Below are positions 1 through 64,000 of a stretch of DNA of 64,000 nt, piece after piece (within the stretch, counting starts at the first letter, position 1; each line of letters begins with the position of its first letter). This DNA comes from Rhodospirillum rubrum ATCC 11170. Its GTDB lineage: Bacteria; Pseudomonadota; Alphaproteobacteria; Rhodospirillales; Rhodospirillaceae. The stretch covers positions 1,907,001-1,971,000 of the forward strand of contig NC_007643.1 of the NCBI RefSeq assembly GCF_000013085.1, written 5' to 3'. The translations under genes and the position numbers were made by a program. The notes beneath the pieces were generated by a model. It made no database searches. It worked only from the letters and a program-made list of their open reading frames with translations, and was not told where the DNA came from.

Positions 1-747
1 GCGCAGGCCAAGGAAGGCCTCCTCCGATCCGGTGGCATAGCCAAAGGAGCCCAAGGTGTCCTTGATCGCCAGGAACCAATCGCGCTGGCGCACGGAAATG
101 GTGCCGAGCATGGCGTCGGAATGGCCGACGATATATTTCGTCGCCGCCTGGATCGACACGTCGACGCCCTTGGAAAAGGGCTCGAAGAAAAGCGGCGAGG
201 CCCAGGTGTTATCGAGCAGCACCAGGGCGCCCTTGGCGTGGGCCTCGCCCGCGATGGCGGGAATATCCTGGACCTGGAAGGTATGGCTGCCCGGCGATTC
301 GCAATAGACGATCTTGGTGTTGGGCCGGATCAAGGCGGCGATGCCCGCGCCGATCAGCGGATCGTAATAGGTGGTCTCGACGCCGAAATTCTTGAGGAAA
401 ACATCGCAGAACTTGCGGGTCGGCCAATAGACCGTATCGACCATCAACAGGTGGTCGCCCTGCTTGAGGAAGGTGAGCAGGGCTCCGGCCACCGCGCCCA
501 TGCCCGACGAGGTGGCGGCGCAATGGGTCGCGCCTTCGAGGGCGGCCACGGCCTCTTCCAGCGCGGCCGTCGTCGGCGTGCCGTAGCGGCCGTAATAGGT
601 GGTCTCGAAACGGATGGCGTGCTTGCGCTTGAGGTCGGCCACGGTCGGGAAGGTGACGGTCGAGGCGCGATAGGCCGGAACATTGACGACGCCATCGAAC
701 CGCTGGGGGTCGCGGCCGCTATGGACGACGGTGGTATCTTGTTTCAT
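1..747 (-). CDS. metC: Cystathionine beta-lyase (partial, C-terminus beyond window)
   Basis: PLP-dependent lyase of the Cys/Met metabolism family; MetC cleaves cystathionine to homocysteine, pyruvate and ammonia in methionine synthesis, in the cytoplasm. The minus-strand frame opens with MKQDTTVVHSGRDP, followed by the phosphate-binding YYGRYGTPTT stretch near residue 52 and the Schiff-base lysine in AATKYIVGHSD near residue 207. The frame is still open at base 1, so about 249 N-terminal residues are present out of the usual 390 or so. The start at 747 is the first ATG after a noncoding stretch. Neighbours sseA and cysK also handle sulfur amino acids. MetB or another gamma-family lyase cannot be fully excluded without the C-terminus. 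Confidence 0.88.
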   Translation of the reverse strand, partial: MKQDTTVVHSGRDPQRFDGVVNVPAYRASTVTFPTVADLKRKHAIRFETTYYGRYGTPTTAALEEAVAALEGATHCAATSSGMGAVAGALLTFLKQGDHLLMVDTVYWPTRKFCDVFLKNFGVETTYYDPLIGAGIAALIRPNTKIVYCESPGSHTFQVQDIPAIAGEAHAKGALVLLDNTWASPLFFEPFSKGVDVSIQAATKYIVGHSDAMLGTISVRQRDWFLAIKDTLGSFGYATGSEEAFLGLR

Positions 748-1168
748 GGGAACTCCAGGGGGTAGGACGTCAAACCGCAGGGGTCCCCTACATTAACGCC
801 GCTTCGTCGCCGCGCCATCCCCTTCCCTTGGGCGGCGATGGTTCGCGGCCGCTAACCGGTCAAAGACTTCACAAGTCATTTGCGTAAAGGTCGGTGATCC
901 ACCAAAGAGCGCAAGGATACTTCCGCGTAATCATTTGATTAAAAAGCACGTCTTTGGCGAAAAGAAGGTGTTGCGGAAATACAACGAGAGCAAAAAGCGT
1001 CCGGAGCGGCGGCCAGGGGAAAGATTTTTTATGGAACCCCCCGATGCTTTTGGCTATTGTGCAGCGCAACAGAACATTCGGACGAGGGGTGTCACGTCAA
1101 GACCCCCCGCCATCGACCCTTGAGGAGGCGTCTGAATTTTTTTGAGCTTTTCTCGAAGGATTCGGACG
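748..1168. other. Intergenic region upstream of metC and the 99-residue protein gene
   Basis: About 420 bases with no convincing gene. The stretch 865-1040 is clearly more AT-rich than its surroundings, so promoters for the divergent genes on both sides probably lie here. A 12-base string GGGTGTCACGTC at 1087-1098 recurs at 3455-3466 in front of cysK. A short Lys/Arg-rich reading frame at 935-1123 was considered and not called. Confidence 0.5.
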
Positions 1169-1468
1169 ATGAGCGCTATGCCGACCGCCTACCATGCCCG
1201 CAACCTGTTCTCCCTGACCATGGAGACCCGGTTCGGCGCCCATTGGCACAAGACCCTGGCCCCGGAAACGGTGGCGGCCCTGGCCGATGAGATCGCCCTT
1301 GGCTTCAACGGCCAGATCGAAGGCCCGGCCTATACCCTGTCGGGTGGGGCGGCGCCGACCCAATGGCGTTTTCCCGATGGGTCGGTTGCCCGCACCGGCC
1401 AGTTCGGCCTGGATATGGACGATGACGAGGCCGATCACGGGCTGGCCCGTGGCGAAGCCGCCCAATAA
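1169..1468 (+). CDS. Conserved-looking small protein of unknown function, 99 residues
   Basis: I do not recognise this protein. It is soluble in appearance, with no signal peptide or membrane segment, and ends in an acidic stretch (LDMDDDEAD). The frame runs upstream to a TTG at 1142, but the ATG at 1169 is preferred because a purine-rich site (GAAGGA) lies just upstream at about 1156-1161. It sits between metC and sseA but on the opposite strand, and converges with sseA, leaving 27 bases between stop codons. Nothing in the sequence points to a role in sulfur metabolism beyond its position. Confidence 0.6.
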   Translation: MSAMPTAYHARNLFSLTMETRFGAHWHKTLAPETVAALADEIALGFNGQIEGPAYTLSGGAAPTQWRFPDGSVARTGQFGLDMDDDEADHGLARGEAAQ

Positions 1469-1495
1469 ACCGCCGTCGCGGCGCTGGGCGGGCCG

Positions 1496-2353
1496 TTAGG
1501 GAGCGGTCGGATAATCGGCTAGACCGCTCCATTCGAACCACGATCCGTCATAGACCGCGACGGTCTCGTGCCCAAGCTGGGCGGCGGCCAGGGCGATGAC
1601 GCAGGCGCTGACCCCGCTGCCGCAGGTGGCGATCAGCGGTTTGCCAAGATCGACTCCGGCTTTGGCGAAGGCCTGGGTCAGGATCTCGCGGTCGGCCAGC
1701 CGGCCATGCTCGCTGGCCACCACCAGATCGGTGTAAGGCAGGTTGATCGATCCCGGAATATGCCCGACCCGGGCGACCGGCCAGGGTTCGGGGGCGGTGG
1801 CGGTGAAACGGCCGCTTGAGCGGGCGTCGACCACCTGGGCCCGGCCGCTTTCCACCGCCTCGCGCACCTGGGACGCCGTGCGCATCAGGGTATTGTCCAG
1901 GCGGGCGGTGAAATGGCGTCGCCCATGCAGGCGGGGCAGATCGTCGGTCGGGCGGCCCTCGGCCTGCCAGGCTCCCAGGCCGCCATCAAGAACCGAGACC
2001 TCGGTCTGACCAAACAGCCGGAACATCCACCACACCCGGGCCGCGGCCATGGCCCCGCCGTTGCGGTCATAGACGACGAGTCGCTGACCATCGCCGATCC
2101 CCAATCCCCGGCAGGCCGACGAGAAAACCTCGGGGGCCGGCAGGCTATGCGGCTTGGGTTGGCTGGTGTCGGCTACGGCGTTGATATCAAAGAAGATCGC
2201 CCCGGGAATATGGGCGGCCTCGTACTCCTGGTGGGCGTCGCGGCCGCTGGCCGGCATGAAATAGCTGGCATCGATGATGCGCAGATCGGGGGCGTCGAGA
2301 TGATCGTGGAGCCACTGGGGGGTGACCAGGGCTTCGGTGCGCGAACGGGTCAT
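1496..2353 (-). CDS. sseA: 3-mercaptopyruvate/thiosulfate sulfurtransferase (rhodanese)
   Basis: Two-domain rhodanese of 285 residues, the normal length. The N-terminal inactive domain carries DLRIIDASYFMP near residue 24, and the C-terminal domain holds the catalytic cysteine in ATCGSGVSAC near residue 240. The CGSGVSA loop is typical of the mercaptopyruvate sulfurtransferase (SseA) branch, which moves sulfur from 3-mercaptopyruvate to thiols or cyanide in the cytoplasm. It lies 61 bases downstream of cysK on the same strand, so the two are probably co-transcribed. Start ATG at 2353 gives the usual rhodanese N-terminus. Confidence 0.9.
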   Translation of the reverse strand: MTRSRTEALVTPQWLHDHLDAPDLRIIDASYFMPASGRDAHQEYEAAHIPGAIFFDINAVADTSQPKPHSLPAPEVFSSACRGLGIGDGQRLVVYDRNGGAMAAARVWWMFRLFGQTEVSVLDGGLGAWQAEGRPTDDLPRLHGRRHFTARLDNTLMRTASQVREAVESGRAQVVDARSSGRFTATAPEPWPVARVGHIPGSINLPYTDLVVASEHGRLADREILTQAFAKAGVDLGKPLIATCGSGVSACVIALAAAQLGHETVAVYDGSWFEWSGLADYPTAP

Positions 2354-2414
2354 GAACGTCGGCTCCTTTCGTGAACTATCATGGTCTGTTGGCCGGTGGA
2401 CCGGGATCGCCGGC

Positions 2415-3398
2415 TCAGGCCAGCCAGTCGGGAACCGGCAGGGCTTTCGAGCGCAGGAAATCGGGGTTGAACAGCTTGCTTTGGTAGCGTTGGGCGCCGT
2501 CGCACAGAATGGTGACCACCCGGCTGCCCTTGGGCAGGGTAAGGGCGACCTTCATCGCCGCCGCGACGTTGACGCCACTCGATCCGCCTAGCATCAGGCC
2601 GTCTTCACGGACCATGGCGAAGATCGCCTCCAGCGCTTCGGCGTCGCCTATCCGCACCGCCTCGTCAAGCGGAGCGTCGCGCAGATTGGCGGTCACCCGT
2701 CCCTGGCCGATGCCCTCGGTCACCGATCCGCCCTCGGCCTTCAACTCGCCGCTGGTGATCCAGCTATAAAGGGCCGAGCCGAAAGGGTCGGCCAGCACCA
2801 CTTTGATGGCCGGGTCATGGGCCTTGAGGGCGAGGGCGACGCCGGCCAGGGTGCCGCCGGTGCCGACGGCGCAGGTGAAGGCATCCAGCCGCCCTTCGCA
2901 TTGCTCGATGATTTCCCGTCCCGTCGTGGCGCGGTGCCCGTCGCGATTGGCCGTATTGTCGAATTGATTGGCCCAAAAGCCGCCCAATTCCTTGGCCAGG
3001 GTTTCGGAGTAGCGCACGTAATTGCCGGGATCCTTATAGGGCCGGGCGGCAACCAGCCGCAGATCGGCCCCGCACAGGCGCAGGGCGTCCTTTTTTTCCT
3101 GGCTTTGGGTTTCGGGCATGACGATCACCGTCTTGCAGCCGATGGCGTTGCCGACCAGGGTCAGGCCGATTCCCGTATTGCCGGCCGTGCCTTCGACGAT
3201 GGTGCCGCCGGGCGCGAGGGCGCCGCGCTCCAGGGCGTCGGTGATGATGGCCAGGGCGGCGCGGTCCTTGACCGAACCGCCGGGATTGAGAAACTCGGCC
3301 TTGCCTAAAATTTCCCGACCGGTGATCCGCGAGGCCCAGGGCAGACGAATAAGCGGGGTTCCACCGATGGTGCCCAGAAAGCCGTCGCGAATGGTCAT
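2415..3398 (-). CDS. cysK: Cysteine synthase (O-acetylserine sulfhydrylase family)
   Basis: PLP enzyme of 327 residues. The PLP lysine is in NPGGSVKDRAA (Lys44), the phosphate/substrate loop is GTAGNTGIGL, and the asparagine-loop motif TEGIGQGRV lies near residue 223. The family makes cysteine from O-acetylserine and sulfide. The sequence resembles the alphaproteobacterial second CysK/CBS-like branch rather than enteric CysK, so cystathionine beta-synthase activity is an alternative. It is first in the minus-strand pair with sseA. A perfect 15-base palindrome at 3441-3455 lies 43 bases upstream of the start and is a candidate operator. Confidence 0.88.
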   Translation of the reverse strand: MTIRDGFLGTIGGTPLIRLPWASRITGREILGKAEFLNPGGSVKDRAALAIITDALERGALAPGGTIVEGTAGNTGIGLTLVGNAIGCKTVIVMPETQSQEKKDALRLCGADLRLVAARPYKDPGNYVRYSETLAKELGGFWANQFDNTANRDGHRATTGREIIEQCEGRLDAFTCAVGTGGTLAGVALALKAHDPAIKVVLADPFGSALYSWITSGELKAEGGSVTEGIGQGRVTANLRDAPLDEAVRIGDAEALEAIFAMVREDGLMLGGSSGVNVAAAMKVALTLPKGSRVVTILCDGAQRYQSKLFNPDFLRSKALPVPDWLA

Positions 3399-3440
3399 GG
3401 AATCCTGATCCCAGAAAGAAAGGGGTGAACGAAGGACGCT

Positions 3441-3455
3441 CTTTCAAATTGAAAG
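3441..3455. promoter_or_regulatory. Perfect palindrome upstream of cysK
   Basis: CTTTCAAATTGAAAG is a 7+1+7 perfect inverted repeat, 43 bases before the cysK ATG in the cysK/DUF1289 divergent intergenic region. Its size and position fit a transcription-factor operator. The regulator is unknown. Confidence 0.45.
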
Positions 3456-3733
3456 GGTGTCACGTCGCTCTCGCCGATCAAGGGAAAACAGCGTCCGGCC
3501 AGGATGTTTCCGTCATGTTCTTCTCCCCAGGCGGGCGCGACCGATCATTCCGGGACAGCTCGATCATCGCTAGGATGGCCGATAGGATTTGCATTGATAC
3601 CCGGGCGGTTCTATCACGGGCGCGCGTGTGCGGTGGGCGGGCGCCACCGCGCGGGCGAGCCCCGGACTGAAGGGGCGCCAAGGCGCGCCTTTCCATGTTT
3701 TTTTATCCTGTCGCCTGAACAAGGACCTTGCCG

Positions 3734-4645
3734 ATGATCGGTGCCATGCCTTCGCCTTGTATCGGAATTTGCAAGATGACGGACGACGGATCGCTCTGCG
3801 TCGGCTGCGCCCGCACCGCCGAGGAGATCGCCCAGTGGTCGGCCCTTGAGGGCGACGCCAAGTTGACGGTCTTTCGCGATCTTCCCCGCCGGCGCGCGGA
3901 GAGCGGCCTGGGCTTTCCGGTTCTTGGCCATCCGGTGGCGGCCCTCGATCGCCTGATCCTCGGGTCGCTCGACAAGCGCGGGGCGGTTTGGCGAATCGGC
4001 GTGCCCGCCGCCTTTGGCGAGTTCAATCTCGGCGATGGCTCGGTGGTGACCGCCCGGCTTTGGGAATACGGCGGCGACGCCGTCAGTGGCTGCGGCGGTG
4101 TGCGGGTGGTGCTTGATCACACCTCGCAGAAGATCAAAATGATCGGCCAGACCAACGACTCGGGCGTCGTCGAGCGCATCGATCTCTGTCTCTATACCCG
4201 CAAGGCCGCGATGTCGCACCGCAGCCAGATCTGTGAGATCGGCCTCGATACCGAAGCCTTGCGCACCGGCGATCGCCGAGGAACCCTGTTCGACCTCGGG
4301 CTGGGCCTGCCCCATGTCGATTTCTGCGTGCGCGTCGAGGAGGCCTCGCTGCTTGAGCTGCTGCGCGCCCATTGCGGCACCAGCCTGCTTGACCCGGCCT
4401 CGCCGGTGCTGGAGGCCATTCGCCAAGCCTCGCCCCAGCGCGTGCTGCTGACGCGCATGGGCCGGGTCGAGGCCTGGACGCCGCTGCCGGGCCCCGGCGA
4501 GCCGCCGCTTGATGGTCCCCATACCCATCTCGACCTTCAGGCCCTGGCCGAGGGCGCGACCCGTGCGGCCGATTCGCCGGTGCCGGCCACCCTTTACCCG
4601 GTCATCTCGCTGTTTCCCGGACAGCGGGTGGCCCTGGCCGCCTGA
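3734..4645 (+). CDS. DUF1289 protein with long C-terminal unknown domain
   Basis: Residues 6-40 form a DUF1289 zinc-finger-like module: Cys9, Cys13, Cys22 and Cys25 in SPCIGICKMTDD...CVGCARTAEE, followed by the typical EEIAQWSAL. DUF1289 proteins are usually only 60-80 residues, but this one continues for about 225 residues of unrecognised sequence without membrane segments. That part has its own well-behaved coding character through to the stop. The start at ATG 3734 is chosen for the AAGGA site at 3721-3725. It stands alone on the plus strand, divergent from cysK. Function unknown; a metal-binding or Fe-S-related role is only a guess from the cysteines. Confidence 0.8.
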   Translation: MIGAMPSPCIGICKMTDDGSLCVGCARTAEEIAQWSALEGDAKLTVFRDLPRRRAESGLGFPVLGHPVAALDRLILGSLDKRGAVWRIGVPAAFGEFNLGDGSVVTARLWEYGGDAVSGCGGVRVVLDHTSQKIKMIGQTNDSGVVERIDLCLYTRKAAMSHRSQICEIGLDTEALRTGDRRGTLFDLGLGLPHVDFCVRVEEASLLELLRAHCGTSLLDPASPVLEAIRQASPQRVLLTRMGRVEAWTPLPGPGEPPLDGPHTHLDLQALAEGATRAADSPVPATLYPVISLFPGQRVALAA

Positions 4646-4710
4646 CGGCTAGCCAAACGCCAAAAGGCCACGCTTGCGCCTTGTGCCGCCCGGGCCCCGG
4701 GGGGGATGGG

Positions 4711-4965
4711 TCAGTTGGGCATTGGCCGGGGCGGCACCCGCCGGTAAAAGGCGGTGTCGCGCAGGGCCGAGAGCGATATCGTGCGATAGCTGCCCGCGCC
4801 CTCGCCTTGGCGGACAAGCCGGGCGTGGGGCGGACCATCGGTTCTTTCGACGATTTGCTGGACGACCCAGACGGTTTGATAGTTTTCGTCGCTCTTGGTG
4901 AAGCAGTCATTCAATTGAACACTCTCTCCGCCGAGAGACGGCCAGCGCGATCCCAAGATCCACAC
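4711..4965 (-). CDS. Small conserved-looking protein, 84 residues
   Basis: An 84-residue frame starting with GTG at 4965, preceded by AAAAGGGA. The protein starts MWILGSRWPSLGGE and contains DCFTKSDENYQTVWVVQQIV and a SLSALRDTAFYRRV tail, which reads like a genuine globular beta-rich protein rather than a shadow. No catalytic motif, signal peptide or membrane helix is seen. It faces the DUF1289 gene convergently. It could be related to small uncharacterised proteins of alphaproteobacteria, but I cannot name a family. Confidence 0.55.
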   Translation of the reverse strand: MWILGSRWPSLGGESVQLNDCFTKSDENYQTVWVVQQIVERTDGPPHARLVRQGEGAGSYRTISLSALRDTAFYRRVPPRPMPN

Positions 4966-5332
4966 TTTCTATCCCTTTTCTTTTAGAGGTTTCCCCGCGA
5001 TCCACAGTCCTTTGATGACGGTGACGTTTTTTTGGCCGATGTCTGGAGCGACGATGGGGGCTTCGATCAGAGGAAAGGCTCGTTCCTTGACGCGCAGTGA
5101 TCGAAAGCCCGCAGACCTTCCATTATCGGCTTTTTTTTCAGAAATGGGCGATTTTGTTATCATTGATCGAAAATTCGGCTTTTTCAATCGGCCCGAAATC
5201 AGTATCCCAAGCCGGCATTCTGTCTTATGCAAGACCGGAGACATCCGGGGCGCCCCCGGCGGCGCTCCATACTTGTCTCTGTTTCGGAGGCGCCATGATC
5301 GACGCGTCCTCCTTGCCCAAGGATATCTGGCT
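4966..5332. other. AT-richer intergenic region
   Basis: About 370 bases between the divergent small genes at 4965 and 5333. It is visibly richer in A and T around 5110-5180 and has no reading frame with good codon character. Promoters for both neighbours are expected here, but I cannot place -35/-10 boxes with confidence. Confidence 0.4.
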
Positions 5333-5578
5333 ATGAGCGCGCCGTCCGACCCGCCCTTTGATTCCAAAACCGCCGCCGCCGTGGTGCTGGCCGGCAAGCG
5401 CGCCCAGGGGGGCGAGCGTCCGCCGCTGCGCCCCGGCGACCGCCGCTGCCAGCGCTGCGGCGCGACCTTTCGCTGGGATCGCTCCAGCCATGGCGACGGC
5501 TGGGTGATGCGTCTGGTCGGGGGATCGCAGCGCTGCGATTGCGGGTATGGCAAGCGCGGCGGTCCCGATGCCGATTAG
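5333..5578 (+). CDS. Small zinc-ribbon-like protein, 81 residues
   Basis: An 81-residue protein with paired cysteines: RCQRCGATF around residues 38-46 and QRCDCGYG near residue 68, suggesting one zinc-binding site formed by two CxC/CxxC knuckles. Between them is a hydrophilic stretch ending in GWVMRLVGG. The start ATG 5333 has AAGGA nine bases upstream. No DNA-binding or catalytic motif is visible. Short zinc-ribbon proteins of this kind are common and mostly uncharacterised, so no function is given. Confidence 0.6.
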   Translation: MSAPSDPPFDSKTAAAVVLAGKRAQGGERPPLRPGDRRCQRCGATFRWDRSSHGDGWVMRLVGGSQRCDCGYGKRGGPDAD

Positions 5579-5728
5579 GCCGACTTCTTTGGCGATCCGC
5601 GGCCAAATGCGGAAGATATTTTTCAATATCAATTGCTTAGGGATGAATATGTAAAGTTTTGTTTACGCGTGCCGCTTTCAACTTCGGCGCGGGGGCGACC
5701 TTGCGAGAGGGCGGGGGCGATGTTAAGT

Positions 5729-5754
5729 AAGGATTAAGTCCTTCCTTAATAAGG
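5729..5754. promoter_or_regulatory. Two adjacent palindromes upstream of the DUF2141 gene
   Basis: AAGGATTAAGTCCTT at 5729-5743 (5-base arms) is followed directly by the perfect palindrome CCTTAATAAGG at 5744-5754. They lie 34 bases before the ATG of the secreted DUF2141 protein, within an AT-rich promoter-like stretch. They look like tandem operator half-sites; the regulator is unknown. Confidence 0.4.
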
Positions 5755-5787
5755 AAAACTTGGAAAGAGATCGAGGATTTCGTTTTG

Positions 5788-6303
5788 ATGGGGCCTTACG
5801 GTATCTGGTCAACCTTGACGGCGGTGGTCACGCTTGTCGTGATGAATGGATCGCCAACCTGGGCGGAAGAGGCCATGGCGTTCTCGCCGGCCGAGCAATC
5901 GCAGGCGGTCGGCGCTCCGGCTTCGGCCCCCCGGCTGGGCTCTCTCACCCTGTCGATTTCCGGGCTGCGCTCGGATAAGGGAACGGTTCATGTGGCGCTT
6001 TATGATAGTCCCGACCATTTTCCGGCCAATGACGGAATGGTCAGCGTGCTGTCGATCCACCCCGCGAACCAGCGGGCCGAGGCGATCTTTGACGCCCTGC
6101 CGGCCGGGCATTATGCCATCGCCTTTTACCATGACGAAAACGCCAATGGCGTCTTCGATCGCGGCCTGCTGGGTGTTCCCTTGGAGGGCTTCGGGTTTTC
6201 GCGCGATGCCCGGGTGACCCTGAAGCCCCCCAGTTTTTCCGACGCCGCCCTGGGGTTGGAGGCCGGCCAGCAGCGGGCCATCGAAGCCAAGATGCGGTAT
6301 TAG
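5788..6303 (+). CDS. Secreted DUF2141-family protein
   Basis: 171 residues with an N-terminal signal peptide (hydrophobic segment around residues 6-20, likely cleaved near WAEEA) and a DUF2141 beta-sandwich domain from about residue 52. Family signatures seen are GTVHVALYDSP, the central LPAGHYAIAFYHDENANGVFD stretch (given in part) and GFGFSRDAR. DUF2141 proteins are exported and of unknown function; the ENANG segment may bind calcium but that is inference. ATG 5788 is preferred over the adjacent TTG at 5785, with GAGG twelve bases upstream. The gene is monocistronic and converges with dusA. Confidence 0.85.
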   Translation: MGPYGIWSTLTAVVTLVVMNGSPTWAEEAMAFSPAEQSQAVGAPASAPRLGSLTLSISGLRSDKGTVHVALYDSPDHFPANDGMVSVLSIHPANQRAEAIFDALPAGHYAIAFYHDENANGVFDRGLLGVPLEGFGFSRDARVTLKPPSFSDAALGLEAGQQRAIEAKMRY

Positions 6304-6327
6304 ATTAGGGCAAGTCCCGACCGGTCT

Positions 6328-7374
6328 TCAGCTCTCGGCCTCGTCAAGGGCGGGGATATGGGCCAGGGCGTCGATCAGCACCTGGGCCGTGGCATCGGGG
6401 CGGACCCCGGCCTCGCCCAGGTGGCGGCGATAGGCCCGGGCCCCCGGTTGCCCGTGGAACAATCCCAGGATATGGCGGGTCAGCCGCTTCACCGGTTCGC
6501 CGCGCGCGGTCATGGCGTCTAGATAGGGCAGCAAGGCCAGGGCAACCTCGTGGCGCGAGGGCGCGGGCGTGGCCTCGCCAAAGATCAGGCCATCGGCCTG
6601 GGCCAGCATATAGGGCGTCTCATAGGCGGCGCGGCCGATCATCACCCCATCGACCGCCGGCGCCGCAGGGTCCCCTGACCCCAGATGGTCAAGCGCCTGG
6701 GTCAGCGTGGTGATGCCGCCGTTGAGAATAACCTCCAGCCCGGGAAAATCCGCCTTCAGCCGGTGGACGACATCGTGGCGCAAGGGCGGAATCTCGCGGT
6801 TTTCCTTGGGGCTGAGGCCCTTTAGCCACGCTTTGCGGGCATGGACGATGATCGTGGCGATGCCGCTTCGCGCCACCTGATCGACAAAGCCGACAAGCTG
6901 GTCATAGCTGTCGAGATCATCGATGCCGATGCGATGTTTGATCGTTACCGGCGCGTTTGACGCCTCGGCCATCGCCGACAGGCACTCGGCGACCAGGGCG
7001 GGATCGGCCATCAGGCAGGCGCCGAAGCGGCCGCTGCTCACCCGATCGGACGGACAGCCGACGTTGAGGTTGATCTCGGCGAAGCCAAAGGGCGCGGCTA
7101 GGCGCGTGGCCTCGGCCAGGGCCCGGGGATCGCTGCCGCCAAGCTGCAGGGCCAAAGGATGCTCGTCGGGGTGATGGTCCAGAAAGCGCCCGGGATCGGC
7201 GTGCAACAGGGCCTGGGCCGTGATCATTTCCGTATAGAGCAAGGTGCGCTTGGTGATCTGGCGCAAGAACCAGCGATCATGACGGTCGGTCCAGTCCATC
7301 ATCGGGGCGACGGACAGCCGGCGGTCGGGCTGGGATCGGTCGGGCTGGGATCGGGGAGCGGGCGCGGAGACCAT
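6328..7374 (-). CDS. dusA: tRNA-dihydrouridine(20/20a) synthase
   Basis: Flavin enzyme of 348 residues reducing uridine 20/20a in tRNA D-loops. It opens the TIM barrel with LSVAPMMDWTDRH near residue 19; the catalytic cysteine is in NVGCPS near residue 112, with FGACLM just after, and the FMN-phosphate region is VILNGGI near residue 217 and VDGVMIGRAA near 243. This pattern is specific for DusA rather than DusB/C. The open frame extends upstream to 7722, but that part is low-complexity; ATG 7374 starts just before the conserved domain. A 15-base tandem duplication near 7324-7353 encodes a repeated SQPDR at the N-terminus. Confidence 0.92.
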   Translation of the reverse strand: MVSAPAPRSQPDRSQPDRRLSVAPMMDWTDRHDRWFLRQITKRTLLYTEMITAQALLHADPGRFLDHHPDEHPLALQLGGSDPRALAEATRLAAPFGFAEINLNVGCPSDRVSSGRFGACLMADPALVAECLSAMAEASNAPVTIKHRIGIDDLDSYDQLVGFVDQVARSGIATIIVHARKAWLKGLSPKENREIPPLRHDVVHRLKADFPGLEVILNGGITTLTQALDHLGSGDPAAPAVDGVMIGRAAYETPYMLAQADGLIFGEATPAPSRHEVALALLPYLDAMTARGEPVKRLTRHILGLFHGQPGARAYRRHLGEAGVRPDATAQVLIDALAHIPALDEAES

Positions 7375-7666
7375 CACGGGCAGCCTTGGTCCTTGCGAAA
7401 AAACCGGCCCGACGGCCGTGTGGGGGAGGAGTCCCGGGGTCCACCTTTGGTCTGATGGCGCAGCCGATGGATCGGAAAAATATCGAGCTCGCTGCCGGCA
7501 GGCAAGGGCCTTGGCCGGGTGGGCCGGGGGGCGGTGGGCCTTCTCGGGCCACTTTCCGCGCCGTTCCAGGCGAAGACTCGGCGGCGGCGGCGGCCCTTGA
7601 CGAATTGTTCCTGTTTTGTTCTTATCATGGATGTGGATCGGCCGTTTGGACTTTGGAGGATCGGGC

Positions 7667-7765
7667 ATGGGATATGGTCGGATGGTGCGCGAACTTTGTG
7701 CCCTTGCCGCCTTGTTTTTCACCCTCTATGCCTGGACCGTGCTCGGTTCGGCGACCATCGTCTGA
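7667..7765 (+). CDS. 32-residue single-span membrane peptide
   Basis: A tiny frame with a strong ribosome binding site (GGAGG at 7655-7659, seven bases before ATG). The product has a short basic N-terminus (MGYGRMVREL), then one hydrophobic helix of about 18 residues (CALAALFFTLYAWTVLG) and ends SATIV. It has the form of many bacterial small membrane proteins. The stop codon lies inside the first of two identical GC-rich hairpins at 7764-7807. It stands alone between divergent dusA and the FNR-like gene. Function unknown. Confidence 0.55.
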   Translation: MGYGRMVRELCALAALFFTLYAWTVLGSATIV

Positions 7766-7807
7766 CCCCTTGGCGGGGTCCAAGGCGCCTGACCCCTTGG
7801 CGGGGTC
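7764..7807 (+). repeat. Two identical 17-base hairpins after the 32-residue peptide gene
   Basis: GACCCCTTGGCGGGGTC occurs at 7764-7780 and again at 7791-7807, ten bases apart. Each can form a 6-base-pair stem with a 5-base loop, and the first overlaps the TGA stop codon. There is no U-run, so a stabilising or attenuating 3' structure is more likely than a simple terminator. Confidence 0.55.
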
Positions 7808-7906
7808 CCCGGCCTGACGGGGCCGGGGGAGTCGCAGGGCAGGGTTGCGGCGTGAAAGGGCTGAAGGGGTTTGACCTTTTCCCCGGCCTTCGCCACGATC
7901 GCCTCT

Positions 7907-7923
7907 TGGATCAAAACGATCCA
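7907..7923. promoter_or_regulatory. Inverted repeat upstream of the FNR-like gene
   Basis: TGGATC-AAAAC-GATCCA, 6-base arms, lies 71 bases before the start of the FNR-like regulator. It is not a standard FNR box (TTGAT-N4-ATCAA), but its place suits a self-regulatory operator. Confidence 0.3.
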
Positions 7924-7993
7924 CCGGAGCGTTTTTCCGTTGGCCCGCCCGAGCGCTATCCGGGCGGGGTCTGGCGGCGAAGTGTGGGACCCG

Positions 7994-8773
7994 ATGAGGA
8001 CGATGGCGGAGAATGAACGATCCGGCTCCACGGCTGAGGATGACGAAGGGGGCGCGGTCGTGAGGGGCAGTCGGATCGATGCCGCCTGGAAAGGCCTTCC
8101 CGAGTGTCGGGCCTGCGGTATTCGCGATCTGGCGCTGTTCGCCGATCTCGAAGAGGCCGACTTCAAGCTTATCCACCTGCCGATCGAAGAACTGTCCTAT
8201 GGCGCCGGGGCGGTTCTCTACAACGCCGGCGATCCGGCGCGGGCGGTGATGAGCCTGCGTGGCGGCTTGGTCAAGCTGGTGCAATATCTGGGGGATGGCT
8301 CGCAGCGCATCGTGCGGCTGGTGCGGCCGGGCGATTCCATCGGCCTGGAAGCCACCCTTCAGGACAGCTATGAACATACGGCGGTCTTCCTGCAGCCCGG
8401 AATGGTCTGCCGTATCCCGGTCGAGGTGGTGCGCCGCCTCAACGACGAGACCCCCCGGCTGCACCATCAGTTGATCACCCGCTGGCACCGCAGTCTGAAA
8501 CAGGCCGATGACTGGTTGACCGGCCTGTCGACCGGCAACGCCCGCGCCCGGGTCGCCCGGCTTTTGCTCCATCTCCCCCGCGAGGCCACCGCCGACGGGA
8601 CGCCGATCTGTGTGCTTTTCAGCCGCGAGGATCTGGGGGCCATGCTGGGGGTGACCACCGAGACGGCCAGTCGCATCATCGCCGAAATGAAGCGCAGCGG
8701 CGTGATAAATGAGCGCAAATTCAACCAGTTCGCTTGCGATGACGACGCATTACGCAGTTTGTCTGGTGAATAA
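7994..8773 (+). CDS. Crp/Fnr-family transcription regulator with incomplete Fe-S cysteine set
   Basis: 259 residues: N-terminal cysteine segment, cyclic-nucleotide-type beta-barrel (about 60-160), dimer helix and C-terminal winged HTH. The HTH reads REDLGAMLGVTTETASRII with the recognition helix ending in RIIAEMK. Compared with E. coli FNR, Cys38 and Cys41 (ECRACGIRDLALF) match FNR Cys20 and Cys23, and Cys139 (GMVCRIP, like FNR SMVCEIP) matches Cys122, but the place of Cys29 is alanine. It therefore probably belongs to the FNR branch but cannot build the normal four-cysteine cluster. ATG 7994 was chosen as the first start giving a compact N-terminus; ATG 8003 and upstream starts are possible. 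Confidence 0.85.
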   Translation: MRTMAENERSGSTAEDDEGGAVVRGSRIDAAWKGLPECRACGIRDLALFADLEEADFKLIHLPIEELSYGAGAVLYNAGDPARAVMSLRGGLVKLVQYLGDGSQRIVRLVRPGDSIGLEATLQDSYEHTAVFLQPGMVCRIPVEVVRRLNDETPRLHHQLITRWHRSLKQADDWLTGLSTGNARARVARLLLHLPREATADGTPICVLFSREDLGAMLGVTTETASRIIAEMKRSGVINERKFNQFACDDDALRSLSGE

Positions 8774-9269
8774 TCGGGCATTTCGCCTCTTTTTTTTGCA
8801 CGGCAGGCATGATTTCGCTGCGGGAACGGTCATGCGCTGTGTCAATGCACAGACCCCGGTACCCTCCTAAGCTGTGGTCATCCGTAGTTGACCAGCCTTC
8901 AGGTAGGTCGCGCTGCGGGGGGCGGTGGGCGGCAATTCAACGGGGCGCGTCCGTCCGCCGCCCCTTAAGTAAGGAAATGTCCTTGAATCGTCGGTCCCAG
9001 GGCCGGGGTGCGGCCTTTTTGGCAAGGATATCAGTGTTTTTTTTGGGGTACGCCTAACCCATCACTCTTCAGAAGGAGGTCAGGGTCAAAGGAAGTCGGG
9101 TCCCATCATAGGGGATCCCCATGTGTCGAGCGCCCCACAGTGTGGTTTCTTCGTCACAAGTCCTTTCAAGGAGTCCTTTGTTTCTGCTTCGCTTTGGAGC
9201 GCCGTTCGGATCCATTCAGGGATCGGAGCGGCGCTCCCCATATCAGGGCCCCCTATGTCGGGGCCTTTT
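8774..9269. other. Long intergenic region with structured 3' part
   Basis: Nearly 500 bases between the FNR-like gene and the ACT-domain gene. No reading frame has convincing codon character or homology by eye. The right end contains a long hairpin (9196-9237) and a plus-strand terminator, so a plus-strand noncoding transcript may end here. Confidence 0.45.
9196..9237 (+). ncRNA. Strong hairpin, candidate 3' part of a small RNA
   Basis: GGAGCGCCG (9196-9204) pairs perfectly with CGGCGCTCC (9229-9237), and inside it GATCC (9209-9213) pairs with GGATC (9220-9224) around a short loop. A U-run terminator follows eight bases later. No coding gene precedes it on the plus strand within 400 bases, which favours a noncoding RNA of unknown 5' end. 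Confidence 0.4.
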
Positions 9270-9270
9270 T
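9246..9270 (+). terminator. Rho-independent terminator
   Basis: GGCCCC (9247-9252) and GGGGCC (9260-9265) form a GC stem with a 7-base loop, followed by TTTTT. It points along the plus strand and overlaps the 3' end of the convergent ACT-domain gene. Confidence 0.75.
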
Positions 9271-9794
9271 CACAGGCGCTCGAAAGAGCACGACAGGCCG
9301 AGTTCCTCGGTGGTGTTCTTCACCGTTGCCAGACAGGCGATCTCGCGGTCATCGGCGATCCGCACCTCGAAGCGCATGGCATAGCGCAGGCCTGTGGCCT
9401 CGCTCAGGCGCTGGCTGTCAAGGCGAACGATCGAGGCGCCGTAATCGCCGAAGGCCTCGGCCAAACGGGTCAGCAGGCCCGGGCGATCCCCCCCCGACAC
9501 GATCACCCTGTGGGTGATGGCATTGGCGCCGTCGCCCTCCTCGGGCAGACGGAAGCGGTCGATCCACAGATCGGCGCCCTCGAGTTCGGGCAGGGCGACC
9601 AGCGCCTCGCGCAGATCGGCTTCGGACAGGCTGTCGGGGGCGTCGCAAACGATGGTGAACTCGGCGGCCTTGCCCAGGGTGGCGAAACTGGTGTCGGCGA
9701 GATCGACCCCGAGGTCGAACAGCCGCCCGGCGACGGCGGCGACAAGGCCGGTGCGGTCGGGGCAGGACAGGGCGATACGCAAGGTGGTGGCCAT
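9270..9794 (-). CDS. Double-ACT-domain regulator (GcvR-like)
   Basis: 174 residues made of two ACT domains: the first starts at TLRIALSCPDRTGLVAAVAG, the second at HRVIVSGGDRPGLLTRLAEA near residue 93. The DRTG and DRPG turns are the classical ACT ligand-binding loops. This two-ACT layout without a catalytic domain is that of the glycine cleavage system regulator GcvR and related amino-acid sensors, so sensing of glycine or another amino acid is likely but not proven. ATG 9794 starts right at the first ACT strand. It is monocistronic, with divergent noncoding sequence upstream. Confidence 0.8.
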   Translation of the reverse strand: MATTLRIALSCPDRTGLVAAVAGRLFDLGVDLADTSFATLGKAAEFTIVCDAPDSLSEADLREALVALPELEGADLWIDRFRLPEEGDGANAITHRVIVSGGDRPGLLTRLAEAFGDYGASIVRLDSQRLSEATGLRYAMRFEVRIADDREIACLATVKNTTEELGLSCSFERL

Positions 9795-10138
9795 AATCGG
9801 AAGCTCTCCTCGGGTTCGTCGGTGGCGGGGGCGCCGGTTCGCGGATTCGCGGGCGGGGAACCAGGGCGGCCCAGGGACGTTTTCCCCCATTGCCCGGGTT
9901 GAGCGCAAGAAGAAGACCCGGGAGGCGTTTTGGAAGGGCGACCGGGAGCGGGAAAAACGGCTCGGCCGACACCGGGGACGGCGAAGGGAGCGGGAATGCC
10001 CGCCCTGCTTGCCGGCAGTAATCTCCTTGTGACACCCGAAAGGAAAACGGTGGGTTTTTCGTCAAGCCTCTCCTATAGTCGGTATGTGGATAAAGTCATC
10101 GTCAGAGACCATCGGGCAAGTGGCAAGGGAGACTAGGG
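9795..10138. other. Intergenic region, no gene seen
   Basis: About 340 bases between divergent genes. No convincing reading frame. AT-richer sequence at 10060-10100 probably holds the promoter of the 147-residue protein. GTGACACCC at 10029-10037 is the reverse complement of part of the string seen at 1087 and 3455. Confidence 0.4.
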
Positions 10139-10582
10139 ATGTCGGTCACCAACAAGGTGACAGGCGCGTCAAGCGCCTTCTCGGCGGCCGCCAATACCCG
10201 GCTGGGCGAGGGGATTCGCGCCGCCACGGCTTCCCAGTCCTTTGCGCCGGTCCTGGAAATCGCCGCGAGCGCCCAATCGGGCCCCGAGGAAAGCAGCCTG
10301 CGCAATAATGACTGGGGCGGAACGGGGGCCGAAGGCGATGTCGGCAAGGATACGTCCTCTCCGCTGCCCAATCTGCCGGTGCGCATGGGCTCGGTGTTGG
10401 CCTCCAACAGCTTTGCCCAGATCCTCTTCGACTTTCGCGTGCGCGAGCCCTCGCGCTCGGCCCTGCCGATACGAACCGCCAGCCGCGAGGGGACCGATGT
10501 CTATCAGTCCAATATCCGCGTGTTGGCCGCCCGTTTTTCCGGCGAAAAGACGACCGGAACCGTGGTCAACCGGTTCTATTGA
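10139..10582 (+). CDS. Conserved-looking protein of unknown function, 147 residues
   Basis: I do not recognise a family. The N-terminal 60 residues are rich in Ala, Ser and Thr and look disordered, including ATASQSFAPVLEIAASAQSG. The C-terminal half is more ordered, with PVRMGSVLASNSFAQILFDF and a final TGTVVNRFY. There is no signal peptide or membrane segment. The start ATG 10139 has an AAGGGAGAC-type site upstream. The flexible N-terminus and short structured C-terminus would suit a small regulatory or export-related protein, but this is only an impression. Confidence 0.7.
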   Translation: MSVTNKVTGASSAFSAAANTRLGEGIRAATASQSFAPVLEIAASAQSGPEESSLRNNDWGGTGAEGDVGKDTSSPLPNLPVRMGSVLASNSFAQILFDFRVREPSRSALPIRTASREGTDVYQSNIRVLAARFSGEKTTGTVVNRFY

Positions 10583-10777
10583 GGCCGGACTGTCGACAAA
10601 GTCCAGGCGCGCCGCTCTGACAGGGTGAGAGGGGAACCAATCATCGTGTCCCACTCCGCTTCGCAGCGTGAGGGCGATTTGGCCTGTCGATGTTTTGGGC
10701 GCTGGTCCTGTCCCCCGTATTGCGGTATTGTCACTGTTTTTAGAGCAGTAAGGGGCGGGAAAGGACCGTCGCGGTCA

Positions 10778-11545
10778 ATGATTGCAAGTTATATTATTTG
10801 CACGACCCCTAGAAGCGGCAGCACGCTTCTATGTAGGATTTTAGCCGCCACAGGAAAAACCGGCAATCCAGACTCTTTTTATCATAAAGCTGACTTCATG
10901 CACGAGTGGGCGGTCGAATGGGGGCTGCCTGATCGTGATACCCTGTCCAAGACGGAGTTCGCGCGCGCCTATTTGGCTGCGGCGCTAAAGGCGGGCAAAG
11001 CCGGAACGGACCTATTCGGCCTGCGGCTGCAAGCGCAGTATTTAGGGCTGTTGTCGGAAACGCTCGATCACCTTTATCCCGGCTTGCCTTCCGATGCCCA
11101 TCGTTTCGAGCGGGCCTTTGGAAAAACTCTATACCTTCACCTCTCGCGTGCCGACAAGGTGGCGCAGGCTGTCTCCCTGCAAAAGGCGCAGCAGAGCGGG
11201 CTTTGGCATCTCCATGCCGATGGGACGGAGCTTGAGCGACTGACCCCCTCACAAACACCGCGTTATGATTTTCAGTCCCTGGATCGCCAAGTCAGGGCCC
11301 TTGAACGCGATGATGAGGCCTGGACCACGTGGTTCGACCGTCATCAAATCAATCCCCTTCGTGTCTCTTACGAGACTTTCGTCGATCAACCCGTTGAAAC
11401 GGTGAGTGATATCTGTCGGGCGCTCGGCAAGGAGCCGCCGCAGGCGACGGCTGTCAGGATCGATCTCAAGAAGCTCTCTGATGAGGTTAATCTTGAGTGG
11501 ATCGGCCGCTACAAAGAGGATTTGCTGGAATTTAGTCGAATCTAG
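10778..11545 (+). CDS. Stf0-type sulfotransferase
   Basis: 255 residues. The PAPS-binding 5'-phosphosulfate loop TTPRSGSTLLCRIL is at residues 9-22, and a 3'-phosphate region with HLSRADKVAQAVSLQKA follows near residue 120, as in the Stf0/LpsS family that sulfates trehalose or lipopolysaccharide sugars. ATG 10778 places the PAPS loop at the very N-terminus, as usual in this family; a purine-rich GGAAAGGA is upstream. The first 150 bases are markedly AT-richer than neighbouring genes, suggesting recent transfer. It is followed after 18 bases by a methyltransferase gene, so both may modify the same glycan or metabolite. Confidence 0.85.
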   Translation: MIASYIICTTPRSGSTLLCRILAATGKTGNPDSFYHKADFMHEWAVEWGLPDRDTLSKTEFARAYLAAALKAGKAGTDLFGLRLQAQYLGLLSETLDHLYPGLPSDAHRFERAFGKTLYLHLSRADKVAQAVSLQKAQQSGLWHLHADGTELERLTPSQTPRYDFQSLDRQVRALERDDEAWTTWFDRHQINPLRVSYETFVDQPVETVSDICRALGKEPPQATAVRIDLKKLSDEVNLEWIGRYKEDLLEFSRI

Positions 11546-11563
11546 CGTGAGGACGAAGGGATC

Positions 11564-12172
11564 ATGACCGGCCGTCCTGAAGACTCGGTGATCGATATTT
11601 ACCAGCGTCACGGCGCCGCGTGGGCCAAACTGCGTGGCGACCGCTTGGCGGAGGGGGGATGGCTCGATCGCTTTTGCGAACTGCTTCCCGCCACCGCAAG
11701 CGTGCTCGACATCGGCTGCGGTTCCGGCCTGCCGATCGCCCGCGAACTGGTTCGACGCGGCTTTGACGTGACGGGGGTGGACGGCGCTTCGACCATGCTC
11801 GCGCTGTTCCGGCGCAATCTGCCGGGGACACCGGCCCATCTCGCCGATATGCGAGAGCTCGCCTTAGGCCGCCGTTTCGACGGCTTGCTCGCGTGGGATA
11901 GCTTTTTCCACCTCTCGCCCGCTGATCAGCGGGCCATGTTCCGCCGTTTCCAAGCTCATGCCGCGGCCGGTGCTGCGCTGATGTTCACCAGTGGACCGGC
12001 CGAAGGGAGCGCGATTGGTGAATTGGCGGGCGATCGGCTTTACCACGGCAGCCTCGGCTCGGATGACTATCGCGCTTTGCTCGACGCCAGCGGCTTTGAG
12101 GGTGTCGATCACATCGTGGAAGACCCGACCTGCGGCTATCGCACCATCTGGCTGGCTCGCCAACGCCGGTGA
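11564..12172 (+). CDS. Class I SAM-dependent methyltransferase
   Basis: 202 residues, a single Rossmann methyltransferase domain. Motif I is VLDIGCGSGLPIA near residue 47, the acidic end of strand 2 is VTGVDGAS near residue 70, and motif IV region reads FDGLLAWDSFFHLS near residue 105. Length fits small-molecule methyltransferases; the substrate is not visible. It lies 18 bases after the sulfotransferase and is probably co-transcribed. A perfect 10-base inverted repeat at 12183-12222 follows the stop codon. Confidence 0.88.
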   Translation: MTGRPEDSVIDIYQRHGAAWAKLRGDRLAEGGWLDRFCELLPATASVLDIGCGSGLPIARELVRRGFDVTGVDGASTMLALFRRNLPGTPAHLADMRELALGRRFDGLLAWDSFFHLSPADQRAMFRRFQAHAAAGAALMFTSGPAEGSAIGELAGDRLYHGSLGSDDYRALLDASGFEGVDHIVEDPTCGYRTIWLARQRR

Positions 12173-12182
12173 TCGGCTCGTG

Positions 12183-12222
12183 AGAGCGGCGTGCGTGAAA
12201 TTGGGTCTCCGAACGCCGCTCT
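12183..12222 (+). terminator. Inverted repeat after the methyltransferase gene
   Basis: AGAGCGGCGT (12183-12192) and ACGCCGCTCT (12213-12222) are perfect 10-base arms with a 20-base loop, directly after the stop codon. There is no U-run, so it may be a rho-dependent end or mRNA-stabilising structure. Confidence 0.45.
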
Positions 12223-12252
12223 AAGATCTTGATAGTCAAGAAAATCGTCATC

Positions 12253-12271
12253 GCACTCTGGTTCAGAGTGC
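12253..12271 (-). terminator. Hairpin after ydbL
   Basis: GCACTCTG-GTT-CAGAGTGC, 8-base perfect arms, lies 12 bases beyond the ydbL stop codon on the minus strand. The following sequence is only weakly T-rich, so termination strength is uncertain. Confidence 0.45.
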
Positions 12272-12282
12272 TCGGATTTACC

Positions 12283-12618
12283 CTAGCGGCAACTGCCGTG
12301 GCGTTCGCGCAGCTTCACGCCGCTGACCGCCTGCATCTCCAGCAGCGTCACCCCTTCCTTGCGGGCGGCCTCCTGATAGAGCCGCAGCCTTTGGCTGTTG
12401 GTGCTGTCGACCAGGGCCTTGACCTCGGGGGTGGGGGTGACGGCCTTGAGCAGGCCGTCGGCGCCCTCGCACACCTGACCGGCCGAGCGCGCCTGGTCAA
12501 GGCCGAGCGCCAGGGCCGGGGAGGCGCCAAGGATCCCCAGGCCGAGGACCAGGGTCACTCCGGCCAGGGCCTTGGACAGGGGGGGCAGCGACATGATCCG
12601 TTTCTTGACGGTGGTCAT
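12283..12618 (-). CDS. ydbL: YdbL-family periplasmic protein (DUF1318)
   Basis: 111 residues with a signal peptide (hydrophobic segment VTLVLGLGILGASPALAL around residues 21-38) and a DUF1318 domain: GLDQARSAGQVCEGADG, then TPEVKALVDSTNSQR and a C-terminal MQAVSGVKL. YdbL belongs with YdbH and YnbE, which together help lipid traffic between the two membranes; in E. coli YdbL is proposed to modulate the YdbH-YnbE bridge. Its ATG shares a base with the TGA of ynbE (TGATG), so translation is coupled. Confidence 0.88.
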   Translation of the reverse strand: MTTVKKRIMSLPPLSKALAGVTLVLGLGILGASPALALGLDQARSAGQVCEGADGLLKAVTPTPEVKALVDSTNSQRLRLYQEAARKEGVTLLEMQAVSGVKLRERHGSCR

Positions 12619-12848
12619 CAGAAGACTCCCGGATTCTGCTGGTGAAGATCTTCGACCTCGCGTTCAAGCCGGATCCGCACGTTCTGTTCGATCGTGACAT
12701 TGAGATCGATGCGGATCGGCTTGTCCGGCGCCTCGATTTTGACCGTTGGCTGACAGGCGGCCAATCCGGCGACCAGGGCGCCGCAGAGCGCCAGCAGGGG
12801 AAACAGTCCTTGGGGGGGAAGGGGTCCGAGTCGTCGGGCCTTGATCAT
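12618..12848 (-). CDS. ynbE: YnbE-like outer membrane lipoprotein
   Basis: 76 residues. The signal sequence ends in a lipobox LAAC near residue 32, followed by PTVKIEAPDKPIRIDLNVTI and a basic/acidic helix (RIRLEREVEDLHQQ). YnbE is a short lipoprotein that polymerises along YdbH to finish a periplasm-spanning bridge for phospholipid transport. Gene order ydbH-ynbE-ydbL on the minus strand is the conserved one. The stop codon overlaps the ydbL start by one base. Confidence 0.85.
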   Translation of the reverse strand: MIKARRLGPLPPQGLFPLLALCGALVAGLAACQPTVKIEAPDKPIRIDLNVTIEQNVRIRLEREVEDLHQQNPGVF

Positions 12849-12937
12849 GCCGTCTCCATTTTTTGGGCCGATGAGCGCAACGCCGGCCGCCTAAGCCTAC
12901 CCCCGATCCGCCGATGAGGACAAGCCGGGCGCTTCGA

Positions 12938-14839
12938 TCAGCCGTCGCCCTCGATCTGGCGCAGGCTGTCCATGAACTGATCCATGTTCTCGCGGATGCG
13001 ATCGGGGATGGCGTAGGTTTGCAGATTGCTGCGAACGAGCTGGGCCAGGGCGCCATTCAAAGTGACATTGAGATCAACGGGATAGCCGCCGTAAAGATCG
13101 GGATTGGCGCCCTGGACCCGCAGGCCCAACGTCAGCTTCGCCGAGGAGGCGCCGTTCACCGTCAGCCCTAGCGACTGGTAGTGAAAGTTATCCAGGGCCA
13201 GCAGCAGCAAGGCCACCCCCTGGTTGCCCTGGGCCAGGGTGGTCGGCGGCGAGGGCGGGCGGTAGCGCAGCAGCCCGGGGGCGTCGGAGGTGAGGGAGGC
13301 GTTGTCGATCCACACCCCGCCATCGGGTTCTAGACGCAGCGGCACTGTGCCGCTCAGGCTGCCTTCGGCGGTCAAGCCATCGAGTTTGACCAGGGCCGCC
13401 AGATCGGCCAGCCCAACCCGCTCGATGGTCAGCGGGATCGTCATCCTGCCCCCGGCCAACGGCACCCGCAAGGCCCCGGTCGAAACCCGGCCGCCGGCCA
13501 GGGTCAGGCTGGCGGTTTCCACCCGCAAGGCGCCCTTGCCATCGGGACGGTAGCGTACCGTCAACGCGGTCAAGGGCACGCCAAGATCGATGGCGGCGAC
13601 GCTGGCGTCCTGGAGCGGCCCGGAGGGTGGCCAAAGCTGGTCCAGGCGCAGCACGCCGTTCAGGCCGCTAAGGGGAATTCCCTGAACGACGGCGTCGATA
13701 TCCTTGAAAAGGATCTGAACATTTTCCGACACCCCTTTGTCATCCCAGGAAAGATCGCCTTTCGCCGCCAGGGTTCCGGCCACAGTGCCCAGGCCGTTCA
13801 AGACGCCATGAAGATCGCCCGGCTGCAGGGCCCCGGCCTTGAAGGTCATCGGCTTGGCCGCCAGTTTGATCTGGCCGGCGCTCGTATCGGGGGTCATCTC
13901 GCCCTTGACGACGACCGCCAGCCGCCCGCTTTTATCGTCCAGGCGGGCGGTGATCGGCAAACGCCCACCCTCGCCGGCCTGGGCATCGACGCTGAGGGCG
14001 AGCGTCAACGGCGCGCGGGGTTTTTCATCGCCGGGTAGGCGGGTGAGGCGGGCGGTCAGGGCGCCGCTTGGCCCCTGATCGGAAACCACCAAAGGCCCGC
14101 TCAGGCCATCGGCCTTGATATCGAGGCCCTCGATCTGGCCCGCCGTCAGCGCCAGGGTAAGCGGGACGGTGGCGCTTGGCGGGATCTGGCCGCTGACCAT
14201 CCCCTCCACGCCGGTCAGGATCACCGGTCCGCCGGCGGTCAGGAGGCGGGCCTCGCTGAGCGTCGTCGCCAAGCCGTCGCCAACCACCGCGCCGCTGAGG
14301 CGATTCCAGCTCAGCGGACCCGAGACCTTCAGCCCGATGTCTTCGACCACCAGCCCGCCGGCCGCCCTGGGGAGCGCGTCTCCCTCGGCCGGGGGGGCGT
14401 CATCGCTACCGAAGACAAGGCGATCAAGGTGGAGGTCGGCGGCCACCCGGGCGGTGATCTGGCCGCCGCTCCAGCCAAGGTCCTCGGCCCGCGCCGATCC
14501 GCGCAGCGGCCCAACCCCGGCCGTGGGCCAGCCAAGGCTGGTCACGTCGTCCAGGGTCAGGCTGTCGATCCGCCCGCCGATCAGCCCCTGGGGAGTGAAG
14601 GCGGCTTCAAGCGTGGCGATGGTGGTCTGGCCACCCTCAAGGCGGACCCCGCTGGCGGTCAGGCCGGTCGCGCCGAGATGAAGGCTTTGGGCTTCGATCA
14701 GCGGCAGGCCGAAAGCGGGCAGGCGATCGCGCAGGATCCACAGCGCCAATTGGTCGCGCCCGGCCAGAACGCCGGTCACCGCGCCCAGGCCGATCAGGCC
14801 GAGGCCGGCGAGCGGAAGAAGCAGGCGCCTTCGTGACAT
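12938..14839 (-). CDS. ydbH: YdbH-family AsmA-like phospholipid transport protein
   Basis: 633 residues, anchored by one N-terminal membrane helix (PLAGLGLIGLGAVTGVLAG, about 9-27) and otherwise periplasmic. The body is built of repeating amphipathic beta-strand segments, and the C-terminal third has the YdbH-type region with VRYRPDGKGALRVETASL, EGSLSGTVPLRLEPDGGVWI and a final LNVTLNGALAQLVR. YdbH, TamB and YhdP are AsmA-like bridges moving glycerophospholipid to the outer membrane. At 633 residues it is shorter than the E. coli protein of roughly 880. It is first in the operon with ynbE (89 bases downstream) and ydbL. Confidence 0.85.
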   Translation of the reverse strand: MSRRRLLLPLAGLGLIGLGAVTGVLAGRDQLALWILRDRLPAFGLPLIEAQSLHLGATGLTASGVRLEGGQTTIATLEAAFTPQGLIGGRIDSLTLDDVTSLGWPTAGVGPLRGSARAEDLGWSGGQITARVAADLHLDRLVFGSDDAPPAEGDALPRAAGGLVVEDIGLKVSGPLSWNRLSGAVVGDGLATTLSEARLLTAGGPVILTGVEGMVSGQIPPSATVPLTLALTAGQIEGLDIKADGLSGPLVVSDQGPSGALTARLTRLPGDEKPRAPLTLALSVDAQAGEGGRLPITARLDDKSGRLAVVVKGEMTPDTSAGQIKLAAKPMTFKAGALQPGDLHGVLNGLGTVAGTLAAKGDLSWDDKGVSENVQILFKDIDAVVQGIPLSGLNGVLRLDQLWPPSGPLQDASVAAIDLGVPLTALTVRYRPDGKGALRVETASLTLAGGRVSTGALRVPLAGGRMTIPLTIERVGLADLAALVKLDGLTAEGSLSGTVPLRLEPDGGVWIDNASLTSDAPGLLRYRPPSPPTTLAQGNQGVALLLLALDNFHYQSLGLTVNGASSAKLTLGLRVQGANPDLYGGYPVDLNVTLNGALAQLVRSNLQTYAIPDRIRENMDQFMDSLRQIEGDG

Positions 14840-14938
14840 CTTTGGGAGATCCTTTCTCGTGCGCTATGATGGATCCCTTCCGGGGGCGGCGCCGCCCGCC
14901 GGGCTTCTCCCACTTTCGCATAGGATTGGGCGCTTTCC

Positions 14939-15547
14939 ATGGCTTCGACGCGGCCGCCTTTGGTGGAAACCACGTTCGATGTGGCCAATTGGTTCATCGA
15001 TCGGGCGCTGAACGATAACGAATATCTGCAGCCCCAGAAGCTGCATCGGCTGATGTTTCTGGCCCAGGCCTATTTCGCCGTGGCCAATAATGGTCAACGG
15101 CTGATGCCGGCGATTTTCATCGCCGATGCGGTGGGGCCGCTCGAGCCCAATATCTATCGGGCCTTTGAAACCCAGAAGGCCTGGATCACCCAGGAGAAGA
15201 TGCCCGAAAAGGCCACCTTGTTCCTGGATAATATCTGGCGGCGCTTTGGCGGGCATTCGGCCGAGCATCTAAGCAAGGTCATCCGCAAGCATCCGCCCTA
15301 TGCCGAGGCCTTCGCCGAGCATCCGCGCAGCGTCATCACCGAGGAGGCGATGGTGGCCTTCTATGGCAATATCCGCGTTGACGGCCCGGCCGGCCAGCGC
15401 ACCGCCGGCGGCGTGGCCCATAGCGCCGATGCACCGGCCCTGGAAACCGTTTTGCGCCCCCGGGTCATGCGCTCGCATAAGGGTAAGCCGGTCAACGTCA
15501 TGCCCTGGATGCCGCGCAAGGGCCCGCCGCGCGATGACAACCAATAG
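14939..15547 (+). CDS. Panacea (SocA/DUF4065-like) domain protein, stand-alone
   Basis: 202 residues. The first 130 fit the Panacea antitoxin fold: TFDVANWFIDRALNDNEYLQPQKLHRLMFLAQ (shown in part, residues 9-41) with the typical FDVANWFI and QKLHRLMFLAQAYF motifs, then PLEPNIYRAFE. The remaining 70 residues are basic and Pro-rich. Panacea domains occur as antitoxins (SocA in Caulobacter) and phage-associated proteins, but no toxin gene adjoins this one: the neighbours are ydbH (divergent) and a secreted protein. A housekeeping adaptor role is therefore as likely as antitoxin. Start ATG 14939 has no clear ribosome binding site. Confidence 0.78.
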   Translation: MASTRPPLVETTFDVANWFIDRALNDNEYLQPQKLHRLMFLAQAYFAVANNGQRLMPAIFIADAVGPLEPNIYRAFETQKAWITQEKMPEKATLFLDNIWRRFGGHSAEHLSKVIRKHPPYAEAFAEHPRSVITEEAMVAFYGNIRVDGPAGQRTAGGVAHSADAPALETVLRPRVMRSHKGKPVNVMPWMPRKGPPRDDNQ

Positions 15548-15658
15548 GCCAAAGCCGAACGGCTAAGCCAAAAGGATTGCTTTGGCCTGCGAACAGGCTT
15601 GCGCCGGCCCCGGCCTTGGCCCACCCTTGGTTTTCCCTTCTGACAGGATGCCCGCCCG

Positions 15659-16081
15659 ATGTGCGCCGCCCCTTCTCCCAGGCCCCCGCGTCACGCCCAG
15701 GCGCTCCTGGTTCTGGTCTGCTGCCTTGTCGGCGGCCCGGCGGCCCTGGCCGCCGACAGCCTGGAAACCACCCGGCGCTATGGCACGGGAACGGCGCCTT
15801 ACCGGCAGGTTGGCGATTTGCGCAAGGACCTTTCGGTGCTGTGTCGGCGCGGCCAATTCAATCAGGTCAAGATCGATGGGCTTTATATCGGCTATCGCGG
15901 CAAGGACGCGGCGGGCAAGCCGATCGAAGGCGGCAAGACGATCACCGGCATCGCCAAGAAGGGCTATAACCTTTTCGATCCGCAGAACAAGGCCGAAGAC
16001 AACGTGACCTACCACTTCCACAACGACACGCTGTCGAATTGCCTGGTTTTCGAGGCCAAGCCGCCGCCGCCCGGCCCCTGA
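15659..16081 (+). CDS. Secreted protein of unknown function, 140 residues
   Basis: A clear signal peptide is present: basic start (RPPRHAQ), hydrophobic core ALLVLVCCLVGGPAALA and a likely cleavage after ALA near residue 31. The mature part of about 109 residues is polar and beta-rich with two further cysteines (LSVLCRRG and LSNCLVF) that could form a disulfide. The motif HFHNDTLSNC near the C-terminus is striking but not one I recognise. It is convergent with the antiporter operon. Confidence 0.7.
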   Translation: MCAAPSPRPPRHAQALLVLVCCLVGGPAALAADSLETTRRYGTGTAPYRQVGDLRKDLSVLCRRGQFNQVKIDGLYIGYRGKDAAGKPIEGGKTITGIAKKGYNLFDPQNKAEDNVTYHFHNDTLSNCLVFEAKPPPPGP

Positions 16082-16093
16082 TCCTTATCGGGT

Positions 16094-17791
16094 TCAGGGG
16101 TGGCCGAGGGCGGCGAAGATCAGATAGGCGCCCAGCAGACCGAGGATGACCGCCACCGAGCGTCCGGTCGGCCAGGGTCGGCCGAACGACCCGTCGGGGC
16201 CATGGCTGCGCGCCACCACGCCCGTCACCGCCTTGACCCCGGCCAGGGCCTGGGCGGTGAGCGCCGCGCCAAGGCGGTTGGCCGGCGGGGCGAGGGCGCG
16301 CAGCAGATCGGGCAGCAGCCGGCGATAGAGCCAGTCGATATCCAGGCTGAGCGTGCGGGTGCGCTTCATCAACGGCAGCAGCACGAAAAACGCCAGACCG
16401 GCGAACAGCAGCAATTGGAATTGGCTGACCAGATGGTCGGCCGTATAGGGCTGATAGTCTGTCGGCGCCGGCAGCAGGGCATAGAGGGCTCCGGGGAAAA
16501 CGCCAAGGCCGATGCAGGCCGCCGCCAGCAAGATCATCGCCGCGCGCATGGAGGCCGGCGGATCGGCCGGGCGCAGGCCGCTGTCTTTCTGGAAGAAGAC
16601 GAACCACGGAAACTTGATGCCAGCATGCAGGAACACCCCGGCGCTCGCCGCCTGCAGCAGGGCCCAGACCCAGACCAGATGCTGGTCGGCCGCCCCTTGA
16701 GCGATCATCGATTTGCTGACGAAGCCGCTGGTGAAGGGAAAGGCCGAGATCGCCAGGGCGCCGATGATGCCGCAGACCGTGGTGATCGGCATCGAGCGGT
16801 AGAGCCCGCCAAGTTCGGTGCATTTGCGTTTGCCGCCGGTCATCATCAGCACTGATCCGGCACTCATCAGCAACAGGGCCTTGTAAAGGATATGGGCGAA
16901 GGCATGGGCGGCGGCGCCGTTCAGGGCCATATCGGTGCCGATGCCGACGGCGCAGACCATGAACCCCACCTGATTGACGATGGAATAGCTGAGGATGCGC
17001 CGCATGTCGTTTTCAAGCAGGGCGTAAAGGATGCCGTAGAACACCATCGCCAGCCCGATCCAGATCAGCAGCTCGGTGCCCGGAAAGCCCTTGATCAGCA
17101 CCATCACCGCCGTTTTGGTGGTGAAGGCCGACAGGAAAACGCTGCCCGAGAACGAGCCTTCGGGATAGGCGTCGGCGATCCAGGCCGAGAACGGCGGGGC
17201 GCCGGCATTGACCAGAACGCCGATCAGGATCAGCCAATTGGCCGGGCTGTCGAGCGTCATCGCCGTGACATCGAGACTGCCGCCGCCGATCGCGTGACCG
17301 GCGATCCCGGCCATCAGCACCGCCCCGCCAAACAGATGCATCAGGGCGTAGCGCATCCCGGCCTTGGCCGCCGCCGGCTGGTCCGACGACCAGATGACCA
17401 GGGTCGAGGCGACGGCCATGATCTCCCAAAACACGAACAGGCTGATCAGATCGCCGGCCAGGGCGCAGCCGACGGCGCCTCCGGCATAGACCAGGGCGGC
17501 GGCGCGTTCGAGGACGCGGGGCTGCTTGAGGGCGAAGAGGCCGCCGGCGAAGGCCATCAGTGAAAACACGCTGGCAAACAGCCGGCCCACCGCATCGCCG
17601 CGGACGGGTTCAAGCACCAGATCCAGGAAGCGCACCAGCATCATCGGCCCATCGGCGATCTGCCAGACCGCCCACAGGGTGGCCAGCGGCAGGAAGACCA
17701 TCAGGGGGTCCTGGGCGCGCTTGGGCAGCAGGGGCAGCATCAGCCCGCCCAGGATCATCAGCAGGGCCGGCGGCAGGGCCTCAATCGCCAT
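16094..17791 (-). CDS. MrpD/NuoL-M-like proton-translocating antiporter subunit (third D-type)
   Basis: 565-residue integral membrane protein of the proton-conducting transporter family (NuoL/M/N, MrpA/D). Key features are LISLFVFWEIMAVAS (TM5-type glutamate), AWIADAYPEGS near the conserved loop, and the lysine-bearing TTKTAVMVLIK and FAHILYKALLLMSAG segments of the proton path. The N-terminal part is MAIEALPPALLMIL. ATG 17791 overlaps the preceding small gene by 11 bases; longer upstream frames are implausible. It is last in the ten-gene antiporter operon and more divergent than the other two D-type subunits. Confidence 0.85.
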   Translation of the reverse strand: MAIEALPPALLMILGGLMLPLLPKRAQDPLMVFLPLATLWAVWQIADGPMMLVRFLDLVLEPVRGDAVGRLFASVFSLMAFAGGLFALKQPRVLERAAALVYAGGAVGCALAGDLISLFVFWEIMAVASTLVIWSSDQPAAAKAGMRYALMHLFGGAVLMAGIAGHAIGGGSLDVTAMTLDSPANWLILIGVLVNAGAPPFSAWIADAYPEGSFSGSVFLSAFTTKTAVMVLIKGFPGTELLIWIGLAMVFYGILYALLENDMRRILSYSIVNQVGFMVCAVGIGTDMALNGAAAHAFAHILYKALLLMSAGSVLMMTGGKRKCTELGGLYRSMPITTVCGIIGALAISAFPFTSGFVSKSMIAQGAADQHLVWVWALLQAASAGVFLHAGIKFPWFVFFQKDSGLRPADPPASMRAAMILLAAACIGLGVFPGALYALLPAPTDYQPYTADHLVSQFQLLLFAGLAFFVLLPLMKRTRTLSLDIDWLYRRLLPDLLRALAPPANRLGAALTAQALAGVKAVTGVVARSHGPDGSFGRPWPTGRSVAVILGLLGAYLIFAALGHP

Positions 17792-18020
17792 AGTACTCTT
17801 CCCCGCGCTTAAGAACGCTGCCCAAAAGCTTGGCGATGGCCACCAGCACGACGCAGGCGAGGAAGCCGAACCAAGCGTTGAAGGCGAAAAGGCCATCGAA
17901 GCCGAAATGGCCGGCGTGGCCGACCGGCACCTCGGCCAGAACGCTCAGCGCCAGGGCGATCAGGCCGAGGATCCACAGGCGGGTCATCGGACGGGTCATC
18001 GGACGGCGGGGGGGGATCAT
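17781..18020 (-). CDS. Small two-helix membrane protein in the antiporter operon
   Basis: 79 residues with two hydrophobic segments: LWILGLIALALSVLAEVPVG (14-33) and FNAWFGFLACVVLVAIAKLL (46-65), then a charged tail KRGEEYYGD. The start ATG at 18020 overlaps the TGA of the upstream D-type gene (ATGA), and the 3' end overlaps the next gene by 11 bases, so it is translated as part of the complex operon. A tandem GGACGGGTCATC duplication near 17987-18002 repeats MTRP at the N-terminus. It has no counterpart among the standard MrpA-G subunits; an accessory subunit linking the last D-type protein is the natural guess. Confidence 0.75.
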   Translation of the reverse strand: MIPPRRPMTRPMTRLWILGLIALALSVLAEVPVGHAGHFGFDGLFAFNAWFGFLACVVLVAIAKLLGSVLKRGEEYYGD

Positions 18021-19489
18021 GGGCCGACTCCGGCAAGCTGGCGGGCAAGGGTGAAGGGCAGCCCGGGCAGGAAGAACAGCGCCAGCGTGCCAAAGGCCGT
18101 CAAACACAGCGCCGCCACCATCAGCGGCGGAGCCTCGGCGATCTTGGCTCCGGCTTCGCCCGGCGGGGGCTTGAGAAAGGCCGTATGCAGGATCGGCAGG
18201 AAATAGGCGGCGTTAAGCACCGTCGAGGCGATCAGCACGGCGACCACCCCCCAGGTCTGCCCCTGGAAGGCGGCCGAGAAGATCCCCCATTTCGACAGGA
18301 AACCGGCGGTCGGCGGCAGGCCGATCATCGACAGGCTGGCGACGGCGAAGGCGCCCATGGTCCAGGGCATGGCGCGGCCGATGCCGGCGAACTGGCTAAC
18401 GCTGTCCTTATGGGTGGCGGTGTGGATGGCCCCGGCGGCGAAGAACAAGGTGATCTTGCCAAAGGCGTGGACGACGATATGCAGGCCAGCGGCCAGCACG
18501 CCGAGCGGCGAGAACAGCGACAGCGCCATCACCACATAGGCCAATTGGCTGATCGTCGAATAGGCCAGCCGCCGTTTCAGATTGTCCTGACGCAGGGCGA
18601 TGAGCGACGCCAGGATGACGCTGATCCCGGCCACCCAGGTCAGCCAGCCGGTCCAGGAACTGGCCGCCAGCAGGTCGATGCCGAAGATCGAGATCACTAC
18701 CTTGGCGATGGTGAAAACCCCGGCCTTGACCACCGCCACCGCGTGCAGCAGGGCGCTGACCGGGGTGGGGGCCACCATGGCGGCGGGCAGCCAGCGGTGG
18801 AACGGCATCAGGGCGGCCTTGGCCGTGCCGAAAACGAACAAGGCCAACAACAGGCCGACCAGCGGGCCATCGATCCGCCCGGCCAGGATGCCGCCGGGCT
18901 GGAAATCCATCCGTCCGGCCAAGCTATGGGTCAGGATGATGGCAACCAGCAGCAGACCGATCGAGGGGACGAGCAGCATTCCCATATAGATCCGCCCGGC
19001 GCGCACGGCCTGGGCCGTGCCCTGATGGGTGATCAGCGGATAGGTCGAAAGCGTCAGCGCCTCGTAAAACAAGAACAGCGTGAACAGGTTGCCCGCCAGG
19101 GCGATGCCCAGGGTGCAGGCGATGGCCAAGGCGAAATAGGCATGGAAGCGCGGTTGATGGGCCTCGTGGTTGGCCCGCAGATAAGCGATGGAATAGAGCC
19201 CGGCGGGAATCCACAGGGCGGCGGCGACCAGGGCGAACAGCAGGCCGAGCGGATCAAGGGTGAAGACAAGGGGAATGGTGTCCATCACCGAAAGCATCAC
19301 CAGCGTCGGGCGCCCGCCGGCCAGAACCGTCGGGGTCAAGGCGGCGACCTGGGCAAAGGTAAGCAGGGCGGCGATCACGCCGATGGCCTCGCCCAGGCGC
19401 GGGCGCTTGGCGTTCAAGGCGATCACCAGGGTGGCGGCCAGCGGCGTGGCAAGGATCCAGGCCAGCGACAGGGCGGGGGCGGCGCTCAT
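18017..19489 (-). CDS. mnhD: MrpD/NuoM-like antiporter subunit (second D-type)
   Basis: 490-residue polytopic membrane protein of the proton_antipo_M family. It shows LAGNLFTLFLFYEALTLS with the membrane glutamate, the central lysine helices FGTAKAALMPFHRWLPAAM and HAVAVVKAGVF, and the family motif LPPTAGFLSKWGIF near residue 370. ATG 19489 overlaps the stop of the first D-type gene by four bases (ATGA). It probably forms one of several ion channels of an Mrp/Mbh-type cation/H+ antiporter in the inner membrane. Assignment to MrpD rather than MrpA N-terminal is by similarity and size. Confidence 0.88.
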   Translation of the reverse strand: MSAAPALSLAWILATPLAATLVIALNAKRPRLGEAIGVIAALLTFAQVAALTPTVLAGGRPTLVMLSVMDTIPLVFTLDPLGLLFALVAAALWIPAGLYSIAYLRANHEAHQPRFHAYFALAIACTLGIALAGNLFTLFLFYEALTLSTYPLITHQGTAQAVRAGRIYMGMLLVPSIGLLLVAIILTHSLAGRMDFQPGGILAGRIDGPLVGLLLALFVFGTAKAALMPFHRWLPAAMVAPTPVSALLHAVAVVKAGVFTIAKVVISIFGIDLLAASSWTGWLTWVAGISVILASLIALRQDNLKRRLAYSTISQLAYVVMALSLFSPLGVLAAGLHIVVHAFGKITLFFAAGAIHTATHKDSVSQFAGIGRAMPWTMGAFAVASLSMIGLPPTAGFLSKWGIFSAAFQGQTWGVVAVLIASTVLNAAYFLPILHTAFLKPPPGEAGAKIAEAPPLMVAALCLTAFGTLALFFLPGLPFTLARQLAGVGP

Positions 19490-20994
19490 GAGGGGAGTCC
19501 CATCAGGGCCGACGCCGCGCGTTTGGCCAGCCCCAGGGTCCAGGTGGTGTTCAGGCCAAAGCCGATATTGGCCAGGGCGGCGATCCACAGGGGCGCCAGC
19601 ATCATGGCCGGCGCCTCTTGGGGGGCAGAGGGGGCGCCAGAGGGGGACTCGGCGGGCGAGGGGCGGAAATAGGCGGCCTCGATCACCTTGCCGACATAGA
19701 CGACCGCCAGCAGGGAACTGGCGATCAGGGCGGCGACCGCCAGCCACCAGCCCTCGGCGATGGCGCTCTGCGCCAGCTGCCATTTGCTGATGAAGCCGGC
19801 GGTGCCGGGGATGCCGATCAGCGACAGCCCGCCGATGACGAAGGCGGCCATCGTCCACGGCATGCGCCGGCCGATGCCGGCCATATCGGCGATCTCGACC
19901 GAGCCGATGCGCAGGAAGACGCAGCCCAGGGCCATGAACAAGCTGGCCTTGATCAGGGCGTGGTTGAGCATATGAACAAGGCCGCCGGCGACGCCATCAA
20001 GGCTGAACAGGCTAAGGCCAAGCACCATGACGCCAATTTGCGAGACCGAGGAATAGGCCAGCAAACGTTTGGCGTCGCTTTGGAAAATGGCGCTGAACGA
20101 CCCGCTGAGGATGGCTGCCAGCGCCAGAACCATCACCATCTCGCGCGCACTGACCGGGCCGGGCAGCAGGTTGGCCGAAAAAGCCGGGGCCAGCACGCCC
20201 AGAAACAGCCGGACCATGACATAAAAGGCGACCTTGGTCGACGTCGCCGCCAGAAAGGCGCCAACGGCGCTTGGCGCATAGCTGTAGGCGGCGGGAAGCC
20301 ATTTATGCAGCGGAAACAGCGCCAACTTCAGCGACAGCCCGACCCCTAAGAACACCACCCCGGCCACCGCCGTGCGGCTATGGGCGACGGCGGGCAATCT
20401 TTGGGCGAGATCGTTCATGTTGAGCGTGCCGGTCATCATGTACAAAAAGCCGATGCCGATGACGTAGAAGGTCGCCCCCACCGTGCCCAGGATCAGATAA
20501 TGATAGGCAGCGTAAAGGGCCCGGCGATCGCGGCCGAGGGCGACCAGGGCATAGGACGACAGGCTTGATATCTCAAGGAAAACGAACAAGTTGAAGGCGT
20601 CGCCGGTGATCGCCATGCCCAAAAGCCCGGTCAGGCAGAGCAAGAACAGGCAATAGGCCAGGGTATGGTGGCCGGGGTCGATTTCCGCGGCGAAACTGGC
20701 GCGGGCATAAACGATCACCAAACTGGCGGTGGCGGTGACCAGAACCAGAACCAGTGCGCTCAGCAGATCGACATGCAGTTCGATCCCCCAGGGCGGCGAC
20801 CAATCGCCAAGGTGATAGGCGCTGGGCCCGTGGGTCAAAACCCCGGCCAGCAGGCCAACCGCCATCGTCAAGGTGGTCAAGGCGATCAGCAGCGCCCAGG
20901 CCCAGCACAAACCGGGGCGGCGCAGCAGGATGCACACCGGCGCCGCCATCAGCGGCACGACGACCTGCAAGATCGGCAGATGGGTGGGTATCAT
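19486..20994 (-). CDS. mnhD: MrpD/MbhH-like antiporter subunit (first D-type)
   Basis: 502 residues, about 14 membrane helices. Signatures are GDAFNLFVFLEISSLSSYAL (glutamate helix), LKLALFPLHKWLPAAYSYAP and ATSTKVAFYVMVR (lysines of the proton path), and LIGIPGTAGFISKWQLAQ. By position directly after mnhC it corresponds to MrpD/MbhH, which carries protons against Na+ or K+ exported by the A-type part. ATG 20994 overlaps the mnhC stop (ATGA). Confidence 0.9.
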   Translation of the reverse strand: MIPTHLPILQVVVPLMAAPVCILLRRPGLCWAWALLIALTTLTMAVGLLAGVLTHGPSAYHLGDWSPPWGIELHVDLLSALVLVLVTATASLVIVYARASFAAEIDPGHHTLAYCLFLLCLTGLLGMAITGDAFNLFVFLEISSLSSYALVALGRDRRALYAAYHYLILGTVGATFYVIGIGFLYMMTGTLNMNDLAQRLPAVAHSRTAVAGVVFLGVGLSLKLALFPLHKWLPAAYSYAPSAVGAFLAATSTKVAFYVMVRLFLGVLAPAFSANLLPGPVSAREMVMVLALAAILSGSFSAIFQSDAKRLLAYSSVSQIGVMVLGLSLFSLDGVAGGLVHMLNHALIKASLFMALGCVFLRIGSVEIADMAGIGRRMPWTMAAFVIGGLSLIGIPGTAGFISKWQLAQSAIAEGWWLAVAALIASSLLAVVYVGKVIEAAYFRPSPAESPSGAPSAPQEAPAMMLAPLWIAALANIGFGLNTTWTLGLAKRAASALMGLPS

Positions 20995-21356
20995 CGGCCC
21001 ATCCCGGTGAGGCTCTGGCCGATCTCGTCTTCCTCGATGGTGCCGAAGGCTTCCTTGATGCGCACCACCAGGGCCAGCCCGAGGGCGGTGGTGGCGACGC
21101 CGACGACGATGGCCGTCAGCATCAGCACGCTTGGCAAGGGATTGGAATAAAGCGAGAAATCCGCATCGAGGATCGGCGCCGTACCACCTTCGATCTTGCC
21201 CATCGAGACATAGAGCATGATCGTCGAGGCCTGGAAGATGTTCAGCCCGATGATCTTCTTGACCAGATTGCCCCGGGCGATGACCCCATAGAGGCCGATC
21301 ATCATCAAAACAATAAAAAGCCAATAGTTATAGTGGCTTGCGATCTCATTCCACAT
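20991..21356 (-). CDS. mnhC: Mrp/Mnh antiporter subunit C (NuoK-like)
   Basis: 121 residues with three membrane helices, homologous to NuoK. It shows YNYWLFIVLMMIGLYGVIAR, GLNIFQASTIMLYVSMG and the end of helix 3 with LMLTAIVVGVATTALGLALV followed by the charged tail IKEAFGTIEEDEI. It lies between mnhB and the first D-type gene, with short overlaps at both ends. The role is structural and proton-path support within the antiporter. Confidence 0.92.
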   Translation of the reverse strand: MWNEIASHYNYWLFIVLMMIGLYGVIARGNLVKKIIGLNIFQASTIMLYVSMGKIEGGTAPILDADFSLYSNPLPSVLMLTAIVVGVATTALGLALVVRIKEAFGTIEEDEIGQSLTGMGR

Positions 21357-21775
21357 TATCGGCCGCGCCCCGCGAAACTAAGGAAAAGGGCGACCATCAC
21401 CGAACAGACGGTCATCCCCACGCCCAGTTCGACCAGCAAGATCCCCAGATGCTGGCCATGGACCCGGTCGTGGGCGAGCACCCCGTAATCAAGGAAGGAG
21501 CCGCCGGCCAGCAAGGCGGCGACGCCCACCCCGGCATAGATCAAAACGCCGAGGGCAGCCAGCGACAGCACCAGGGCCGGCGGCACGACGGCGCGCAGGG
21601 CCTCCAGCCCATAAATCAGGCCATAGAGGATGAGGGCGACGGCGAACAGCACGCCGGCCTGGAAGCCGCCGCCGGGGCCGTAATCCCCATGGAACTGGAC
21701 ATACAGCGCAAACAGCAGGATCGGCGGGATAAGGATCTTGGCCGTGGTCCGCAGAATGGAATTCCGGCGCATCAT
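21356..21775 (-). CDS. mnhB: Mrp/Mnh antiporter subunit B
   Basis: 139 residues, four membrane helices, the MnhB domain. The diagnostic segment FHGDYGPGGGFQAGVLFAVA lies at residues 28-47, and GHQ/VHGQHLGILLVELGVG near residue 105 is also typical. It follows the MrpA-C-terminal-like gene with a four-base overlap and precedes mnhC with a one-base overlap. Confidence 0.92.
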   Translation of the reverse strand: MMRRNSILRTTAKILIPPILLFALYVQFHGDYGPGGGFQAGVLFAVALILYGLIYGLEALRAVVPPALVLSLAALGVLIYAGVGVAALLAGGSFLDYGVLAHDRVHGQHLGILLVELGVGMTVCSVMVALFLSFAGRGR

Positions 21776-22371
21776 TCGCCTCCCGGAGCGGTCTTGGGCG
21801 GGGGGGCTTCCTTGCGCTTGCGGCGGAAGGGGGCGAGCAGCGGCGCCCCGCCAAGAAGGACGACGACCGCCATGCCGGCGGTGAAGATCACCGTGGTTTC
21901 CCCCAGGGTATCAAAGCCGCGGTAGCTGGCCAGAACGCTGGTGACAATATTGGGCATGCCGATTTCGCGGCCGCTTTCGGCGATGTAATGGTCGGCGACA
22001 TGGTGATGGATGGGCGCCGCCGGATCGCCGAAGGCCGGCATGTCGAGGGTCGCCCAGATCAGCATGGCGCCCGTCAGAAGAACCGTGACCAGGGCCGGCC
22101 AATTGGCCCGGCGGACCGGCTTTTCCCGATTGCCGACCAGCGAGATCGTTCCCAGAAACAAGACGGTGGTGATCCCCGCGCCGACCGAGGCCTCGGTGAA
22201 GGCGACATCCACGGCGTCGAGCAGGGTGAAGATCCCCGCCGACAACAGGCTGAAAATCCCCGAGAGCATGGCGACGGGAAACAGATCGCGGCCCTTGAGC
22301 ATGGCCAGCGCCGTGGCGGCCAAACAGGCGAACATCGCGATATCGATCCATAACCCCGGGTCGTCGATCAT
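21772..22371 (-). CDS. MrpA C-terminal-like subunit (MbhD/DUF4040 plus MbhE)
   Basis: 199 residues. The N-terminal part is a DUF4040/MbhD domain with VAFTEASVGAGITTVLFLGT near residue 55; the C-terminal part reads like MbhE, with MPNIVTSVLASYRGFDTLGE near residue 139. In classical Mrp systems these pieces are the C-terminal end of the large MrpA; here they form a separate gene, as in archaeal Mbh/Mrp loci where they are MbhD and MbhE. The start ATG 22371 overlaps the mnhG stop (ATGA). No full-length MrpA is found in the operon. Confidence 0.88.
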   Translation of the reverse strand: MIDDPGLWIDIAMFACLAATALAMLKGRDLFPVAMLSGIFSLLSAGIFTLLDAVDVAFTEASVGAGITTVLFLGTISLVGNREKPVRRANWPALVTVLLTGAMLIWATLDMPAFGDPAAPIHHHVADHYIAESGREIGMPNIVTSVLASYRGFDTLGETTVIFTAGMAVVVLLGGAPLLAPFRRKRKEAPPPKTAPGGE

Positions 22372-22718
22372 GGCCGATCCTGCTCCAGCCGGCTGGCCCA
22401 TAGCCCCGAGCGGTCGTCGCAGCCCAGCGGCCACAACCCGCCGCGCAGGGCCGATCCGGCCAGGGCATGGCTGGAAACCGGCCCGGTCAGCGCCAGAAAG
22501 ACCATTACCAAAGCCAATTTGACCGTGCCCAGGGTCAAACCCGATTGCACCATCATGGCGCCGATCATCATGCCCGCCCCCAGGGTGTCGACCAAGCTGG
22601 CGGCGTGCAGGCGGGTGTAAAGGTCGGGCATGCGCAGCACGCCGATGGCGCCGATGATCAAAAAGGCGCCGCCGATGGTAAAGCCCAGCCAGCTGATCAG
22701 ATCAAAAACAAGGCTCAT
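22368..22718 (-). CDS. mnhG: Mrp/Mnh antiporter subunit G
   Basis: 116 residues, three membrane helices. The PhaG/MnhG signature IGVLRMPDLYTRLHAAS is at residues 25-41, followed by TLGAGMMIGAMMVQ and LALTGPVSSHALAGSA. The last 25 residues are a polar tail. It overlaps mnhF and the following gene by four bases each (ATGA), so the operon is translated as a coupled series. Confidence 0.92.
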   Translation of the reverse strand: MSLVFDLISWLGFTIGGAFLIIGAIGVLRMPDLYTRLHAASLVDTLGAGMMIGAMMVQSGLTLGTVKLALVMVFLALTGPVSSHALAGSALRGGLWPLGCDDRSGLWASRLEQDRP

Positions 22719-23008
22719 GGCCGGCGATCCCCCTCGTCCGTGGTGGCCGAAGGACCGGCGAGATTGCCGAATTTGTGGAATTTCACGATGGCGATCAGGC
22801 CTGCGAAATTGATCAGGGCATAGACCAGAGCGATGTCGATGAAATCGGGCCGTCCGCTGAGGAAGCCGAGAACCCCGATCAACAGCACGGTCTTGGTGCC
22901 GATCATATTGGCCGCCAGGATGCGGTCATAGACCGTCGGCCCACGAAAGGCGCGCACCAGCACCAGGGCGATGGCGACCAGAATGGCAAGGGTTGCGGCA
23001 ATGAACAT
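22715..23008 (-). CDS. mnhF: Mrp/Mnh antiporter subunit F
   Basis: 97 residues, three membrane helices, MnhF/PhaF family. The motif AFRGPTVYDRILAANMIGTKTVLLIG covers residues 20-45 (shown here as GPTVYDRILAANMIGTK), and DFIDIALVYALINFAGLIA forms helix 3. The start shares one base with the mnhE stop. Confidence 0.92.
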   Translation of the reverse strand: MFIAATLAILVAIALVLVRAFRGPTVYDRILAANMIGTKTVLLIGVLGFLSGRPDFIDIALVYALINFAGLIAIVKFHKFGNLAGPSATTDEGDRRP

Positions 23009-23493
23009 CAGGGCGCCCCGCGGCCATCAAGGGCGGCGACCCGGCGCCCCATCTCGCCGGTCATCAGATCATCGATGCCGGCGGCGCAGAGCCCGTGGAC
23101 CAGCACCGCGCCATCGTCGAGATCAAGCGACAGGGTGCCCGGGGTCAGGGTGATGGAATTGGCCAAGATCACCTGACCGATGGCGGTTTTCGGCGCGGCG
23201 GGAATGGCGGCCAGGGTGGGGCTGATAGACAGCTTGGGTGACAGCACGATCCGCGCCACGGTTATCGCCGACAGCACGACCTGCCACGCCAGCCAGGGCA
23301 GATAGGTGATCAGGCCGGGGATCTGGCGAAGGGGAACCCCTTCGGCATCAACAATACCCATGCGCAATGAAAGAGCGACAACAGCCCCAACCGAAAGCAA
23401 ACCAAACCCCAGAAGGAGCGGATCATGCCAATAGCCGGAAAGTAGAAGCCACAATAGGGAAAGGCTCGCGGCGAGCGCGACAGTCCTTTTCAC
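23008..23493 (-). CDS. mnhE: Mrp/Mnh antiporter subunit E
   Basis: 161 residues; two N-terminal membrane helices (LAASLSLLWLLLSGYW and LLLGFGLLSVGAVVALSL), then a cytoplasmic domain with the MnhE signature SITLTPGTLSLDLDDG near residue 115. First gene of the operon. It starts with GTG at 23493 behind a GGGGGATC-type site. The gene order E-F-G-(A C-term)-B-C-D matches the Mbh/Mrp sodium module. Confidence 0.92.
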   Translation of the reverse strand: MKRTVALAASLSLLWLLLSGYWHDPLLLGFGLLSVGAVVALSLRMGIVDAEGVPLRQIPGLITYLPWLAWQVVLSAITVARIVLSPKLSISPTLAAIPAAPKTAIGQVILANSITLTPGTLSLDLDDGAVLVHGLCAAGIDDLMTGEMGRRVAALDGRGAP

Positions 23494-23639
23494 ATCCGAT
23501 CCCCCTCATCGACTTATCTCTTTGGTACGGCTTTGCGCCGCTCCGTCGATTTTGGCGACACTATAGGCGCGGGTCGCTCGGGCCGACAACCCCTAAAGGA
23601 AGGGGGGGACCCGAAAGGATCGAGTCCCCCGGAACGGGC

Positions 23640-24647
23640 TCAGAGGCCGGGTTCGATGGCGTAGGAGGCCAAAGGCGGCACGGTCTTGATCAGGCCGCGG
23701 GACTGAAGAAAGCCGGCGAAGCGGGCATAGCGCCGCTCGTCCAGGGCGCCCGGGGTCATCGAGAACCGGGCGACCGTATCGATCCAGGCGCGGTGGTTCA
23801 GCTCGTCGTCAAGATCGGGGGAATGGGCCTTGAACAGGGTCCAGGCCTCTTCGGGGTGATTGACGATGTAATGGGTGCCCCGTTCCACCGCGTCGAGGAA
23901 GGCGACCAGGCGGGGATCGCCTTTGAGGGCGATATTGGTGACGAACACCAGTTCGTCATAAAGCGGCACCCCATGTTCTTCGGGATAGAAGGCGGTGCCG
24001 GGATGGCCGGCCAGATCCATCTGATTAAGCTCGAAATTGCGGAAGGGGCCGATCACCGCGTCGACCTGCCCCGAGATCACCGCCGGCGACAGCGAGAAAT
24101 TGACATTGACCAGGGTCACCTCGTCGGCCTTGACCCCGGCGTTGTCGAGCATGGCGCCAAGCAGGGCGTCTTCGAAGCCGCCAACGGAAAAGCCCACCTT
24201 GCGGCCCTTGAGATCGGCCACGGATTTGATCGGCCCGTCCTTGAGCACGACAAGGCAGTTGAGCGGCGTGGCGACCAGCGTGCCAAAGCGCATCAGCGGC
24301 AAGCCTTCGGCCACCTGCATCACCAATTGCGGCTGATAGCCGACGGCGATATCGGCCTTGCCGGCGGCGACCAGCTTGGGCGGATCATTGGGGTCGGCCG
24401 GGGCCACCAGATCGACCTCGAGGCCGGCGTCCTTGAAGTAGCCCAGGTCCTGGGCGACGATCAGCGGCCCGTGGTCGGGATTGATGAACCAGTCGAGCAG
24501 GACCGACACCTTGGCCGGGGCCGGCTTATCCTCGGCCCGCGCCGCGGCGATCGGGCCGGCGAGGGTATGAACGAGGGCGCAAACCAGGGCGATGACGAGA
24601 CCGCGAGAAACCCGCGAAGGGAAGGCCGCTTGGCGAAGGCAAGGCAT
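23640..24647 (-). CDS. thiY: Pyrimidine-precursor (HMP/THI5-like) ABC transporter substrate-binding protein
   Basis: 335 residues with a signal peptide (GLVIALVCALVHTLAGPIAAARA, partly shown, residues 16-38) and an NMT1/THI5-like binding fold. Signatures are VSVLLDWFINPDHGPLIVA, where DWFPNPDH-type residues contact the hydroxymethylpyrimidine, and ADIAVGYQPQLV. ThiY homologues deliver the thiamin precursor formylaminopyrimidine or HMP. It lies 99 bases after the permease gene on the same strand. ATG 24647 gives a normal signal peptide; a longer frame reaches 24728. Confidence 0.85.
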   Translation of the reverse strand: MPCLRQAAFPSRVSRGLVIALVCALVHTLAGPIAAARAEDKPAPAKVSVLLDWFINPDHGPLIVAQDLGYFKDAGLEVDLVAPADPNDPPKLVAAGKADIAVGYQPQLVMQVAEGLPLMRFGTLVATPLNCLVVLKDGPIKSVADLKGRKVGFSVGGFEDALLGAMLDNAGVKADEVTLVNVNFSLSPAVISGQVDAVIGPFRNFELNQMDLAGHPGTAFYPEEHGVPLYDELVFVTNIALKGDPRLVAFLDAVERGTHYIVNHPEEAWTLFKAHSPDLDDELNHRAWIDTVARFSMTPGALDERRYARFAGFLQSRGLIKTVPPLASYAIEPGL

Positions 24648-24746
24648 GATCGCGTGAACCTCATCCTGAGTTCGGAAAGCGCGAAAGGTTAGATCCTGAC
24701 ACCGCCGGTGGCGAGTCCTTATCGACAAAAGGCCCGCATCCTCGGC

Positions 24747-25532
24747 TTAGTCGCCATCAAGGGTTTCGCGTTGCCAGGGCAGGGCGGCGCGCAGCGTGCG
24801 GTCGACCAGGGCGTATAAGCCGAGCGAAAAGACGGTCAGCACGAACAGCGCGGCGAACATCAGATCGATCTGCATGCGGGCATTGGCATGGAGCATCAGA
24901 TAGCCCAGCCCGGCGCTCGATCCCACCCATTCGCCAACCACGGCGCCGATCGGGGCGACGGCGGTGGCCACCCGCAGGCCCGAGGCCAGGGCCGGCAGGG
25001 CGGCGGGCAGGCGGATGCGCAGCAGGGTCGACAGGGGCGAGGCGCCCATGGTGCGCGCCAGATCGAGCCAGCCCGGCTCGGTGCGCCGCAGGCCGTCAAG
25101 AAACGCCGTCGTCACCGGGAAATAGATGACCAGCGTCGCCATCGCCACCTTGCTGGCCAGACCATAGCCCAACCACAGCACCAGCAGCGGCGCGATGGCG
25201 AAAACCGGAATCGCCTGACTGATCACCAGCAGCGGCAACAGCATCCGGCGCATCAGCGGCGACAGGGCGATGGTCAGGGCCGACAGCGCGCCAAGCAGCG
25301 TTCCCAGCCCCAACCCCAGCACGATCTCCAGCGCCGTGGTTCCGGCATGGGGAAGAATGGTCGGCCAACGCCCGATCAGCGCCTGGGCGGTCTGCCAGGG
25401 CGAGGGCAGCAGATAGGGGCGGGCGCCGGCCAGAACGAAGGCCAGATGCCACAGCCCGATCAGGGCGCCCAGGCTGAGCGCGATGCCGGCGAGGCGCAGG
25501 GGCAGGCCGCGGCGGCAGGGACGGGCGGTCAT
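24747..25532 (-). CDS. thiX: ThiX-like ABC transporter permease
   Basis: 261 residues, six predicted membrane helices of the BPD_transp_1 (SsuC/TauC/ThiX) type. The EAA-like coupling loop is RRTEPGWLDLARTMGASPLSTLLRIRLPAA (partly shown: DLARTMGASPLSTLLRIRLP) near residue 158. It overlaps the ATPase gene by four bases (ATGA at 25529-25532). It forms the inner-membrane channel for the importer with ThiY and the ATPase. Confidence 0.87.
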   Translation of the reverse strand: MTARPCRRGLPLRLAGIALSLGALIGLWHLAFVLAGARPYLLPSPWQTAQALIGRWPTILPHAGTTALEIVLGLGLGTLLGALSALTIALSPLMRRMLLPLLVISQAIPVFAIAPLLVLWLGYGLASKVAMATLVIYFPVTTAFLDGLRRTEPGWLDLARTMGASPLSTLLRIRLPAALPALASGLRVATAVAPIGAVVGEWVGSSAGLGYLMLHANARMQIDLMFAALFVLTVFSLGLYALVDRTLRAALPWQRETLDGD

Positions 25533-26314
25533 GGCGCGGGGTCCTCCTCGCTGTCCACCGCCTCGGCCAAACGGGTGAGCAACGCCGCGTAATGGCGGGT
25601 GACATCGCCGGCGGTCGGCGGGCGCGGCGGGGCGCCCGCCGGTTCGATCACCGCGCCCGGTCGGGCCGGGCGGCCGCCAAGCACCAGCACGCGGTGGCCC
25701 AGGCGCAGCGCCTCCATCGGGTCATGGGTGACCAGAACCACCGTGCGCCCGGCCAGCAGCCGCGCCGCCAGATCGCCCAGGCGCAGCCGGGTGGGCGGAT
25801 CAAGGGCGCTGAAGGGTTCGTCCATCAGCACCACCGGGCGATCCTCGACCAGGGTGCGCACCAGGGCGACGCGCTGGCGCATGCCGCCCGACAACGCGGC
25901 CGGGCGGGCGCCGGCGCGGCCGGCCAATCCCGCCTCGCTCAGCAGAGCGAGCGCCCGGGCGCGGATGGCCGCCGGAACGCCGCCGCGCAGGCGATAGCCG
26001 ATCAAGACGTTATCAAGAACGCTTAGCCAGGGCATCAGGGCGTCGCTTTGGCCCATGTGAACGAAACGACCGGTCAAAGGCGTGCCGTCGCCGGCGTTTG
26101 CCCGGGTTCCCGGCCCAAGGACGCCGCCGGTATCGAGCCCGGCGGCTAGGCGCAACAGCGTGCTTTTGCCAACGCCGCTCGGCCCGAGGATGCAGGTCCA
26201 TTGTCCGGCGGGAAAGGTCATGTCCAGATCGGAGAACAGCCGCGTCGCGCCGTAATCCAGGCGATCGACGACGAGATGGACGGCCGGGGGGGGCAGGGAA
26301 GGGCGAGGGGGCAT
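25529..26314 (-). CDS. thiZ: ThiZ-like ABC transporter ATPase
   Basis: 261 residues with a full set of ABC motifs: Walker A GPSGVGKST (44-52), a Q-loop with HMGQSDALMPW, signature LSGGMRQRVAL near residue 145, Walker B VVLMDEPFSALD near 165 and the switch histidine in VVLVTHDPMEALRL. It belongs to the nitrate/sulfonate/taurine/thiamin-precursor importer branch. It is first of three genes on the minus strand. Its leader carries three copies of a 17-base purine-rich repeat; no TPP riboswitch motif was seen. The ribosome binding site at ATG 26314 is weak. Confidence 0.87.
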   Translation of the reverse strand: MPPRPSLPPPAVHLVVDRLDYGATRLFSDLDMTFPAGQWTCILGPSGVGKSTLLRLAAGLDTGGVLGPGTRANAGDGTPLTGRFVHMGQSDALMPWLSVLDNVLIGYRLRGGVPAAIRARALALLSEAGLAGRAGARPAALSGGMRQRVALVRTLVEDRPVVLMDEPFSALDPPTRLRLGDLAARLLAGRTVVLVTHDPMEALRLGHRVLVLGGRPARPGAVIEPAGAPPRPPTAGDVTRHYAALLTRLAEAVDSEEDPAP

Positions 26315-26323
26315 GGAACCGCC

Positions 26324-26374
26324 GGAAAGGGGAAAGGGTCGGAAAGGGGAAAGGGCCGGAAAGGAGAAAGGGAA
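26324..26374. repeat. Three tandem 17-base purine-rich repeats
   Basis: Near-identical copies of GGAAAGGGGAAAGGGTC start at 26324, 26341 and 26358; the third differs at a few bases. They lie 10-60 bases upstream of the thiZ start codon, in its 5' leader on the minus strand (polypyrimidine in the mRNA). Confidence 0.75.
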
Positions 26375-26544
26375 GGAGGCCGAACCCTTTCAACTAGGCG
26401 TAAGCGATGCCCCGGCCAAGCGAAAAAGCGCCATCCGCCCTTGGTTCCGCCACCTTTTCGCGGCAGGGTAAGCCGGTGGACGACGATCGGGGACGATCGT
26501 GGACGATGGGGGTAGGCCCCCTGCCGGGACGGAAAGGAAGCAAG

Positions 26545-27138
26545 ATGATGCGACGGTGGCCAAAACTGGGGCGACGCGATCTGGCCCTGTGGCTGGGCGG
26601 CGCGGTCTGTCTGGCGCTGACCGTGCCAGCGCCCTCGGCCGCCTGGGCGCAACCCCAGCCGTCGGTGGTCCGGCCGAACCTTGGTCTGGACGCCCCCCCC
26701 GACACCCGGGGGCGGTTCGCTAAATCGAAGCTGACCATCGTGACCGACGACGGCCGCAGCCTGCCCTTTTTCGTGGAACTGGCGACCACGGCCAATCAAC
26801 GGGCCCTGGGCCTGATGTTCCGCAAGGATCTGGCTGCCGATGCCGGCATGCTGTTCGTCTGGGACGAGCCGGGGCAGCGGGCGATGTGGATGAAGAACAC
26901 GCTGATCGGCCTTGATATGCTGTTTCTTGACGCCGAGGGGCTGGTGGTCGGCATCGCCGAGAACGCCGAGCCGGGCAGCCTGCGCCATATCGAAGCCCCC
27001 GAACCCTGCGTCGGCGTGCTGGAACTCAACGCCGGAACCACCCGGCTGCTGTCGATCGACCCCGGGGATCGGGTGGTTCATCCGCTGTTGGGCGGCCCGG
27101 CCGAGGGGGCGATGGGCGCCGCCCGCCCCAGCCGCTGA
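26545..27138 (+). CDS. Exported DUF192 protein
   Basis: 197 residues with a signal peptide (basic MMRRWPKLGRRDL, hydrophobic ALWLGGAVCLALTVPAP, likely cut after AWA near residue 32) and a DUF192 domain. The family motif is ANQRALGLMFRKDLAADAGM near residue 92, followed by MWMKNTLIGLDMLFLDAEG and NAEPGSL. DUF192 proteins are small beta-barrel domains of unknown role, usually exported. ATG 26545 has AAGGAAG ten bases upstream. It is divergent from the thi transporter. Confidence 0.88.
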   Translation: MMRRWPKLGRRDLALWLGGAVCLALTVPAPSAAWAQPQPSVVRPNLGLDAPPDTRGRFAKSKLTIVTDDGRSLPFFVELATTANQRALGLMFRKDLAADAGMLFVWDEPGQRAMWMKNTLIGLDMLFLDAEGLVVGIAENAEPGSLRHIEAPEPCVGVLELNAGTTRLLSIDPGDRVVHPLLGGPAEGAMGAARPSR

Positions 27139-27223
27139 CGGCGGTTTGGGCGCGATCGTGAAAATCGGCCTTGCCCCTGGGCGACGGCCGCCATACTTTG
27201 CGGCTGATCCGGGTCATCGCCGT

Positions 27224-27300
27224 CGGGGCGTAGCTCAGCCTGGTAGAGCGTCGGCTTTGGGAGCCGAAAGCCGGAGGTTCGAATCCTCTCGCCCCGACCA
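27224..27300 (+). tRNA. tRNA-Pro(TGG)
   Basis: 77-base cloverleaf with acceptor arm CGGGGCG/CGCCCCG, D-arm GCTC..GAGC, anticodon stem TCGGC/GCCGA with loop TTTGGGA (anticodon TGG), T-arm GGAGG TTCGAAT CCTCT and an encoded 3' ACCA end (discriminator A plus CCA). Confidence 0.97.
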
Positions 27301-27363
27301 GCCCCCCCAAAAGGGCCTTTGGCGCCCCCGACCCGGAGACCGTCGACAGGGAGACGAGCGGTA

Positions 27364-27663
27364 ATGGCAACCAAGGTGCGCATCTTTCAGCCGGCCAAAA
27401 CGGCCATGCAATCGGGCCGCGCCAATACCAAACGCTGGGTCCTGGAGTTTGAACCGACCGAAAAGAAGGTCCATGACGATCTGATGGGCTGGGTCGGCTC
27501 GGGCGACATGAACGGCCAGCTGCGGCTGTTCTTCGCCACCCGCAAGGACGCCGAAAGCTACGCCAAGCGCAAGGGCTTCACCTATACCGCCCAGGACGCC
27601 AACCCCCGCGTGATCAAGCCGAAGTCCTATTCCGACAACTTCGCCTATCACAAGATCTCCTAA
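27364..27663 (+). CDS. Complex I NDUFS4-like accessory subunit (ETC complex I subunit)
   Basis: 99 residues with the NDUFS4/ETC_C1 pattern: VRIFQPAKTAMQSGRANTKR at residues 5-24, WVLEFEP, a central DLMGWVGSGDMNGQLRLFF stretch and the C-terminal PKSYSDNFAYHKIS. The alphaproteobacterial homologue of mitochondrial NDUFS4 is an accessory subunit on the peripheral arm of NADH dehydrogenase. It sits alone between tRNA-Pro and tRNA-Arg. ATG 27364 follows a GAGACGAGCGG purine-rich stretch. Confidence 0.93.
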   Translation: MATKVRIFQPAKTAMQSGRANTKRWVLEFEPTEKKVHDDLMGWVGSGDMNGQLRLFFATRKDAESYAKRKGFTYTAQDANPRVIKPKSYSDNFAYHKIS

Positions 27664-27675
27664 TCGGCTTTTCAA

Positions 27676-27752
27676 GCGCCCTTAGCTCAGTTGGATAGAG
27701 CACTCGCCTTCTAAGCGAGATGTCGCTGGTTCGAATCCAGCAGGGCGCGCCA
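27676..27752 (+). tRNA. tRNA-Arg(TCT)
   Basis: 77-base cloverleaf: acceptor GCGCCCT/AGGGCGC, D-arm GCTC..GAGC, anticodon stem CTCGC/GCGAG with loop CTTCTAA (anticodon TCT), T-arm GCTGG TTCGAAT CCAGC and encoded GCCA end. An accessory region with foreign character begins directly behind it, so its 3' end may be an integration site. Confidence 0.97.
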
Positions 27753-28148
27753 TTTCCCTACAGAACTTGAACGCCGAAAACCGCCGATTGCCCTCCGCTG
27801 TACGCTATTGGCCGCCGAACGTACGCCCTTGTATCTGGCAGAGGCTGGCCCGCGCGCAAAAGAGCGTAGAAACAGCGGCGTTCGACGGCGGAAAAATTCG
27901 AATCGCATTTGGTAAAGTGATTGCCACAAGAATACGTTGCGGCGCGCTATGGCGGGAATGCGCGCCCATTTCAGTCATAATAGCTATAGCTTGATTGAAG
28001 GCGAGACTGCCGTTCGACTTTCTGATCATGCAGCCCGAAAAGATTCGCTTGAGCAACGGTGCGGAGTGGTCGCTTCGTGTGGCGGCCACAGGTGGCATTA
28101 GGGCTTCGGAACACGTGGGATCGATCAGTTTCCAGGCAGTGCGCACCG
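27753..28148. other. Noncoding stretch at the left end of the island
   Basis: About 400 bases between tRNA-Arg and the 3' end of the Avs-like gene. Base composition is lower in GC than the flanking core genes. No integrase fragment or credible gene was recognised, although gene decay is plausible in this position. Confidence 0.4.
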
Positions 28149-31100
28149 TCACGCGTCAACGCGGATGTCTTTGCCCTCGTCATCGCTCTCGTCGTCGTCA
28201 TCGTCGGGCAGACCTTCGACACTTTGCGCGAACAAAATTGCGCGTTGCCGCGGCGACGGCTTGTCGAACGTTTCGAACCGGTCCAGCGCCTCGAGCGCGC
28301 CGCCGTCCGAGACGAACAGGCGGGTGAAGGCGCGCCGGCCGCCGAAGCCGTCGCTGTGGATCACGCCGAACACACTTTTTTCGCCAGCCACCGCCCAGAC
28401 GGCGACTAGCCCCTCGCGCTTGAGCAGATCGAGGAACGCGCTGCGCTCGACGAGCGCCACGCTGTGTCCTGCCCGATCAATCGACGGGTCGATGAAAACG
28501 ACGTCGCCTGCCGTGTTGCGAAATTCGATCGACCGGCCATCAGAGAGGCGAAGGTCGAGCGCTGCCATCAGCCAGCCGGCGGGCAGGTTGAGCGTAATAT
28601 TCTGCGAGATCGAGTAATCGTAGCCGCCGGCTTCGGCCATATATTCGGCGGTCGGGGGACGTACATCGACGCCGGGTGCCTGCCAGTCGCCGCCATTAGG
28701 CCTCCAATCCTCGATCCAGCCATCGTCGGTACGATCGGGCCAGGCCCAGGCGTGTTCACCGAGATGCATGTGATAGCCGTCGCCGCCGATCGGCATGTCG
28801 TGGTTTCCGGTCATATGGATGCCTCTCAACCGATCGAGCAGCGCTTGGCGGTCGCAGGCGCGAACGATCGTGCAGCCAATCCTCCGCCAAGCGTCCGAGC
28901 GCACCACGTCCCGGTTTTCCTCCCAGATCTCGAACCCTGTCAGCACGAGCCATTGACGGCCGTCCGGATCCGCGACTTCGACATTATCCGGATCATCGAG
29001 CATCGCTGTTTCGGAATTCAGCCAGGCAAGCGCCTCGCTTGGCGTCGCCGCTTCGATGCTCGGCCGATGGGGTGCCCAGAAGCTGCCTTCACGGGGGCTA
29101 CGCCAGCCATCTTCCTCGGCGCGCTCTCGGAGCATCGATGGATCTAGGTTGCGCAGGCGGCTTGGGCCGATTTCCTCTTCGTTGGGCAATATTGCGAGAT
29201 TGTCCTCCATCCGCGCCGCCAGCTCAAACGTGGCGAGCCACTGATATTTCTTGCCGACGCGCTCGATCTCATGGCTATTGCGCCCGGTGCGGATTTTGCG
29301 GTCGAACGGCTGATGCAGTGCTTCCGACCAGCCGAGATCGTGTGCGCGCCACGTCACCCAGCGCCGCGCCCAGGCGAGATTGAACATCGCCGGCCCGTCG
29401 TGCGTTGCGAAGCTTTGGTACATGCCCTCGTCGCGCCAGCTTTCAGCTCGAGCCCGCCAATCCTCATAACGTTCTGGGCCGATCGCCTCGCGAAATCTTT
29501 GCTTCGCTGCCCGCAGATCGTCGCGGCGATCCGCAGGCACAGGGCTTGCCCGTGATCCTTTGATTGCGTCGATCTCGGCCTGAAGCGCCGTGTAGGCGGC
29601 CAGTTCCGGTTCGCCCGCATTCGCCTCGAACTCGGCGAGCCACTGGTCGCGCAGATCCTGGGCGGTCGGCAGCGGATCGGTCCCGCGCGGCGCTGGACTG
29701 TACCGCCTCGCCACCGTATCAAGGACATAGCGTGCAAAGTCGCCATCCTTGAGCGAACTGACGATATCGTCCCAAAAGCGCTCGCCGTCCTCGCCAAAGG
29801 CGACAGTGAACCCGGCCATCTGTTCGTCCGAGATCCGCTCGATTGGCCATGGGCTGGAATAGGGCGGTCTGGTCGATGCGAGATCGAACCCCACGGGCAG
29901 CGCGCCGTGCGCCTCGGCATAGCCGATCAACCCAGTGGCATGATCGCGCAGCAGCAGATTGGTGGGCGGCGTGCCGCCCGCGAACAGATCCGCTTGCAGC
30001 GTTTCGGCAGCCTCGCGCAGCGCGCCGCTGCTCCAGCGGCCCTGCATCGCCGCACCAAACAGAGCGGCGGCAAGGCGCTCGACCACATACAGATCGTCAA
30101 GACCGGAAAAGGCCCGCCATAGCTTGTGCGCCAGTCCGGCACGGTCGGCTAACAGCAGGACCAGCGCCTTGGTCGCCTTGTCCCGCAATTTCCGCTGGGT
30201 GGTGGTGAGGAACCAGCTAAGCTGGATCGCGGTGAGTTCGGCACGCTCGGGCGCGATACCGTCGGAGTCGGCGGCGTAGACCCAGTCGATCAGGTGGAAT
30301 GCCGCATCGGGCGTTACCGCAAGATGGACCGACCAGCGGGCATCGCGCTCGGGCATCGGCAGTGCGCGCAGCTCCGCGTCAAGGTGACGGACATTGTTGG
30401 GGTGGCCTGGCTCCGTCGATAGCGCGATGAGCGTGTCGTAGCGAAGAGTCGCACCGCCGATGGTATCGACCAGCTCCCACGTCCGTGCCGTGATCGCGTC
30501 GAGACGCCGAACCTGAAGGCTCTGCATGAAGGCCTGATCTGGCTTCAATCCGGCCGGCAGGCCAACCAGGTCGGGAAGCTCTATGCCGAAATTCTCGGGG
30601 AGTTGGACGGCCAAAGCTTCGAGCAGTCCTGGGATGATCCAGCTATCGGGGTTGTCGAGCGCGTTATGCAACGGTGTTCCGGGAGTGCACAGTCCCGCAG
30701 CGCCGCCGGCGCTGCTGCGCGCGAGCAGATCCGCCACGACCGCATGGTCGCCCATGCGCTCGAAGGTGAACCGCACCGCCTGTGCGTTCGCGCGCGACGG
30801 GCCGATCACTGACTCGACCGCAAGCATGCCCTCGGTCTCGAGCTGGAACAGCAGGTCGTCGTCGGTCGACCGGCCCGGCAGCACCGCGTGGACGATCTCC
30901 TCGGCGCGGTCGAGCGTGACGTCAGCGCGTCCGGCGTCGGCCATTTCACGCGCCAGCGCGGCGAGTGCCTGGTGTGCCGGGTCGCGACCGGGCGGAATCT
31001 TGAGCTGGCGATGGACACGTCGCGCCACTGTGGCGCCATAGGCACGGAAGACATCGGTCACGCCTCCCAGATGGCGTGCGAGCAGGGCTTCCCCCTCAAA

Positions 31101-32624
31101 GGCGAGTGCGTCGCAATAGAGGCGCAGAAACAAAGGAGTCCGGAACTCGGCGACCTGGAGCGGTGTCTCCGGCAAGGTCATGCCGCGCTGTCGCAGATAG
31201 TCGCGCACTTCCGCGACTGAGAAGCCGCGATGCGTGATCCGCGGCAGCTTGGTGTCGTCGAGCGTGTCGGGGACGATGAGTTCGAGATAGGTCGTCCGGC
31301 AGGAAAGGACCACCGCGACCCACGGATAGTCCTTGATGTCATGGAGCAGCCCAGTCAGGCGCTCGGGCCAGATTGCCTGGCCGCTTTTCTCGTTGAGCGC
31401 ATCAATGGCGATGAGGGCACGGACACCGGCAGCCTCGCCCGCGGCGTTCAGTACGCCGAGGAACTGGCCGACTTCGAGGTGGCGGGGAAGATCAAGGGCT
31501 CGCAGGATTTGATCCCAAGGCTCCGCGTCGACCAGCGTGCCGCCGAGAACCATAAGCGCCGGACGCCCGGCCGCGAGCTGGCGCGCGCAGGCGTCGGCGA
31601 GAAGGTGTGACTTGCCGCTGCCGGCGGCGCCGGAGATGAGCAGAGACTGGCTGTTCAGCAATGTCCAGTGCGGTTGACGAAGCTCGATCATGACAGCACG
31701 AAGTCGCGACGCGAGATCGGATACGGCAACCATGCTGGCACTTGGATCTTGATCGCCATTTGTCGTACCAAGTGCATCATGCAACTGAAAGGCTGCGTCC
31801 GTTGCAGCGTGAACCAGGTCGAGGAGCTTCGAGGCTGGAACCATGCGCGAGCGCGCCGCATCATGTAGCGCCGCCGCAGCGGCGTCGCACGCGCGCTCGA
31901 CCGGGGTGCCGGAAATCGGGAAAGCGAGATCCGCTGCGGTGCCCACCGCTTCCCCGAGTGTTTCAAGCTCGGCAAAGAGGTCGGGGTCGCCGGTGACGGC
32001 GCGAAGCGCCCGACCGATCGGCAGGTCGATATGAACCACGGGATTGTAGCGCTCGCCGAGGTCGGCCTTTACGCGGGCGAATTTGGCGTCGAACCAATCT
32101 TTCGTGAGCAGGCGCTGGTCGAACCAGAACGCGACACGGCCTGCAGCACGGGGATTGCTGGCGGTCAACCGCTGCCGCAGCGCATGGGCATCCCAGCGCT
32201 CGATCTCGATTGTGCGGCCAGCCGTTGCCTCCTTCGTTATCTGATCTGCGCGCCAGCTCTGCCATTTGTCGAACGCCGTGGTCGTATCCTCGACGCGAGC
32301 ATCGGCCAGATCGAAGGGAAAGCAAGCGATGAACTTGGCCATCTTCGGATGCTTAACCAGCGCTGTGTCGAGCGACTTGCTGAGCGAGCGCAGCATCGAG
32401 TCAGTGTCCCAGTAGAATTTGACCTGCCAGCCGATCTCGGACCCGTCCGTCAGCGTCTCGTAGCATTCGACGCCGGCATCGCCACCGCGGCCTTTGCGAT
32501 CGAAGCGAATGCGGATTGTCGATGCTTCGTCGGCGGCCAGTTGGCAGCAGAGTTCTTCAAAGGCATCAGCCTGAGTATTGCCGCGGAGGCGGATCTGTTT
32601 GAAATCGATGTCGGGCAGGGGCAT
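28149..32624 (-). CDS. Avs-like STAND NTPase with N-terminal PD-(D/E)XK-type nuclease
   Basis: 1491-residue protein. Residues 1-170 resemble a Cap4/Mrr-type nuclease: ADAFEELCCQLAADE, then GRGGDAGVECYE (Asp49) and EIGWQVKFYW (Gln67-x-Lys69), a PD-(D/E)XK pattern. A P-loop core follows: Walker A SGAAGSGKSHLLADAC at about 331-346, Walker B LIAIDALNE at about 405-413 and VVLSCRTTYLE behind it, the STAND/NACHT style of Avs antiphage proteins. The remaining 900 residues are helix-rich, without transmembrane segments, and end in an acidic tail (DDDDDESDDEGKD). ATG 32624 is chosen for AAGGAG five bases upstream; a longer frame starts at 32669. Codon use is less GC-rich than the core genes. Avs proteins sense phage terminase or portal and kill by DNA cleavage; that function here is inferred. 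Confidence 0.75.
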   Translation of the reverse strand: MPLPDIDFKQIRLRGNTQADAFEELCCQLAADEASTIRIRFDRKGRGGDAGVECYETLTDGSEIGWQVKFYWDTDSMLRSLSKSLDTALVKHPKMAKFIACFPFDLADARVEDTTTAFDKWQSWRADQITKEATAGRTIEIERWDAHALRQRLTASNPRAAGRVAFWFDQRLLTKDWFDAKFARVKADLGERYNPVVHIDLPIGRALRAVTGDPDLFAELETLGEAVGTAADLAFPISGTPVERACDAAAAALHDAARSRMVPASKLLDLVHAATDAAFQLHDALGTTNGDQDPSASMVAVSDLASRLRAVMIELRQPHWTLLNSQSLLISGAAGSGKSHLLADACARQLAAGRPALMVLGGTLVDAEPWDQILRALDLPRHLEVGQFLGVLNAAGEAAGVRALIAIDALNEKSGQAIWPERLTGLLHDIKDYPWVAVVLSCRTTYLELIVPDTLDDTKLPRITHRGFSVAEVRDYLRQRGMTLPETPLQVAEFRTPLFLRLYCDALAFEGEALLARHLGGVTDVFRAYGATVARRVHRQLKIPPGRDPAHQALAALAREMADAGRADVTLDRAEEIVHAVLPGRSTDDDLLFQLETEGMLAVESVIGPSRANAQAVRFTFERMGDHAVVADLLARSSAGGAAGLCTPGTPLHNALDNPDSWIIPGLLEALAVQLPENFGIELPDLVGLPAGLKPDQAFMQSLQVRRLDAITARTWELVDTIGGATLRYDTLIALSTEPGHPNNVRHLDAELRALPMPERDARWSVHLAVTPDAAFHLIDWVYAADSDGIAPERAELTAIQLSWFLTTTQRKLRDKATKALVLLLADRAGLAHKLWRAFSGLDDLYVVERLAAALFGAAMQGRWSSGALREAAETLQADLFAGGTPPTNLLLRDHATGLIGYAEAHGALPVGFDLASTRPPYSSPWPIERISDEQMAGFTVAFGEDGERFWDDIVSSLKDGDFARYVLDTVARRYSPAPRGTDPLPTAQDLRDQWLAEFEANAGEPELAAYTALQAEIDAIKGSRASPVPADRRDDLRAAKQRFREAIGPERYEDWRARAESWRDEGMYQSFATHDGPAMFNLAWARRWVTWRAHDLGWSEALHQPFDRKIRTGRNSHEIERVGKKYQWLATFELAARMEDNLAILPNEEEIGPSRLRNLDPSMLRERAEEDGWRSPREGSFWAPHRPSIEAATPSEALAWLNSETAMLDDPDNVEVADPDGRQWLVLTGFEIWEENRDVVRSDAWRRIGCTIVRACDRQALLDRLRGIHMTGNHDMPIGGDGYHMHLGEHAWAWPDRTDDGWIEDWRPNGGDWQAPGVDVRPPTAEYMAEAGGYDYSISQNITLNLPAGWLMAALDLRLSDGRSIEFRNTAGDVVFIDPSIDRAGHSVALVERSAFLDLLKREGLVAVWAVAGEKSVFGVIHSDGFGGRRAFTRLFVSDGGALEALDRFETFDKPSPRQRAILFAQSVEGLPDDDDDESDDEGKDIRVDA

Positions 32625-32783
32625 GACGGCTCCTTGGTAAGGTCCTGATCTAGGGATCCAACTACTCACAACGATGGCGCTAGGTGAGATGCCCTATGCG
32701 TGAGCTCACGCTGCACAGACCTCGGTTGGCCGGGCCATCCTAACAGCCTCGGCGTAGCTATGCACATCCTTGACGGTCAGAAC

Positions 32784-32814
32784 TTGAGTTTTGCAATTTT
32801 TTTGAAAAACTCAA
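32784..32814. promoter_or_regulatory. AT-rich inverted repeat upstream of the Avs-like gene
   Basis: TTGAGTTTT (32784-32792) and AAAACTCAA (32806-32814) are perfect 9-base arms around a 13-base A/T-rich centre, 160 bases before the Avs-like start. It could be an operator or a terminator of a short transcript. Confidence 0.35.
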
Positions 32815-32986
32815 AAGGGTAGGAAGAGGCCATTGCGGCGAGCGACAGATCAATGTCAGCTATTTGAGATTTTTATCTAAATGCAGACAGTCGGCTATAG
32901 CCCCTATCAGGCCTTCAAAGATTGGCAGGTGGCGGGAGAACTTACGGTTCGCCATATCGCTTCGTGCCATTCGGTGCCGGCACGTG

Positions 32987-33011
32987 TTGGTATTGTAAAA
33001 TACGCTACCAA
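32987..33011. promoter_or_regulatory. Nested inverted repeat, likely toxin-antitoxin operator
   Basis: TTGGTA (32987-32992) and TACCAA (33006-33011) flank the inner palindrome GTATT-GTAA-AATAC (32990-33003). It lies 39 bases before the antitoxin start codon, where DUF1778 antitoxins usually bind to repress their own operon. Confidence 0.5.
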
Positions 33012-33049
33012 TGCGTATCTCCGTTGGTCCGTCCTGAGGAGTCAGCGCC

Positions 33050-33346
33050 ATGCCCGCACCAGCCAACCGCAAGGATCATCCTCTCTCCATGCGTCTGCCC
33101 GATGCCGATCTCGCCTTGATCGACCGGGCCGCCACTCTGCGTGGTCGATCGCGGACGGATTTCGTGCGCGAGGCGGCGGTGCGGGCCGCCGAAGAGGTGG
33201 TGGATGGGTGCGGTCTTGATCCGCATGTCGGAAGGGGGCTTGGCCGACTTCAAAGCGGCGCTATCGGCACCCGCCGCGTCCGTTCCGGGGATGGTCGAGA
33301 TTCTAAGCCGATCGGCCCTTTGGGAAGGCGGGGACGACCGGACCTG
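33050..33346 (+). pseudogene. DUF1778 (TacA-like) antitoxin, frameshifted
   Basis: The frame from ATG 33050 (GAGGAG at 33036-33041) encodes a ribbon-helix-helix antitoxin N-terminus: LSMRLPDADLALIDRAA, then GRSRTDFVREAAVRAAEEVV. After about residue 51 the homologous sequence continues in the +1 frame: LIRMSEGGLADFKAALSAP and EILSRSALWEGGDDRT, ending at a stop near 33346. The switch lies at about 33200-33215 (GTGGTGGATGGG). DUF1778 proteins neutralise GNAT toxins and repress the operon; the C-terminus binds the toxin, so this break should disable neutralisation. Sequencing error or programmed frameshift are alternatives. Confidence 0.7.
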
Positions 33347-33353
33347 ATGGACC

Positions 33354-33680
33354 ATGTCGCTCTCGTCGCCAGAACCCTTGAATGCCGCCCATGATCTTTC
33401 CGGCTTCGCCTGCGGCAAGCCCGCCCTTGATCCTTGGCTGAAAACCCGGGCCCTCTCCAAGCAGGAAAAGGGCTTCACCGTTGTGATGGTCGTTCACGAT
33501 GCGCAGCGGGTTATCGGCTATTACGGGGTGGCGCCAACCGCGGTGGTATCGACCGTCCCACCCAGATCGATCAAAACCGGTCAGCCGCCCAATCCGATAC
33601 CCTGTTTGCTGTTGGGTCAAGAAGCGGCGGGCCTGGAAGCGGCGGGCCATCCTACCCCATCTCCGCCAGCAACAGCCTGA
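33354..33680 (+). pseudogene. GNAT-family (TacT-like) toxin, C-terminally truncated
   Basis: The first 85 residues match TacT-type acetyltransferase toxins: LSSPEPLNAAHDLSGFACGK, PALDPWLKTRAL and VIGYYGVAPTAVV. The normal continuation, with the acetyl-CoA pyrophosphate loop (Q/RxxGxG/A) and catalytic tyrosine region, is missing; the frame instead runs into Ala/Pro-rich sequence overlapping the 3' end of the convergent TPR gene. Functional toxins are about 160-180 residues. An AAGCGGCGGGCC duplication near 33622-33645 marks the break. The remnant should be inactive. Confidence 0.7.
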
Positions 33681-34764
33681 CCATGTCGCGGTAAAGGCGG
33701 TCGTCGTATTTCGATTGGGAGCAGAAGCTCCACAGCGCGGCGTCGGGCGGGTTCTCATACAGGCGATAGAGCCGGTCGGGCCAGTCGCCCAGGCGGAAGG
33801 CGGGGCTTTGGGTTTGGCGGGCGGCGATCGCCACCGCCAGGGCGAACTGGTCGATCATCCAGCCCAATCCGTTGACCGTCAGCGCCTGGCGGGCCAGCAG
33901 CGTCGCCACATGGGCGGCGAAGGCCCGGGCCTCGTCGGTGGGGGCGAGGCCGACGCAGCTGGCCGAATACCGCCAGAGCGGCCCCAGGGGAAACAGGCCG
34001 GAATCCTTGAGCGCCACGTCCCACCCAGCCCGCCAACCGCCCTCCGGGCCCGGGGGGCGCCAATCGTCGGGGCCGAGCAACGGCTTGCACATCAGGCTGT
34101 CGGCATCAAGAACGACGACGGGAACGCGTCCGGCGCGCGCCTGCTGCTCATCCAAAATCGCCGGCAGGCGCATGAAGCGCAGGCAGGCCAGATAGGTGCG
34201 CTGGGCCTCGGGCGCGCGGAGGGCGGGGGGCAGGTGCTCCAGGGAAAACGACAGGGTGATCGCCCGCAGCCCGCCGATCAGCCGTTCGAGCAGATCAAGG
34301 GCGGGGGTCGTCGGGGCGATCAGGTGAAGGTGCAGGCCCCAACCCGGCGCCGCCTTGTCCATCGACAGCGCCAGGGCGGCGCCGAAATCCAGGAAATAGG
34401 CGCTGTCGCAGCCAACCACCGCCAGCGGACCGCTATGGGCTGGCGGGATAATCATGCTCATCTCGGGCAATTGGCCAAGGAAGGGGGCGGGATCGAGGGC
34501 GGTTTCCACGTCGCCCGGGCGCAGCAAGCCGCCCAGGGTATAGGCCCGGTCGATGGCGGCGGCCCGGGCATAGGCCGCGCGGGTCTCTTCCCAGCGCTGG
34601 GCGAAGAACAAGGCCGAGCCTAGGGCGAACCAGCCCAGAGCATCGTCGGGGCTGGCGGCCAGATGACCGCGAAAGGCGGTGATCGCCCCGGCGATATCGC
34701 CGGCCCGCAACAAGGCCTCGCCGGTGCGATACCCGGAGCCCGGTATTTCTGGTGTCTCGCTCAT
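33652..34764 (-). CDS. TPR-containing protein with glycosyltransferase-like region
   Basis: 370 residues. Residues 10-75 are two TPR-like helical repeats (GEALLRAGDIAGAITAFRGH and ALGWFALGSALFFAQRWEET). The rest, from about 100, has a Rossmann-like beginning (GPLAVVGCDSAYFLDFG) and VPVVVLDADSLM near 205, reminiscent of the DxD region of nucleotide-sugar glycosyltransferases, but with a single acidic pair. A catalytic role is unproven. ATG 34764 starts just before the first repeat; a longer frame reaches 34794. It marks the return to core-like composition after the island. Confidence 0.75.
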   Translation of the reverse strand: MSETPEIPGSGYRTGEALLRAGDIAGAITAFRGHLAASPDDALGWFALGSALFFAQRWEETRAAYARAAAIDRAYTLGGLLRPGDVETALDPAPFLGQLPEMSMIIPPAHSGPLAVVGCDSAYFLDFGAALALSMDKAAPGWGLHLHLIAPTTPALDLLERLIGGLRAITLSFSLEHLPPALRAPEAQRTYLACLRFMRLPAILDEQQARAGRVPVVVLDADSLMCKPLLGPDDWRPPGPEGGWRAGWDVALKDSGLFPLGPLWRYSASCVGLAPTDEARAFAAHVATLLARQALTVNGLGWMIDQFALAVAIAARQTQSPAFRLGDWPDRLYRLYENPPDAALWSFCSQSKYDDRLYRDMVRLLLAEMG

Positions 34765-34844
34765 GGCGCCTATACGACGTCCCTCGCCCCTCAAACCGAA
34801 TCCCTCAAGGCTGTCCCTTTTCTACACGCTCCGCAGCGCCCGCG

Positions 34845-36011
34845 TCACGGCCGGCGCGATGGGGGCGCCGTGCCGCCGCGGCGCAGGCAGAAGGTGGCCG
34901 CCACGACCAAGGCCAGGGCGGCGATGATCAACGGCGTGTCAAAGGAGGCCGTGCGCCGGTAAAGCGCGTTTGCCATCAACGGACCGATGATCTGACCGAC
35001 GCCATAGGACGCGGTCATGATCGCCAGCATGTTGAAACGGACCTTCCCCGCCAGTTTGCGGGCGGCAGGCATGGCGATGGTCACCGTGCCCATGAAGGTT
35101 CCGCCAACCAGGATGGCGCTGAAAATGAAGCTGGCGGGCGTGTGGAGGACGGGCAAGGTGACGCCGATGGCCTGAACCCCCAAGTTGGCCAGCAGGCTGC
35201 GGCGCGTGCCCCAGCGGTCATGCAAGGCGTGCCAGAGGAAGCACGACGGCACGGCGCCCAGCCCGAACACCGCCCAGATATGGGCGGGATCGATCGCGGC
35301 GAAAGCGGTCCGCACCAGCAACGGCAGATAAGTCGCGGTGATGATGTAACCAAGACCGGCAAGGCCATAGATCACGATCAACCGTGTCGCGCCAAGCGAT
35401 GGCCTGGGCCGGGCGTCGGCGGCGCGGGGGGAGGGCGGCTCTTGGTGCGTCTGTGCGCCCTCGGCGCGACGCTGCAGGGCGATCGAGACGCCGCCGAGGG
35501 CCAGAGCAGCGATCGCCAGCATCAGCCAGATCGCCCGGCTCGACAACAAGCCCTGATGGCCGGCCGCGATCATCTCCGCCGAAAGAAAAATGCCGATGCC
35601 GACGCCGGAGAAGAGGAACGGCGCGCCGTGGTGATGCCCCTGGTCATGGATCAGCCAGTGGGAGGCGGCGACGATGGCGAAGGCGCTCGACAGGCCGGCG
35701 ACGCCGCGAAGGGCGACGATCAGTCCTTCCGTCAGCGGCAGGGCCAGCAGGCCGAGCAGGGCAACCGTCGTGACCACGGCCAAGGTACAAAGCTTGCGGC
35801 TTGGCATGCCCAACGGCAGCGCCGCCAGAAGCGCACCGAGAAGATAGCCGGCATAATTGGCCGAGGCGGCATAGGAGCCGCCCGCGACCGAGATCTGCTG
35901 GTCGGCCACCATCAGCGGGTACAGACCGGTGAAGGCGAAGCGACCAAAGCCCATGCCGATGACCAACACCAGGGCCGCGGCGATTGTCGCCGTTTGGTCA
36001 GCCCGCTCCAT
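34845..36011 (-). CDS. MFS transporter, YbfB/YjiJ-like
   Basis: 388 residues, about 12 membrane helices. The N-terminus has ALVLVIGMGFGRFAFTGLYP, the signature of the YbfB/YjiJ MFS branch, with MPSRKL in the loop between helices 2 and 3 and a second half starting near ATRLIVIYGLAGLGYII. Substrate unknown. Its start codon lies 14 bases inside the 3' end of the upstream LysR gene, with GGAGGAAG as ribosome binding site, so both are made from one mRNA and the LysR protein probably controls the pair. Confidence 0.87.
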   Translation of the reverse strand: MERADQTATIAAALVLVIGMGFGRFAFTGLYPLMVADQQISVAGGSYAASANYAGYLLGALLAALPLGMPSRKLCTLAVVTTVALLGLLALPLTEGLIVALRGVAGLSSAFAIVAASHWLIHDQGHHHGAPFLFSGVGIGIFLSAEMIAAGHQGLLSSRAIWLMLAIAALALGGVSIALQRRAEGAQTHQEPPSPRAADARPRPSLGATRLIVIYGLAGLGYIITATYLPLLVRTAFAAIDPAHIWAVFGLGAVPSCFLWHALHDRWGTRRSLLANLGVQAIGVTLPVLHTPASFIFSAILVGGTFMGTVTIAMPAARKLAGKVRFNMLAIMTASYGVGQIIGPLMANALYRRTASFDTPLIIAALALVVAATFCLRRGGTAPPSRRP

Positions 36012-36897
36012 CGCCTTCCTCCTTGAAGTCCGAGAATTCGCCCAGCGTCTCGCGGAAGGCGGCGAAAGCGGACGTCGCGAAGCCGGGGCGGGAGGCGAGG
36101 TACGTGTCGACCGTCCTCAGCGGCTTTTCCTCGACCGCTTCCCGATGATCCATGAGCTCGACCAAGCCGCGCGGCATGACGCTGACGCAAGATCCCGCCG
36201 CCGTGCAGGCGAACATCGCGTGGTAGGACCGAACCTCCTGGATGGCGAACGCCATCTGCCGCCGGCCCTGGTCGGTCAGCCAGTCTTCGGCGAGCCCGCG
36301 GTAGGTGCACCCCGGCGCGAAGGTCGCCAGGGTTCGGGGCTTGATATCTTCGGCTGTGTGGACTTCGGGATGGCCGTGCGGCAGCAGCAAAACCAAGTCC
36401 TCGCGGAATACCGGCACCGTGTCGAGGGGGGTAGGCCCGAGCCACCCCTCGCCCGAGGGCAGGGCGATCAGCGCGCAATCGATCCGCCGCGCCAGAACCG
36501 CCTCGATCAGGGGACGGGTCGGCGCGGTCGTCAGCTCGATCCTCACCTGCGGCCAAGCGGCGCTGTAGCGGGCGAGCGGGGCGGGGAGCCGGCTGGCGAC
36601 CGCGCATTCCATTGAGCCGACGCGCAAGGTTCCAAACGGAGCGAGCGGCTTGACACGCTGTTGCGCCTCCTCGGCCAAATTCAGAATGCGCTCGGCATAG
36701 TCGAGATAGGTCTCGCCTGCCGCCGTCAACACCATGCGCTTCTTGTCGCGTTGAAACAGCGCCACGCCGATTTCCGCCTCGAGCTGCTGAACGCGGGTCG
36801 TGACATTCGAGGGAACCCGGCCAAGCAGTTCGGCGGCGCGGGTGACGCTCTGTTCGCGGGCCACCGTGCGAAAGACCGCTAGCGCGGCGAGGTCCAT
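35998..36897 (-). CDS. LysR-family transcription regulator
   Basis: 299 residues. The winged HTH covers residues 1-60 (LAALAVFRTVAREQSVTRAAELLGRVPSNVTTRVQQLE, partly shown), followed by the linker helix and a periplasmic-binding-type effector domain from about 88. ATG 36897 is used because GGAG stands nine bases upstream; the frame also has an ATG at 36912. A GAATTA/TAATTC inverted repeat at 36917-36938 just upstream is a possible binding site. It is co-directional with, and overlaps, the MFS gene, rather than divergent as LysR genes often are. Confidence 0.92.
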   Translation of the reverse strand: MDLAALAVFRTVAREQSVTRAAELLGRVPSNVTTRVQQLEAEIGVALFQRDKKRMVLTAAGETYLDYAERILNLAEEAQQRVKPLAPFGTLRVGSMECAVASRLPAPLARYSAAWPQVRIELTTAPTRPLIEAVLARRIDCALIALPSGEGWLGPTPLDTVPVFREDLVLLLPHGHPEVHTAEDIKPRTLATFAPGCTYRGLAEDWLTDQGRRQMAFAIQEVRSYHAMFACTAAGSCVSVMPRGLVELMDHREAVEEKPLRTVDTYLASRPGFATSAFAAFRETLGEFSDFKEEGDGAG

Positions 36898-37352
36898 GGA
36901 TAAATTCTCCATTGGCGAATTAGAAAGTTCATTAATTCTCTAAAAAAGAATAACTGTCCATTGAAATCCCCGGATCGGGAACCGGCACATGACGGTGCCG
37001 GCGAAAGCACGGGCTTTGCGATTGGCTGTTGACGGCGACCTGTGGCTGGGCTTGCTTAGCCTAAGGCTCCGTTTCCCCCGCCGCCCCGGGGGCCGCCTTT
37101 TGTCCCATTCATGACGCTTAAAAGAAGTTTTTACTAGGAACCAACGGCGCTGGGGTTGACCCGGTTCCAGGTTTACGGCATCCCCATATCCTTACGGACT
37201 AGATCCGTCCGCTTCGACGCCTGGCAGACCAGATCATCTTGCGCCCAATGAGATTGATTTGGCGCGCACACCCTGATCCGAAGGCAAGAAAAGCAGAGCG
37301 GCGAGAGCCGGGAAACCGGTCTTCCTTCGCGCTGGCCACCCCAGGGGGATGC
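36898..37352. other. Divergent intergenic region
   Basis: About 455 bases between the LysR gene and the GGDEF gene. It contains the GAATTA-N10-TAATTC inverted repeat (36917-36938) near the LysR start and a CCGGCAC/GTGCCGG hairpin at 36982-37001. No credible gene was seen. Confidence 0.45.
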
Positions 37353-38654
37353 ATGCTGTTTGACAGGACCATCGATGTCCTTCTTGTCGAAGACAATCCC
37401 GGTGACAGCCGGCTGATTCAGATCAACCTGTCCGAACAGCATGAGGTGCGCTTCCGCGTGCGGGTCTGCGAGGATCTGGCCAGCGCCTGCGCGTGCCTTG
37501 CCTCCGCCCGCTTCGATGTCGTGCTTCTCGATCTTTTTTTGCCCGATAGCCAGGGGCTGCGCACGCTTGAGCGGCTGATGGTCGCCACCAACGAGATCCC
37601 GGTGGTGGTGATGTCGGGGCTTGATGATTTCACCACCGCCATGCAGGCGGTTCAGCAGGGCGCCCAGGACTATCTGGTCAAGGGCAAGGGCGATGGCGAA
37701 CTGGTCCGCCGGGCGATCTTGCACGCCATCGAACGCCAGCGCTTTCGCCGCCAGTTGCTGATGGCGGAAGCGGCCTTTCGTCATACGGACACCGGGATGA
37801 TGGTGACCGATGCCCATGGCGTGGTCGTCCGCGTCAATCCGGCCTTCCTCGATGTGACCGGCTATGGCGCCGACGAGGTGGTCGGCCGGATGGCGCCGTT
37901 CCTGCGTTCGGATGTTCACGACGGCGATTTTTACCGCGACATCTGGAAGCGCCTGGGCGAGACCTCGACCTGGGAGGGCGAGATCTGGACGCGCCGCCGC
38001 AATGGCGAGATCGCCCCGGACTGGTTGCGGATCAATGGCGTCACCGATCCGAGCGGCGGGGTCGTCGGCTATGTCGTGGTCTTTTCCGACATCACCTTCC
38101 GCCGCCGGGCCGAGGAGGAGCTGGTCCGTCAGGCGACCACCGATCCGCTGACCGGCCTGCCCAATCGCGCCCTTTTCCAGAAGCTTCTGGTCTCGGGCCT
38201 CGAACGGGCCCGGCGTTATGACCGCCATCTTGGTTTGTTGTTCGTCGATATCGACGGCTTCAAACAGGTCAACGACCGCTTCGGACACGAGGGCGGCGAC
38301 GAGGTGCTGCGCGAGGTCGCCCGCCGCTTGCGCCGCGCCGTGCGGGTATCGGACGAGGTCGCCCGCCTGGGGGGCGACGAGTTCACCTTGCTGCTAAGCG
38401 AGGTCAAGGCGGAAAGCGATGTCGAAACCGTCGCGGCCAAGGTGGTCCAGGTTCTGGGCGAGGCCTTTTCGATCGAGGATCAGCCGCTGGTCCTGTCGGC
38501 GAGCGTCGGGGTCGCCCTTTCGCCCGCCGACGGCCGCGACGCCGAAAGCCTGCTGCGCGCCGCCGACGAGGCCATGTACCGGGCCAAGCGCGGCGGCAAG
38601 AACCGCTATGCCCTGGCCTCGGCCGCCCCGGGTCAAACGCCGCCGCCCCGATAA
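37353..38654 (+). CDS. Receiver-PAS-GGDEF diguanylate cyclase
   Basis: 433 residues. A receiver domain (1-120) has acidic residues in LLVEDNPGDS, the phosphorylatable aspartate in FDVVLLDLFLPDS (Asp60) and YLVKGKG lysine. A PAS domain (about 130-260) begins FRHTDTGMMVTDAHG. The GGDEF domain (about 270-425) has RLGGDEFTLL with an intact GGDEF site, and RVSD five residues before it forms a c-di-GMP inhibitory I-site. It should make c-di-GMP in response to phosphorylation and a PAS signal. ATG 37353 follows AGGGGGA. A single-domain receiver and a hemerythrin follow. Confidence 0.92.
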   Translation: MLFDRTIDVLLVEDNPGDSRLIQINLSEQHEVRFRVRVCEDLASACACLASARFDVVLLDLFLPDSQGLRTLERLMVATNEIPVVVMSGLDDFTTAMQAVQQGAQDYLVKGKGDGELVRRAILHAIERQRFRRQLLMAEAAFRHTDTGMMVTDAHGVVVRVNPAFLDVTGYGADEVVGRMAPFLRSDVHDGDFYRDIWKRLGETSTWEGEIWTRRRNGEIAPDWLRINGVTDPSGGVVGYVVVFSDITFRRRAEEELVRQATTDPLTGLPNRALFQKLLVSGLERARRYDRHLGLLFVDIDGFKQVNDRFGHEGGDEVLREVARRLRRAVRVSDEVARLGGDEFTLLLSEVKAESDVETVAAKVVQVLGEAFSIEDQPLVLSASVGVALSPADGRDAESLLRAADEAMYRAKRGGKNRYALASAAPGQTPPPR

Positions 38655-38752
38655 CCCCCCGCCTTACAAGGGAGTTGCGGTGTGGACGAAAAGCGAGGTA
38701 AGACGGGGCGTTGGCTCATGGCTTTGCCCGATGGGTAAAAAAGGACCCGCTA

Positions 38753-39172
38753 ATGGATATCCTTTTGGTCGAAGATAATCCCGGTGATGCGCGCTTGGCG
38801 TCCGAGGCGTTCAAGGAGGGAGGGCTGCCGACCAACCTGCATGTGGTTCAAGACGGTATCGAGGCGATGGCCTTTTTGCGCCGTGAACGGCTTTATGCCG
38901 GCGTTCCACGGCCCGACCTGATCTTGCTCGACCTCAATCTTCCGCGTAAGGATGGTCGGGAAGTTCTTGAAGAACTTAAGGAAGATCCGAACCTTAAGCG
39001 TATTCCGGTGATCGTTCTGACCACCTCGCAAGCCGAGGTCGATATCATCCGCAGCTACGACCTGCACGCCAATTGCTATATCGTGAAGCCGGTCGACTTC
39101 GATCAGTTCATCGACGTGGTGCGCGGGATCGAGCAGTTCTGGTGCACCCTGGTGAAACTGCCGCCGCGCTGA
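38753..39172 (+). CDS. Rcp1-type single-domain response regulator
   Basis: 139-residue receiver protein: DILLVEDNPGDARLASEAF at the N-terminus, phospho-aspartate in DLILLDLNLPRKDGREVLEE near residue 62, VLTTS and the lysine in YIVKPVDFDQF. The NPGD and long alpha1 are typical of Rcp1/phytochrome-type regulators. There is no output domain. ATG 38753 is used for AAAAAGGA upstream. It follows the GGDEF gene by 98 bases and likely belongs to the same signalling system; the partner kinase is not in the window. Confidence 0.9.
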   Translation: MDILLVEDNPGDARLASEAFKEGGLPTNLHVVQDGIEAMAFLRRERLYAGVPRPDLILLDLNLPRKDGREVLEELKEDPNLKRIPVIVLTTSQAEVDIIRSYDLHANCYIVKPVDFDQFIDVVRGIEQFWCTLVKLPPR

Positions 39173-39194
39173 CCGACTCGCCACGCGCCGCCCG

Positions 39195-39641
39195 TCACGA
39201 TGAACTCGTCGAGGGGGCGGAGCGGCGGGTGATGGTCTTGGCGACCGATTGCAGAACCTCGCCCATCTTCATGTCCTCGCGCAGGATATGGCGCACCAGC
39301 CAGTCCGACAGGAAATCGGCCATCGCCGTGAAATTGAACCGCTCGGGCGCCTCAAGGTATTGGCTTTGAAAAGCCAGAAGGCGGCTGACCAGGGCGGCGT
39401 GCATCTCCTTGTGCTTGTCAAGCTCGGCATAGCCGGCCAACCGCATCAGCCGTTCCTCGATCTGGAAATGATATTCCGTATACCGCACCAACTCGGTGAA
39501 GAGGGCGGGGACCTCCGAGGGGTTGACCTGCCCGGCGGCCACACCGTGAAAGCGGTTGAGTAAATCGAGAAGGGTTTTGTGATCCCAATCCAGGGCGCTG
39601 TTGCCCACGCTCATCTTTTCGGACCACGTAATCTCGACCAT
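39195..39641 (-). CDS. Bacteriohemerythrin
   Basis: 148 residues, four-helix bundle. All seven di-iron ligands of the family are in place: His21 (WDHKTLLDLL), His58 and Glu62 (YTEYHFQIEERLM), His77 and His81 (HKEMH), and His118 and Asp123 (RHILREDMKM). Such proteins bind O2 reversibly in the cytoplasm for storage or sensing. It faces the Rcp1-type receiver convergently with 22 bases between stop codons. Confidence 0.93.
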   Translation of the reverse strand: MVEITWSEKMSVGNSALDWDHKTLLDLLNRFHGVAAGQVNPSEVPALFTELVRYTEYHFQIEERLMRLAGYAELDKHKEMHAALVSRLLAFQSQYLEAPERFNFTAMADFLSDWLVRHILREDMKMGEVLQSVAKTITRRSAPSTSSS

Positions 39642-39761
39642 GCGGGTTCACCTTGGAGGGATACCCCTCCTTTTTGAGGCCGGATCAAGGGAGGCGATCC
39701 AGACGGTTGGCATCAAAATGGTACATTGGATCGTCTCAAACAAGCCAAATGGCGCAAGGAT

Positions 39762-39917
39762 CAGAGGGAGGCGAAAAAGCTCTTTACAAGCTTCCCTCCC
39801 CTGGGGCATATTTTGCAGCGCAGCATGACGGTCCATGCGTTTTTCGCAGTTATGCTGTCTTTCTTGGACGTTTCCTCCCTGAACTTGGGCCGTAGGTAAC
39901 TACGGCCCCTTTTTTTC
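39762..39917 (+). ncRNA. Candidate small RNA ending in a strong terminator
   Basis: A hairpin with GGGAGG and AAAGCT on the left and AGCTT plus CCCTCC on the right spans about 39766-39802, and the stretch ends at the perfect terminator. No coding gene lies on the plus strand before it back to the convergent 39172 stop. The 5' end is unknown; the coordinates mark only the structured part. Confidence 0.4.
39887..39917 (+). terminator. Perfect rho-independent terminator
   Basis: GGGCCGTAG (39887-39895), loop GTAA, CTACGGCCC (39900-39908), then C and seven T. The stem is 9 base pairs without mismatch. It points along the plus strand although no gene precedes it there. Confidence 0.85.
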
Positions 39918-40171
39918 GGCGGTTTCGCCGCGGGCTAAAAGCCCGCCGATTCGCGCCGCTTTTTCCACCGGTTTTGCGGAAATCAGCTATGATCCCCAGA
40001 TCCCACCGGATCGCTCCGGTCGGGCGGAGCGTGGTCATGCCGCAACGGCTAGCCGTGTCGGGGCGAGGGGGTGGTTTCCTTTCGTGGTGACCGGCTTTCC
40101 CGGGCGGTTGGTTGGCTGGGGGCACGTCGCGGCAACGCGGCACCAGCCGATGGTGGAAGGACGCGAATTCA

Positions 40172-40540
40172 ATGGTTTGGAACGACGAGAAGATCGACCG
40201 GCTGAAAAAGCTATGGGCTGACGGCCTGACCACCGGCGAAATCGGCAAAGAGATCGGGGTCTCCAAGAACGCCGTGGTTGGCAAGGCCCACCGGCTGGGT
40301 TTGAAAGGGCGGCCCTCGCCGATCAAACGTACGCAAAAGGAGGCCAAACCCGAACCCAAGATCCGTTCGGTCGTCGATCTGTCGGCCCATACCTGTCGAT
40401 GGCCGATCGGCGATCCGCGGGAACCGGGCTTCCATTTCTGCGGCAAGCCGACGACGCCGGGCAAACCCTATTGCGCCGAGCACGCCTCGATCGCCTATGT
40501 CAGTTCCAACCGCTCCTCCAAGGATGAAGACGCCGCCTAA
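40172..40540 (+). CDS. gcrA: GcrA cell cycle regulator
   Basis: 122 residues. The N-terminal HTH reads MVWNDEKIDRLKKLWADGLT then GEIGKEIGVSKNAVVGKAHR, characteristic of GcrA; the C-terminal sigma-factor-binding part shows CRWPIGDPREPGFHFCGKP and PYCAEHASIAY. In alphaproteobacteria GcrA works with sigma70 at promoters with methylated GANTC sites to set S-phase transcription. ATG 40172 has GAAGGA upstream; the longer frame is not supported. A terminator 255 bases upstream insulates it. Confidence 0.95.
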   Translation: MVWNDEKIDRLKKLWADGLTTGEIGKEIGVSKNAVVGKAHRLGLKGRPSPIKRTQKEAKPEPKIRSVVDLSAHTCRWPIGDPREPGFHFCGKPTTPGKPYCAEHASIAYVSSNRSSKDEDAA

Positions 40541-40587
40541 TCCCGGCTGATCGGGCCCGGGTAGGGGCCCGGACCCCGGCCCGGCGG

Positions 40588-41775
40588 TTACGCCCGCCGG
40601 CGGGTCGCCCCGTCACGGCGAGCGATCAGCGCCAGCAGTCCGATCCCCAGTCCCCCCAGGGCGCACCATAAGGCATCGACCAGGAAGGCCCGCCCTCCCA
40701 GCGCCGCATAGGCGGGACCGGCCAGGGTCATCGCCGCCCCCATGATCATCCCGGCGCAGACCGCCGAATACAGCGCTTGTGCCCGCGCCGCCCGGTCGGT
40801 GGGGATGCTGCGGGTGATGTGGTGCATGGAACCGAGATGGGCGGCGGCGAAGGTCAGGCCGTGCAGGGGCTGGATCAGCGCCAGGATCGCCGGATCGGTG
40901 GTCCAGGCGGTGATCGACCAGCGCGCCACCCCGGCCGCCGCCGCCAGACCCAGCAGGCCGAAGGGCCCGCAAAGCCGGACCAGCGGCGCGCCAAAGGCGA
41001 ACAGCAAAACCTCGGCGACCACCCCTTCGGCCCACAGCAGCCCGACCTGGGTTTCGCCCAGGCCGGCCTTGTGCCAATGCACGCTGCCCAGGGCGTAATA
41101 GGTGGCGTGGCCGGCCTGGATCAGGCCGTCGGAGATCAGGAACAGCACGAAGCGGCCATTGGTCAGCAGCCCGAGCATGCCGCCATCCCTTGGCAAGCGC
41201 CCCCCGCCCAAGCGCGCCCCGCCGGTCGCGCCGCGCCGCCCTTCCGGCGGATCGGGCATGCCCGGCAGCACGGCGAGGACGACGCCGAGCAAGGCGACGA
41301 TCGTCCAGGAAATCACCCCGGCGCCAAAGGCGGCGATCACCGGGCCCAACCCCATGGCCAGGGCGATGAAGCTGACCGATCCCCACAGCCGCACCCGGCC
41401 GTAATCCAGCCCGCCGAAGCGCAGGGCGGCCAGGGTGACGGTTTCGGTCAGCGGCATCAGGGCGGTGAACAGGCTGGAGGCGGCGACGGCCAGGATCAGG
41501 ATCGGCCAGAACCCCTGGACCAGGGCGAGGGCGCCATAGAGCGCCAGACTGGCCGCAGCCAGCCCGAGCATGACGGCGCGCCGCCGTCCCAAGGCGTCGG
41601 CCAGGCTGCCGGCGAGGGGGTTGACCAGGATCTTCGACCAGATCGCCGCTCCGGCGACGATGGCGATCTCGGTGGGGGCCAGCCCGCGATCGGCCAGCCA
41701 CAGCGGCCAAAAGGGCAAGGTGACGCCGACGATGGCGAAAAGGGCCGCATAAAGCAGCGAAAGGCGCAGGGCCAT
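40588..41775 (-). CDS. MFS transporter (3-phenylpropionate/HcaT-like branch)
   Basis: 395 residues, about 12 membrane helices, MFS_1-like family. It starts MALRLSLLYAALFAIVGV, with PFWPLWLADRGL in helix 1 and SLADALGRRRAVMLG as the loop 2-3 signature; GLTFAAAHLGSMHHI near residue 300 resembles HcaT/LacY-like helices. ATG 41775 has GGGAG ten bases upstream and is preferred to the TTG at 41835. Substrate unknown. It is divergent from the acyl-CoA synthetase gene, so an aromatic or short-chain acid substrate is conceivable. Confidence 0.85.
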   Translation of the reverse strand: MALRLSLLYAALFAIVGVTLPFWPLWLADRGLAPTEIAIVAGAAIWSKILVNPLAGSLADALGRRRAVMLGLAAASLALYGALALVQGFWPILILAVAASSLFTALMPLTETVTLAALRFGGLDYGRVRLWGSVSFIALAMGLGPVIAAFGAGVISWTIVALLGVVLAVLPGMPDPPEGRRGATGGARLGGGRLPRDGGMLGLLTNGRFVLFLISDGLIQAGHATYYALGSVHWHKAGLGETQVGLLWAEGVVAEVLLFAFGAPLVRLCGPFGLLGLAAAAGVARWSITAWTTDPAILALIQPLHGLTFAAAHLGSMHHITRSIPTDRAARAQALYSAVCAGMIMGAAMTLAGPAYAALGGRAFLVDALWCALGGLGIGLLALIARRDGATRRRA

Positions 41776-41972
41776 CGGCCAGGAACTCCCGGATGCCAGA
41801 AGGCGAAAGGCGTGGGGGGTGGGCGGCGCTATCAAGACTTGCGCGCCACCGTTGATTGCCCGACGCCGGCGGTATACGACTCTTTATCGCTCGGGAAAAC
41901 CGTCGCCGCCGAACCATGCCGGCGAGAACAAGGCGGAGGCCCGTCCAACAGGCAGGAAAGGTCCCAGCCCAG

Positions 41973-43601
41973 ATGCCGTCTCCCTACAGCACCGGACTTG
42001 ATCGCACACCCGCCAACCATGTTCCCCTGACGCCGCTGGCCTTCCTTGACAGGGCGGCGCAGGTTTTCCCAGACCGTCCTTCCCTTGTCCACGGCAAACG
42101 CCGCTATACCTGGGCCGAAACGGCCCAGCGCGCCCGCCGGCTGGCTTCGGCCCTGCGGGCGCGCGGCATCGGCCCCGAGGATACGGTGGCGGTGATGGGC
42201 GCCAATACCCCCGAGCTTTACGAGGCCCATTTCGGCGTGCCGATGGCCGGGGCGGTGCTCAACGCCCTTAACGTTCGCCTCAACGCCGAGGAGATCGCCT
42301 TTATCCTGGAGCATGGCGAGGCGCGCGTTCTGCTGACCGATACCGAGTTTTCGCCGATCATCGCCGACGCCCTCGCCCGCATCGATCGGCCGATCACGGT
42401 GATCGACATCGTCGATCCCGAATACGACGGCCCCGGCGCTTGCGTCGGCGAGATGGAGTACGAGGCCTTTCTGGCCGAGGGCGATCCAACCGCCGATTGG
42501 CGCTGGCCGGCCGACGAATGGGAATCGATCACGCTCAACTATACCTCGGGAACCACCGGCAATCCCAAGGGCGTGGTTTACCACCACCGCGGCGCCTATT
42601 TGAACGCGCTTTCGAACATCATCACCTGGGGGATGCCCCACCATGCCGTTTATCTGTGGACCTTGCCGATGTTCCACTGCAACGGTTGGTGTTTCCCCTG
42701 GACGATGGCGGCCAATGCGGGAACCAACGTCTGCCTGCGCCGGGTGACGGCGGCGGGCATCTTCCAGGCCATCGCCGAGGAAAAGGTCAGCCACTTCTGC
42801 GGCGCGCCGATCGTGCTGAGCTTTCTGATCAACGCCCGCCCCGAAGAACGGCGGTCCTTTGATCATCAGGTCAACGTGATGACCGCCGCCGCCCCGCCGC
42901 CGGCCTCGGTCCTGGAAAAAATGCAGCGCGAGGGCTTCTGCGTGACCCATGTGTACGGTCTGACGGAAACCTATGGCCCGGCCACCGTTTGCGCCTGGAA
43001 GGAACCGTGGAACGACCTGCCGATGGACGAACAGGCGCGGCTGAAATCGCGCCAAGGAGTGCGCTATCTGGTTCAGGAAGGCTTGATGGTCGGCGATCCG
43101 GAAACCATGGAGGCGGTTCCCGCCGACGGCGAAAGCATGGGCGAGGTGTTTTTCCGCGGCAATATCACCATGAAAGGCTATCTGAAGAATCCCGAGGCCA
43201 CCGCCGAGGCCTTTCGCGGCGGCTGGTTCCACACCGGGGATCTTGGGGTTCTTCATCCCGATGGCTATCTTCAGCTCAAGGATCGCTCCAAGGACATCAT
43301 CATCTCGGGGGGCGAGAATATCTCGTCGATCGAGGTCGAGGGCGTGCTCCATCGTCACCCTGACGTTGTCGCCGCCGCCGTTGTCGCCAAACCCGATGAG
43401 AAATGGGGAGAAACCCCTAAAGCTTATGTGGAGTTACGCGACGGCGCTACGGTAACAGAGGATGAACTTGTGGCCTTTTGTCGGCTCCATCTGGCACATT
43501 ATAAATGCCCTCGGGATGTTGAGGTGGGGCCGCTGCCAAAAACATCGACGGGTAAGATCCAGAAGTTCGTTCTGCGCCGGCAGGTGCGAGCGGAAGGATA
43601 A
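41973..43601 (+). CDS. AMP-forming acyl-CoA synthetase (DmdB/medium-chain type)
   Basis: 542 residues of the ANL superfamily. The P-loop YTSGTTGNPKGV is at 190-201, the A5 motif VYGLTETYGP near 329, GWFHTGDLGVLHPDGYLQ near 418 and the catalytic lysine in KTSTGKIQK near 528. It activates a carboxylic acid through an acyl-adenylate to its CoA thioester. Sequence style (HCNGWCFPW, LNYTSGTTG) fits the 3-methylmercaptopropionyl-CoA ligase/medium-chain group. ATG 41973 is used, with AGGAAAGG upstream. Confidence 0.9.
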   Translation: MPSPYSTGLDRTPANHVPLTPLAFLDRAAQVFPDRPSLVHGKRRYTWAETAQRARRLASALRARGIGPEDTVAVMGANTPELYEAHFGVPMAGAVLNALNVRLNAEEIAFILEHGEARVLLTDTEFSPIIADALARIDRPITVIDIVDPEYDGPGACVGEMEYEAFLAEGDPTADWRWPADEWESITLNYTSGTTGNPKGVVYHHRGAYLNALSNIITWGMPHHAVYLWTLPMFHCNGWCFPWTMAANAGTNVCLRRVTAAGIFQAIAEEKVSHFCGAPIVLSFLINARPEERRSFDHQVNVMTAAAPPPASVLEKMQREGFCVTHVYGLTETYGPATVCAWKEPWNDLPMDEQARLKSRQGVRYLVQEGLMVGDPETMEAVPADGESMGEVFFRGNITMKGYLKNPEATAEAFRGGWFHTGDLGVLHPDGYLQLKDRSKDIIISGGENISSIEVEGVLHRHPDVVAAAVVAKPDEKWGETPKAYVELRDGATVTEDELVAFCRLHLAHYKCPRDVEVGPLPKTSTGKIQKFVLRRQVRAEG

Positions 43602-43622
43602 CCCTCTCTCTGGTCACGCGGT

Positions 43623-45378
43623 GTGAGCGACGGTATCAGCGGGGGGCGGGCGGCGTCGTGCGGTTGAACCGGCAGACAACTGGAAACGGATCTGGGAGCC
43701 ACGGAACGAGCGCGACCGCTATGCCGCCCTGGCGTTTTGTTGGGCCGATCTCATTATGCAGATCGACAGCCGCGATCGCATCGTTTTTGCCGCCGGTCCT
43801 TTCGAGGCGTTCATCGATCGCCGGCAAGACGACCTGCGCGGCGAGGAGGTCGCGACCCTGATGGTGCCCGAGGACCGGGTGCTGATGGGCCAGTGTCTGA
43901 AGTTGGTGCGGCGCAAAGGGCGGGCCTCCGGCGAGGTGGTCCGCCTTTACCGTCCCCGGGGGGCGCCGCTCTCCATGGACTTCGCCGGCTACACCCTTGA
44001 TCAACAAAGCTTCATCGCCTTGCGCCTCACCTCTCACCGTGGGTATGGCGCGCGGGACGGGATCCCCCGCGACCCGCAATCGGGGCTGCTTCCCCCCCAG
44101 GCCTTCAGCGAGCTTGCCAGCGGCAAGATCAAGCAGAGCCAGGAGACGGGGCAGGATTTTGGCGTCACCGTCATCGATCTGCCCGGCCTGGGCGGGCTGT
44201 GTGACCGTCTGCCCTCTCCGGGCGCCCTTGGCCTTTTGCGTTCGGTGGGGGCGAGTTTGCGGGCCTGCGCCTTCGATGACAACAGCGCCACCGAAATCGC
44301 CCAGGGACGCTATGGGCTGGTTCACGATGGCGCCGCCGATCTCGAGGCCCTGCGCCACGATCTGTCTGAAATCGTCCGCCAGCATGATCCCGACGGCGAG
44401 GAGGGGCGGGTTGAAACCTCGGCCATCGATCTTGAGGGGATCGACCAGATCGACGAAGGCGATCTGGCCAAGGGCTTGATCTACGCCATCAATCAGTGCC
44501 AGCGCGCCGACGGCGCGGCGATCAGCCTGCGCATGCTGTCAACGAGCATCCCCCAACTGGTCCACCAGGGGATCAACGAGGTCGCGCTGTTTCGCCGGGT
44601 GGTCGCCAACCGCAGCTTCGATATTGTCCTTCAACCGATCGTCAGCCTATCGACGGGCGATATCCACCATTACGAGGCGCTGTGCCGCTTCGACTCCAGC
44701 CGCCCCGATCTGTCGCCCTATCGCGCTATTACCTTCGCCGAGGAAACCGGCCTGATCCACGATTTCGATCTGGCGATGGCCGAAAAGGTGCTGGGCTGGC
44801 TGTCGGGCAAGCCGCGCAATTCCGACGCCTATCGGGTGGCGGTCAATATCTCGGGGTTTTCCATCGGCGTGGACAGCTATGTGAAGGGGTTGCTCGATCT
44901 GCTGCGCGCCGAGCCGTGGACCAAGGGCAAGATGCTGTTCGAGATCACCGAATCCTCGAAGATGACCGATCTCGATTCCGCTAACAGCTTTATCGGCAGC
45001 CTGCGCGACAGCGGCTATCAGGTCTGTCTGGATGATTTCGGCGCCGGAGCGGCCAGTTTCCAGTATCTGAGCGCCCTTGAGGTCGATGTGGTCAAGATCG
45101 ACGGCAGCGCCGTTCGCAACGCCATGCGCGGCCCCAAGGGACTGGCCTTTCTCAGCGCCCTGACCGAATTATGTCGGCGCCTGGGGGTGACGACCATCGC
45201 CGAAATGATCGACACCAAGGAAAGTCTTGATTTCGTGCGCAGTTGCGGCTGCGATTTCGTTCAAGGCTATCTGTTCGGCCGTCCCTCGGCCGATCTCAAG
45301 TCGTTCCAGCCGTTACCCAATCTCGGGCTGTTGCGCGGCTCGCCCGACCGCTTGCGCGGCCGCGCCGGTCTGTCGTAA
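43623..45378 (+). CDS. PAS-EAL c-di-GMP phosphodiesterase with apparent N-terminal frameshift
   Basis: From ATG 43756 the frame gives 540 residues, but in-frame sequence upstream is clearly coding back to about 43627 (reading NWKRIWEPRNERDRYAAL then AFCWADLI), with no ATG, GTG or TTG. A GTG at 43623 in the neighbouring frame reads VSDGISGG up to a run of six G at 43641-43646; removing one G joins both frames. The PAS domain spans that join; a degenerate GGDEF-like middle follows; the EAL domain has HHYEALCRF, EITESS, LDDFGAGAASFQ, VVKIDGSAV and QGYLFG, all main metal and catalytic sites. It should hydrolyse c-di-GMP. Confidence 0.85.
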
Positions 45379-45388
45379 GGGGGATCGG

Positions 45389-46435
45389 ATGGCGGAGCGT
45401 TACAAGGGCGGGCGCGGCGCGTCCCGGCATCGGCTGGCGATGGGGGTTTGGGCGGTCTTGGCCGGGGCGTTGATCGTCGTGGGCTGGCCTTGGTCCGCCC
45501 TGGCCGACGGACCGCCCCGGCTTGGGCTGCCCATCGACTGCAGCCCCGGGCGGACCTGCTGGATCACCAGTTATGTCGATACCGATCCCGGCCCCGAGGC
45601 CCGCGATCAGGCCTGCGGCATCGTGACCTATAACGGCCACGACGGCACCGATTTCGGCATCGGCACGATGACCGAGCAGACCGATGTCGCCGTGCTCGCC
45701 GCCGCGGCTGGAACCGTCTTGCGCATCCGCGACGGCATGGCCGATATCAACCGCCGGCTTCCCGAGGCGGCGTCCGTCGAAGGGCGGGAATGCGGCAATG
45801 GCGTGGTTCTTGATCATGGCGATGGCTGGACGACCCAATACTGCCATCTGCGCAAAGGCTCCATCGCCGTGAAGGCGGGACAAAAGATCCCGGTCGGCCA
45901 ACGCCTGGGGGCGGTGGGCCTATCGGGGAATACGGAACACCCCCATCTCCATATGACGGTGCGCCGCGGCACCACCGTTTTCGATCCCTTCAAGGGCCGG
46001 TCGGCCGCCCAGGGGTGCAAGGGCGGCGCCCTGCCGCTGTGGTCGCCGGTGGCGATGGCGGCTTTGCACTATCAGCCGATCGTTCTTTACAATGTCGGCT
46101 TCGCCGGCGAAGAGCCCGATCGCCTGCGGGTGCGGGCCGGCGGCTATGGCCAGACCATCGCCGCCAAGGCGCCGATGCTGGTCGCCTATGCCGATATCAT
46201 CGGCGTGGCCAAGAACGATCGCCTGCGCCTGGAGATCATCGGCCCCGACGGCCGACCCTTCGCCCGATCGGACCGGGTTTTCGATGAAAAGGGCTGGGTG
46301 CAGTGGTTCGGTTACGCCGGCAAGCGTCTGGCCTCGGGCGAATGGGCCAAGGGAGTTTATACGGCGATCGTCACCGTCGACCGTCCGGGCAAGGGGGTGA
46401 TCGGTCTGCGCGACAGCCGGGCCACCGTGCGCTGA
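45389..46435 (+). CDS. Secreted M23-family peptidase (LytM)
   Basis: 348 residues. A signal peptide or anchor (AVLAGALIVVGWPWSALA, 22-39) precedes a peptidase domain with zinc ligands His84 and Asp88 (GHDGTDFG), active-site His153 (YCHLRKG) and His186/His188 (HPHLHM). The C-terminal 130 residues are a beta-rich extension with TAIVTVDRPGKGVIG. M23 enzymes cut peptidoglycan cross-links in the periplasm. ATG 45389 has AAGGGGGA upstream and begins 10 bases after the EAL gene stop. It may be co-transcribed with the EAL gene. Confidence 0.9.
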   Translation: MAERYKGGRGASRHRLAMGVWAVLAGALIVVGWPWSALADGPPRLGLPIDCSPGRTCWITSYVDTDPGPEARDQACGIVTYNGHDGTDFGIGTMTEQTDVAVLAAAAGTVLRIRDGMADINRRLPEAASVEGRECGNGVVLDHGDGWTTQYCHLRKGSIAVKAGQKIPVGQRLGAVGLSGNTEHPHLHMTVRRGTTVFDPFKGRSAAQGCKGGALPLWSPVAMAALHYQPIVLYNVGFAGEEPDRLRVRAGGYGQTIAAKAPMLVAYADIIGVAKNDRLRLEIIGPDGRPFARSDRVFDEKGWVQWFGYAGKRLASGEWAKGVYTAIVTVDRPGKGVIGLRDSRATVR

Positions 46436-46504
46436 GCCTGTCCCCGGAGAGGACCGGGCATTCCGAACCGGATTGCGACGGAGCTGGGCTTCACGCATAC
46501 CGCT

Positions 46505-47200
46505 CTAGCGGCATACGCGGAAGCGGCCGAGATCAAGGTGGAAGTGATCGGCGTGGGCGGCGTTATAGGCGGGGCCGAGGACGGCGTTGAACAAGCCGCA
46601 GGCGGCATCGCGGGCCTCGGCAAGGAACAGTCCCTTGGCGGTTGGCTTGCCCCAATCGCGGCGGATCACGATGCTTTCGCCGTTCTCCAGATGGAAGGCG
46701 GCGATGTCGATGGCATTGGCGGTGGCATGCTGGCTGCGGCGGCCCTCGGGCCGGCTGTTGATATTGCGGCAGGCATAGGTGCCCAGATGGTCGATGCGGA
46801 CCAGCGGGCTGGCGAAATGGCGCAGGGCCAGGGTGCGCAAGACGCCCTCGTACCAATATTGGGCGGCCATCAGGGCGCAGGTCGCCTGGAACGAGCCGTT
46901 ATAGGTGACCTGGGAGCGCAGGGGGCGGACCCCGGTTTCCAGTCCGCAGCCGGCGTTGAGCGGCCGCTCGGCCAGCCGGCGATAGGACAGGTCCGAGCGA
47001 TCAAGGGCGTTAAGGCAGGCCGGCCCATCGGTGGTGAGGGCGTTGATGTGAAAGCGGGCGAGGGGGCCCGGCGGCGCATCGAGGGTGATCGGCGCCCAGG
47101 GCAGAATATTCGGCGGCAGCCGGATCCACGACTGATGGAGGGGAACCACCGTGCCGATCAGCGCCAAGACCCCCAGCAAAACCGCGTACCCTGCCCGCAT
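46505..47200 (-). CDS. Extensin-like (ExtC-type) cell wall hydrolase
   Basis: 231 residues with an N-terminal membrane anchor/signal (AVLLGVLALIGTVVPL, 6-21). The extensin-like C-terminal domain has TYACRNINSRPEGRRSQHAT (partly conserved H in SQHATANAIDIAAF) and the final HADHFHLDLGRF, a His/Asp zinc-site arrangement like LAS peptidases. Such proteins are putative peptidoglycan endopeptidases in the periplasm. GGGAGGTC five bases before ATG 47200 supports the start. It is convergent with the M23 gene, both probably remodelling the wall. Confidence 0.88.
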   Translation of the reverse strand: MRAGYAVLLGVLALIGTVVPLHQSWIRLPPNILPWAPITLDAPPGPLARFHINALTTDGPACLNALDRSDLSYRRLAERPLNAGCGLETGVRPLRSQVTYNGSFQATCALMAAQYWYEGVLRTLALRHFASPLVRIDHLGTYACRNINSRPEGRRSQHATANAIDIAAFHLENGESIVIRRDWGKPTAKGLFLAEARDAACGLFNAVLGPAYNAAHADHFHLDLGRFRVCR

Positions 47201-47239
47201 CGGCGACCTCCCAAAGGCCGCCGGCGGCCAAAAAGGGGG

Positions 47240-47707
47240 TCAGTCCACCGTCTTGGGAGCGAAGCGGCCGATATTGCCAAACAATTCCTGAACGATGGAG
47301 GAGTCGTTGCCCCGCGTTGGCGTTTCGCGGCCGACGATATCCACCTGCTGGCCGTCGTCCTTGGACAGATGGTCTATGCCCTTGACCCGGCCGTTGTCGT
47401 CGAAATGCACGGCGATGATGGTCCGTTCCAATTCCTTGGGCTTGAAGAAGGCGACCTGGGTGGTTTCATTGCTGATATAAAACCACGTCTCGCCGCCAAA
47501 CATCGAGGTGGCCGAGGGGGTGCCGAGCAGGGCCTGGATATCGGTGCGCGTATGCACCCCTTCCTGAATCTGCCCCAAAGCCTCGGTGGTCGGCAAATTG
47601 CCGTGGGGATTGATATCGTTGGAACATCCGGCGCAGAGCAGAAGAGTCCCCAACAAGGCGCCCGTCAGCCTGGTGCTTCGCCGTATGACGGGAACGAATG
47701 TCTGCAT
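47240..47707 (-). CDS. bamE: BamE/SmpA-OmlA family outer membrane lipoprotein
   Basis: 155 residues. Signal peptide ends with lipobox LCAGC near residue 28. The SmpA/OmlA fold follows: EGVHTRTDIQALLGTPSATS near residue 49, then TWFYISNE and IIAVHFDDNGRVKGID. BamE helps the Bam complex assemble outer membrane proteins. AGGAGAGG upstream supports ATG 47707. It precedes the extensin-like gene by 39 bases on the same strand. Confidence 0.9.
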   Translation of the reverse strand: MQTFVPVIRRSTRLTGALLGTLLLCAGCSNDINPHGNLPTTEALGQIQEGVHTRTDIQALLGTPSATSMFGGETWFYISNETTQVAFFKPKELERTIIAVHFDDNGRVKGIDHLSKDDGQQVDIVGRETPTRGNDSSIVQELFGNIGRFAPKTVD

Positions 47708-47957
47708 GAACGGCCTCTCCTTGGCGCCCGATTGGTGACGGACCGCCCCGCGCGGGCGGGACGGCCGGGCGCATCCTACAGCCTGAGGCCGAGGAACGGA
47801 AGGGATCGCCGGCCGGCTCTTTCACCGCCGACCGCCTCCGGTGTTGCCAAGCGCCGCCGACCGGGCCATCTTTGCCGCTTTCGGGCAAATCCCCCAAACG
47901 CCAAAGGGCCAGGGGCAAGCCCGCGCCCATTATTCGTCGCCGAAGGTCACCCGATCC
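47708..47957. promoter_or_regulatory. Divergent promoter region bamE / bc1 chaperone
   Basis: 250 bases between divergent bamE and the cytochrome bc1 chaperone gene. Promoters for both are expected; no clear box can be placed and no other gene was seen. Confidence 0.35.
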
Positions 47958-48566
47958 ATGCCCTTGCCGTTCTTTCAGCGTCGCCGACGCTATGAAGATG
48001 CCGCTCATGCGCTTTATGGCCTGCTTGTCGCCAAGGCGCGCGATGGGGCCTTCTATGAGCGCCTGGGCGTTCCCGACACCCTGGATGGCCGCTATGACAT
48101 GATCATCATTCATGTCGCGCTGCTGCTGCGGCGGTTGTCGCTGGTCAGCCCGGGGGCGCCCACCGATCGCAAGTCGCCCGGCGCCCGCCTTGCGCAGGAG
48201 GTTTTCGACCTCATGTTTAAGGACATGGATCGGAACCTTCGCGAGATGGGGGTTTCCGATTATAAGCTGGGCAAGGAAATCAAGAAAATGGCCCGGGCCT
48301 TCTATGGCCGGGCCATGGCTTACGAAGCGGGATTGCGCGACGGGTCGCTGGAAACCAGCCTGCGCGAAACGGTTTATCGCACGGTGGAGGCCGATCCGGC
48401 TCAGGTCGCGGGATTGGCGGCCTATATGCGCCGCGAGGCCCTGTCCCTGTCCAAGATCTCCGAGGACCGTTTGTTCGCCGGCGGATTGGCCTTTGGCCCG
48501 GTCGTCTCGGCCGATCCCGACCCGGCCGTCGCCCCGGCTTTCGCATCGCCCCCGAAGGAGGCCTGA
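47958..48566 (+). CDS. Ubiquinol-cytochrome c chaperone (UPF0174/CBP3 family)
   Basis: 202 residues. Signatures are AAHALYGLLVAKARDGAFYE near residue 15, LGVPDTLDGRYDMIIIHVAL and QEVFDLMFKDMDRNLREMGV followed by DYKLGKEIKKMARAFYGR. The mitochondrial homologue Cbp3 assists cytochrome b in assembly of complex III. ATG 47958 starts just before the conserved domain. Its stop codon precedes the DUF177 gene by one base, so they are co-translated. Confidence 0.92.
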   Translation: MPLPFFQRRRRYEDAAHALYGLLVAKARDGAFYERLGVPDTLDGRYDMIIIHVALLLRRLSLVSPGAPTDRKSPGARLAQEVFDLMFKDMDRNLREMGVSDYKLGKEIKKMARAFYGRAMAYEAGLRDGSLETSLRETVYRTVEADPAQVAGLAAYMRREALSLSKISEDRLFAGGLAFGPVVSADPDPAVAPAFASPPKEA

Positions 48567-48567
48567 C

Positions 48568-49149
48568 ATGACCACTGCCCCGTCCGCCACCAGCCCCGAG
48601 GCGGTCTTCGACCCCGATTTTTCCCGGCCGGTCGATGTGCTGAACCTGCCGCCCAATGGCCGCGTCCTTGTTGTCGAGGCCAGTCCCGAGGAGCGCACCG
48701 CCCTTGCCGACCGCCTCGAGGTGCTCGAGGTGGCCTCGCTGCGCGCCGAGGTGCGGCTGCGCCCCTTGGCCGGCGGGCCGATCGTCCGCGTCGAAGGTCA
48801 TCTCGAGGCCGATCTGCGCCAGTCTTGCGTGGTCACCCTGGCTCCGCTCGCCATCACGGTCAAAGAACCCTTCGCCCTGACCTTCGGTCCCGGCGAGGCC
48901 GAGGTCGAGCCCGGCGGCAAGGAGATCGAGCTTGATATCGAGGCCGACGACCCGCCCGAGCCGATCATCGGCGGGCGGATCGACCTGGGCGCGGTGATCG
49001 CCGAGCATCTGGCTTTGGGGATCGACCCCTTTCCCCGCGCCCCCGACGCCCGCTTTCAGCCGCCCCCGGATGTGGCCGAACCGGCGGAAACGCACGAGGT
49101 GCGGGGAGCCACTCCCTTCGCCGCCTTGGGGGCCCTGAAGAAAAAGTAG
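48568..49149 (+). CDS. yceD: YceD/DUF177 family protein
   Basis: 193 residues of the DUF177 family, conserved upstream of rpmF across bacteria and implicated in 23S rRNA/ribosome maturation. Features: FSRPVDVLNLP at residue 17, EGHLEADLRQSCVVTLAPL (the conserved cysteine segment) near 78, and a long acidic middle EKEIELDIEADD. AAGGAGG at 48555-48561 supports ATG 48568. Confidence 0.9.
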   Translation: MTTAPSATSPEAVFDPDFSRPVDVLNLPPNGRVLVVEASPEERTALADRLEVLEVASLRAEVRLRPLAGGPIVRVEGHLEADLRQSCVVTLAPLAITVKEPFALTFGPGEAEVEPGGKEIELDIEADDPPEPIIGGRIDLGAVIAEHLALGIDPFPRAPDARFQPPPDVAEPAETHEVRGATPFAALGALKKK

Positions 49150-49211
49150 GGGTGCCCTGTCCGCAAGGCTTGCCCGCGCGTGGGATTTTCGCTAAACAAC
49201 CACGCTGTCCC

Positions 49212-49234
49212 GGGCCCGGCGCAGAGCCGGGCCC
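49212..49234 (+). promoter_or_regulatory. GC hairpin between yceD and rpmF
   Basis: GGGCCCGGC-GCAGA-GCCGGGCCC, a perfect 9-base-pair stem 24 bases before the rpmF ATG and without a U-run. It may be an mRNA processing or ribosomal-protein control element. Confidence 0.5.
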
Positions 49235-49258
49235 GTCCCATTGAAGAGACATTGAATC

Positions 49259-49444
49259 ATGGCTGTTCCTAAGAAGAAGACGTCCAAGTCCCGCCGCGAC
49301 ATGCGCCGGTCCCATCATGCGCTGAAGCCGTCGGCTTATGGCGAATGCCCGAACTGTGGTGAGCTGAAGCGGCCCCACCACGTTTGCACGTCCTGCGGCC
49401 ATTATGATGGTCGTGAGGTCGTGTCCGAAGACGTAGCCGCCTGA
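49259..49444 (+). CDS. rpmF: 50S ribosomal protein L32
   Basis: 61 residues, a normal L32: [20 protein letters not shown] at the N-terminus, then the zinc-ribbon cysteines [18 protein letters not shown]. It is a structural component of the large ribosomal subunit. It sits between yceD and plsX, the widely conserved fatty-acid/ribosome gene order. Confidence 0.97.
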
Positions 49445-49478
49445 TCATCGCCGGATTATTCCCGATGGCTGAAACGGG

Positions 49479-50537
49479 ATGGTGCAGGTGAGCAACTCCC
49501 TGGTCATATCGGTTGACGCCATGGGCGGGGACGATGCCCCCGACATGGTGGTCGATGGCGTGAAGTTGGCGCGCAAGCGCTTCCCTGACGTCCGGTTTTT
49601 GCTGTTTGGAGACGAGGCTCGGATTGGGCCGCTGGTCGCGGGCGATAGCGCCCTGTCAGCGGTATGCACCATACGCCACACCGCTTCGGCGGTATCGGGG
49701 GACGCCAAGCCCTCGCAAGCCGTGCGCAGCGGCCGCCAGTCCAGTCTTTGGCTGTCCATCGAGGCGGTCAAGAAGGGCGAGGCGGCCGGCGTGGTGTCGG
49801 CGGGCAACACGGGCGCCTTCATGGCGATGGCCAAACTGATCTTGCGCACGCTGCCGGGAATCGACCGGCCGGCGATCGCCACCTTGCTGCCTACCCTGCG
49901 GGGTGAGAGCGTGGTGCTTGATCTGGGCGCCAATGCCGAATGCAATGCCAATAATCTGGTGGAATTCGCCATCATGGGCGAGGTTTTCGCCCGAACGGTA
50001 TTGTCTTTGGATCGGCCGACCGTGGGCATCATGAACATCGGCTCGGAGTCCGGCAAGGGCACCGATACGGTGCGCGATGCCAGCGCTCGGCTGCAAGACA
50101 GCGCCTTGCCGATCCGCTTCATGGGCTTCGTCGAAGGCGATGACCTGGGCAAGGGCACGGTCGATGTCATCGTGACCGATGGCTTTACCGGCAATGTGAT
50201 GCTGAAGACCGCCGAAGGCACGGCCAAGCTGTATTCGCAGTTCTTGCGCAACGCCTTCCTCAGCTCGCTTTTGGCCCGCCTGGGGTATCTGCTGTCGCGG
50301 TCGGCCTTGCAAAAGGTCAAAGCCCGGACCGATCCCCGTCGCTATAACGGGGCGATGTTCCTCGGACTCGACGGAGTCGCGGTCAAAAGCCACGGCGGTA
50401 CGGATGCCTTGGGCTTTTCCAATGCTTTGGCGGTGGCCATCGATTTGGTGAGGCAGGGCTTTAACGAGTCGATCAAGGACGAGATCGCCAAGGTTCAGGT
50501 TTTGCCCAGTACCGTCAGTGTGAGCCACGCCGTCTGA
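49479..50537 (+). CDS. plsX: Phosphate acyltransferase PlsX
   Basis: 352 residues. The N-terminal ISVDAMGGDDAPDMVVDGVK is diagnostic, followed by GVVSAGNTGAFMAMAK near 105, VVLDLGANAECNANNLVEFA near 144 and FTGNVMLKTAEGTAK near 235. PlsX makes acyl-phosphate from acyl-ACP for phospholipid synthesis at the cytoplasmic membrane. ATG 49479 is used; a GTG at 49485 is possible. It starts 34 bases after rpmF and is followed by fabH. Confidence 0.97.
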   Translation: MVQVSNSLVISVDAMGGDDAPDMVVDGVKLARKRFPDVRFLLFGDEARIGPLVAGDSALSAVCTIRHTASAVSGDAKPSQAVRSGRQSSLWLSIEAVKKGEAAGVVSAGNTGAFMAMAKLILRTLPGIDRPAIATLLPTLRGESVVLDLGANAECNANNLVEFAIMGEVFARTVLSLDRPTVGIMNIGSESGKGTDTVRDASARLQDSALPIRFMGFVEGDDLGKGTVDVIVTDGFTGNVMLKTAEGTAKLYSQFLRNAFLSSLLARLGYLLSRSALQKVKARTDPRRYNGAMFLGLDGVAVKSHGGTDALGFSNALAVAIDLVRQGFNESIKDEIAKVQVLPSTVSVSHAV

Positions 50538-50628
50538 TCCGACCCCCGCCCGCTAAGGCCGCGTGATAGCGGCCGACCGGACGGGGTCCTCAGGATATCA
50601 AAAGGCTGTTTGACAAGGATATTTCCCC

Positions 50629-51603
50629 ATGTGGCGTTCCGTGATCGCGGGATGCGGGTCCTACCTGCCCGCGAACAAGGTGACCAACGCCAATTTGGCG
50701 GAGCGGGTGGAGACCACCGATGCTTGGATCCGCGAAAGGACCGGCATTCTGGTGCGCCACTTCGCCGCCGAGGGGGAAAAGACCTCTGATCTGGCGATGG
50801 CCGCCGCTAGGGCCGCCCTGGCCGATGCCGGGGTCGACGCCGCCGAGGTCGATCTGATCGTTCTGGCGACCGCCACCCCCGACCAGACCTTCCCGGCCAC
50901 CGCCACCCGGGTTCAGGCCGGACTGGGCTGTCGGCCCGGCGCGCCGGCCTTCGATATCCAGGCGGTCTGTTCGGGTTTTCTCTATGCCCTCAGCGTCGCC
51001 GACGCCCTGATCAAGGCCGGTCAGGCGCGTACCGCGCTGGTTATCGGCGCCGAAACCTTCTCGCGCATTCTTGATTTCACCGACCGCACCACCTGCGTGC
51101 TGTTTGGCGATGGCGCCGGGGCGGTGGTTTTGCGGGCGACGCCCTCGACCGGCGACGGCGGCGAGCGCGGCATCTTGTCGACCCATCTGCATGCCGATGG
51201 CCGCCACCATGATCTGCTCTATGTCGATGGCGGGCCGTCGTCGACCGGCACCGTGGGCCATCTGCGGATGCAGGGCCGCGAGGTTTTCCGCCATGCGGTG
51301 ACCAATCTTTACGAGGTCGTCCTTGAAGCCCTGGCGGCCAATGGCCTTCAGGCCGACGCCATCGACTGGGTGGTTCCCCATCAGGCCAATCAGCGCATCC
51401 TCGATGGCACCGCCAAGAAGCTGGGCATCGATCCGGCCAAGGTGATCAGCACCATCGCCCTTCACGCCAACACCTCGGCCGCCTCGGTGCCGCTGGCGCT
51501 TTGCGAGGCCCGGCGCGATGGCCGCATTCAGCCCGGTCAGTTGATTTTGCTCGAAGCCATGGGCGGCGGTTTCACCTGGGGCTCGGCCCTGGTCCGGCTG
51601 TAA
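50629..51603 (+). CDS. fabH: 3-oxoacyl-ACP synthase III
   Basis: 324 residues. The catalytic triad is visible: Cys in [12 protein letters not shown] near residue 113, His in [10 protein letters not shown] near 249 and Asn in [11 protein letters not shown] near 281. It condenses acetyl-CoA with malonyl-ACP to start fatty acid synthesis. It lies 91 bases after plsX; between them a GGCCGC-GTGATA-GCGGCC hairpin at 50557-50574 may tune the operon. Confidence 0.97.
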
Positions 51604-51808
51604 AAAGGCCAAAAACCCGACGGGGTCGATCGGATTTAGTTTTTTCATCGGCCCGTATGGTTTCCACCCCCCTGCGCAACGCTTAAGGCCCAGTCTCGGG
51701 ACCTCTCGGCAACGCTTTGATATTGACGGATTTATCCCCCTCTTTTACCGTTACGTCGGAAAGGACGTCCGGCCCCATGCCGTGACGCCACGGAAGGGGG
51801 ACCGCCAG

Positions 51809-52126
51809 ATGTCCGGCAAGACCATTACGCGTGCCCAGTTGAGCGAGGCCGTCTATCAGGAAGTCGGCCTGTCGCGCAACGAGTCGGCCGATCTTCTCGA
51901 GATGGTTTTAAACGAAATGTCCGAGGCGCTGGTTGAGGGCGACACGGTAAAGATTTCCAGTTTCGGTAGTTTTTCGGTGCGCGAAAAGGGCGAGCGCGTC
52001 GGCCGCAACCCGAAGACCGGCGAGGAGGTTCCCATCCTGCCCCGGCGGGTTCTGGTATTCCGCCCCTCGCAACTGCTTAAGGCGCGCATTAACGACGGCG
52101 CGGTAGGCAGCCAGATCAACGGATAA
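51809..52126 (+). CDS. ihfA: Integration host factor alpha subunit
   Basis: 105 residues: [20 protein letters not shown] at the N-terminus, [20 protein letters not shown] in the middle and the DNA-binding arm [20 protein letters not shown] with the intercalating proline. IhfA bends DNA as a heterodimer with IhfB. GGAAGGGGG at 51792-51800 supports ATG 51809. It is followed after six bases by the MerR gene. Confidence 0.96.
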
Positions 52127-52132
52127 CAGGTT

Positions 52133-52858
52133 GTGATCCCTCCCAGCCCGACACTCGAGCCAGCGGACGATGGCGATGGGGCGCGCCGCGGCAAGTCCGA
52201 GTCCGCCTTTCGCACGATCAGCGAGGTTTCGGCCGATCTGGGCGTTCCTCAGCATGTTCTGCGGTTCTGGGAAACCAAGTTTTCGCAGATCAGGCCGATG
52301 AAACGGGGCGGTGGCCGGCGCTATTACCGACCCGAAGACGTCATCCTGCTCGCCGCGATTCGCGACCTTCTTTACAATGATGGCTATACCATCAAGGGGG
52401 CGCAGAAGCTGCTGCGCGAAAACGGCGTCAAAAGCGTCATCTCGCAAACCCTGGGCATCGGTGCCGAGACCACCGCCGCGATCGGGGCGGAGGACGACGA
52501 GGCGGACAGGCCGGATGCGTCCGAACCCGAGGAGGCCCTCGCCGGGCACGACGCCCCCTTCGACGACGCGGCGGAGGGCGAGGGCGATGAGGATCGCTCC
52601 CCCTATCCCGACCCGCTCGAGGCCGACGGCGACCTGCTGGACGGCGACGATGAGGACGATTCCCTTGGCGAGCTCGACGATCCGGCCGACGAGGGGGGCG
52701 AAGAGGCTCCGTCCGTGCCACCGCTTGCGCAGGCCGCCGAGCCGGTCGCTCCGGTGGTGGTGGTGGCGGGATTGAGCCCGAGCCAGCGTCGTGAGCTTTT
52801 GGCCGTGCTGGCCGAACTGGAGGATCTGCGGCGGATTTTGCAGCAGGCCGAGCTGTAA
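52133..52858 (+). CDS. MerR-family transcription regulator with long acidic C-terminus
   Basis: 241 residues. The winged HTH of MerR type covers about 25-95: [20 protein letters not shown] then [20 protein letters not shown] and [20 protein letters not shown]. The C-terminal 140 residues are mostly acidic and Pro-rich ([20 protein letters not shown]) and end in a short coiled-coil-like helix [20 protein letters not shown]. No effector-binding domain is seen. The start is GTG 52133. ihfA-merR order is conserved in alphaproteobacteria. Confidence 0.92.
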
Positions 52859-53033
52859 AAGCGCCGCGGGGCGGGCGACAGAAGGTCTGCTGAAATAATT
52901 TGGTTTTCTTCTTGCAGAGCCGATGAGGCATGGCTATATTGCCGCCTCTTCGCGGGGCCCGGGCAACCGGGCACCGTCCCCCACCGCCGGAGACCCAAAG
53001 ATTAATCCTTTGGTTTTCCGAGTGGAAATCGGT

Positions 53034-53110
<77 letters not shown>

Positions 53111-53136
53111 ATTCCACCATCAGCCTAAACGGTTCC

Positions 53137-53160
53137 AACGGCCCCCTCGTGGGGCCGTTT
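53137..53160 (+). terminator. Terminator after tRNA-Pro(GGG)
   Basis: AACGGCCCC (53137-53145) and GGGGCCGTT (53151-53159) form a 9-base-pair stem with loop CTCGT, followed by T. The trailing U-run is short. Confidence 0.75.
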
Positions 53161-53325
53161 CCGCGTCTGGGGACCGGCGGGGAAGCGGGAAACGGTTCCT
53201 GATGACTGGCGATTTGCTTCCCGGGTCGTGAAGCGCCCAGAACGACCAATTGATTGAAAATAAGATCAGCGATACGATTTTTGCGGGGATTTGACCTCGC
53301 CTCTGAAATCGCATCGAGGATCTGA

Positions 53326-53469
53326 TTGCTTCCTGCTCAGCTTGAAATGGCTCTTGCCACCCTTGGGAGGGGAACTCGCGATCTTTCAAAGAAAGCCGGG
53401 GGTTCCGTTGATACCATTGGACGGTTCAAGCGCGCTAAAGCCCCTCGGCGCAAGGCCCCGGCACCGTGA
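53326..53469 (+). CDS. 47-residue HTH-only antitoxin-like protein
   Basis: Starts with TTG 53326, six bases after GAGGA. It reads LLPAQLEMALATLGRGTRDL then SKKAGGSVDTIGRFKRAKAP, a shortened XRE/HTH domain like the PAQLRMARAALG...VSVDTI pattern of phage-type repressors, followed by a basic Pro/Lys tail. XRE proteins are normally 65-110 residues; here helices 4-5 are missing. Its TGA overlaps the GTG of the PemK-like gene (GTGA), so it is positioned as the antitoxin of that toxin, but could also be a decayed regulator. Confidence 0.5.
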   Translation: MLPAQLEMALATLGRGTRDLSKKAGGSVDTIGRFKRAKAPRRKAPAP

Positions 53470-53894
53470 GCCTTAAATTCCCCCGGACGCCCGGCACGAT
53501 CGTGATCTGCGACTACAACACCGGCTTCAAGGCGCCAGAGATGGTCAAAGAACGCCTTGCCGTTGTCGTCTCGCCCCGTCTTCCTTACCGGGATGGTCTG
53601 TGCACTGTCGTGCCGTTGAGTACGAGCCCGCCGCGTGCGGGAATTCGCTATCAATGCAAAGTCGCTTTGCCTTTTGATGCGCCCCACCCCTATGAGGGCG
53701 CTCTCAAATGGGCGAAGGCGGACATGCTGGCGACCGTTTCCTATAATCGACTGAGCTTGCCATACACTGGCCGCGACCCGGTGACGAGCAAACGAAAATA
53801 TCTTAAGATCATTCTGGCAGCGGATGACTTGACGAAAGTACGCAAGGCCATGCTTTGCGCGCTTGGGCTTGATCTCTTGACGATCCACTTCTGA
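53466..53894 (+). CDS. PemK/MazF-like toxin domain protein
   Basis: 142 residues. The PemK-type beginning PGTIVICDYNTGFKAPEM is at residues 9-26, then KERLAVVVSPRLPYRDGLCT and VVPLSTSPP, and near the C-terminus KADMLATVSYNRLSL, the strand carrying the family's catalytic-site threonine/serine. Such proteins are endoribonucleases cutting mRNA. GTG 53466 is translationally coupled to the upstream 47-residue HTH protein. A terminator at 54002 follows. Activity and pairing are inferred. Confidence 0.8.
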   Translation: MSLKFPRTPGTIVICDYNTGFKAPEMVKERLAVVVSPRLPYRDGLCTVVPLSTSPPRAGIRYQCKVALPFDAPHPYEGALKWAKADMLATVSYNRLSLPYTGRDPVTSKRKYLKIILAADDLTKVRKAMLCALGLDLLTIHF

Positions 53895-54001
53895 AAGCCG
53901 ATATTAATCGACGATTGCGCTCGTGGCTTGCTGCGGTGCGCCTCAAGTCCACCGAAAGGTGGCGAACCTGTATAGGACGATACCAAGTCCGAATGGTTGA
54001 C

Positions 54002-54030
54002 AGCCCTGCCTTCCGAGGCAGGGCTTTTTT
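54002..54030 (+). terminator. Rho-independent terminator
   Basis: AGCCCTGCC (54002-54010), loop TTCCGA, GGCAGGGCT (54017-54025) and six T. A strong 9-base-pair stem ending the PemK-like transcript. Confidence 0.88.
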
Positions 54031-54172
54031 ATTATGTTGTGCCGTCATCGGGCTCTGTCGGTGGAGTGCCGCGGGCGATGATCCTATCGATTGCGAAACT
54101 GATTCAGGCTTTCTTCAGGGTTACGGTTTAGTCTCTTTCCCAACAAAAAAAGGTGGGACGGAGAGGGGTGTC

Positions 54173-54367
54173 ATGGAAGCGCCGCAGGTGACGGATCTTT
54201 TTCATAAGGCGCTGGCCCGCATGGGCGTTTCGGCCGAGGGTCAGAGGTCGTCTTCCGCCGCGCCGGGGCAATCCCGGGCCCTGACCGCCCTGCGGGTGGT
54301 GCGGCCCGATCTCAGTTTGCGTCAGGCCGAGGCGATGCTGCGGGCCGATCTTCCCCGCCGGCCGTGA
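54173..54367 (+). CDS. 64-residue protein coupled to a glycosyltransferase-like gene
   Basis: Reads MEAPQVTDLFHKALARMGVS, then a Ser/Ala-rich linker and SRALTALRVVRPDLSLRQAE with AMLRADLPRRP at the end. Two amphipathic helices joined by a flexible linker; no known motif. GAGAGGGG upstream supports ATG 54173. Its TGA overlaps the GTG of the next gene (GTGA), implying coupled translation. Confidence 0.65.
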   Translation: MEAPQVTDLFHKALARMGVSAEGQRSSSAAPGQSRALTALRVVRPDLSLRQAEAMLRADLPRRP

Positions 54368-55509
54368 TCGCCCCTGCCTCCCTTCGCCTGTATCTGGCGA
54401 TTACCCCGCACGGCTATGGGCATTTCTCCCTGGCCGATAGCGTGCTTGGCGCGCTTGTCGATCTGGTCGCCGCCTCCGGGGAGCCCGTCACCCTGGATGT
54501 GACCGTTGAATCGGCCAAGGATCCCGCTCCCTTTCTGTCCGGCTGCCGGCACGAGCCGCGCAGCGAGGACTTCGGCCTGCTGATGCGCTCGGCCCGTGAA
54601 ATCGATCTGGAGGCCAGTGCCGCCCGCCTGCTGGACCTGCACCGCGACTGGCCGGCGGCGGTGGCGCGGGCGGCGGCCGTGATGGCCGCGCACCGTCCCG
54701 ATGTGGTGGTCACCAGCCTGTCCTATCTGGCCTGCGCCGCCGCCACCCGCCTGGGGGTGCCGGTGATCGGCCTCTCGCCGCTCAACTGGTTGGGGATCGG
54801 CCGCTATCTGTTTGCCAAAAGGCCGGGGATGGACCGGGTTTTCGCCGAGATGGCCGAGGCCTACGGCGGATTGGAGCGCATGCTGCTGCCCACCCCGGCC
54901 ATGCCGCAAAGCGAGTTGCCCAACCGTCTGGTGATCGGCCCGGTGTCACGCCCCGGCCGGTGGCGGCGCCCGGAGATCGCCGCCGCCCTGGGGATCACGG
55001 AGGCGACAGGGCTGGCTTTGTTGAATTTCGGCGGGATGAGCGGCGCATTGGATCTGGCGGCCTGGCCGGCCGATCTTGGGGGCTGGCGGGTGATCGTTTA
55101 TGGCGCGGTTCCTCCGGGCCACCCGGCGCTGATCGATGGCCGGGCGCTTGCCCAACCGTTTCGTGACCAACTGGCCTCGGTCGACGCGGTGATCGGCAAG
55201 CCCGGTTATGGCATGGTCGCCGATTGCGCCTGCGCCGGAACGCCCTTCCTGTATGTCGATCGCCCCGATTGGCCCGAGGCCCCCCATCTGATCGACTGGC
55301 TGGCGCAAGCCGGCCGCTGCGCCGAGGTGGCGGCCGATGATCTGGCCGCCGGCCGTATCGCCGCGGGCCTTGACCGCCTGACGGCTTTGCCCCGGCCGGC
55401 GCCGGTGGCGCCAAGCGGCGCTCTTCAGGCCGCCCGGCTGATCTTCGACGTCTGGCGCCGCGGCTCCGCCACCCCCGCAAGGCCGGAGGTCAGGCGGTCC
55501 TTGGCGTGA
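54364..55509 (+). CDS. UDP-glycosyltransferase-like protein (GT-B fold)
   Basis: 381 residues. The N-terminal half starts YLAITPHGYGHFSLADSVLG, like MurG/UGT-type GT-B proteins with an early glycine-rich, His-containing loop, then PDVVVTSLSYLACAAATRLG and VPVIGLSPLNWLGIGRYLF near 145. The C-terminal half has a nucleotide-site-like SVDAVIGKPGYGMVADCACA and GTPFLYVDRPDWPEAPHL near 295, as in glycosyltransferases. No substrate can be named. GTG 54364 overlaps the stop of the 64-residue gene. Its 3' end overlaps the convergent gene by 20 bases. Confidence 0.75.
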   Translation: MIAPASLRLYLAITPHGYGHFSLADSVLGALVDLVAASGEPVTLDVTVESAKDPAPFLSGCRHEPRSEDFGLLMRSAREIDLEASAARLLDLHRDWPAAVARAAAVMAAHRPDVVVTSLSYLACAAATRLGVPVIGLSPLNWLGIGRYLFAKRPGMDRVFAEMAEAYGGLERMLLPTPAMPQSELPNRLVIGPVSRPGRWRRPEIAAALGITEATGLALLNFGGMSGALDLAAWPADLGGWRVIVYGAVPPGHPALIDGRALAQPFRDQLASVDAVIGKPGYGMVADCACAGTPFLYVDRPDWPEAPHLIDWLAQAGRCAEVAADDLAAGRIAAGLDRLTALPRPAPVAPSGALQAARLIFDVWRRGSATPARPEVRRSLA

Positions 55510-55810
55510 CGGCGGCTTTGCCGGAGCGGGCGAGGGCGGCGCGTCCGGCGTCGGTCAATTTGCAGACCAGCCAATTCGGCTTCAACGGATTGGCAAACCA
55601 CGGCTCGACCCATCCGCGCTCCAGGCAGATGCGGATGATGCGGCCGTCAACTCGCCGCCCCTGATCGTCAAACAGCGGCAATTTTCCCCCCGCCTGGGTC
55701 AACCCGCGTTCCAGCCAGCGCCGCTGCGGGGCGCTTGGTCGGCCAAGGCCGGGTTGTTTGGCCGTCTTTCGCTTCGAAGTCGCCGCGCCCGCCATGCTTG
55801 CCCCCGTCAT
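55490..55810 (-). CDS. Small basic protein of unknown function, 106 residues
   Basis: Basic N-terminus (SKRKTAKQPGLGRPS), then QRRWLERGLTQAGGKLPLFD and the C-terminal KPNWLVCKLTDAGRAALA, which resembles the end of a winged-helix domain. It may bind nucleic acid, but no family is recognised. GGGGGA upstream supports ATG 55810. It is convergent with the glycosyltransferase-like gene, overlapping it by 20 bases, and divergent from cutA. Confidence 0.65.
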   Translation of the reverse strand: MTGASMAGAATSKRKTAKQPGLGRPSAPQRRWLERGLTQAGGKLPLFDDQGRRVDGRIIRICLERGWVEPWFANPLKPNWLVCKLTDAGRAALARSGKAAVTPRTA

Positions 55811-55899
55811 CGTGTTCCCCCAAAGTCGGGCCTTGCGAAGGGTTCCCTGGAAAAATGGTTTTTCTCCCGGGAAAGGACGAAGAGCGCGAGGAAGCCCCC

Positions 55900-56220
55900 A
55901 TGCCCCAATCCCTGATCTATATGACGGCGCCCAGCGATGACGAGGCCCTGCGCATCGGCCGGGTTCTGGTCGAAGAGCATCTGGCCGCCTGCGTCAATAT
56001 CCTGGGGCCGATCCGCAGTCTTTATCACTGGCAGGGGGCGTTTCATGACGACGCCGAAGTCGCCTTTCTGGCGAAAACCGCCGATGACCGGGTCGCGGCG
56101 CTGATCGCCCGGGTGCGCGCCCTGTATCCCTATGAGCTACCCTGCATCGTCGCCTTGCCGGTGCAAGCCGGCGATGGCGGGTTTCTCGACTGGATCACCG
56201 CGAACAGCCGGCCCGGGTGA
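55900..56220 (+). CDS. cutA: Divalent-cation tolerance protein CutA1
   Basis: 106 residues: IYMTAPSDDEALRIGRVLVE at the N-terminus, EEHLAACVNILGPIRSLYHW and the C-terminal YPYELPCIVALPVQAGDGGF. These are the hallmarks of the trimeric CutA1 family, linked to metal tolerance and signalling. ATG 55900 is chosen for GAGGAAG upstream. Confidence 0.95.
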   Translation: MPQSLIYMTAPSDDEALRIGRVLVEEHLAACVNILGPIRSLYHWQGAFHDDAEVAFLAKTADDRVAALIARVRALYPYELPCIVALPVQAGDGGFLDWITANSRPG

Positions 56221-56244
56221 CGCGGGCCGGCTGGAGGTTTGTTT

Positions 56245-57399
56245 TTAGAAGGGCAGGGTGATCAGCGCCGTGGCCTGGGCGGCGATGCCTTCGCCACGGC
56301 CGGTGAAGCCCAGTTCCTCGGTGGTGGTGGCCTTGACGGCGACGCGGGTCGCCGAGATTTCGAGGATTTCGGCCAGCCGCGCCGACATGCGGGCGCGGTG
56401 CGGGCCGATCTTGGGCTGCTCGCACAAGATCGTGATATCGACATTGAGGATGCGCCCGCCCAGGGCGGTGATCAGCGCCGCCGCATGGCGCAGGAAAATC
56501 GCCGAATCCGCCCCCTTCCAGCGCATGTCCGAGGGTGGGAAATGCCGGCCGATGTCGCCGGCGTTCAGGCAGCCGAGCAGGGCGTCGGTCAGGGCGTGCA
56601 TCGGCGCGTCCGCATCGGAATGGCCAACCAACCCATGGCTATGGGGAATGCGGATGCCGTTGAGGGTAACGAAATCCCCCGGCCCCAGGCGATGGACATC
56701 GAAGCCCGAGCCGATCCGCTGCTCGCCCTCGCCGCGAAACAGCCGTTCGGCCCGCTCCAGATCGGCGAAGGTCGTGATCTTGGCGTTGTCCTCGGCGCCG
56801 TCGACCAGGGCGACGGCGCCGCCGGCGGCTTCGAGAACGGCGGCGTCATCGGTGAGCATGGTGCCGGCCTGGGCCCGGTGGGCGGCGAGGATGGCGTCGT
56901 AGCGGAAGCCCTGGGGGGTCTGCGCCCGCCACAGACCGGCGCGATCGACGGTTTGGCCGATCATGCCGCCGGCCCCGCGCTTCAGGGTGTCGGCCACGGC
57001 CAGGGCGGGAATGGCGCCGGGGTGATCGGCCAGGGCGGCGATCACCCGGTCGATCAGCGCGCCATCGACCAGCGGCCGGGCGCCATCGTGGATCAGCACG
57101 TAATCGGGGGCGACATCGGTCAGGCTTTCCAGCCCGAGGCGCACCGAATCCTGGCGCTCGGCCCCGCCCTCGACCGCGTCGAGCAGGGTGGCGAGGCCAT
57201 GGGCGGCGGCGCCATAGAGGTCGCGATCCTCGGGATGGATGATGGCGCGGACCAGGGCGACATCGGGGTGGGCGGCGAAACGGGCCAGGGTGTGGCGGAG
57301 GATCGGTCGCCCGCCAAGGGTTTGATACTGCTTGGGCAGGTCGCCGCCAAAGCGCTTTCCGCGCCCGGCGGCCACGATCAGCGCCGCGACTTTCGCCAT
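56245..57399 (-). CDS. ispDF: Bifunctional IspD/IspF (MEP pathway)
   Basis: 384-residue fusion. IspD (1-225) shows [20 protein letters not shown] and [11 protein letters not shown]; IspF (226-384) shows [27 protein letters not shown] with the metal ligands, and [11 protein letters not shown]. It catalyses the cytidylyltransferase and cyclisation steps of isoprenoid precursor synthesis in the cytoplasm; the fusion is common in alphaproteobacteria. It is convergent with cutA. Confidence 0.97.
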
Positions 57400-57518
57400 G
57401 GATGGGTTCCTTGACTACCTAAAGGAGGGGAATAAACGCGAAAATGGCCCCAACCCTAGCAGGGCCGAACGTGGCGGGCGATTGTTTTCCGGGCGCATCG
57501 GGCTGTATAGTCCTTCCC

Positions 57519-58322
57519 ATGTCCGGGTCATTATCGCTTCATATCGCCGCTTTCCTGGCCTTGCTGCCGGCGGCCTTCACCCCGCTCCGTCAAACGCCGG
57601 GGCGCGATGGTCTATTCTGGGGCACGCTGGGGGTCGCCATCATCGGCGCCCTGGTGGTCAGCATCGTGCCCTCGCTGCGCCAGGGGATGTGGAGCACCAG
57701 TTTCTCCAGCGCCCTGTGGGTCAGCATCGCCGCCACCTTGCTGCTGTTTTCCGAACTATGCTTCCGCCACCAGGCGGCTTGGCGGCTGACCCCCGTTCTC
57801 ATGCCCTATCTGATCGCGCTTGGCGCCATGGCGACGATATGGGAGGGGGCCGAGGGGGCGCCGCTGGCCGACCATGCCCCGGCCTTCTGGACGGTGCTCC
57901 ATATCGTCATCGCCGTGCTCACCTATGGCATGCTGACCCTGGGGGCGGTGGCGGCCCTGGCCGGCTTCCTGCAGGAACGCGCCCTCAAGGCGCGGCGCCC
58001 GACCAGCCTGACCAGACGGCTGCCGGCGGCGGCCGAGGCCGATCGCCTGTCGTGGATCTTGCTCTATACCAGCGAATGGGTTCTCGGCGCCGGGCTGTTG
58101 ACCGGCATGGCCGTCGAATACCTGGAAACCGGGGCGATCTTGCAGCCCGATCACAAGTCGATGCTGTCGTCGCTCGCCTTCCTGGTCATCGGCGGGCTGA
58201 TCCTGGCGCGTTCGCGCTGGGGGGTGCGGGGACGGGTCGGCGCCCGCGTGGTGCTGCTGGCCTATCTGCTGCTCACCCTGGCCTTCCCTGGCGTCAAATT
58301 CGTCAGCGACGTGCTGCTCTGA
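57519..58322 (+). CDS. CcsA/YpjD-like cytochrome c assembly-type membrane protein
   Basis: 267 residues with about eight membrane helices: SLSLHIAAFLALLPAAFTPL at the start, FWTVLHIVIAVLTYGMLTLG near 130 and the final VVLLAYLLLTLAFPGVKF. The pattern is that of the YpjD/CcsA haem-handling family, with histidines in VLHIV and SELCFRHQ. The tryptophan-rich WWD motif of true cytochrome c synthetases is not obvious, so YpjD-type is more likely. ATG 57519 gives a normal first helix; the site upstream is weak. Divergent from ispDF. Confidence 0.8.
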   Translation: MSGSLSLHIAAFLALLPAAFTPLRQTPGRDGLFWGTLGVAIIGALVVSIVPSLRQGMWSTSFSSALWVSIAATLLLFSELCFRHQAAWRLTPVLMPYLIALGAMATIWEGAEGAPLADHAPAFWTVLHIVIAVLTYGMLTLGAVAALAGFLQERALKARRPTSLTRRLPAAAEADRLSWILLYTSEWVLGAGLLTGMAVEYLETGAILQPDHKSMLSSLAFLVIGGLILARSRWGVRGRVGARVVLLAYLLLTLAFPGVKFVSDVLL

Positions 58323-58450
58323 GGGCCCCGGCATCGGCTGGATGCGCGACGTGCTCAGAAAGGTTGCTGTTTCTCCACGCATATGCCTAATATTTAACCA
58401 AGCCGATCGCCCGCTGCGGCCTACCAGGGGCGTCGAGCGATCCAGATAAG

Positions 58451-58477
58451 CCAAGTCCTTGAAGGACTTGGTTTTTT
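58451..58477 (+). terminator. Terminator between the CcsA-like gene and dusB
   Basis: CCAAGTCCTT (58451-58460) and AAGGACTTGG (58462-58471) form a near-perfect hairpin followed by six T. It separates dusB-ntrBC from the upstream gene, so the nitrogen cluster should have its own promoter within 58478-58545. Confidence 0.85.
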
Positions 58478-58545
58478 GCTTTTGTCCCGCCGATGATGAC
58501 CGCGGGGATCCACAAGCCGCTCGCCTTTCGAGGATTCGCTTTCGC

Positions 58546-59634
58546 ATGACGCCGTCCCCCGCGTTCCCCGTTTCCGATCCGCTGATCATGCTGGCGCCGA
58601 TGGCTGGGGTAACCGATTCCCCCTTCCGGCGACTGGCCCACGACTATGGGTGTCCGCTATCGTGGACCGAGATGGTCGCCAGCCGCGAGCTGCTGCGCGA
58701 GCGGGCGCGGGGCGTCGATCCCCGGCTGGGCGGCGGAGCGGAGGCCGGGCGGGCGGGCCCCTTCGCCGTGCAACTGGCCGGCTGCGATCCGCTGATCATG
58801 GCCGAGGCGGCGCGGCGGGTTGAAGGCGCCGGAGCCGAGCTGATCGATATCAACATGGGCTGCCCGGTGCGCAAGGTGGTGGGCGGCTTGGGCGGGTCGG
58901 CGCTGATGCGCGATCTGCCTTTGGCCGCGCGTATTCTCGAAGCCGTGGTCGGTGCCGTGACCCTGCCCGTGAGCCTGAAGATGCGCCTGGGCTGGGATGA
59001 CGCCAGCCGCAACGCGGTCGAGCTGGCCCGGCTGGCCGAAAGCGCGGGGATCAGCCGGCTGACCGTCCATGGCCGCACCCGGGCCCAGATGTATGACGGT
59101 CGCGCCGACTGGCCGGCCATCGGTCTGGTCAAACGGGCCGTCTCGCTGCCGGTCATCGCCAATGGCGATGTGACGAACCTGTCCGAGGCCCGCGAGATCC
59201 TGGCCGTTACCGGCGCCGATGGCGTGATGATCGGCCGGGCGGCCCTCGGCGCGCCCTGGTTGCCCGGCGCCATCGCCCGGGCCATCGCCGCCGGGACGCG
59301 GGAAACGCCGCCGCCGGCTTTGGCCGAGAGGGCGGCGGTGATGGCCGCCCACCTCGAAGGCCTGTTGGCCTGCCATGGTCTGGAGCGTGGCCTTAAGACC
59401 TCGCGCAAGCATATGGGCTGGTATGCGCGGACGATGCCGCAAGGCGCCGACTTCCGCGCCGCCTATATGGCCGCCGCCGATGCCGGGGCGGCGCGCCGAG
59501 TTCTCAACCATTTCACGGCGCTGTGGCAGTCGGCCCCGCCGTCCGCATCCCAAGAAAGCCGCCAAAGAGCGGTCTTGAAAAACCCCACCCCGGAGGACAC
59601 GTCACCCGACCGCCCGCGAGAAGAGGCCGCTTGA
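58546..59634 (+). CDS. dusB: tRNA-dihydrouridine synthase B (NifR3)
   Basis: 362 residues. DusB signatures: LIMLAPMAGVTDSPFRRLAH at 14-33, DINMGCPVRKVV with the catalytic Cys near 105, LTVHGRTRAQMYDGRADW near 182 and GADGVMIGRAALGAPW near 226. It reduces uridine in tRNA using FMN and NADPH. In Rhodobacter and Rhodospirillum this gene (nifR3) leads the ntrBC operon, as here. The first ATG at 58546 lies behind GAGGATT. The last 30 residues are a polar extension. Confidence 0.94.
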   Translation: MTPSPAFPVSDPLIMLAPMAGVTDSPFRRLAHDYGCPLSWTEMVASRELLRERARGVDPRLGGGAEAGRAGPFAVQLAGCDPLIMAEAARRVEGAGAELIDINMGCPVRKVVGGLGGSALMRDLPLAARILEAVVGAVTLPVSLKMRLGWDDASRNAVELARLAESAGISRLTVHGRTRAQMYDGRADWPAIGLVKRAVSLPVIANGDVTNLSEAREILAVTGADGVMIGRAALGAPWLPGAIARAIAAGTRETPPPALAERAAVMAAHLEGLLACHGLERGLKTSRKHMGWYARTMPQGADFRAAYMAAADAGAARRVLNHFTALWQSAPPSASQESRQRAVLKNPTPEDTSPDRPREEAA

Positions 59635-59636
59635 AG

Positions 59637-60737
59637 ATGGTGAAGATTTCTGCCCTGACCCGGCGCGCGCCGGTTCCCTCGATCGACCCGGCGACGGTGC
59701 TGAGCGCCATCGCTTCGGCGGTGATCTGTGTCGACGAGGCCGACCGGGTGCAATTCGTCAATGCCGCCGGCGAGCAGATGTTCGAAAGCACCTGGGCGCT
59801 GTTGCGCGGCATGGCGCTCTCGGACCTGATTCCGCCCGATTGTCCGATCTTTGGATTGATGGAAAAGGTTCGGCGCAATCATTCGACTTTTTCGGAATAC
59901 GGGGTGCAGCTTGATACCCCGCGCACCGGCCAGCGCACCATCACCGTGCGCGTGTCGCCTTTGGCCGAATACGAGAACTGGGTGGTGATCTCGCTCCATG
60001 AACTGTCGATGGCCTTGAAGATCGGCCAGCAGATGAGCCACCGCAACGCCGCCCGCTCGGTGACGGCAATGGCCGCCCTGCTTGCCCATGAGGTCAAGAA
60101 CCCGCTGTCGGGGATTCGCGGGGCGGCCCAGCTTCTGGAAGCCAATCTGCCCGAAGAGGACCACCAGCTGGTCCGGCTGATCATCGACGAGACCGACCGC
60201 ATCGTTGCCCTGGTCGACCGCATGGAGGTTTTCTCCGACAACATGCCGCTGGCCCGCGAGGCGGTGAACATCCACCGGGTTCTCGAGCATGTGCGCATGG
60301 TCGCCGAAAACGGCTTCGCCCGCGGTGTCCGCTTCGTCGAGACCTATGATCCGTCCTTGCCCGCCGTTTTGGGCAGCCGCGACCAGTTGATCCAGGTGTT
60401 CCTCAATCTGATCAAGAACGCCGCCGAGGCGATCGGCCCGGGCGGCGGCGAGATCGTGCTGTCGACCGCCTATCAGCAGGGCCTGAGATTACGGGTGCCG
60501 GGCGGCGAGGTGACCGATTTGCCGCTGGTCATCAGCGTGCGCGACAATGGTACCACCGGTATCTCGGAAGATCTGCGCGGCAATCTGTTCGATCCCTTCG
60601 TCACCACCAAGCCCAAGGGCAGTGGTCTGGGGCTGCCGCTGGTGGCCAAGATCGTCAACGATCACGGCGGCATCATCGAATTCGACAGCGTTCCCGGCCG
60701 CACGGTGTTCACCGTCATGCTGCCGATGGTCCGCTGA
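59637..60737 (+). CDS. ntrB: Nitrogen regulation sensor kinase NtrB
   Basis: 366 residues. A PAS domain (15-115) is followed by the H-box LLAHEVKNPLSGIRGAAQ (His151), the N-box LNLIKNAAEAI near 262 and G-boxes DNGTTGISEDL and GSGLGLPLVAKIV. NtrB phosphorylates NtrC under nitrogen limitation and is controlled by PII. ATG 59637 is preferred over TTG 59631. It starts two bases after the dusB stop. Confidence 0.96.
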   Translation: MVKISALTRRAPVPSIDPATVLSAIASAVICVDEADRVQFVNAAGEQMFESTWALLRGMALSDLIPPDCPIFGLMEKVRRNHSTFSEYGVQLDTPRTGQRTITVRVSPLAEYENWVVISLHELSMALKIGQQMSHRNAARSVTAMAALLAHEVKNPLSGIRGAAQLLEANLPEEDHQLVRLIIDETDRIVALVDRMEVFSDNMPLAREAVNIHRVLEHVRMVAENGFARGVRFVETYDPSLPAVLGSRDQLIQVFLNLIKNAAEAIGPGGGEIVLSTAYQQGLRLRVPGGEVTDLPLVISVRDNGTTGISEDLRGNLFDPFVTTKPKGSGLGLPLVAKIVNDHGGIIEFDSVPGRTVFTVMLPMVR

Positions 60738-60835
60738 CGCCCAAGATCCCCGCCGACGCCGGCCAGCTCCGCGTCGGGCGCCCCCTTTGACATGTCTTCG
60801 GGCATGGGTTGAAATGAGTAAAGGAACCTTTTGAG

Positions 60836-62281
<1,446 letters not shown>

Positions 62282-62287
62282 GCCGCC

Positions 62288-64000
62288 TTGTCCCCCACCA
62301 GCCAGCGGCGCGGCGGCCGTCCCGCCCTCAACCGCACCATCTTGCGCCTGGGTCTGTGGGCGCGGCGGGTCAAGCTGTCGCGCCGCCTGGCCGTCGCCCT
62401 GGCCGTCGCCTCGTTGATCAGCGGCGGCGTCACCTTCTTTCTGCTGTCAAGCCCCGAGCCCAGTTCGCGGGCGATCTGGATCCTGCTCAACGTCGATCTG
62501 GTGATCTTGCTGGCCCTGGGCGGGCTGATCACCCGTTCGGTGGTGCGCATGTGGTCAAGCCGGCGCTCCGGGGGGGCGGGGTCGCGGCTGCAGGTGCGGT
62601 TGGCCGTGCTGTTTAGCGCCGTCGCCATCACCCCGGCGATCTTGCTCGCCATCTTCTCGACCATCGCCTTTCAGGTCAGCTTCCAAAGCTGGTTCGACGA
62701 AAAGGTCTCGACCGCCGTTCGCGAATCCCAAGAGGTCGCCGAGGCCTATCTGCAGGCCCATATGAACGCCATCGCCGGCGATGCCGCCTTGACGGCCAAT
62801 GACCTGAACCGGGAATGGCGGCGCATGCCCAATTCCCAGGTCCTCAACCAGTTTCTCACCACCCAATCCCTGGTGCGCAATCTGTCGGAGGTGGTGGTCT
62901 TCACCCGCGAGGGCAATGTTCTGGGCCGGGCGGGCTATACCTTCTCGCTGCAGTTCGAGCAGGTTCCCAATTATCTGATCGATCAGGCCGATCTGGGCGA
63001 GGTGGTGGTCATCCCCGGGCAGGGGAACGACCGGGTGCGCGCCCTGGTCGAACTGGGCACGCCGGGCACCTATCTTTACGTCGGGCGCTTCGTCGATGCC
63101 GCCGTGCGCGACCATATCGAGAAGGCCCATGCGGCGGTCTCGGAGTATCTGGCCTTCCAGGCGCAAAGCTCCAAGCTGCAGATCCTTTATTTCCTGACCT
63201 ATATCGTCGTGTCGCTTTTGCTGCTGCTGGCGGCCATCTGGGTGGGCATCACCATCGCCAACCGGCTGGCCCAGCCGATCATGGATCTGATCGAAGCCGC
63301 CGGAAAGGTCAGCGAGGGCAATCTGTCGGTCCGGGTTTCCGAACTGGTGGCCAGCGACGAGGTTGCCCTGCTTGGCCGCGCCTTCAATCGCATGACCATC
63401 CGCTTGGAAAGCCAGCAAAAAAGCCTGTTGGCCGCCAATCTCGAACTCGACGAACGGCGGCGTTTCACCGAAACCGTGCTGGCCGGGGTGTCCGCCGGGG
63501 TGATCGGCGTTGACGCCGAGGGCAAGATCAACCTGCCCAATCCCTCGGCCTGCGCGCTGTTTGATCGCGACCTGACCCTGTGGCAGGGCCAGCCGATCGG
63601 CGCCCTTCTGGCCGAATTCGGCGAGGTGTTGACGGCGGTGCGCCAGCGTCCCGACCGGCCGGTCGAACGCGAGATGGAGATCCGCATCGATCGCCGCCCG
63701 GTGACCTTGCTGGTGCGGGTGGCGGCGGAATGCTCGGCCCAGGGGATCACTGGCTTCGTCTTCACCTTCGATGACATCACCGAATTGCAATCGGCCCAGC
63801 GCAAGGCGGCCTGGGCCGATGTCGCCCGGCGCATCGCCCATGAGATCAAGAACCCGCTGACGCCGATCCAGCTTTCGGCCGAGCGCCTGAAACGCAAATA
63901 TCTCAAGCAGATCACCGACGATCCCGAGACCTTCGCCCGCTGCACGGAAACCATCATCCGCCATGTCGGCGATATCGGCCAGATGGTCGACGAGTTCAGC
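62288..64000 (+). CDS. ntrY: Nitrogen regulation sensor kinase NtrY (partial, runs off window)
   Basis: 571 residues present, open at the right edge. The N-terminus has membrane segments (AVALAVASLISGGVTFFLLS; ILLNVDLVILLALGGLI; LFSAVAITPAILLAIFSTIA), an extracytoplasmic domain with FTREGNVLGRAGYTF, then ILYFLTYIVVSLLLLLAAIW, HAMP, PAS (VIGVDAEGKI) and an H-box ARRIAHEIKNPLTPIQLSAE. NtrY pairs with NtrX, which should follow outside the window. The start is TTG 62288, six bases after ntrC; no upstream ATG exists in frame. Confidence 0.94.
   Translation, partial: MSPTSQRRGGRPALNRTILRLGLWARRVKLSRRLAVALAVASLISGGVTFFLLSSPEPSSRAIWILLNVDLVILLALGGLITRSVVRMWSSRRSGGAGSRLQVRLAVLFSAVAITPAILLAIFSTIAFQVSFQSWFDEKVSTAVRESQEVAEAYLQAHMNAIAGDAALTANDLNREWRRMPNSQVLNQFLTTQSLVRNLSEVVVFTREGNVLGRAGYTFSLQFEQVPNYLIDQADLGEVVVIPGQGNDRVRALVELGTPGTYLYVGRFVDAAVRDHIEKAHAAVSEYLAFQAQSSKLQILYFLTYIVVSLLLLLAAIWVGITIANRLAQPIMDLIEAAGKVSEGNLSVRVSELVASDEVALLGRAFNRMTIRLESQQKSLLAANLELDERRRFTETVLAGVSAGVIGVDAEGKINLPNPSACALFDRDLTLWQGQPIGALLAEFGEVLTAVRQRPDRPVEREMEIRIDRRPVTLLVRVAAECSAQGITGFVFTFDDITELQSAQRKAAWADVARRIAHEIKNPLTPIQLSAERLKRKYLKQITDDPETFARCTETIIRHVGDIGQMVDEFS

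Follow-up and report, generated by a model that had tools for sequence, protein, structure and literature searches.

The window, that is, the whole 64,000-nucleotide stretch of Rhodospirillum rubrum DNA that was analysed, carries on its minus strand a large avs2-like gene; a tRNA-Pro and a tRNA-Arg lie to its left, and the gene is found past the tRNA-Arg. The features of the locus are the following:

28149..32624, minus strand, stop codon included: avs2-like gene of 1491 aa (P0001), defined by its open reading frame, an AAGGAG before the ATG at 32624 and a PADLOC Avs2 match over residues 4-1457
32124..32624, minus strand: N-terminal nuclease domain of the Mrr/Avs4-type PD-(D/E)-QxK class, about residues 1-167, with E23, D49, E53, Q67 and K69 invariant in 13/13 aligned proteins
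30630..31739, minus strand: STAND NTPase region, about residues 296-665 (limits approximate), with the P-loop at 332-339, Walker B/DALNE at 408-412 and SCRTTY at 441-446
28152..30629, minus strand: residues 666-1491, predicted to form an array of helices and, towards the C-terminus, a region with beta structure; presumed phage-protein sensor, modelled with low confidence in its C-terminal part
28152..28205, minus strand: acidic C-terminal tail, last 18 residues; of 12 relatives, the three nearest have a shorter version of it
27676..27752, plus strand: tRNA-Arg(tct), outside the system itself, past which same-genus and same-family genomes diverge from the window

The open reading frame listing and the translation confirm the gene as a minus-strand frame running from 32624 to 28149. 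The listed frame (28149..32669, minus strand) starts at an upstream GTG, but the ATG at 32624, with AAGGAG ahead of it, is the preferred start and yields 1491 residues. No sigma-70-like promoter was found for the gene. The original prediction had quoted several motifs, all of which are present at their positions in the translated protein: the P-loop SGAAGSGKSHLL (residues 331-342), LIAIDALNE (404-412), SCRTTY (441-446), and the putative nuclease residues D49 and Q67-V-K69. In an alignment of the window protein with 12 relatives of 26-76% identity, G332, G335, G337, K338, D408, N411, E412, R443 and Y446 are invariant in all 13 rows, as are, in the same full-length proteins, E23, D49, E53, Q67 and K69 of the nuclease and the invariant residues of a C-terminal ERxxKKYQ motif (1121-1128). 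Since their residues are kept in every row, the quoted motifs are more than chance resemblances. A decayed or inactive copy is very unlikely, given that these residues are conserved and that no stop interrupts the single intact frame of the gene; read in the same register, the plus strand contains several stops. The acidic tail, DDDDDESDDEGKD, had been regarded as unusual, a view that fails on comparison: it is a variable end that, among the 12 relatives compared, occurs only in the three nearest and is shorter there, and it was rejected as a functional novelty because it is limited to four close sequences and differs in length among them.

Assignment of the protein to a family is straightforward in PADLOC. 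The whole protein, searched at E ≤ 1, retrieves six families, all of them Avs2, and no better Avs type; the Avs2 model PDLC02164 scores 1570 bits, with residues 4-1457 aligning to positions 2-1501 of the 1504 in the model. The NCBIfam Avs2 equivalog NF041813 scores 714.8 bits over residues 294-1422, which falls short of its curated cut-off of 1000 bits, and because this cut-off is missed we file the protein, on sequence grounds, as an Avs2 in PADLOC's sense only, outside NCBI's strict naming rule. Searched in full against Pfam, the protein gives no match above cut-off, while a sequence search of the PDB returns one significant match, the solved Avs2 9o4e (residues 316-1441, E 3.2e-112). With a profile built from the 13 aligned rows, the match to 9o4e extends over residues 173-1487 (9o4e 164-1483, E 1.4e-302), which establishes homology between the long C-terminal region, proposed at the outset as a candidate sensor, and that of a solved Avs2. 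Walker A, Walker B and the conserved arginine of a STAND core are likewise found in 13/13 rows and in the alignment with 9o4e. The claim that some 900 residues lack a recognised motif thus holds for Pfam, whereas PADLOC, NCBIfam and the PDB contradict it. Resemblance to Avs4 is restricted to a weak match of the N-terminal region (NCBIfam Avs4, E 0.11, residues 18-99), with no full-length match to an Avs4 profile. An undescribed subfamily, as initially envisaged, is ruled out by the PADLOC Avs2 matches of both the whole protein and residues 1-167, the N-terminal domain being common to four of the six matched Avs2 models. By these matches, the window gene is a further member of the known antiphage family Avs2, and not a new kind of defence.

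Taken alone, residues 1-167 match the N-termini of these four Avs2 models with E values of 1.7e-55 to 6.7e-24, and other PADLOC models only weakly (Avs4, 0.0051; Lamassu LmuA, 0.015); as judged from these profiles, the nuclease type of the window protein is a common one among the matched Avs2 models. A profile of 14 N-terminal regions finds Avs4 (8dgf) with an E value of 1.2e-10; on 9o4e, the same profile detects residues 164-194 only, at 0.0097. Because it misses the N-terminus of 9o4e, the behaviour of the effector is borrowed here from Avs4 and Mrr, not from 9o4e. Among ten N-terminal fragments searched against Pfam, none gives a match above cut-off, the one relevant hint being Mrr_cat_2 (E 0.01) in the relative L006. 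An AlphaFold2 model of residues 1-200, built from seven sequences (pLDDT 83.3), shows the alpha-beta-beta-beta-alpha-beta order, with helices at 18-32 and 74-91 and strands at 38-43, 54-58, 63-68 and 95-101. Foldseek gives no match to this model at E ≤ 0.001, its best one being 8dgf at 1.2e-3. When Foldseek's own candidates were re-aligned structurally with a second aligner, from which the Z scores derive, Avs4 8dgf came first (Z 12.6, rmsd 5.0, 164 residues aligned), followed by LlaBIII (9.5), MspJI (9.0), the BspD6I small subunit (9.0) and FokI (8.8), with restriction enzymes as a group at Z 8.1-9.5. The core order in the model, the Z scores and the presence of D49, Q67 and K69 together fit a PD-(D/E)XK nuclease, in line with the alignment of the model to the nuclease end of Avs4 and to restriction enzymes. 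The original prediction would have fallen had the N-terminus lacked a PD-(D/E)XK fold, a check that it passes. Its core, a STAND NTPase of Avs-like type that carries such a nuclease at its N-terminus, is therefore borne out by PADLOC, 9o4e, the profiles and the structural alignment.

The QxK of this nuclease had been considered an oddity. Q67 and K69 are invariant in 13/13 rows, and PD-QxK is described as the active site of EcoKMrr and MspJI in the available text of PMC12707154; the motif is thus ordinary, and its reading as an exception was rejected on both counts. In a further set of 14 N-terminal rows, made up of 11 of the 13 aligned proteins and of L051, L053 and L054 from viral contigs, E23, E53, Q67 and K69 are again invariant, and D49 is replaced by N in L051 and L054. 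These two divergent sequences (L051:6542-7171 and L054:184-813) keep E53 and QxK, and their metal-binding set may differ, since N replaces D49.

Residues 296-1491 were modelled from nine sequences with moderate confidence (mean pLDDT 68.8). The model contains an NTPase, an extended array of helices and an end with strands that is only weakly predicted. Foldseek returns 32 matches at E ≤ 0.001, with the NLR protein NLRC4 on top, Avs4-portal sixth and Avs3-terminase seventh. The matches to NLRC4, Avs3 and Avs4 have low TM-scores (0.14-0.21) and are equalled in score by many Cdc6/ORC-type AAA+ chains; 9o4e is absent among the best 50 rows. This result agrees with a predicted STAND/NLR-type core, the details of which the model does not fix.

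Other N-termini occur on the same chassis. A search of viral contigs gave at least nine loci, among them L046 (1484 aa), which scores 1756 bits to PDLC02164 and of which a stretch corresponds to part of the 9o4e sequence. PDLC02164 matches the N-terminus of L046 with its positions 58-161, at only 27 bits (2.1e-7), and no other model does so at E ≤ 0.1; this N-terminus thus appears to keep some similarity to the window nuclease family. At L049:6044-10057, an Avs2 chassis carries an N-terminus that matches the PADLOC REase model PDLC02399, of Argonaute-associated proteins (5.2e-20). Effectors are likely exchanged on the Avs2 chassis, since L046 and L049 carry other or barely matching N-termini.

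The genomic surroundings of the gene were compared with stretches from four relatives. Two of them, G001 from the same genus and G040 from the same family, keep the left-flank genes and both tRNAs, and beyond their tRNA-Arg they match no window ORF of at least 100 residues; in G030 and G016, the left-flank genes are kept, with no tRNA in the stretch taken. In G001, the right flank of the window is matched over 159 bases only, and this match is on a different contig. Positions 27676-27800 have no exact repeat of at least 15 bases on either strand of the rest of the window (13-base matches occur). The PF00589 integrase domain is detected at seven places in the genome, none of which is in the window; the nearest, which scores below its cut-off, is some 93 kb away from the gene. 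An integrative element at the tRNA is thus unsupported by these sequence comparisons. The gene also appears to stand alone, as had been proposed: in the roughly 6 kb that flank five close loci to either side (the window, L004, L005, L016 and L017; ORFs of at least 40 residues, E ≤ 1e-5), no conserved partner was found, the sole similarity between flank genes being that of the window ABC-transporter ATPase to an L005 gene (38-40%). A window ORF of 115 codons (27805-28152, minus strand) has a GTG that overlaps the avs2 stop codon, and nothing matches at its place in the flanks of L004, L005, L016 and L017.

By Pfam, the neighbouring genes are of ABC-transporter, MFS, LysR, response-regulator/GGDEF and hemerythrin types. 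This isolation, together with a PADLOC scan in which none of eleven neighbouring window ORFs had a match (some being overlapping alternatives, and the transporter, LysR and GGDEF genes lying outside the scan), would suit a regulator of the STAND type whose role is in housekeeping or transcription and not in phage defence. We nonetheless regard such a regulator as exceedingly improbable in view of the full-length match to an antiphage family, the conserved nuclease residues, and a patchy distribution in which two of the 98 relatives' genomes match, one being the window's own, hence one of 97 others. Very close copies moreover occur in three alphaproteobacterial lineages, one of them on a plasmid typed as conjugative, by type I restriction genes.

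These closest sequences are from Sphingomonas endophytica (L005), a Devosia metagenome-assembled genome (MAG; L004) and an Acetobacter ascendens plasmid (L016), at 75-76% identity over nearly full length. They have the same architecture and acidic end as the window protein but shorter tails, and share no neighbour genes with it except for the ABC-type ATPase similarity in L005. In a chassis tree of 18 rows (the 13 proteins and five of the at least nine viral-contig loci), the window protein groups with them with 100/100 support and end branches of 0.015-0.043, a grouping that is unchanged, with weaker support, in an effector tree of 16 rows. The shortness of the end branches suggests recent transfer between the Devosia, Sphingomonas, Acetobacter-plasmid and window lineages. 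DNA just outside the gene is common to the Sphingomonas and Acetobacter copies only (169 columns upstream at 75%, 73 downstream at 84%); on the Sphingomonas side, it corresponds to L005:5827-5994 and 10449-10521 and hints at the size of a transferred piece. Within L016:4870-20232, the Acetobacter copy lies between a Tn3-family transposase and the type I restriction genes.

More broadly, at least seven of 385 genomes of the class match at E ≤ 0.001, a lower bound since at most two candidates per genome were scored: the window's own, two long matches (G229 and G429) and four short ones of 52-57 residues (E 1e-4 to 9e-4). A genome-contig search matched two named genomes and a plasmid search 61 records, 38 of them from Burkholderia. 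The phage search gave one record, Staphylococcus phage UPMK_1 (MG543995.1:103678-104706), with a partial match that is 24% identical over residues 666-992. Within L018:2277-16442, the Azonexus Avs2 has an integrase gene close by and, next to it, a large gene for a NACHT-type ATPase that matches Avs1b only weakly (5e-6) and may be another STAND sensor.

The genome itself encodes a second Avs2, at C2:4301253-4305737 (L033:11227-15738), which is 41% identical to the window protein and scores 1676 bits to PDLC02164. Its neighbours include an argininosuccinate synthase gene and, about 2.6 kb off, a HEC-01A-like AAA gene (PDLC04177, 542 bits); a phage-type integrase lies about 13 kb away. A genome search with the HEC-01A model also gives matches in 14/14 control genomes, so weak matches to this model mean nothing.

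Divergence between the two copies bears on the trigger of the window protein, as identity to the paralog is just about 41% over residues 661-1420. This would be expected if the same Avs2 machine had, in this clade, a sensor for some phage protein that is not terminase, in the way that Avs4 recognises portal or that a Klebsiella Avs2 also responds to Ksap1; the available text of PMC12724215 and PMC12931631 reports that the latter Avs2 appeared to bind Ksap1 too. Yet the chassis, sensor region included, aligns with the solved Avs2, and the C-terminal part has residues kept in 13/13 rows, for example those of ERxxKKYQ; a different trigger is therefore unlikely. We also offer, as a doubtful conjecture, that the alphaproteobacterial clade formed by the window, Devosia, Sphingomonas and Acetobacter-plasmid sequences might represent an Avs2 lineage that has been spreading recently and whose Avs2 chassis bears a nuclease of the Avs4 type, and that the two diverged Avs2 copies of this genome might divide phage triggers between them.

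The window gene probably encodes a one-polypeptide Avs2 antiphage system that combines sensor, NTPase and nuclease, and in which terminase-triggered DNA cutting would abort infection. Family membership, domain order, the conservation of catalytic and ATP-binding residues and the predicted nuclease fold are established here; for the trigger, oligomerisation, DNA cleavage and abortive outcome, we infer from studied family members. In the text available from PMC12724215, Avs1-3 target the terminase large subunit, and E. coli Avs2 senses via its C-terminal domain, after which ATP-dependent trimerisation activates the N-terminal effector; nuclease effectors of Avs1-4 cut phage and host genomes, according to the accessible part of PMC12931631. 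By analogy, the C-terminal helical region of the window protein would have a conserved protein of the phage as its ligand, with the terminase large subunit as the likeliest candidate; on binding, the STAND NTPase core would take up ATP and oligomerise. Oligomerisation would bring together several copies of the Mrr-type PD-(D/E)-QxK nuclease, which would then cut phage and host DNA, and infection would abort.

With the window gene, the Avs2 family gains an intact and divergent member whose nuclease front end is defined, a front end that the solved Avs2 9o4e lacks by profile search. It thereby provides a useful annotation and a modest resource for studying effector exchange among Avs sensors. 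Compared with known systems, its STAND NTPase and C-terminal region align with those of Avs2 (PDLC02164 and 9o4e), and its N-terminal domain is that of four of the six matched PADLOC Avs2 models, whereas the N-terminus of 9o4e is not found by the nuclease profile of the window family. With Avs4, solved bound to phage portal (8dgf), it has in common the N-terminal nuclease domain, both by profile (E 1.2e-10) and by structure (Z 12.6); the sequence resemblance is, however, confined to the nuclease region, and the PADLOC families listed for the whole protein are Avs2 only. Finally, the Mrr-family endonucleases EcoKMrr and MspJI share the PD-QxK site (MspJI at Z 9.0) but, as far as the available text describes them, combine it with winged-helix or SRA-like DNA-binding domains, whereas the nuclease of the window protein is fused to a STAND sensor.
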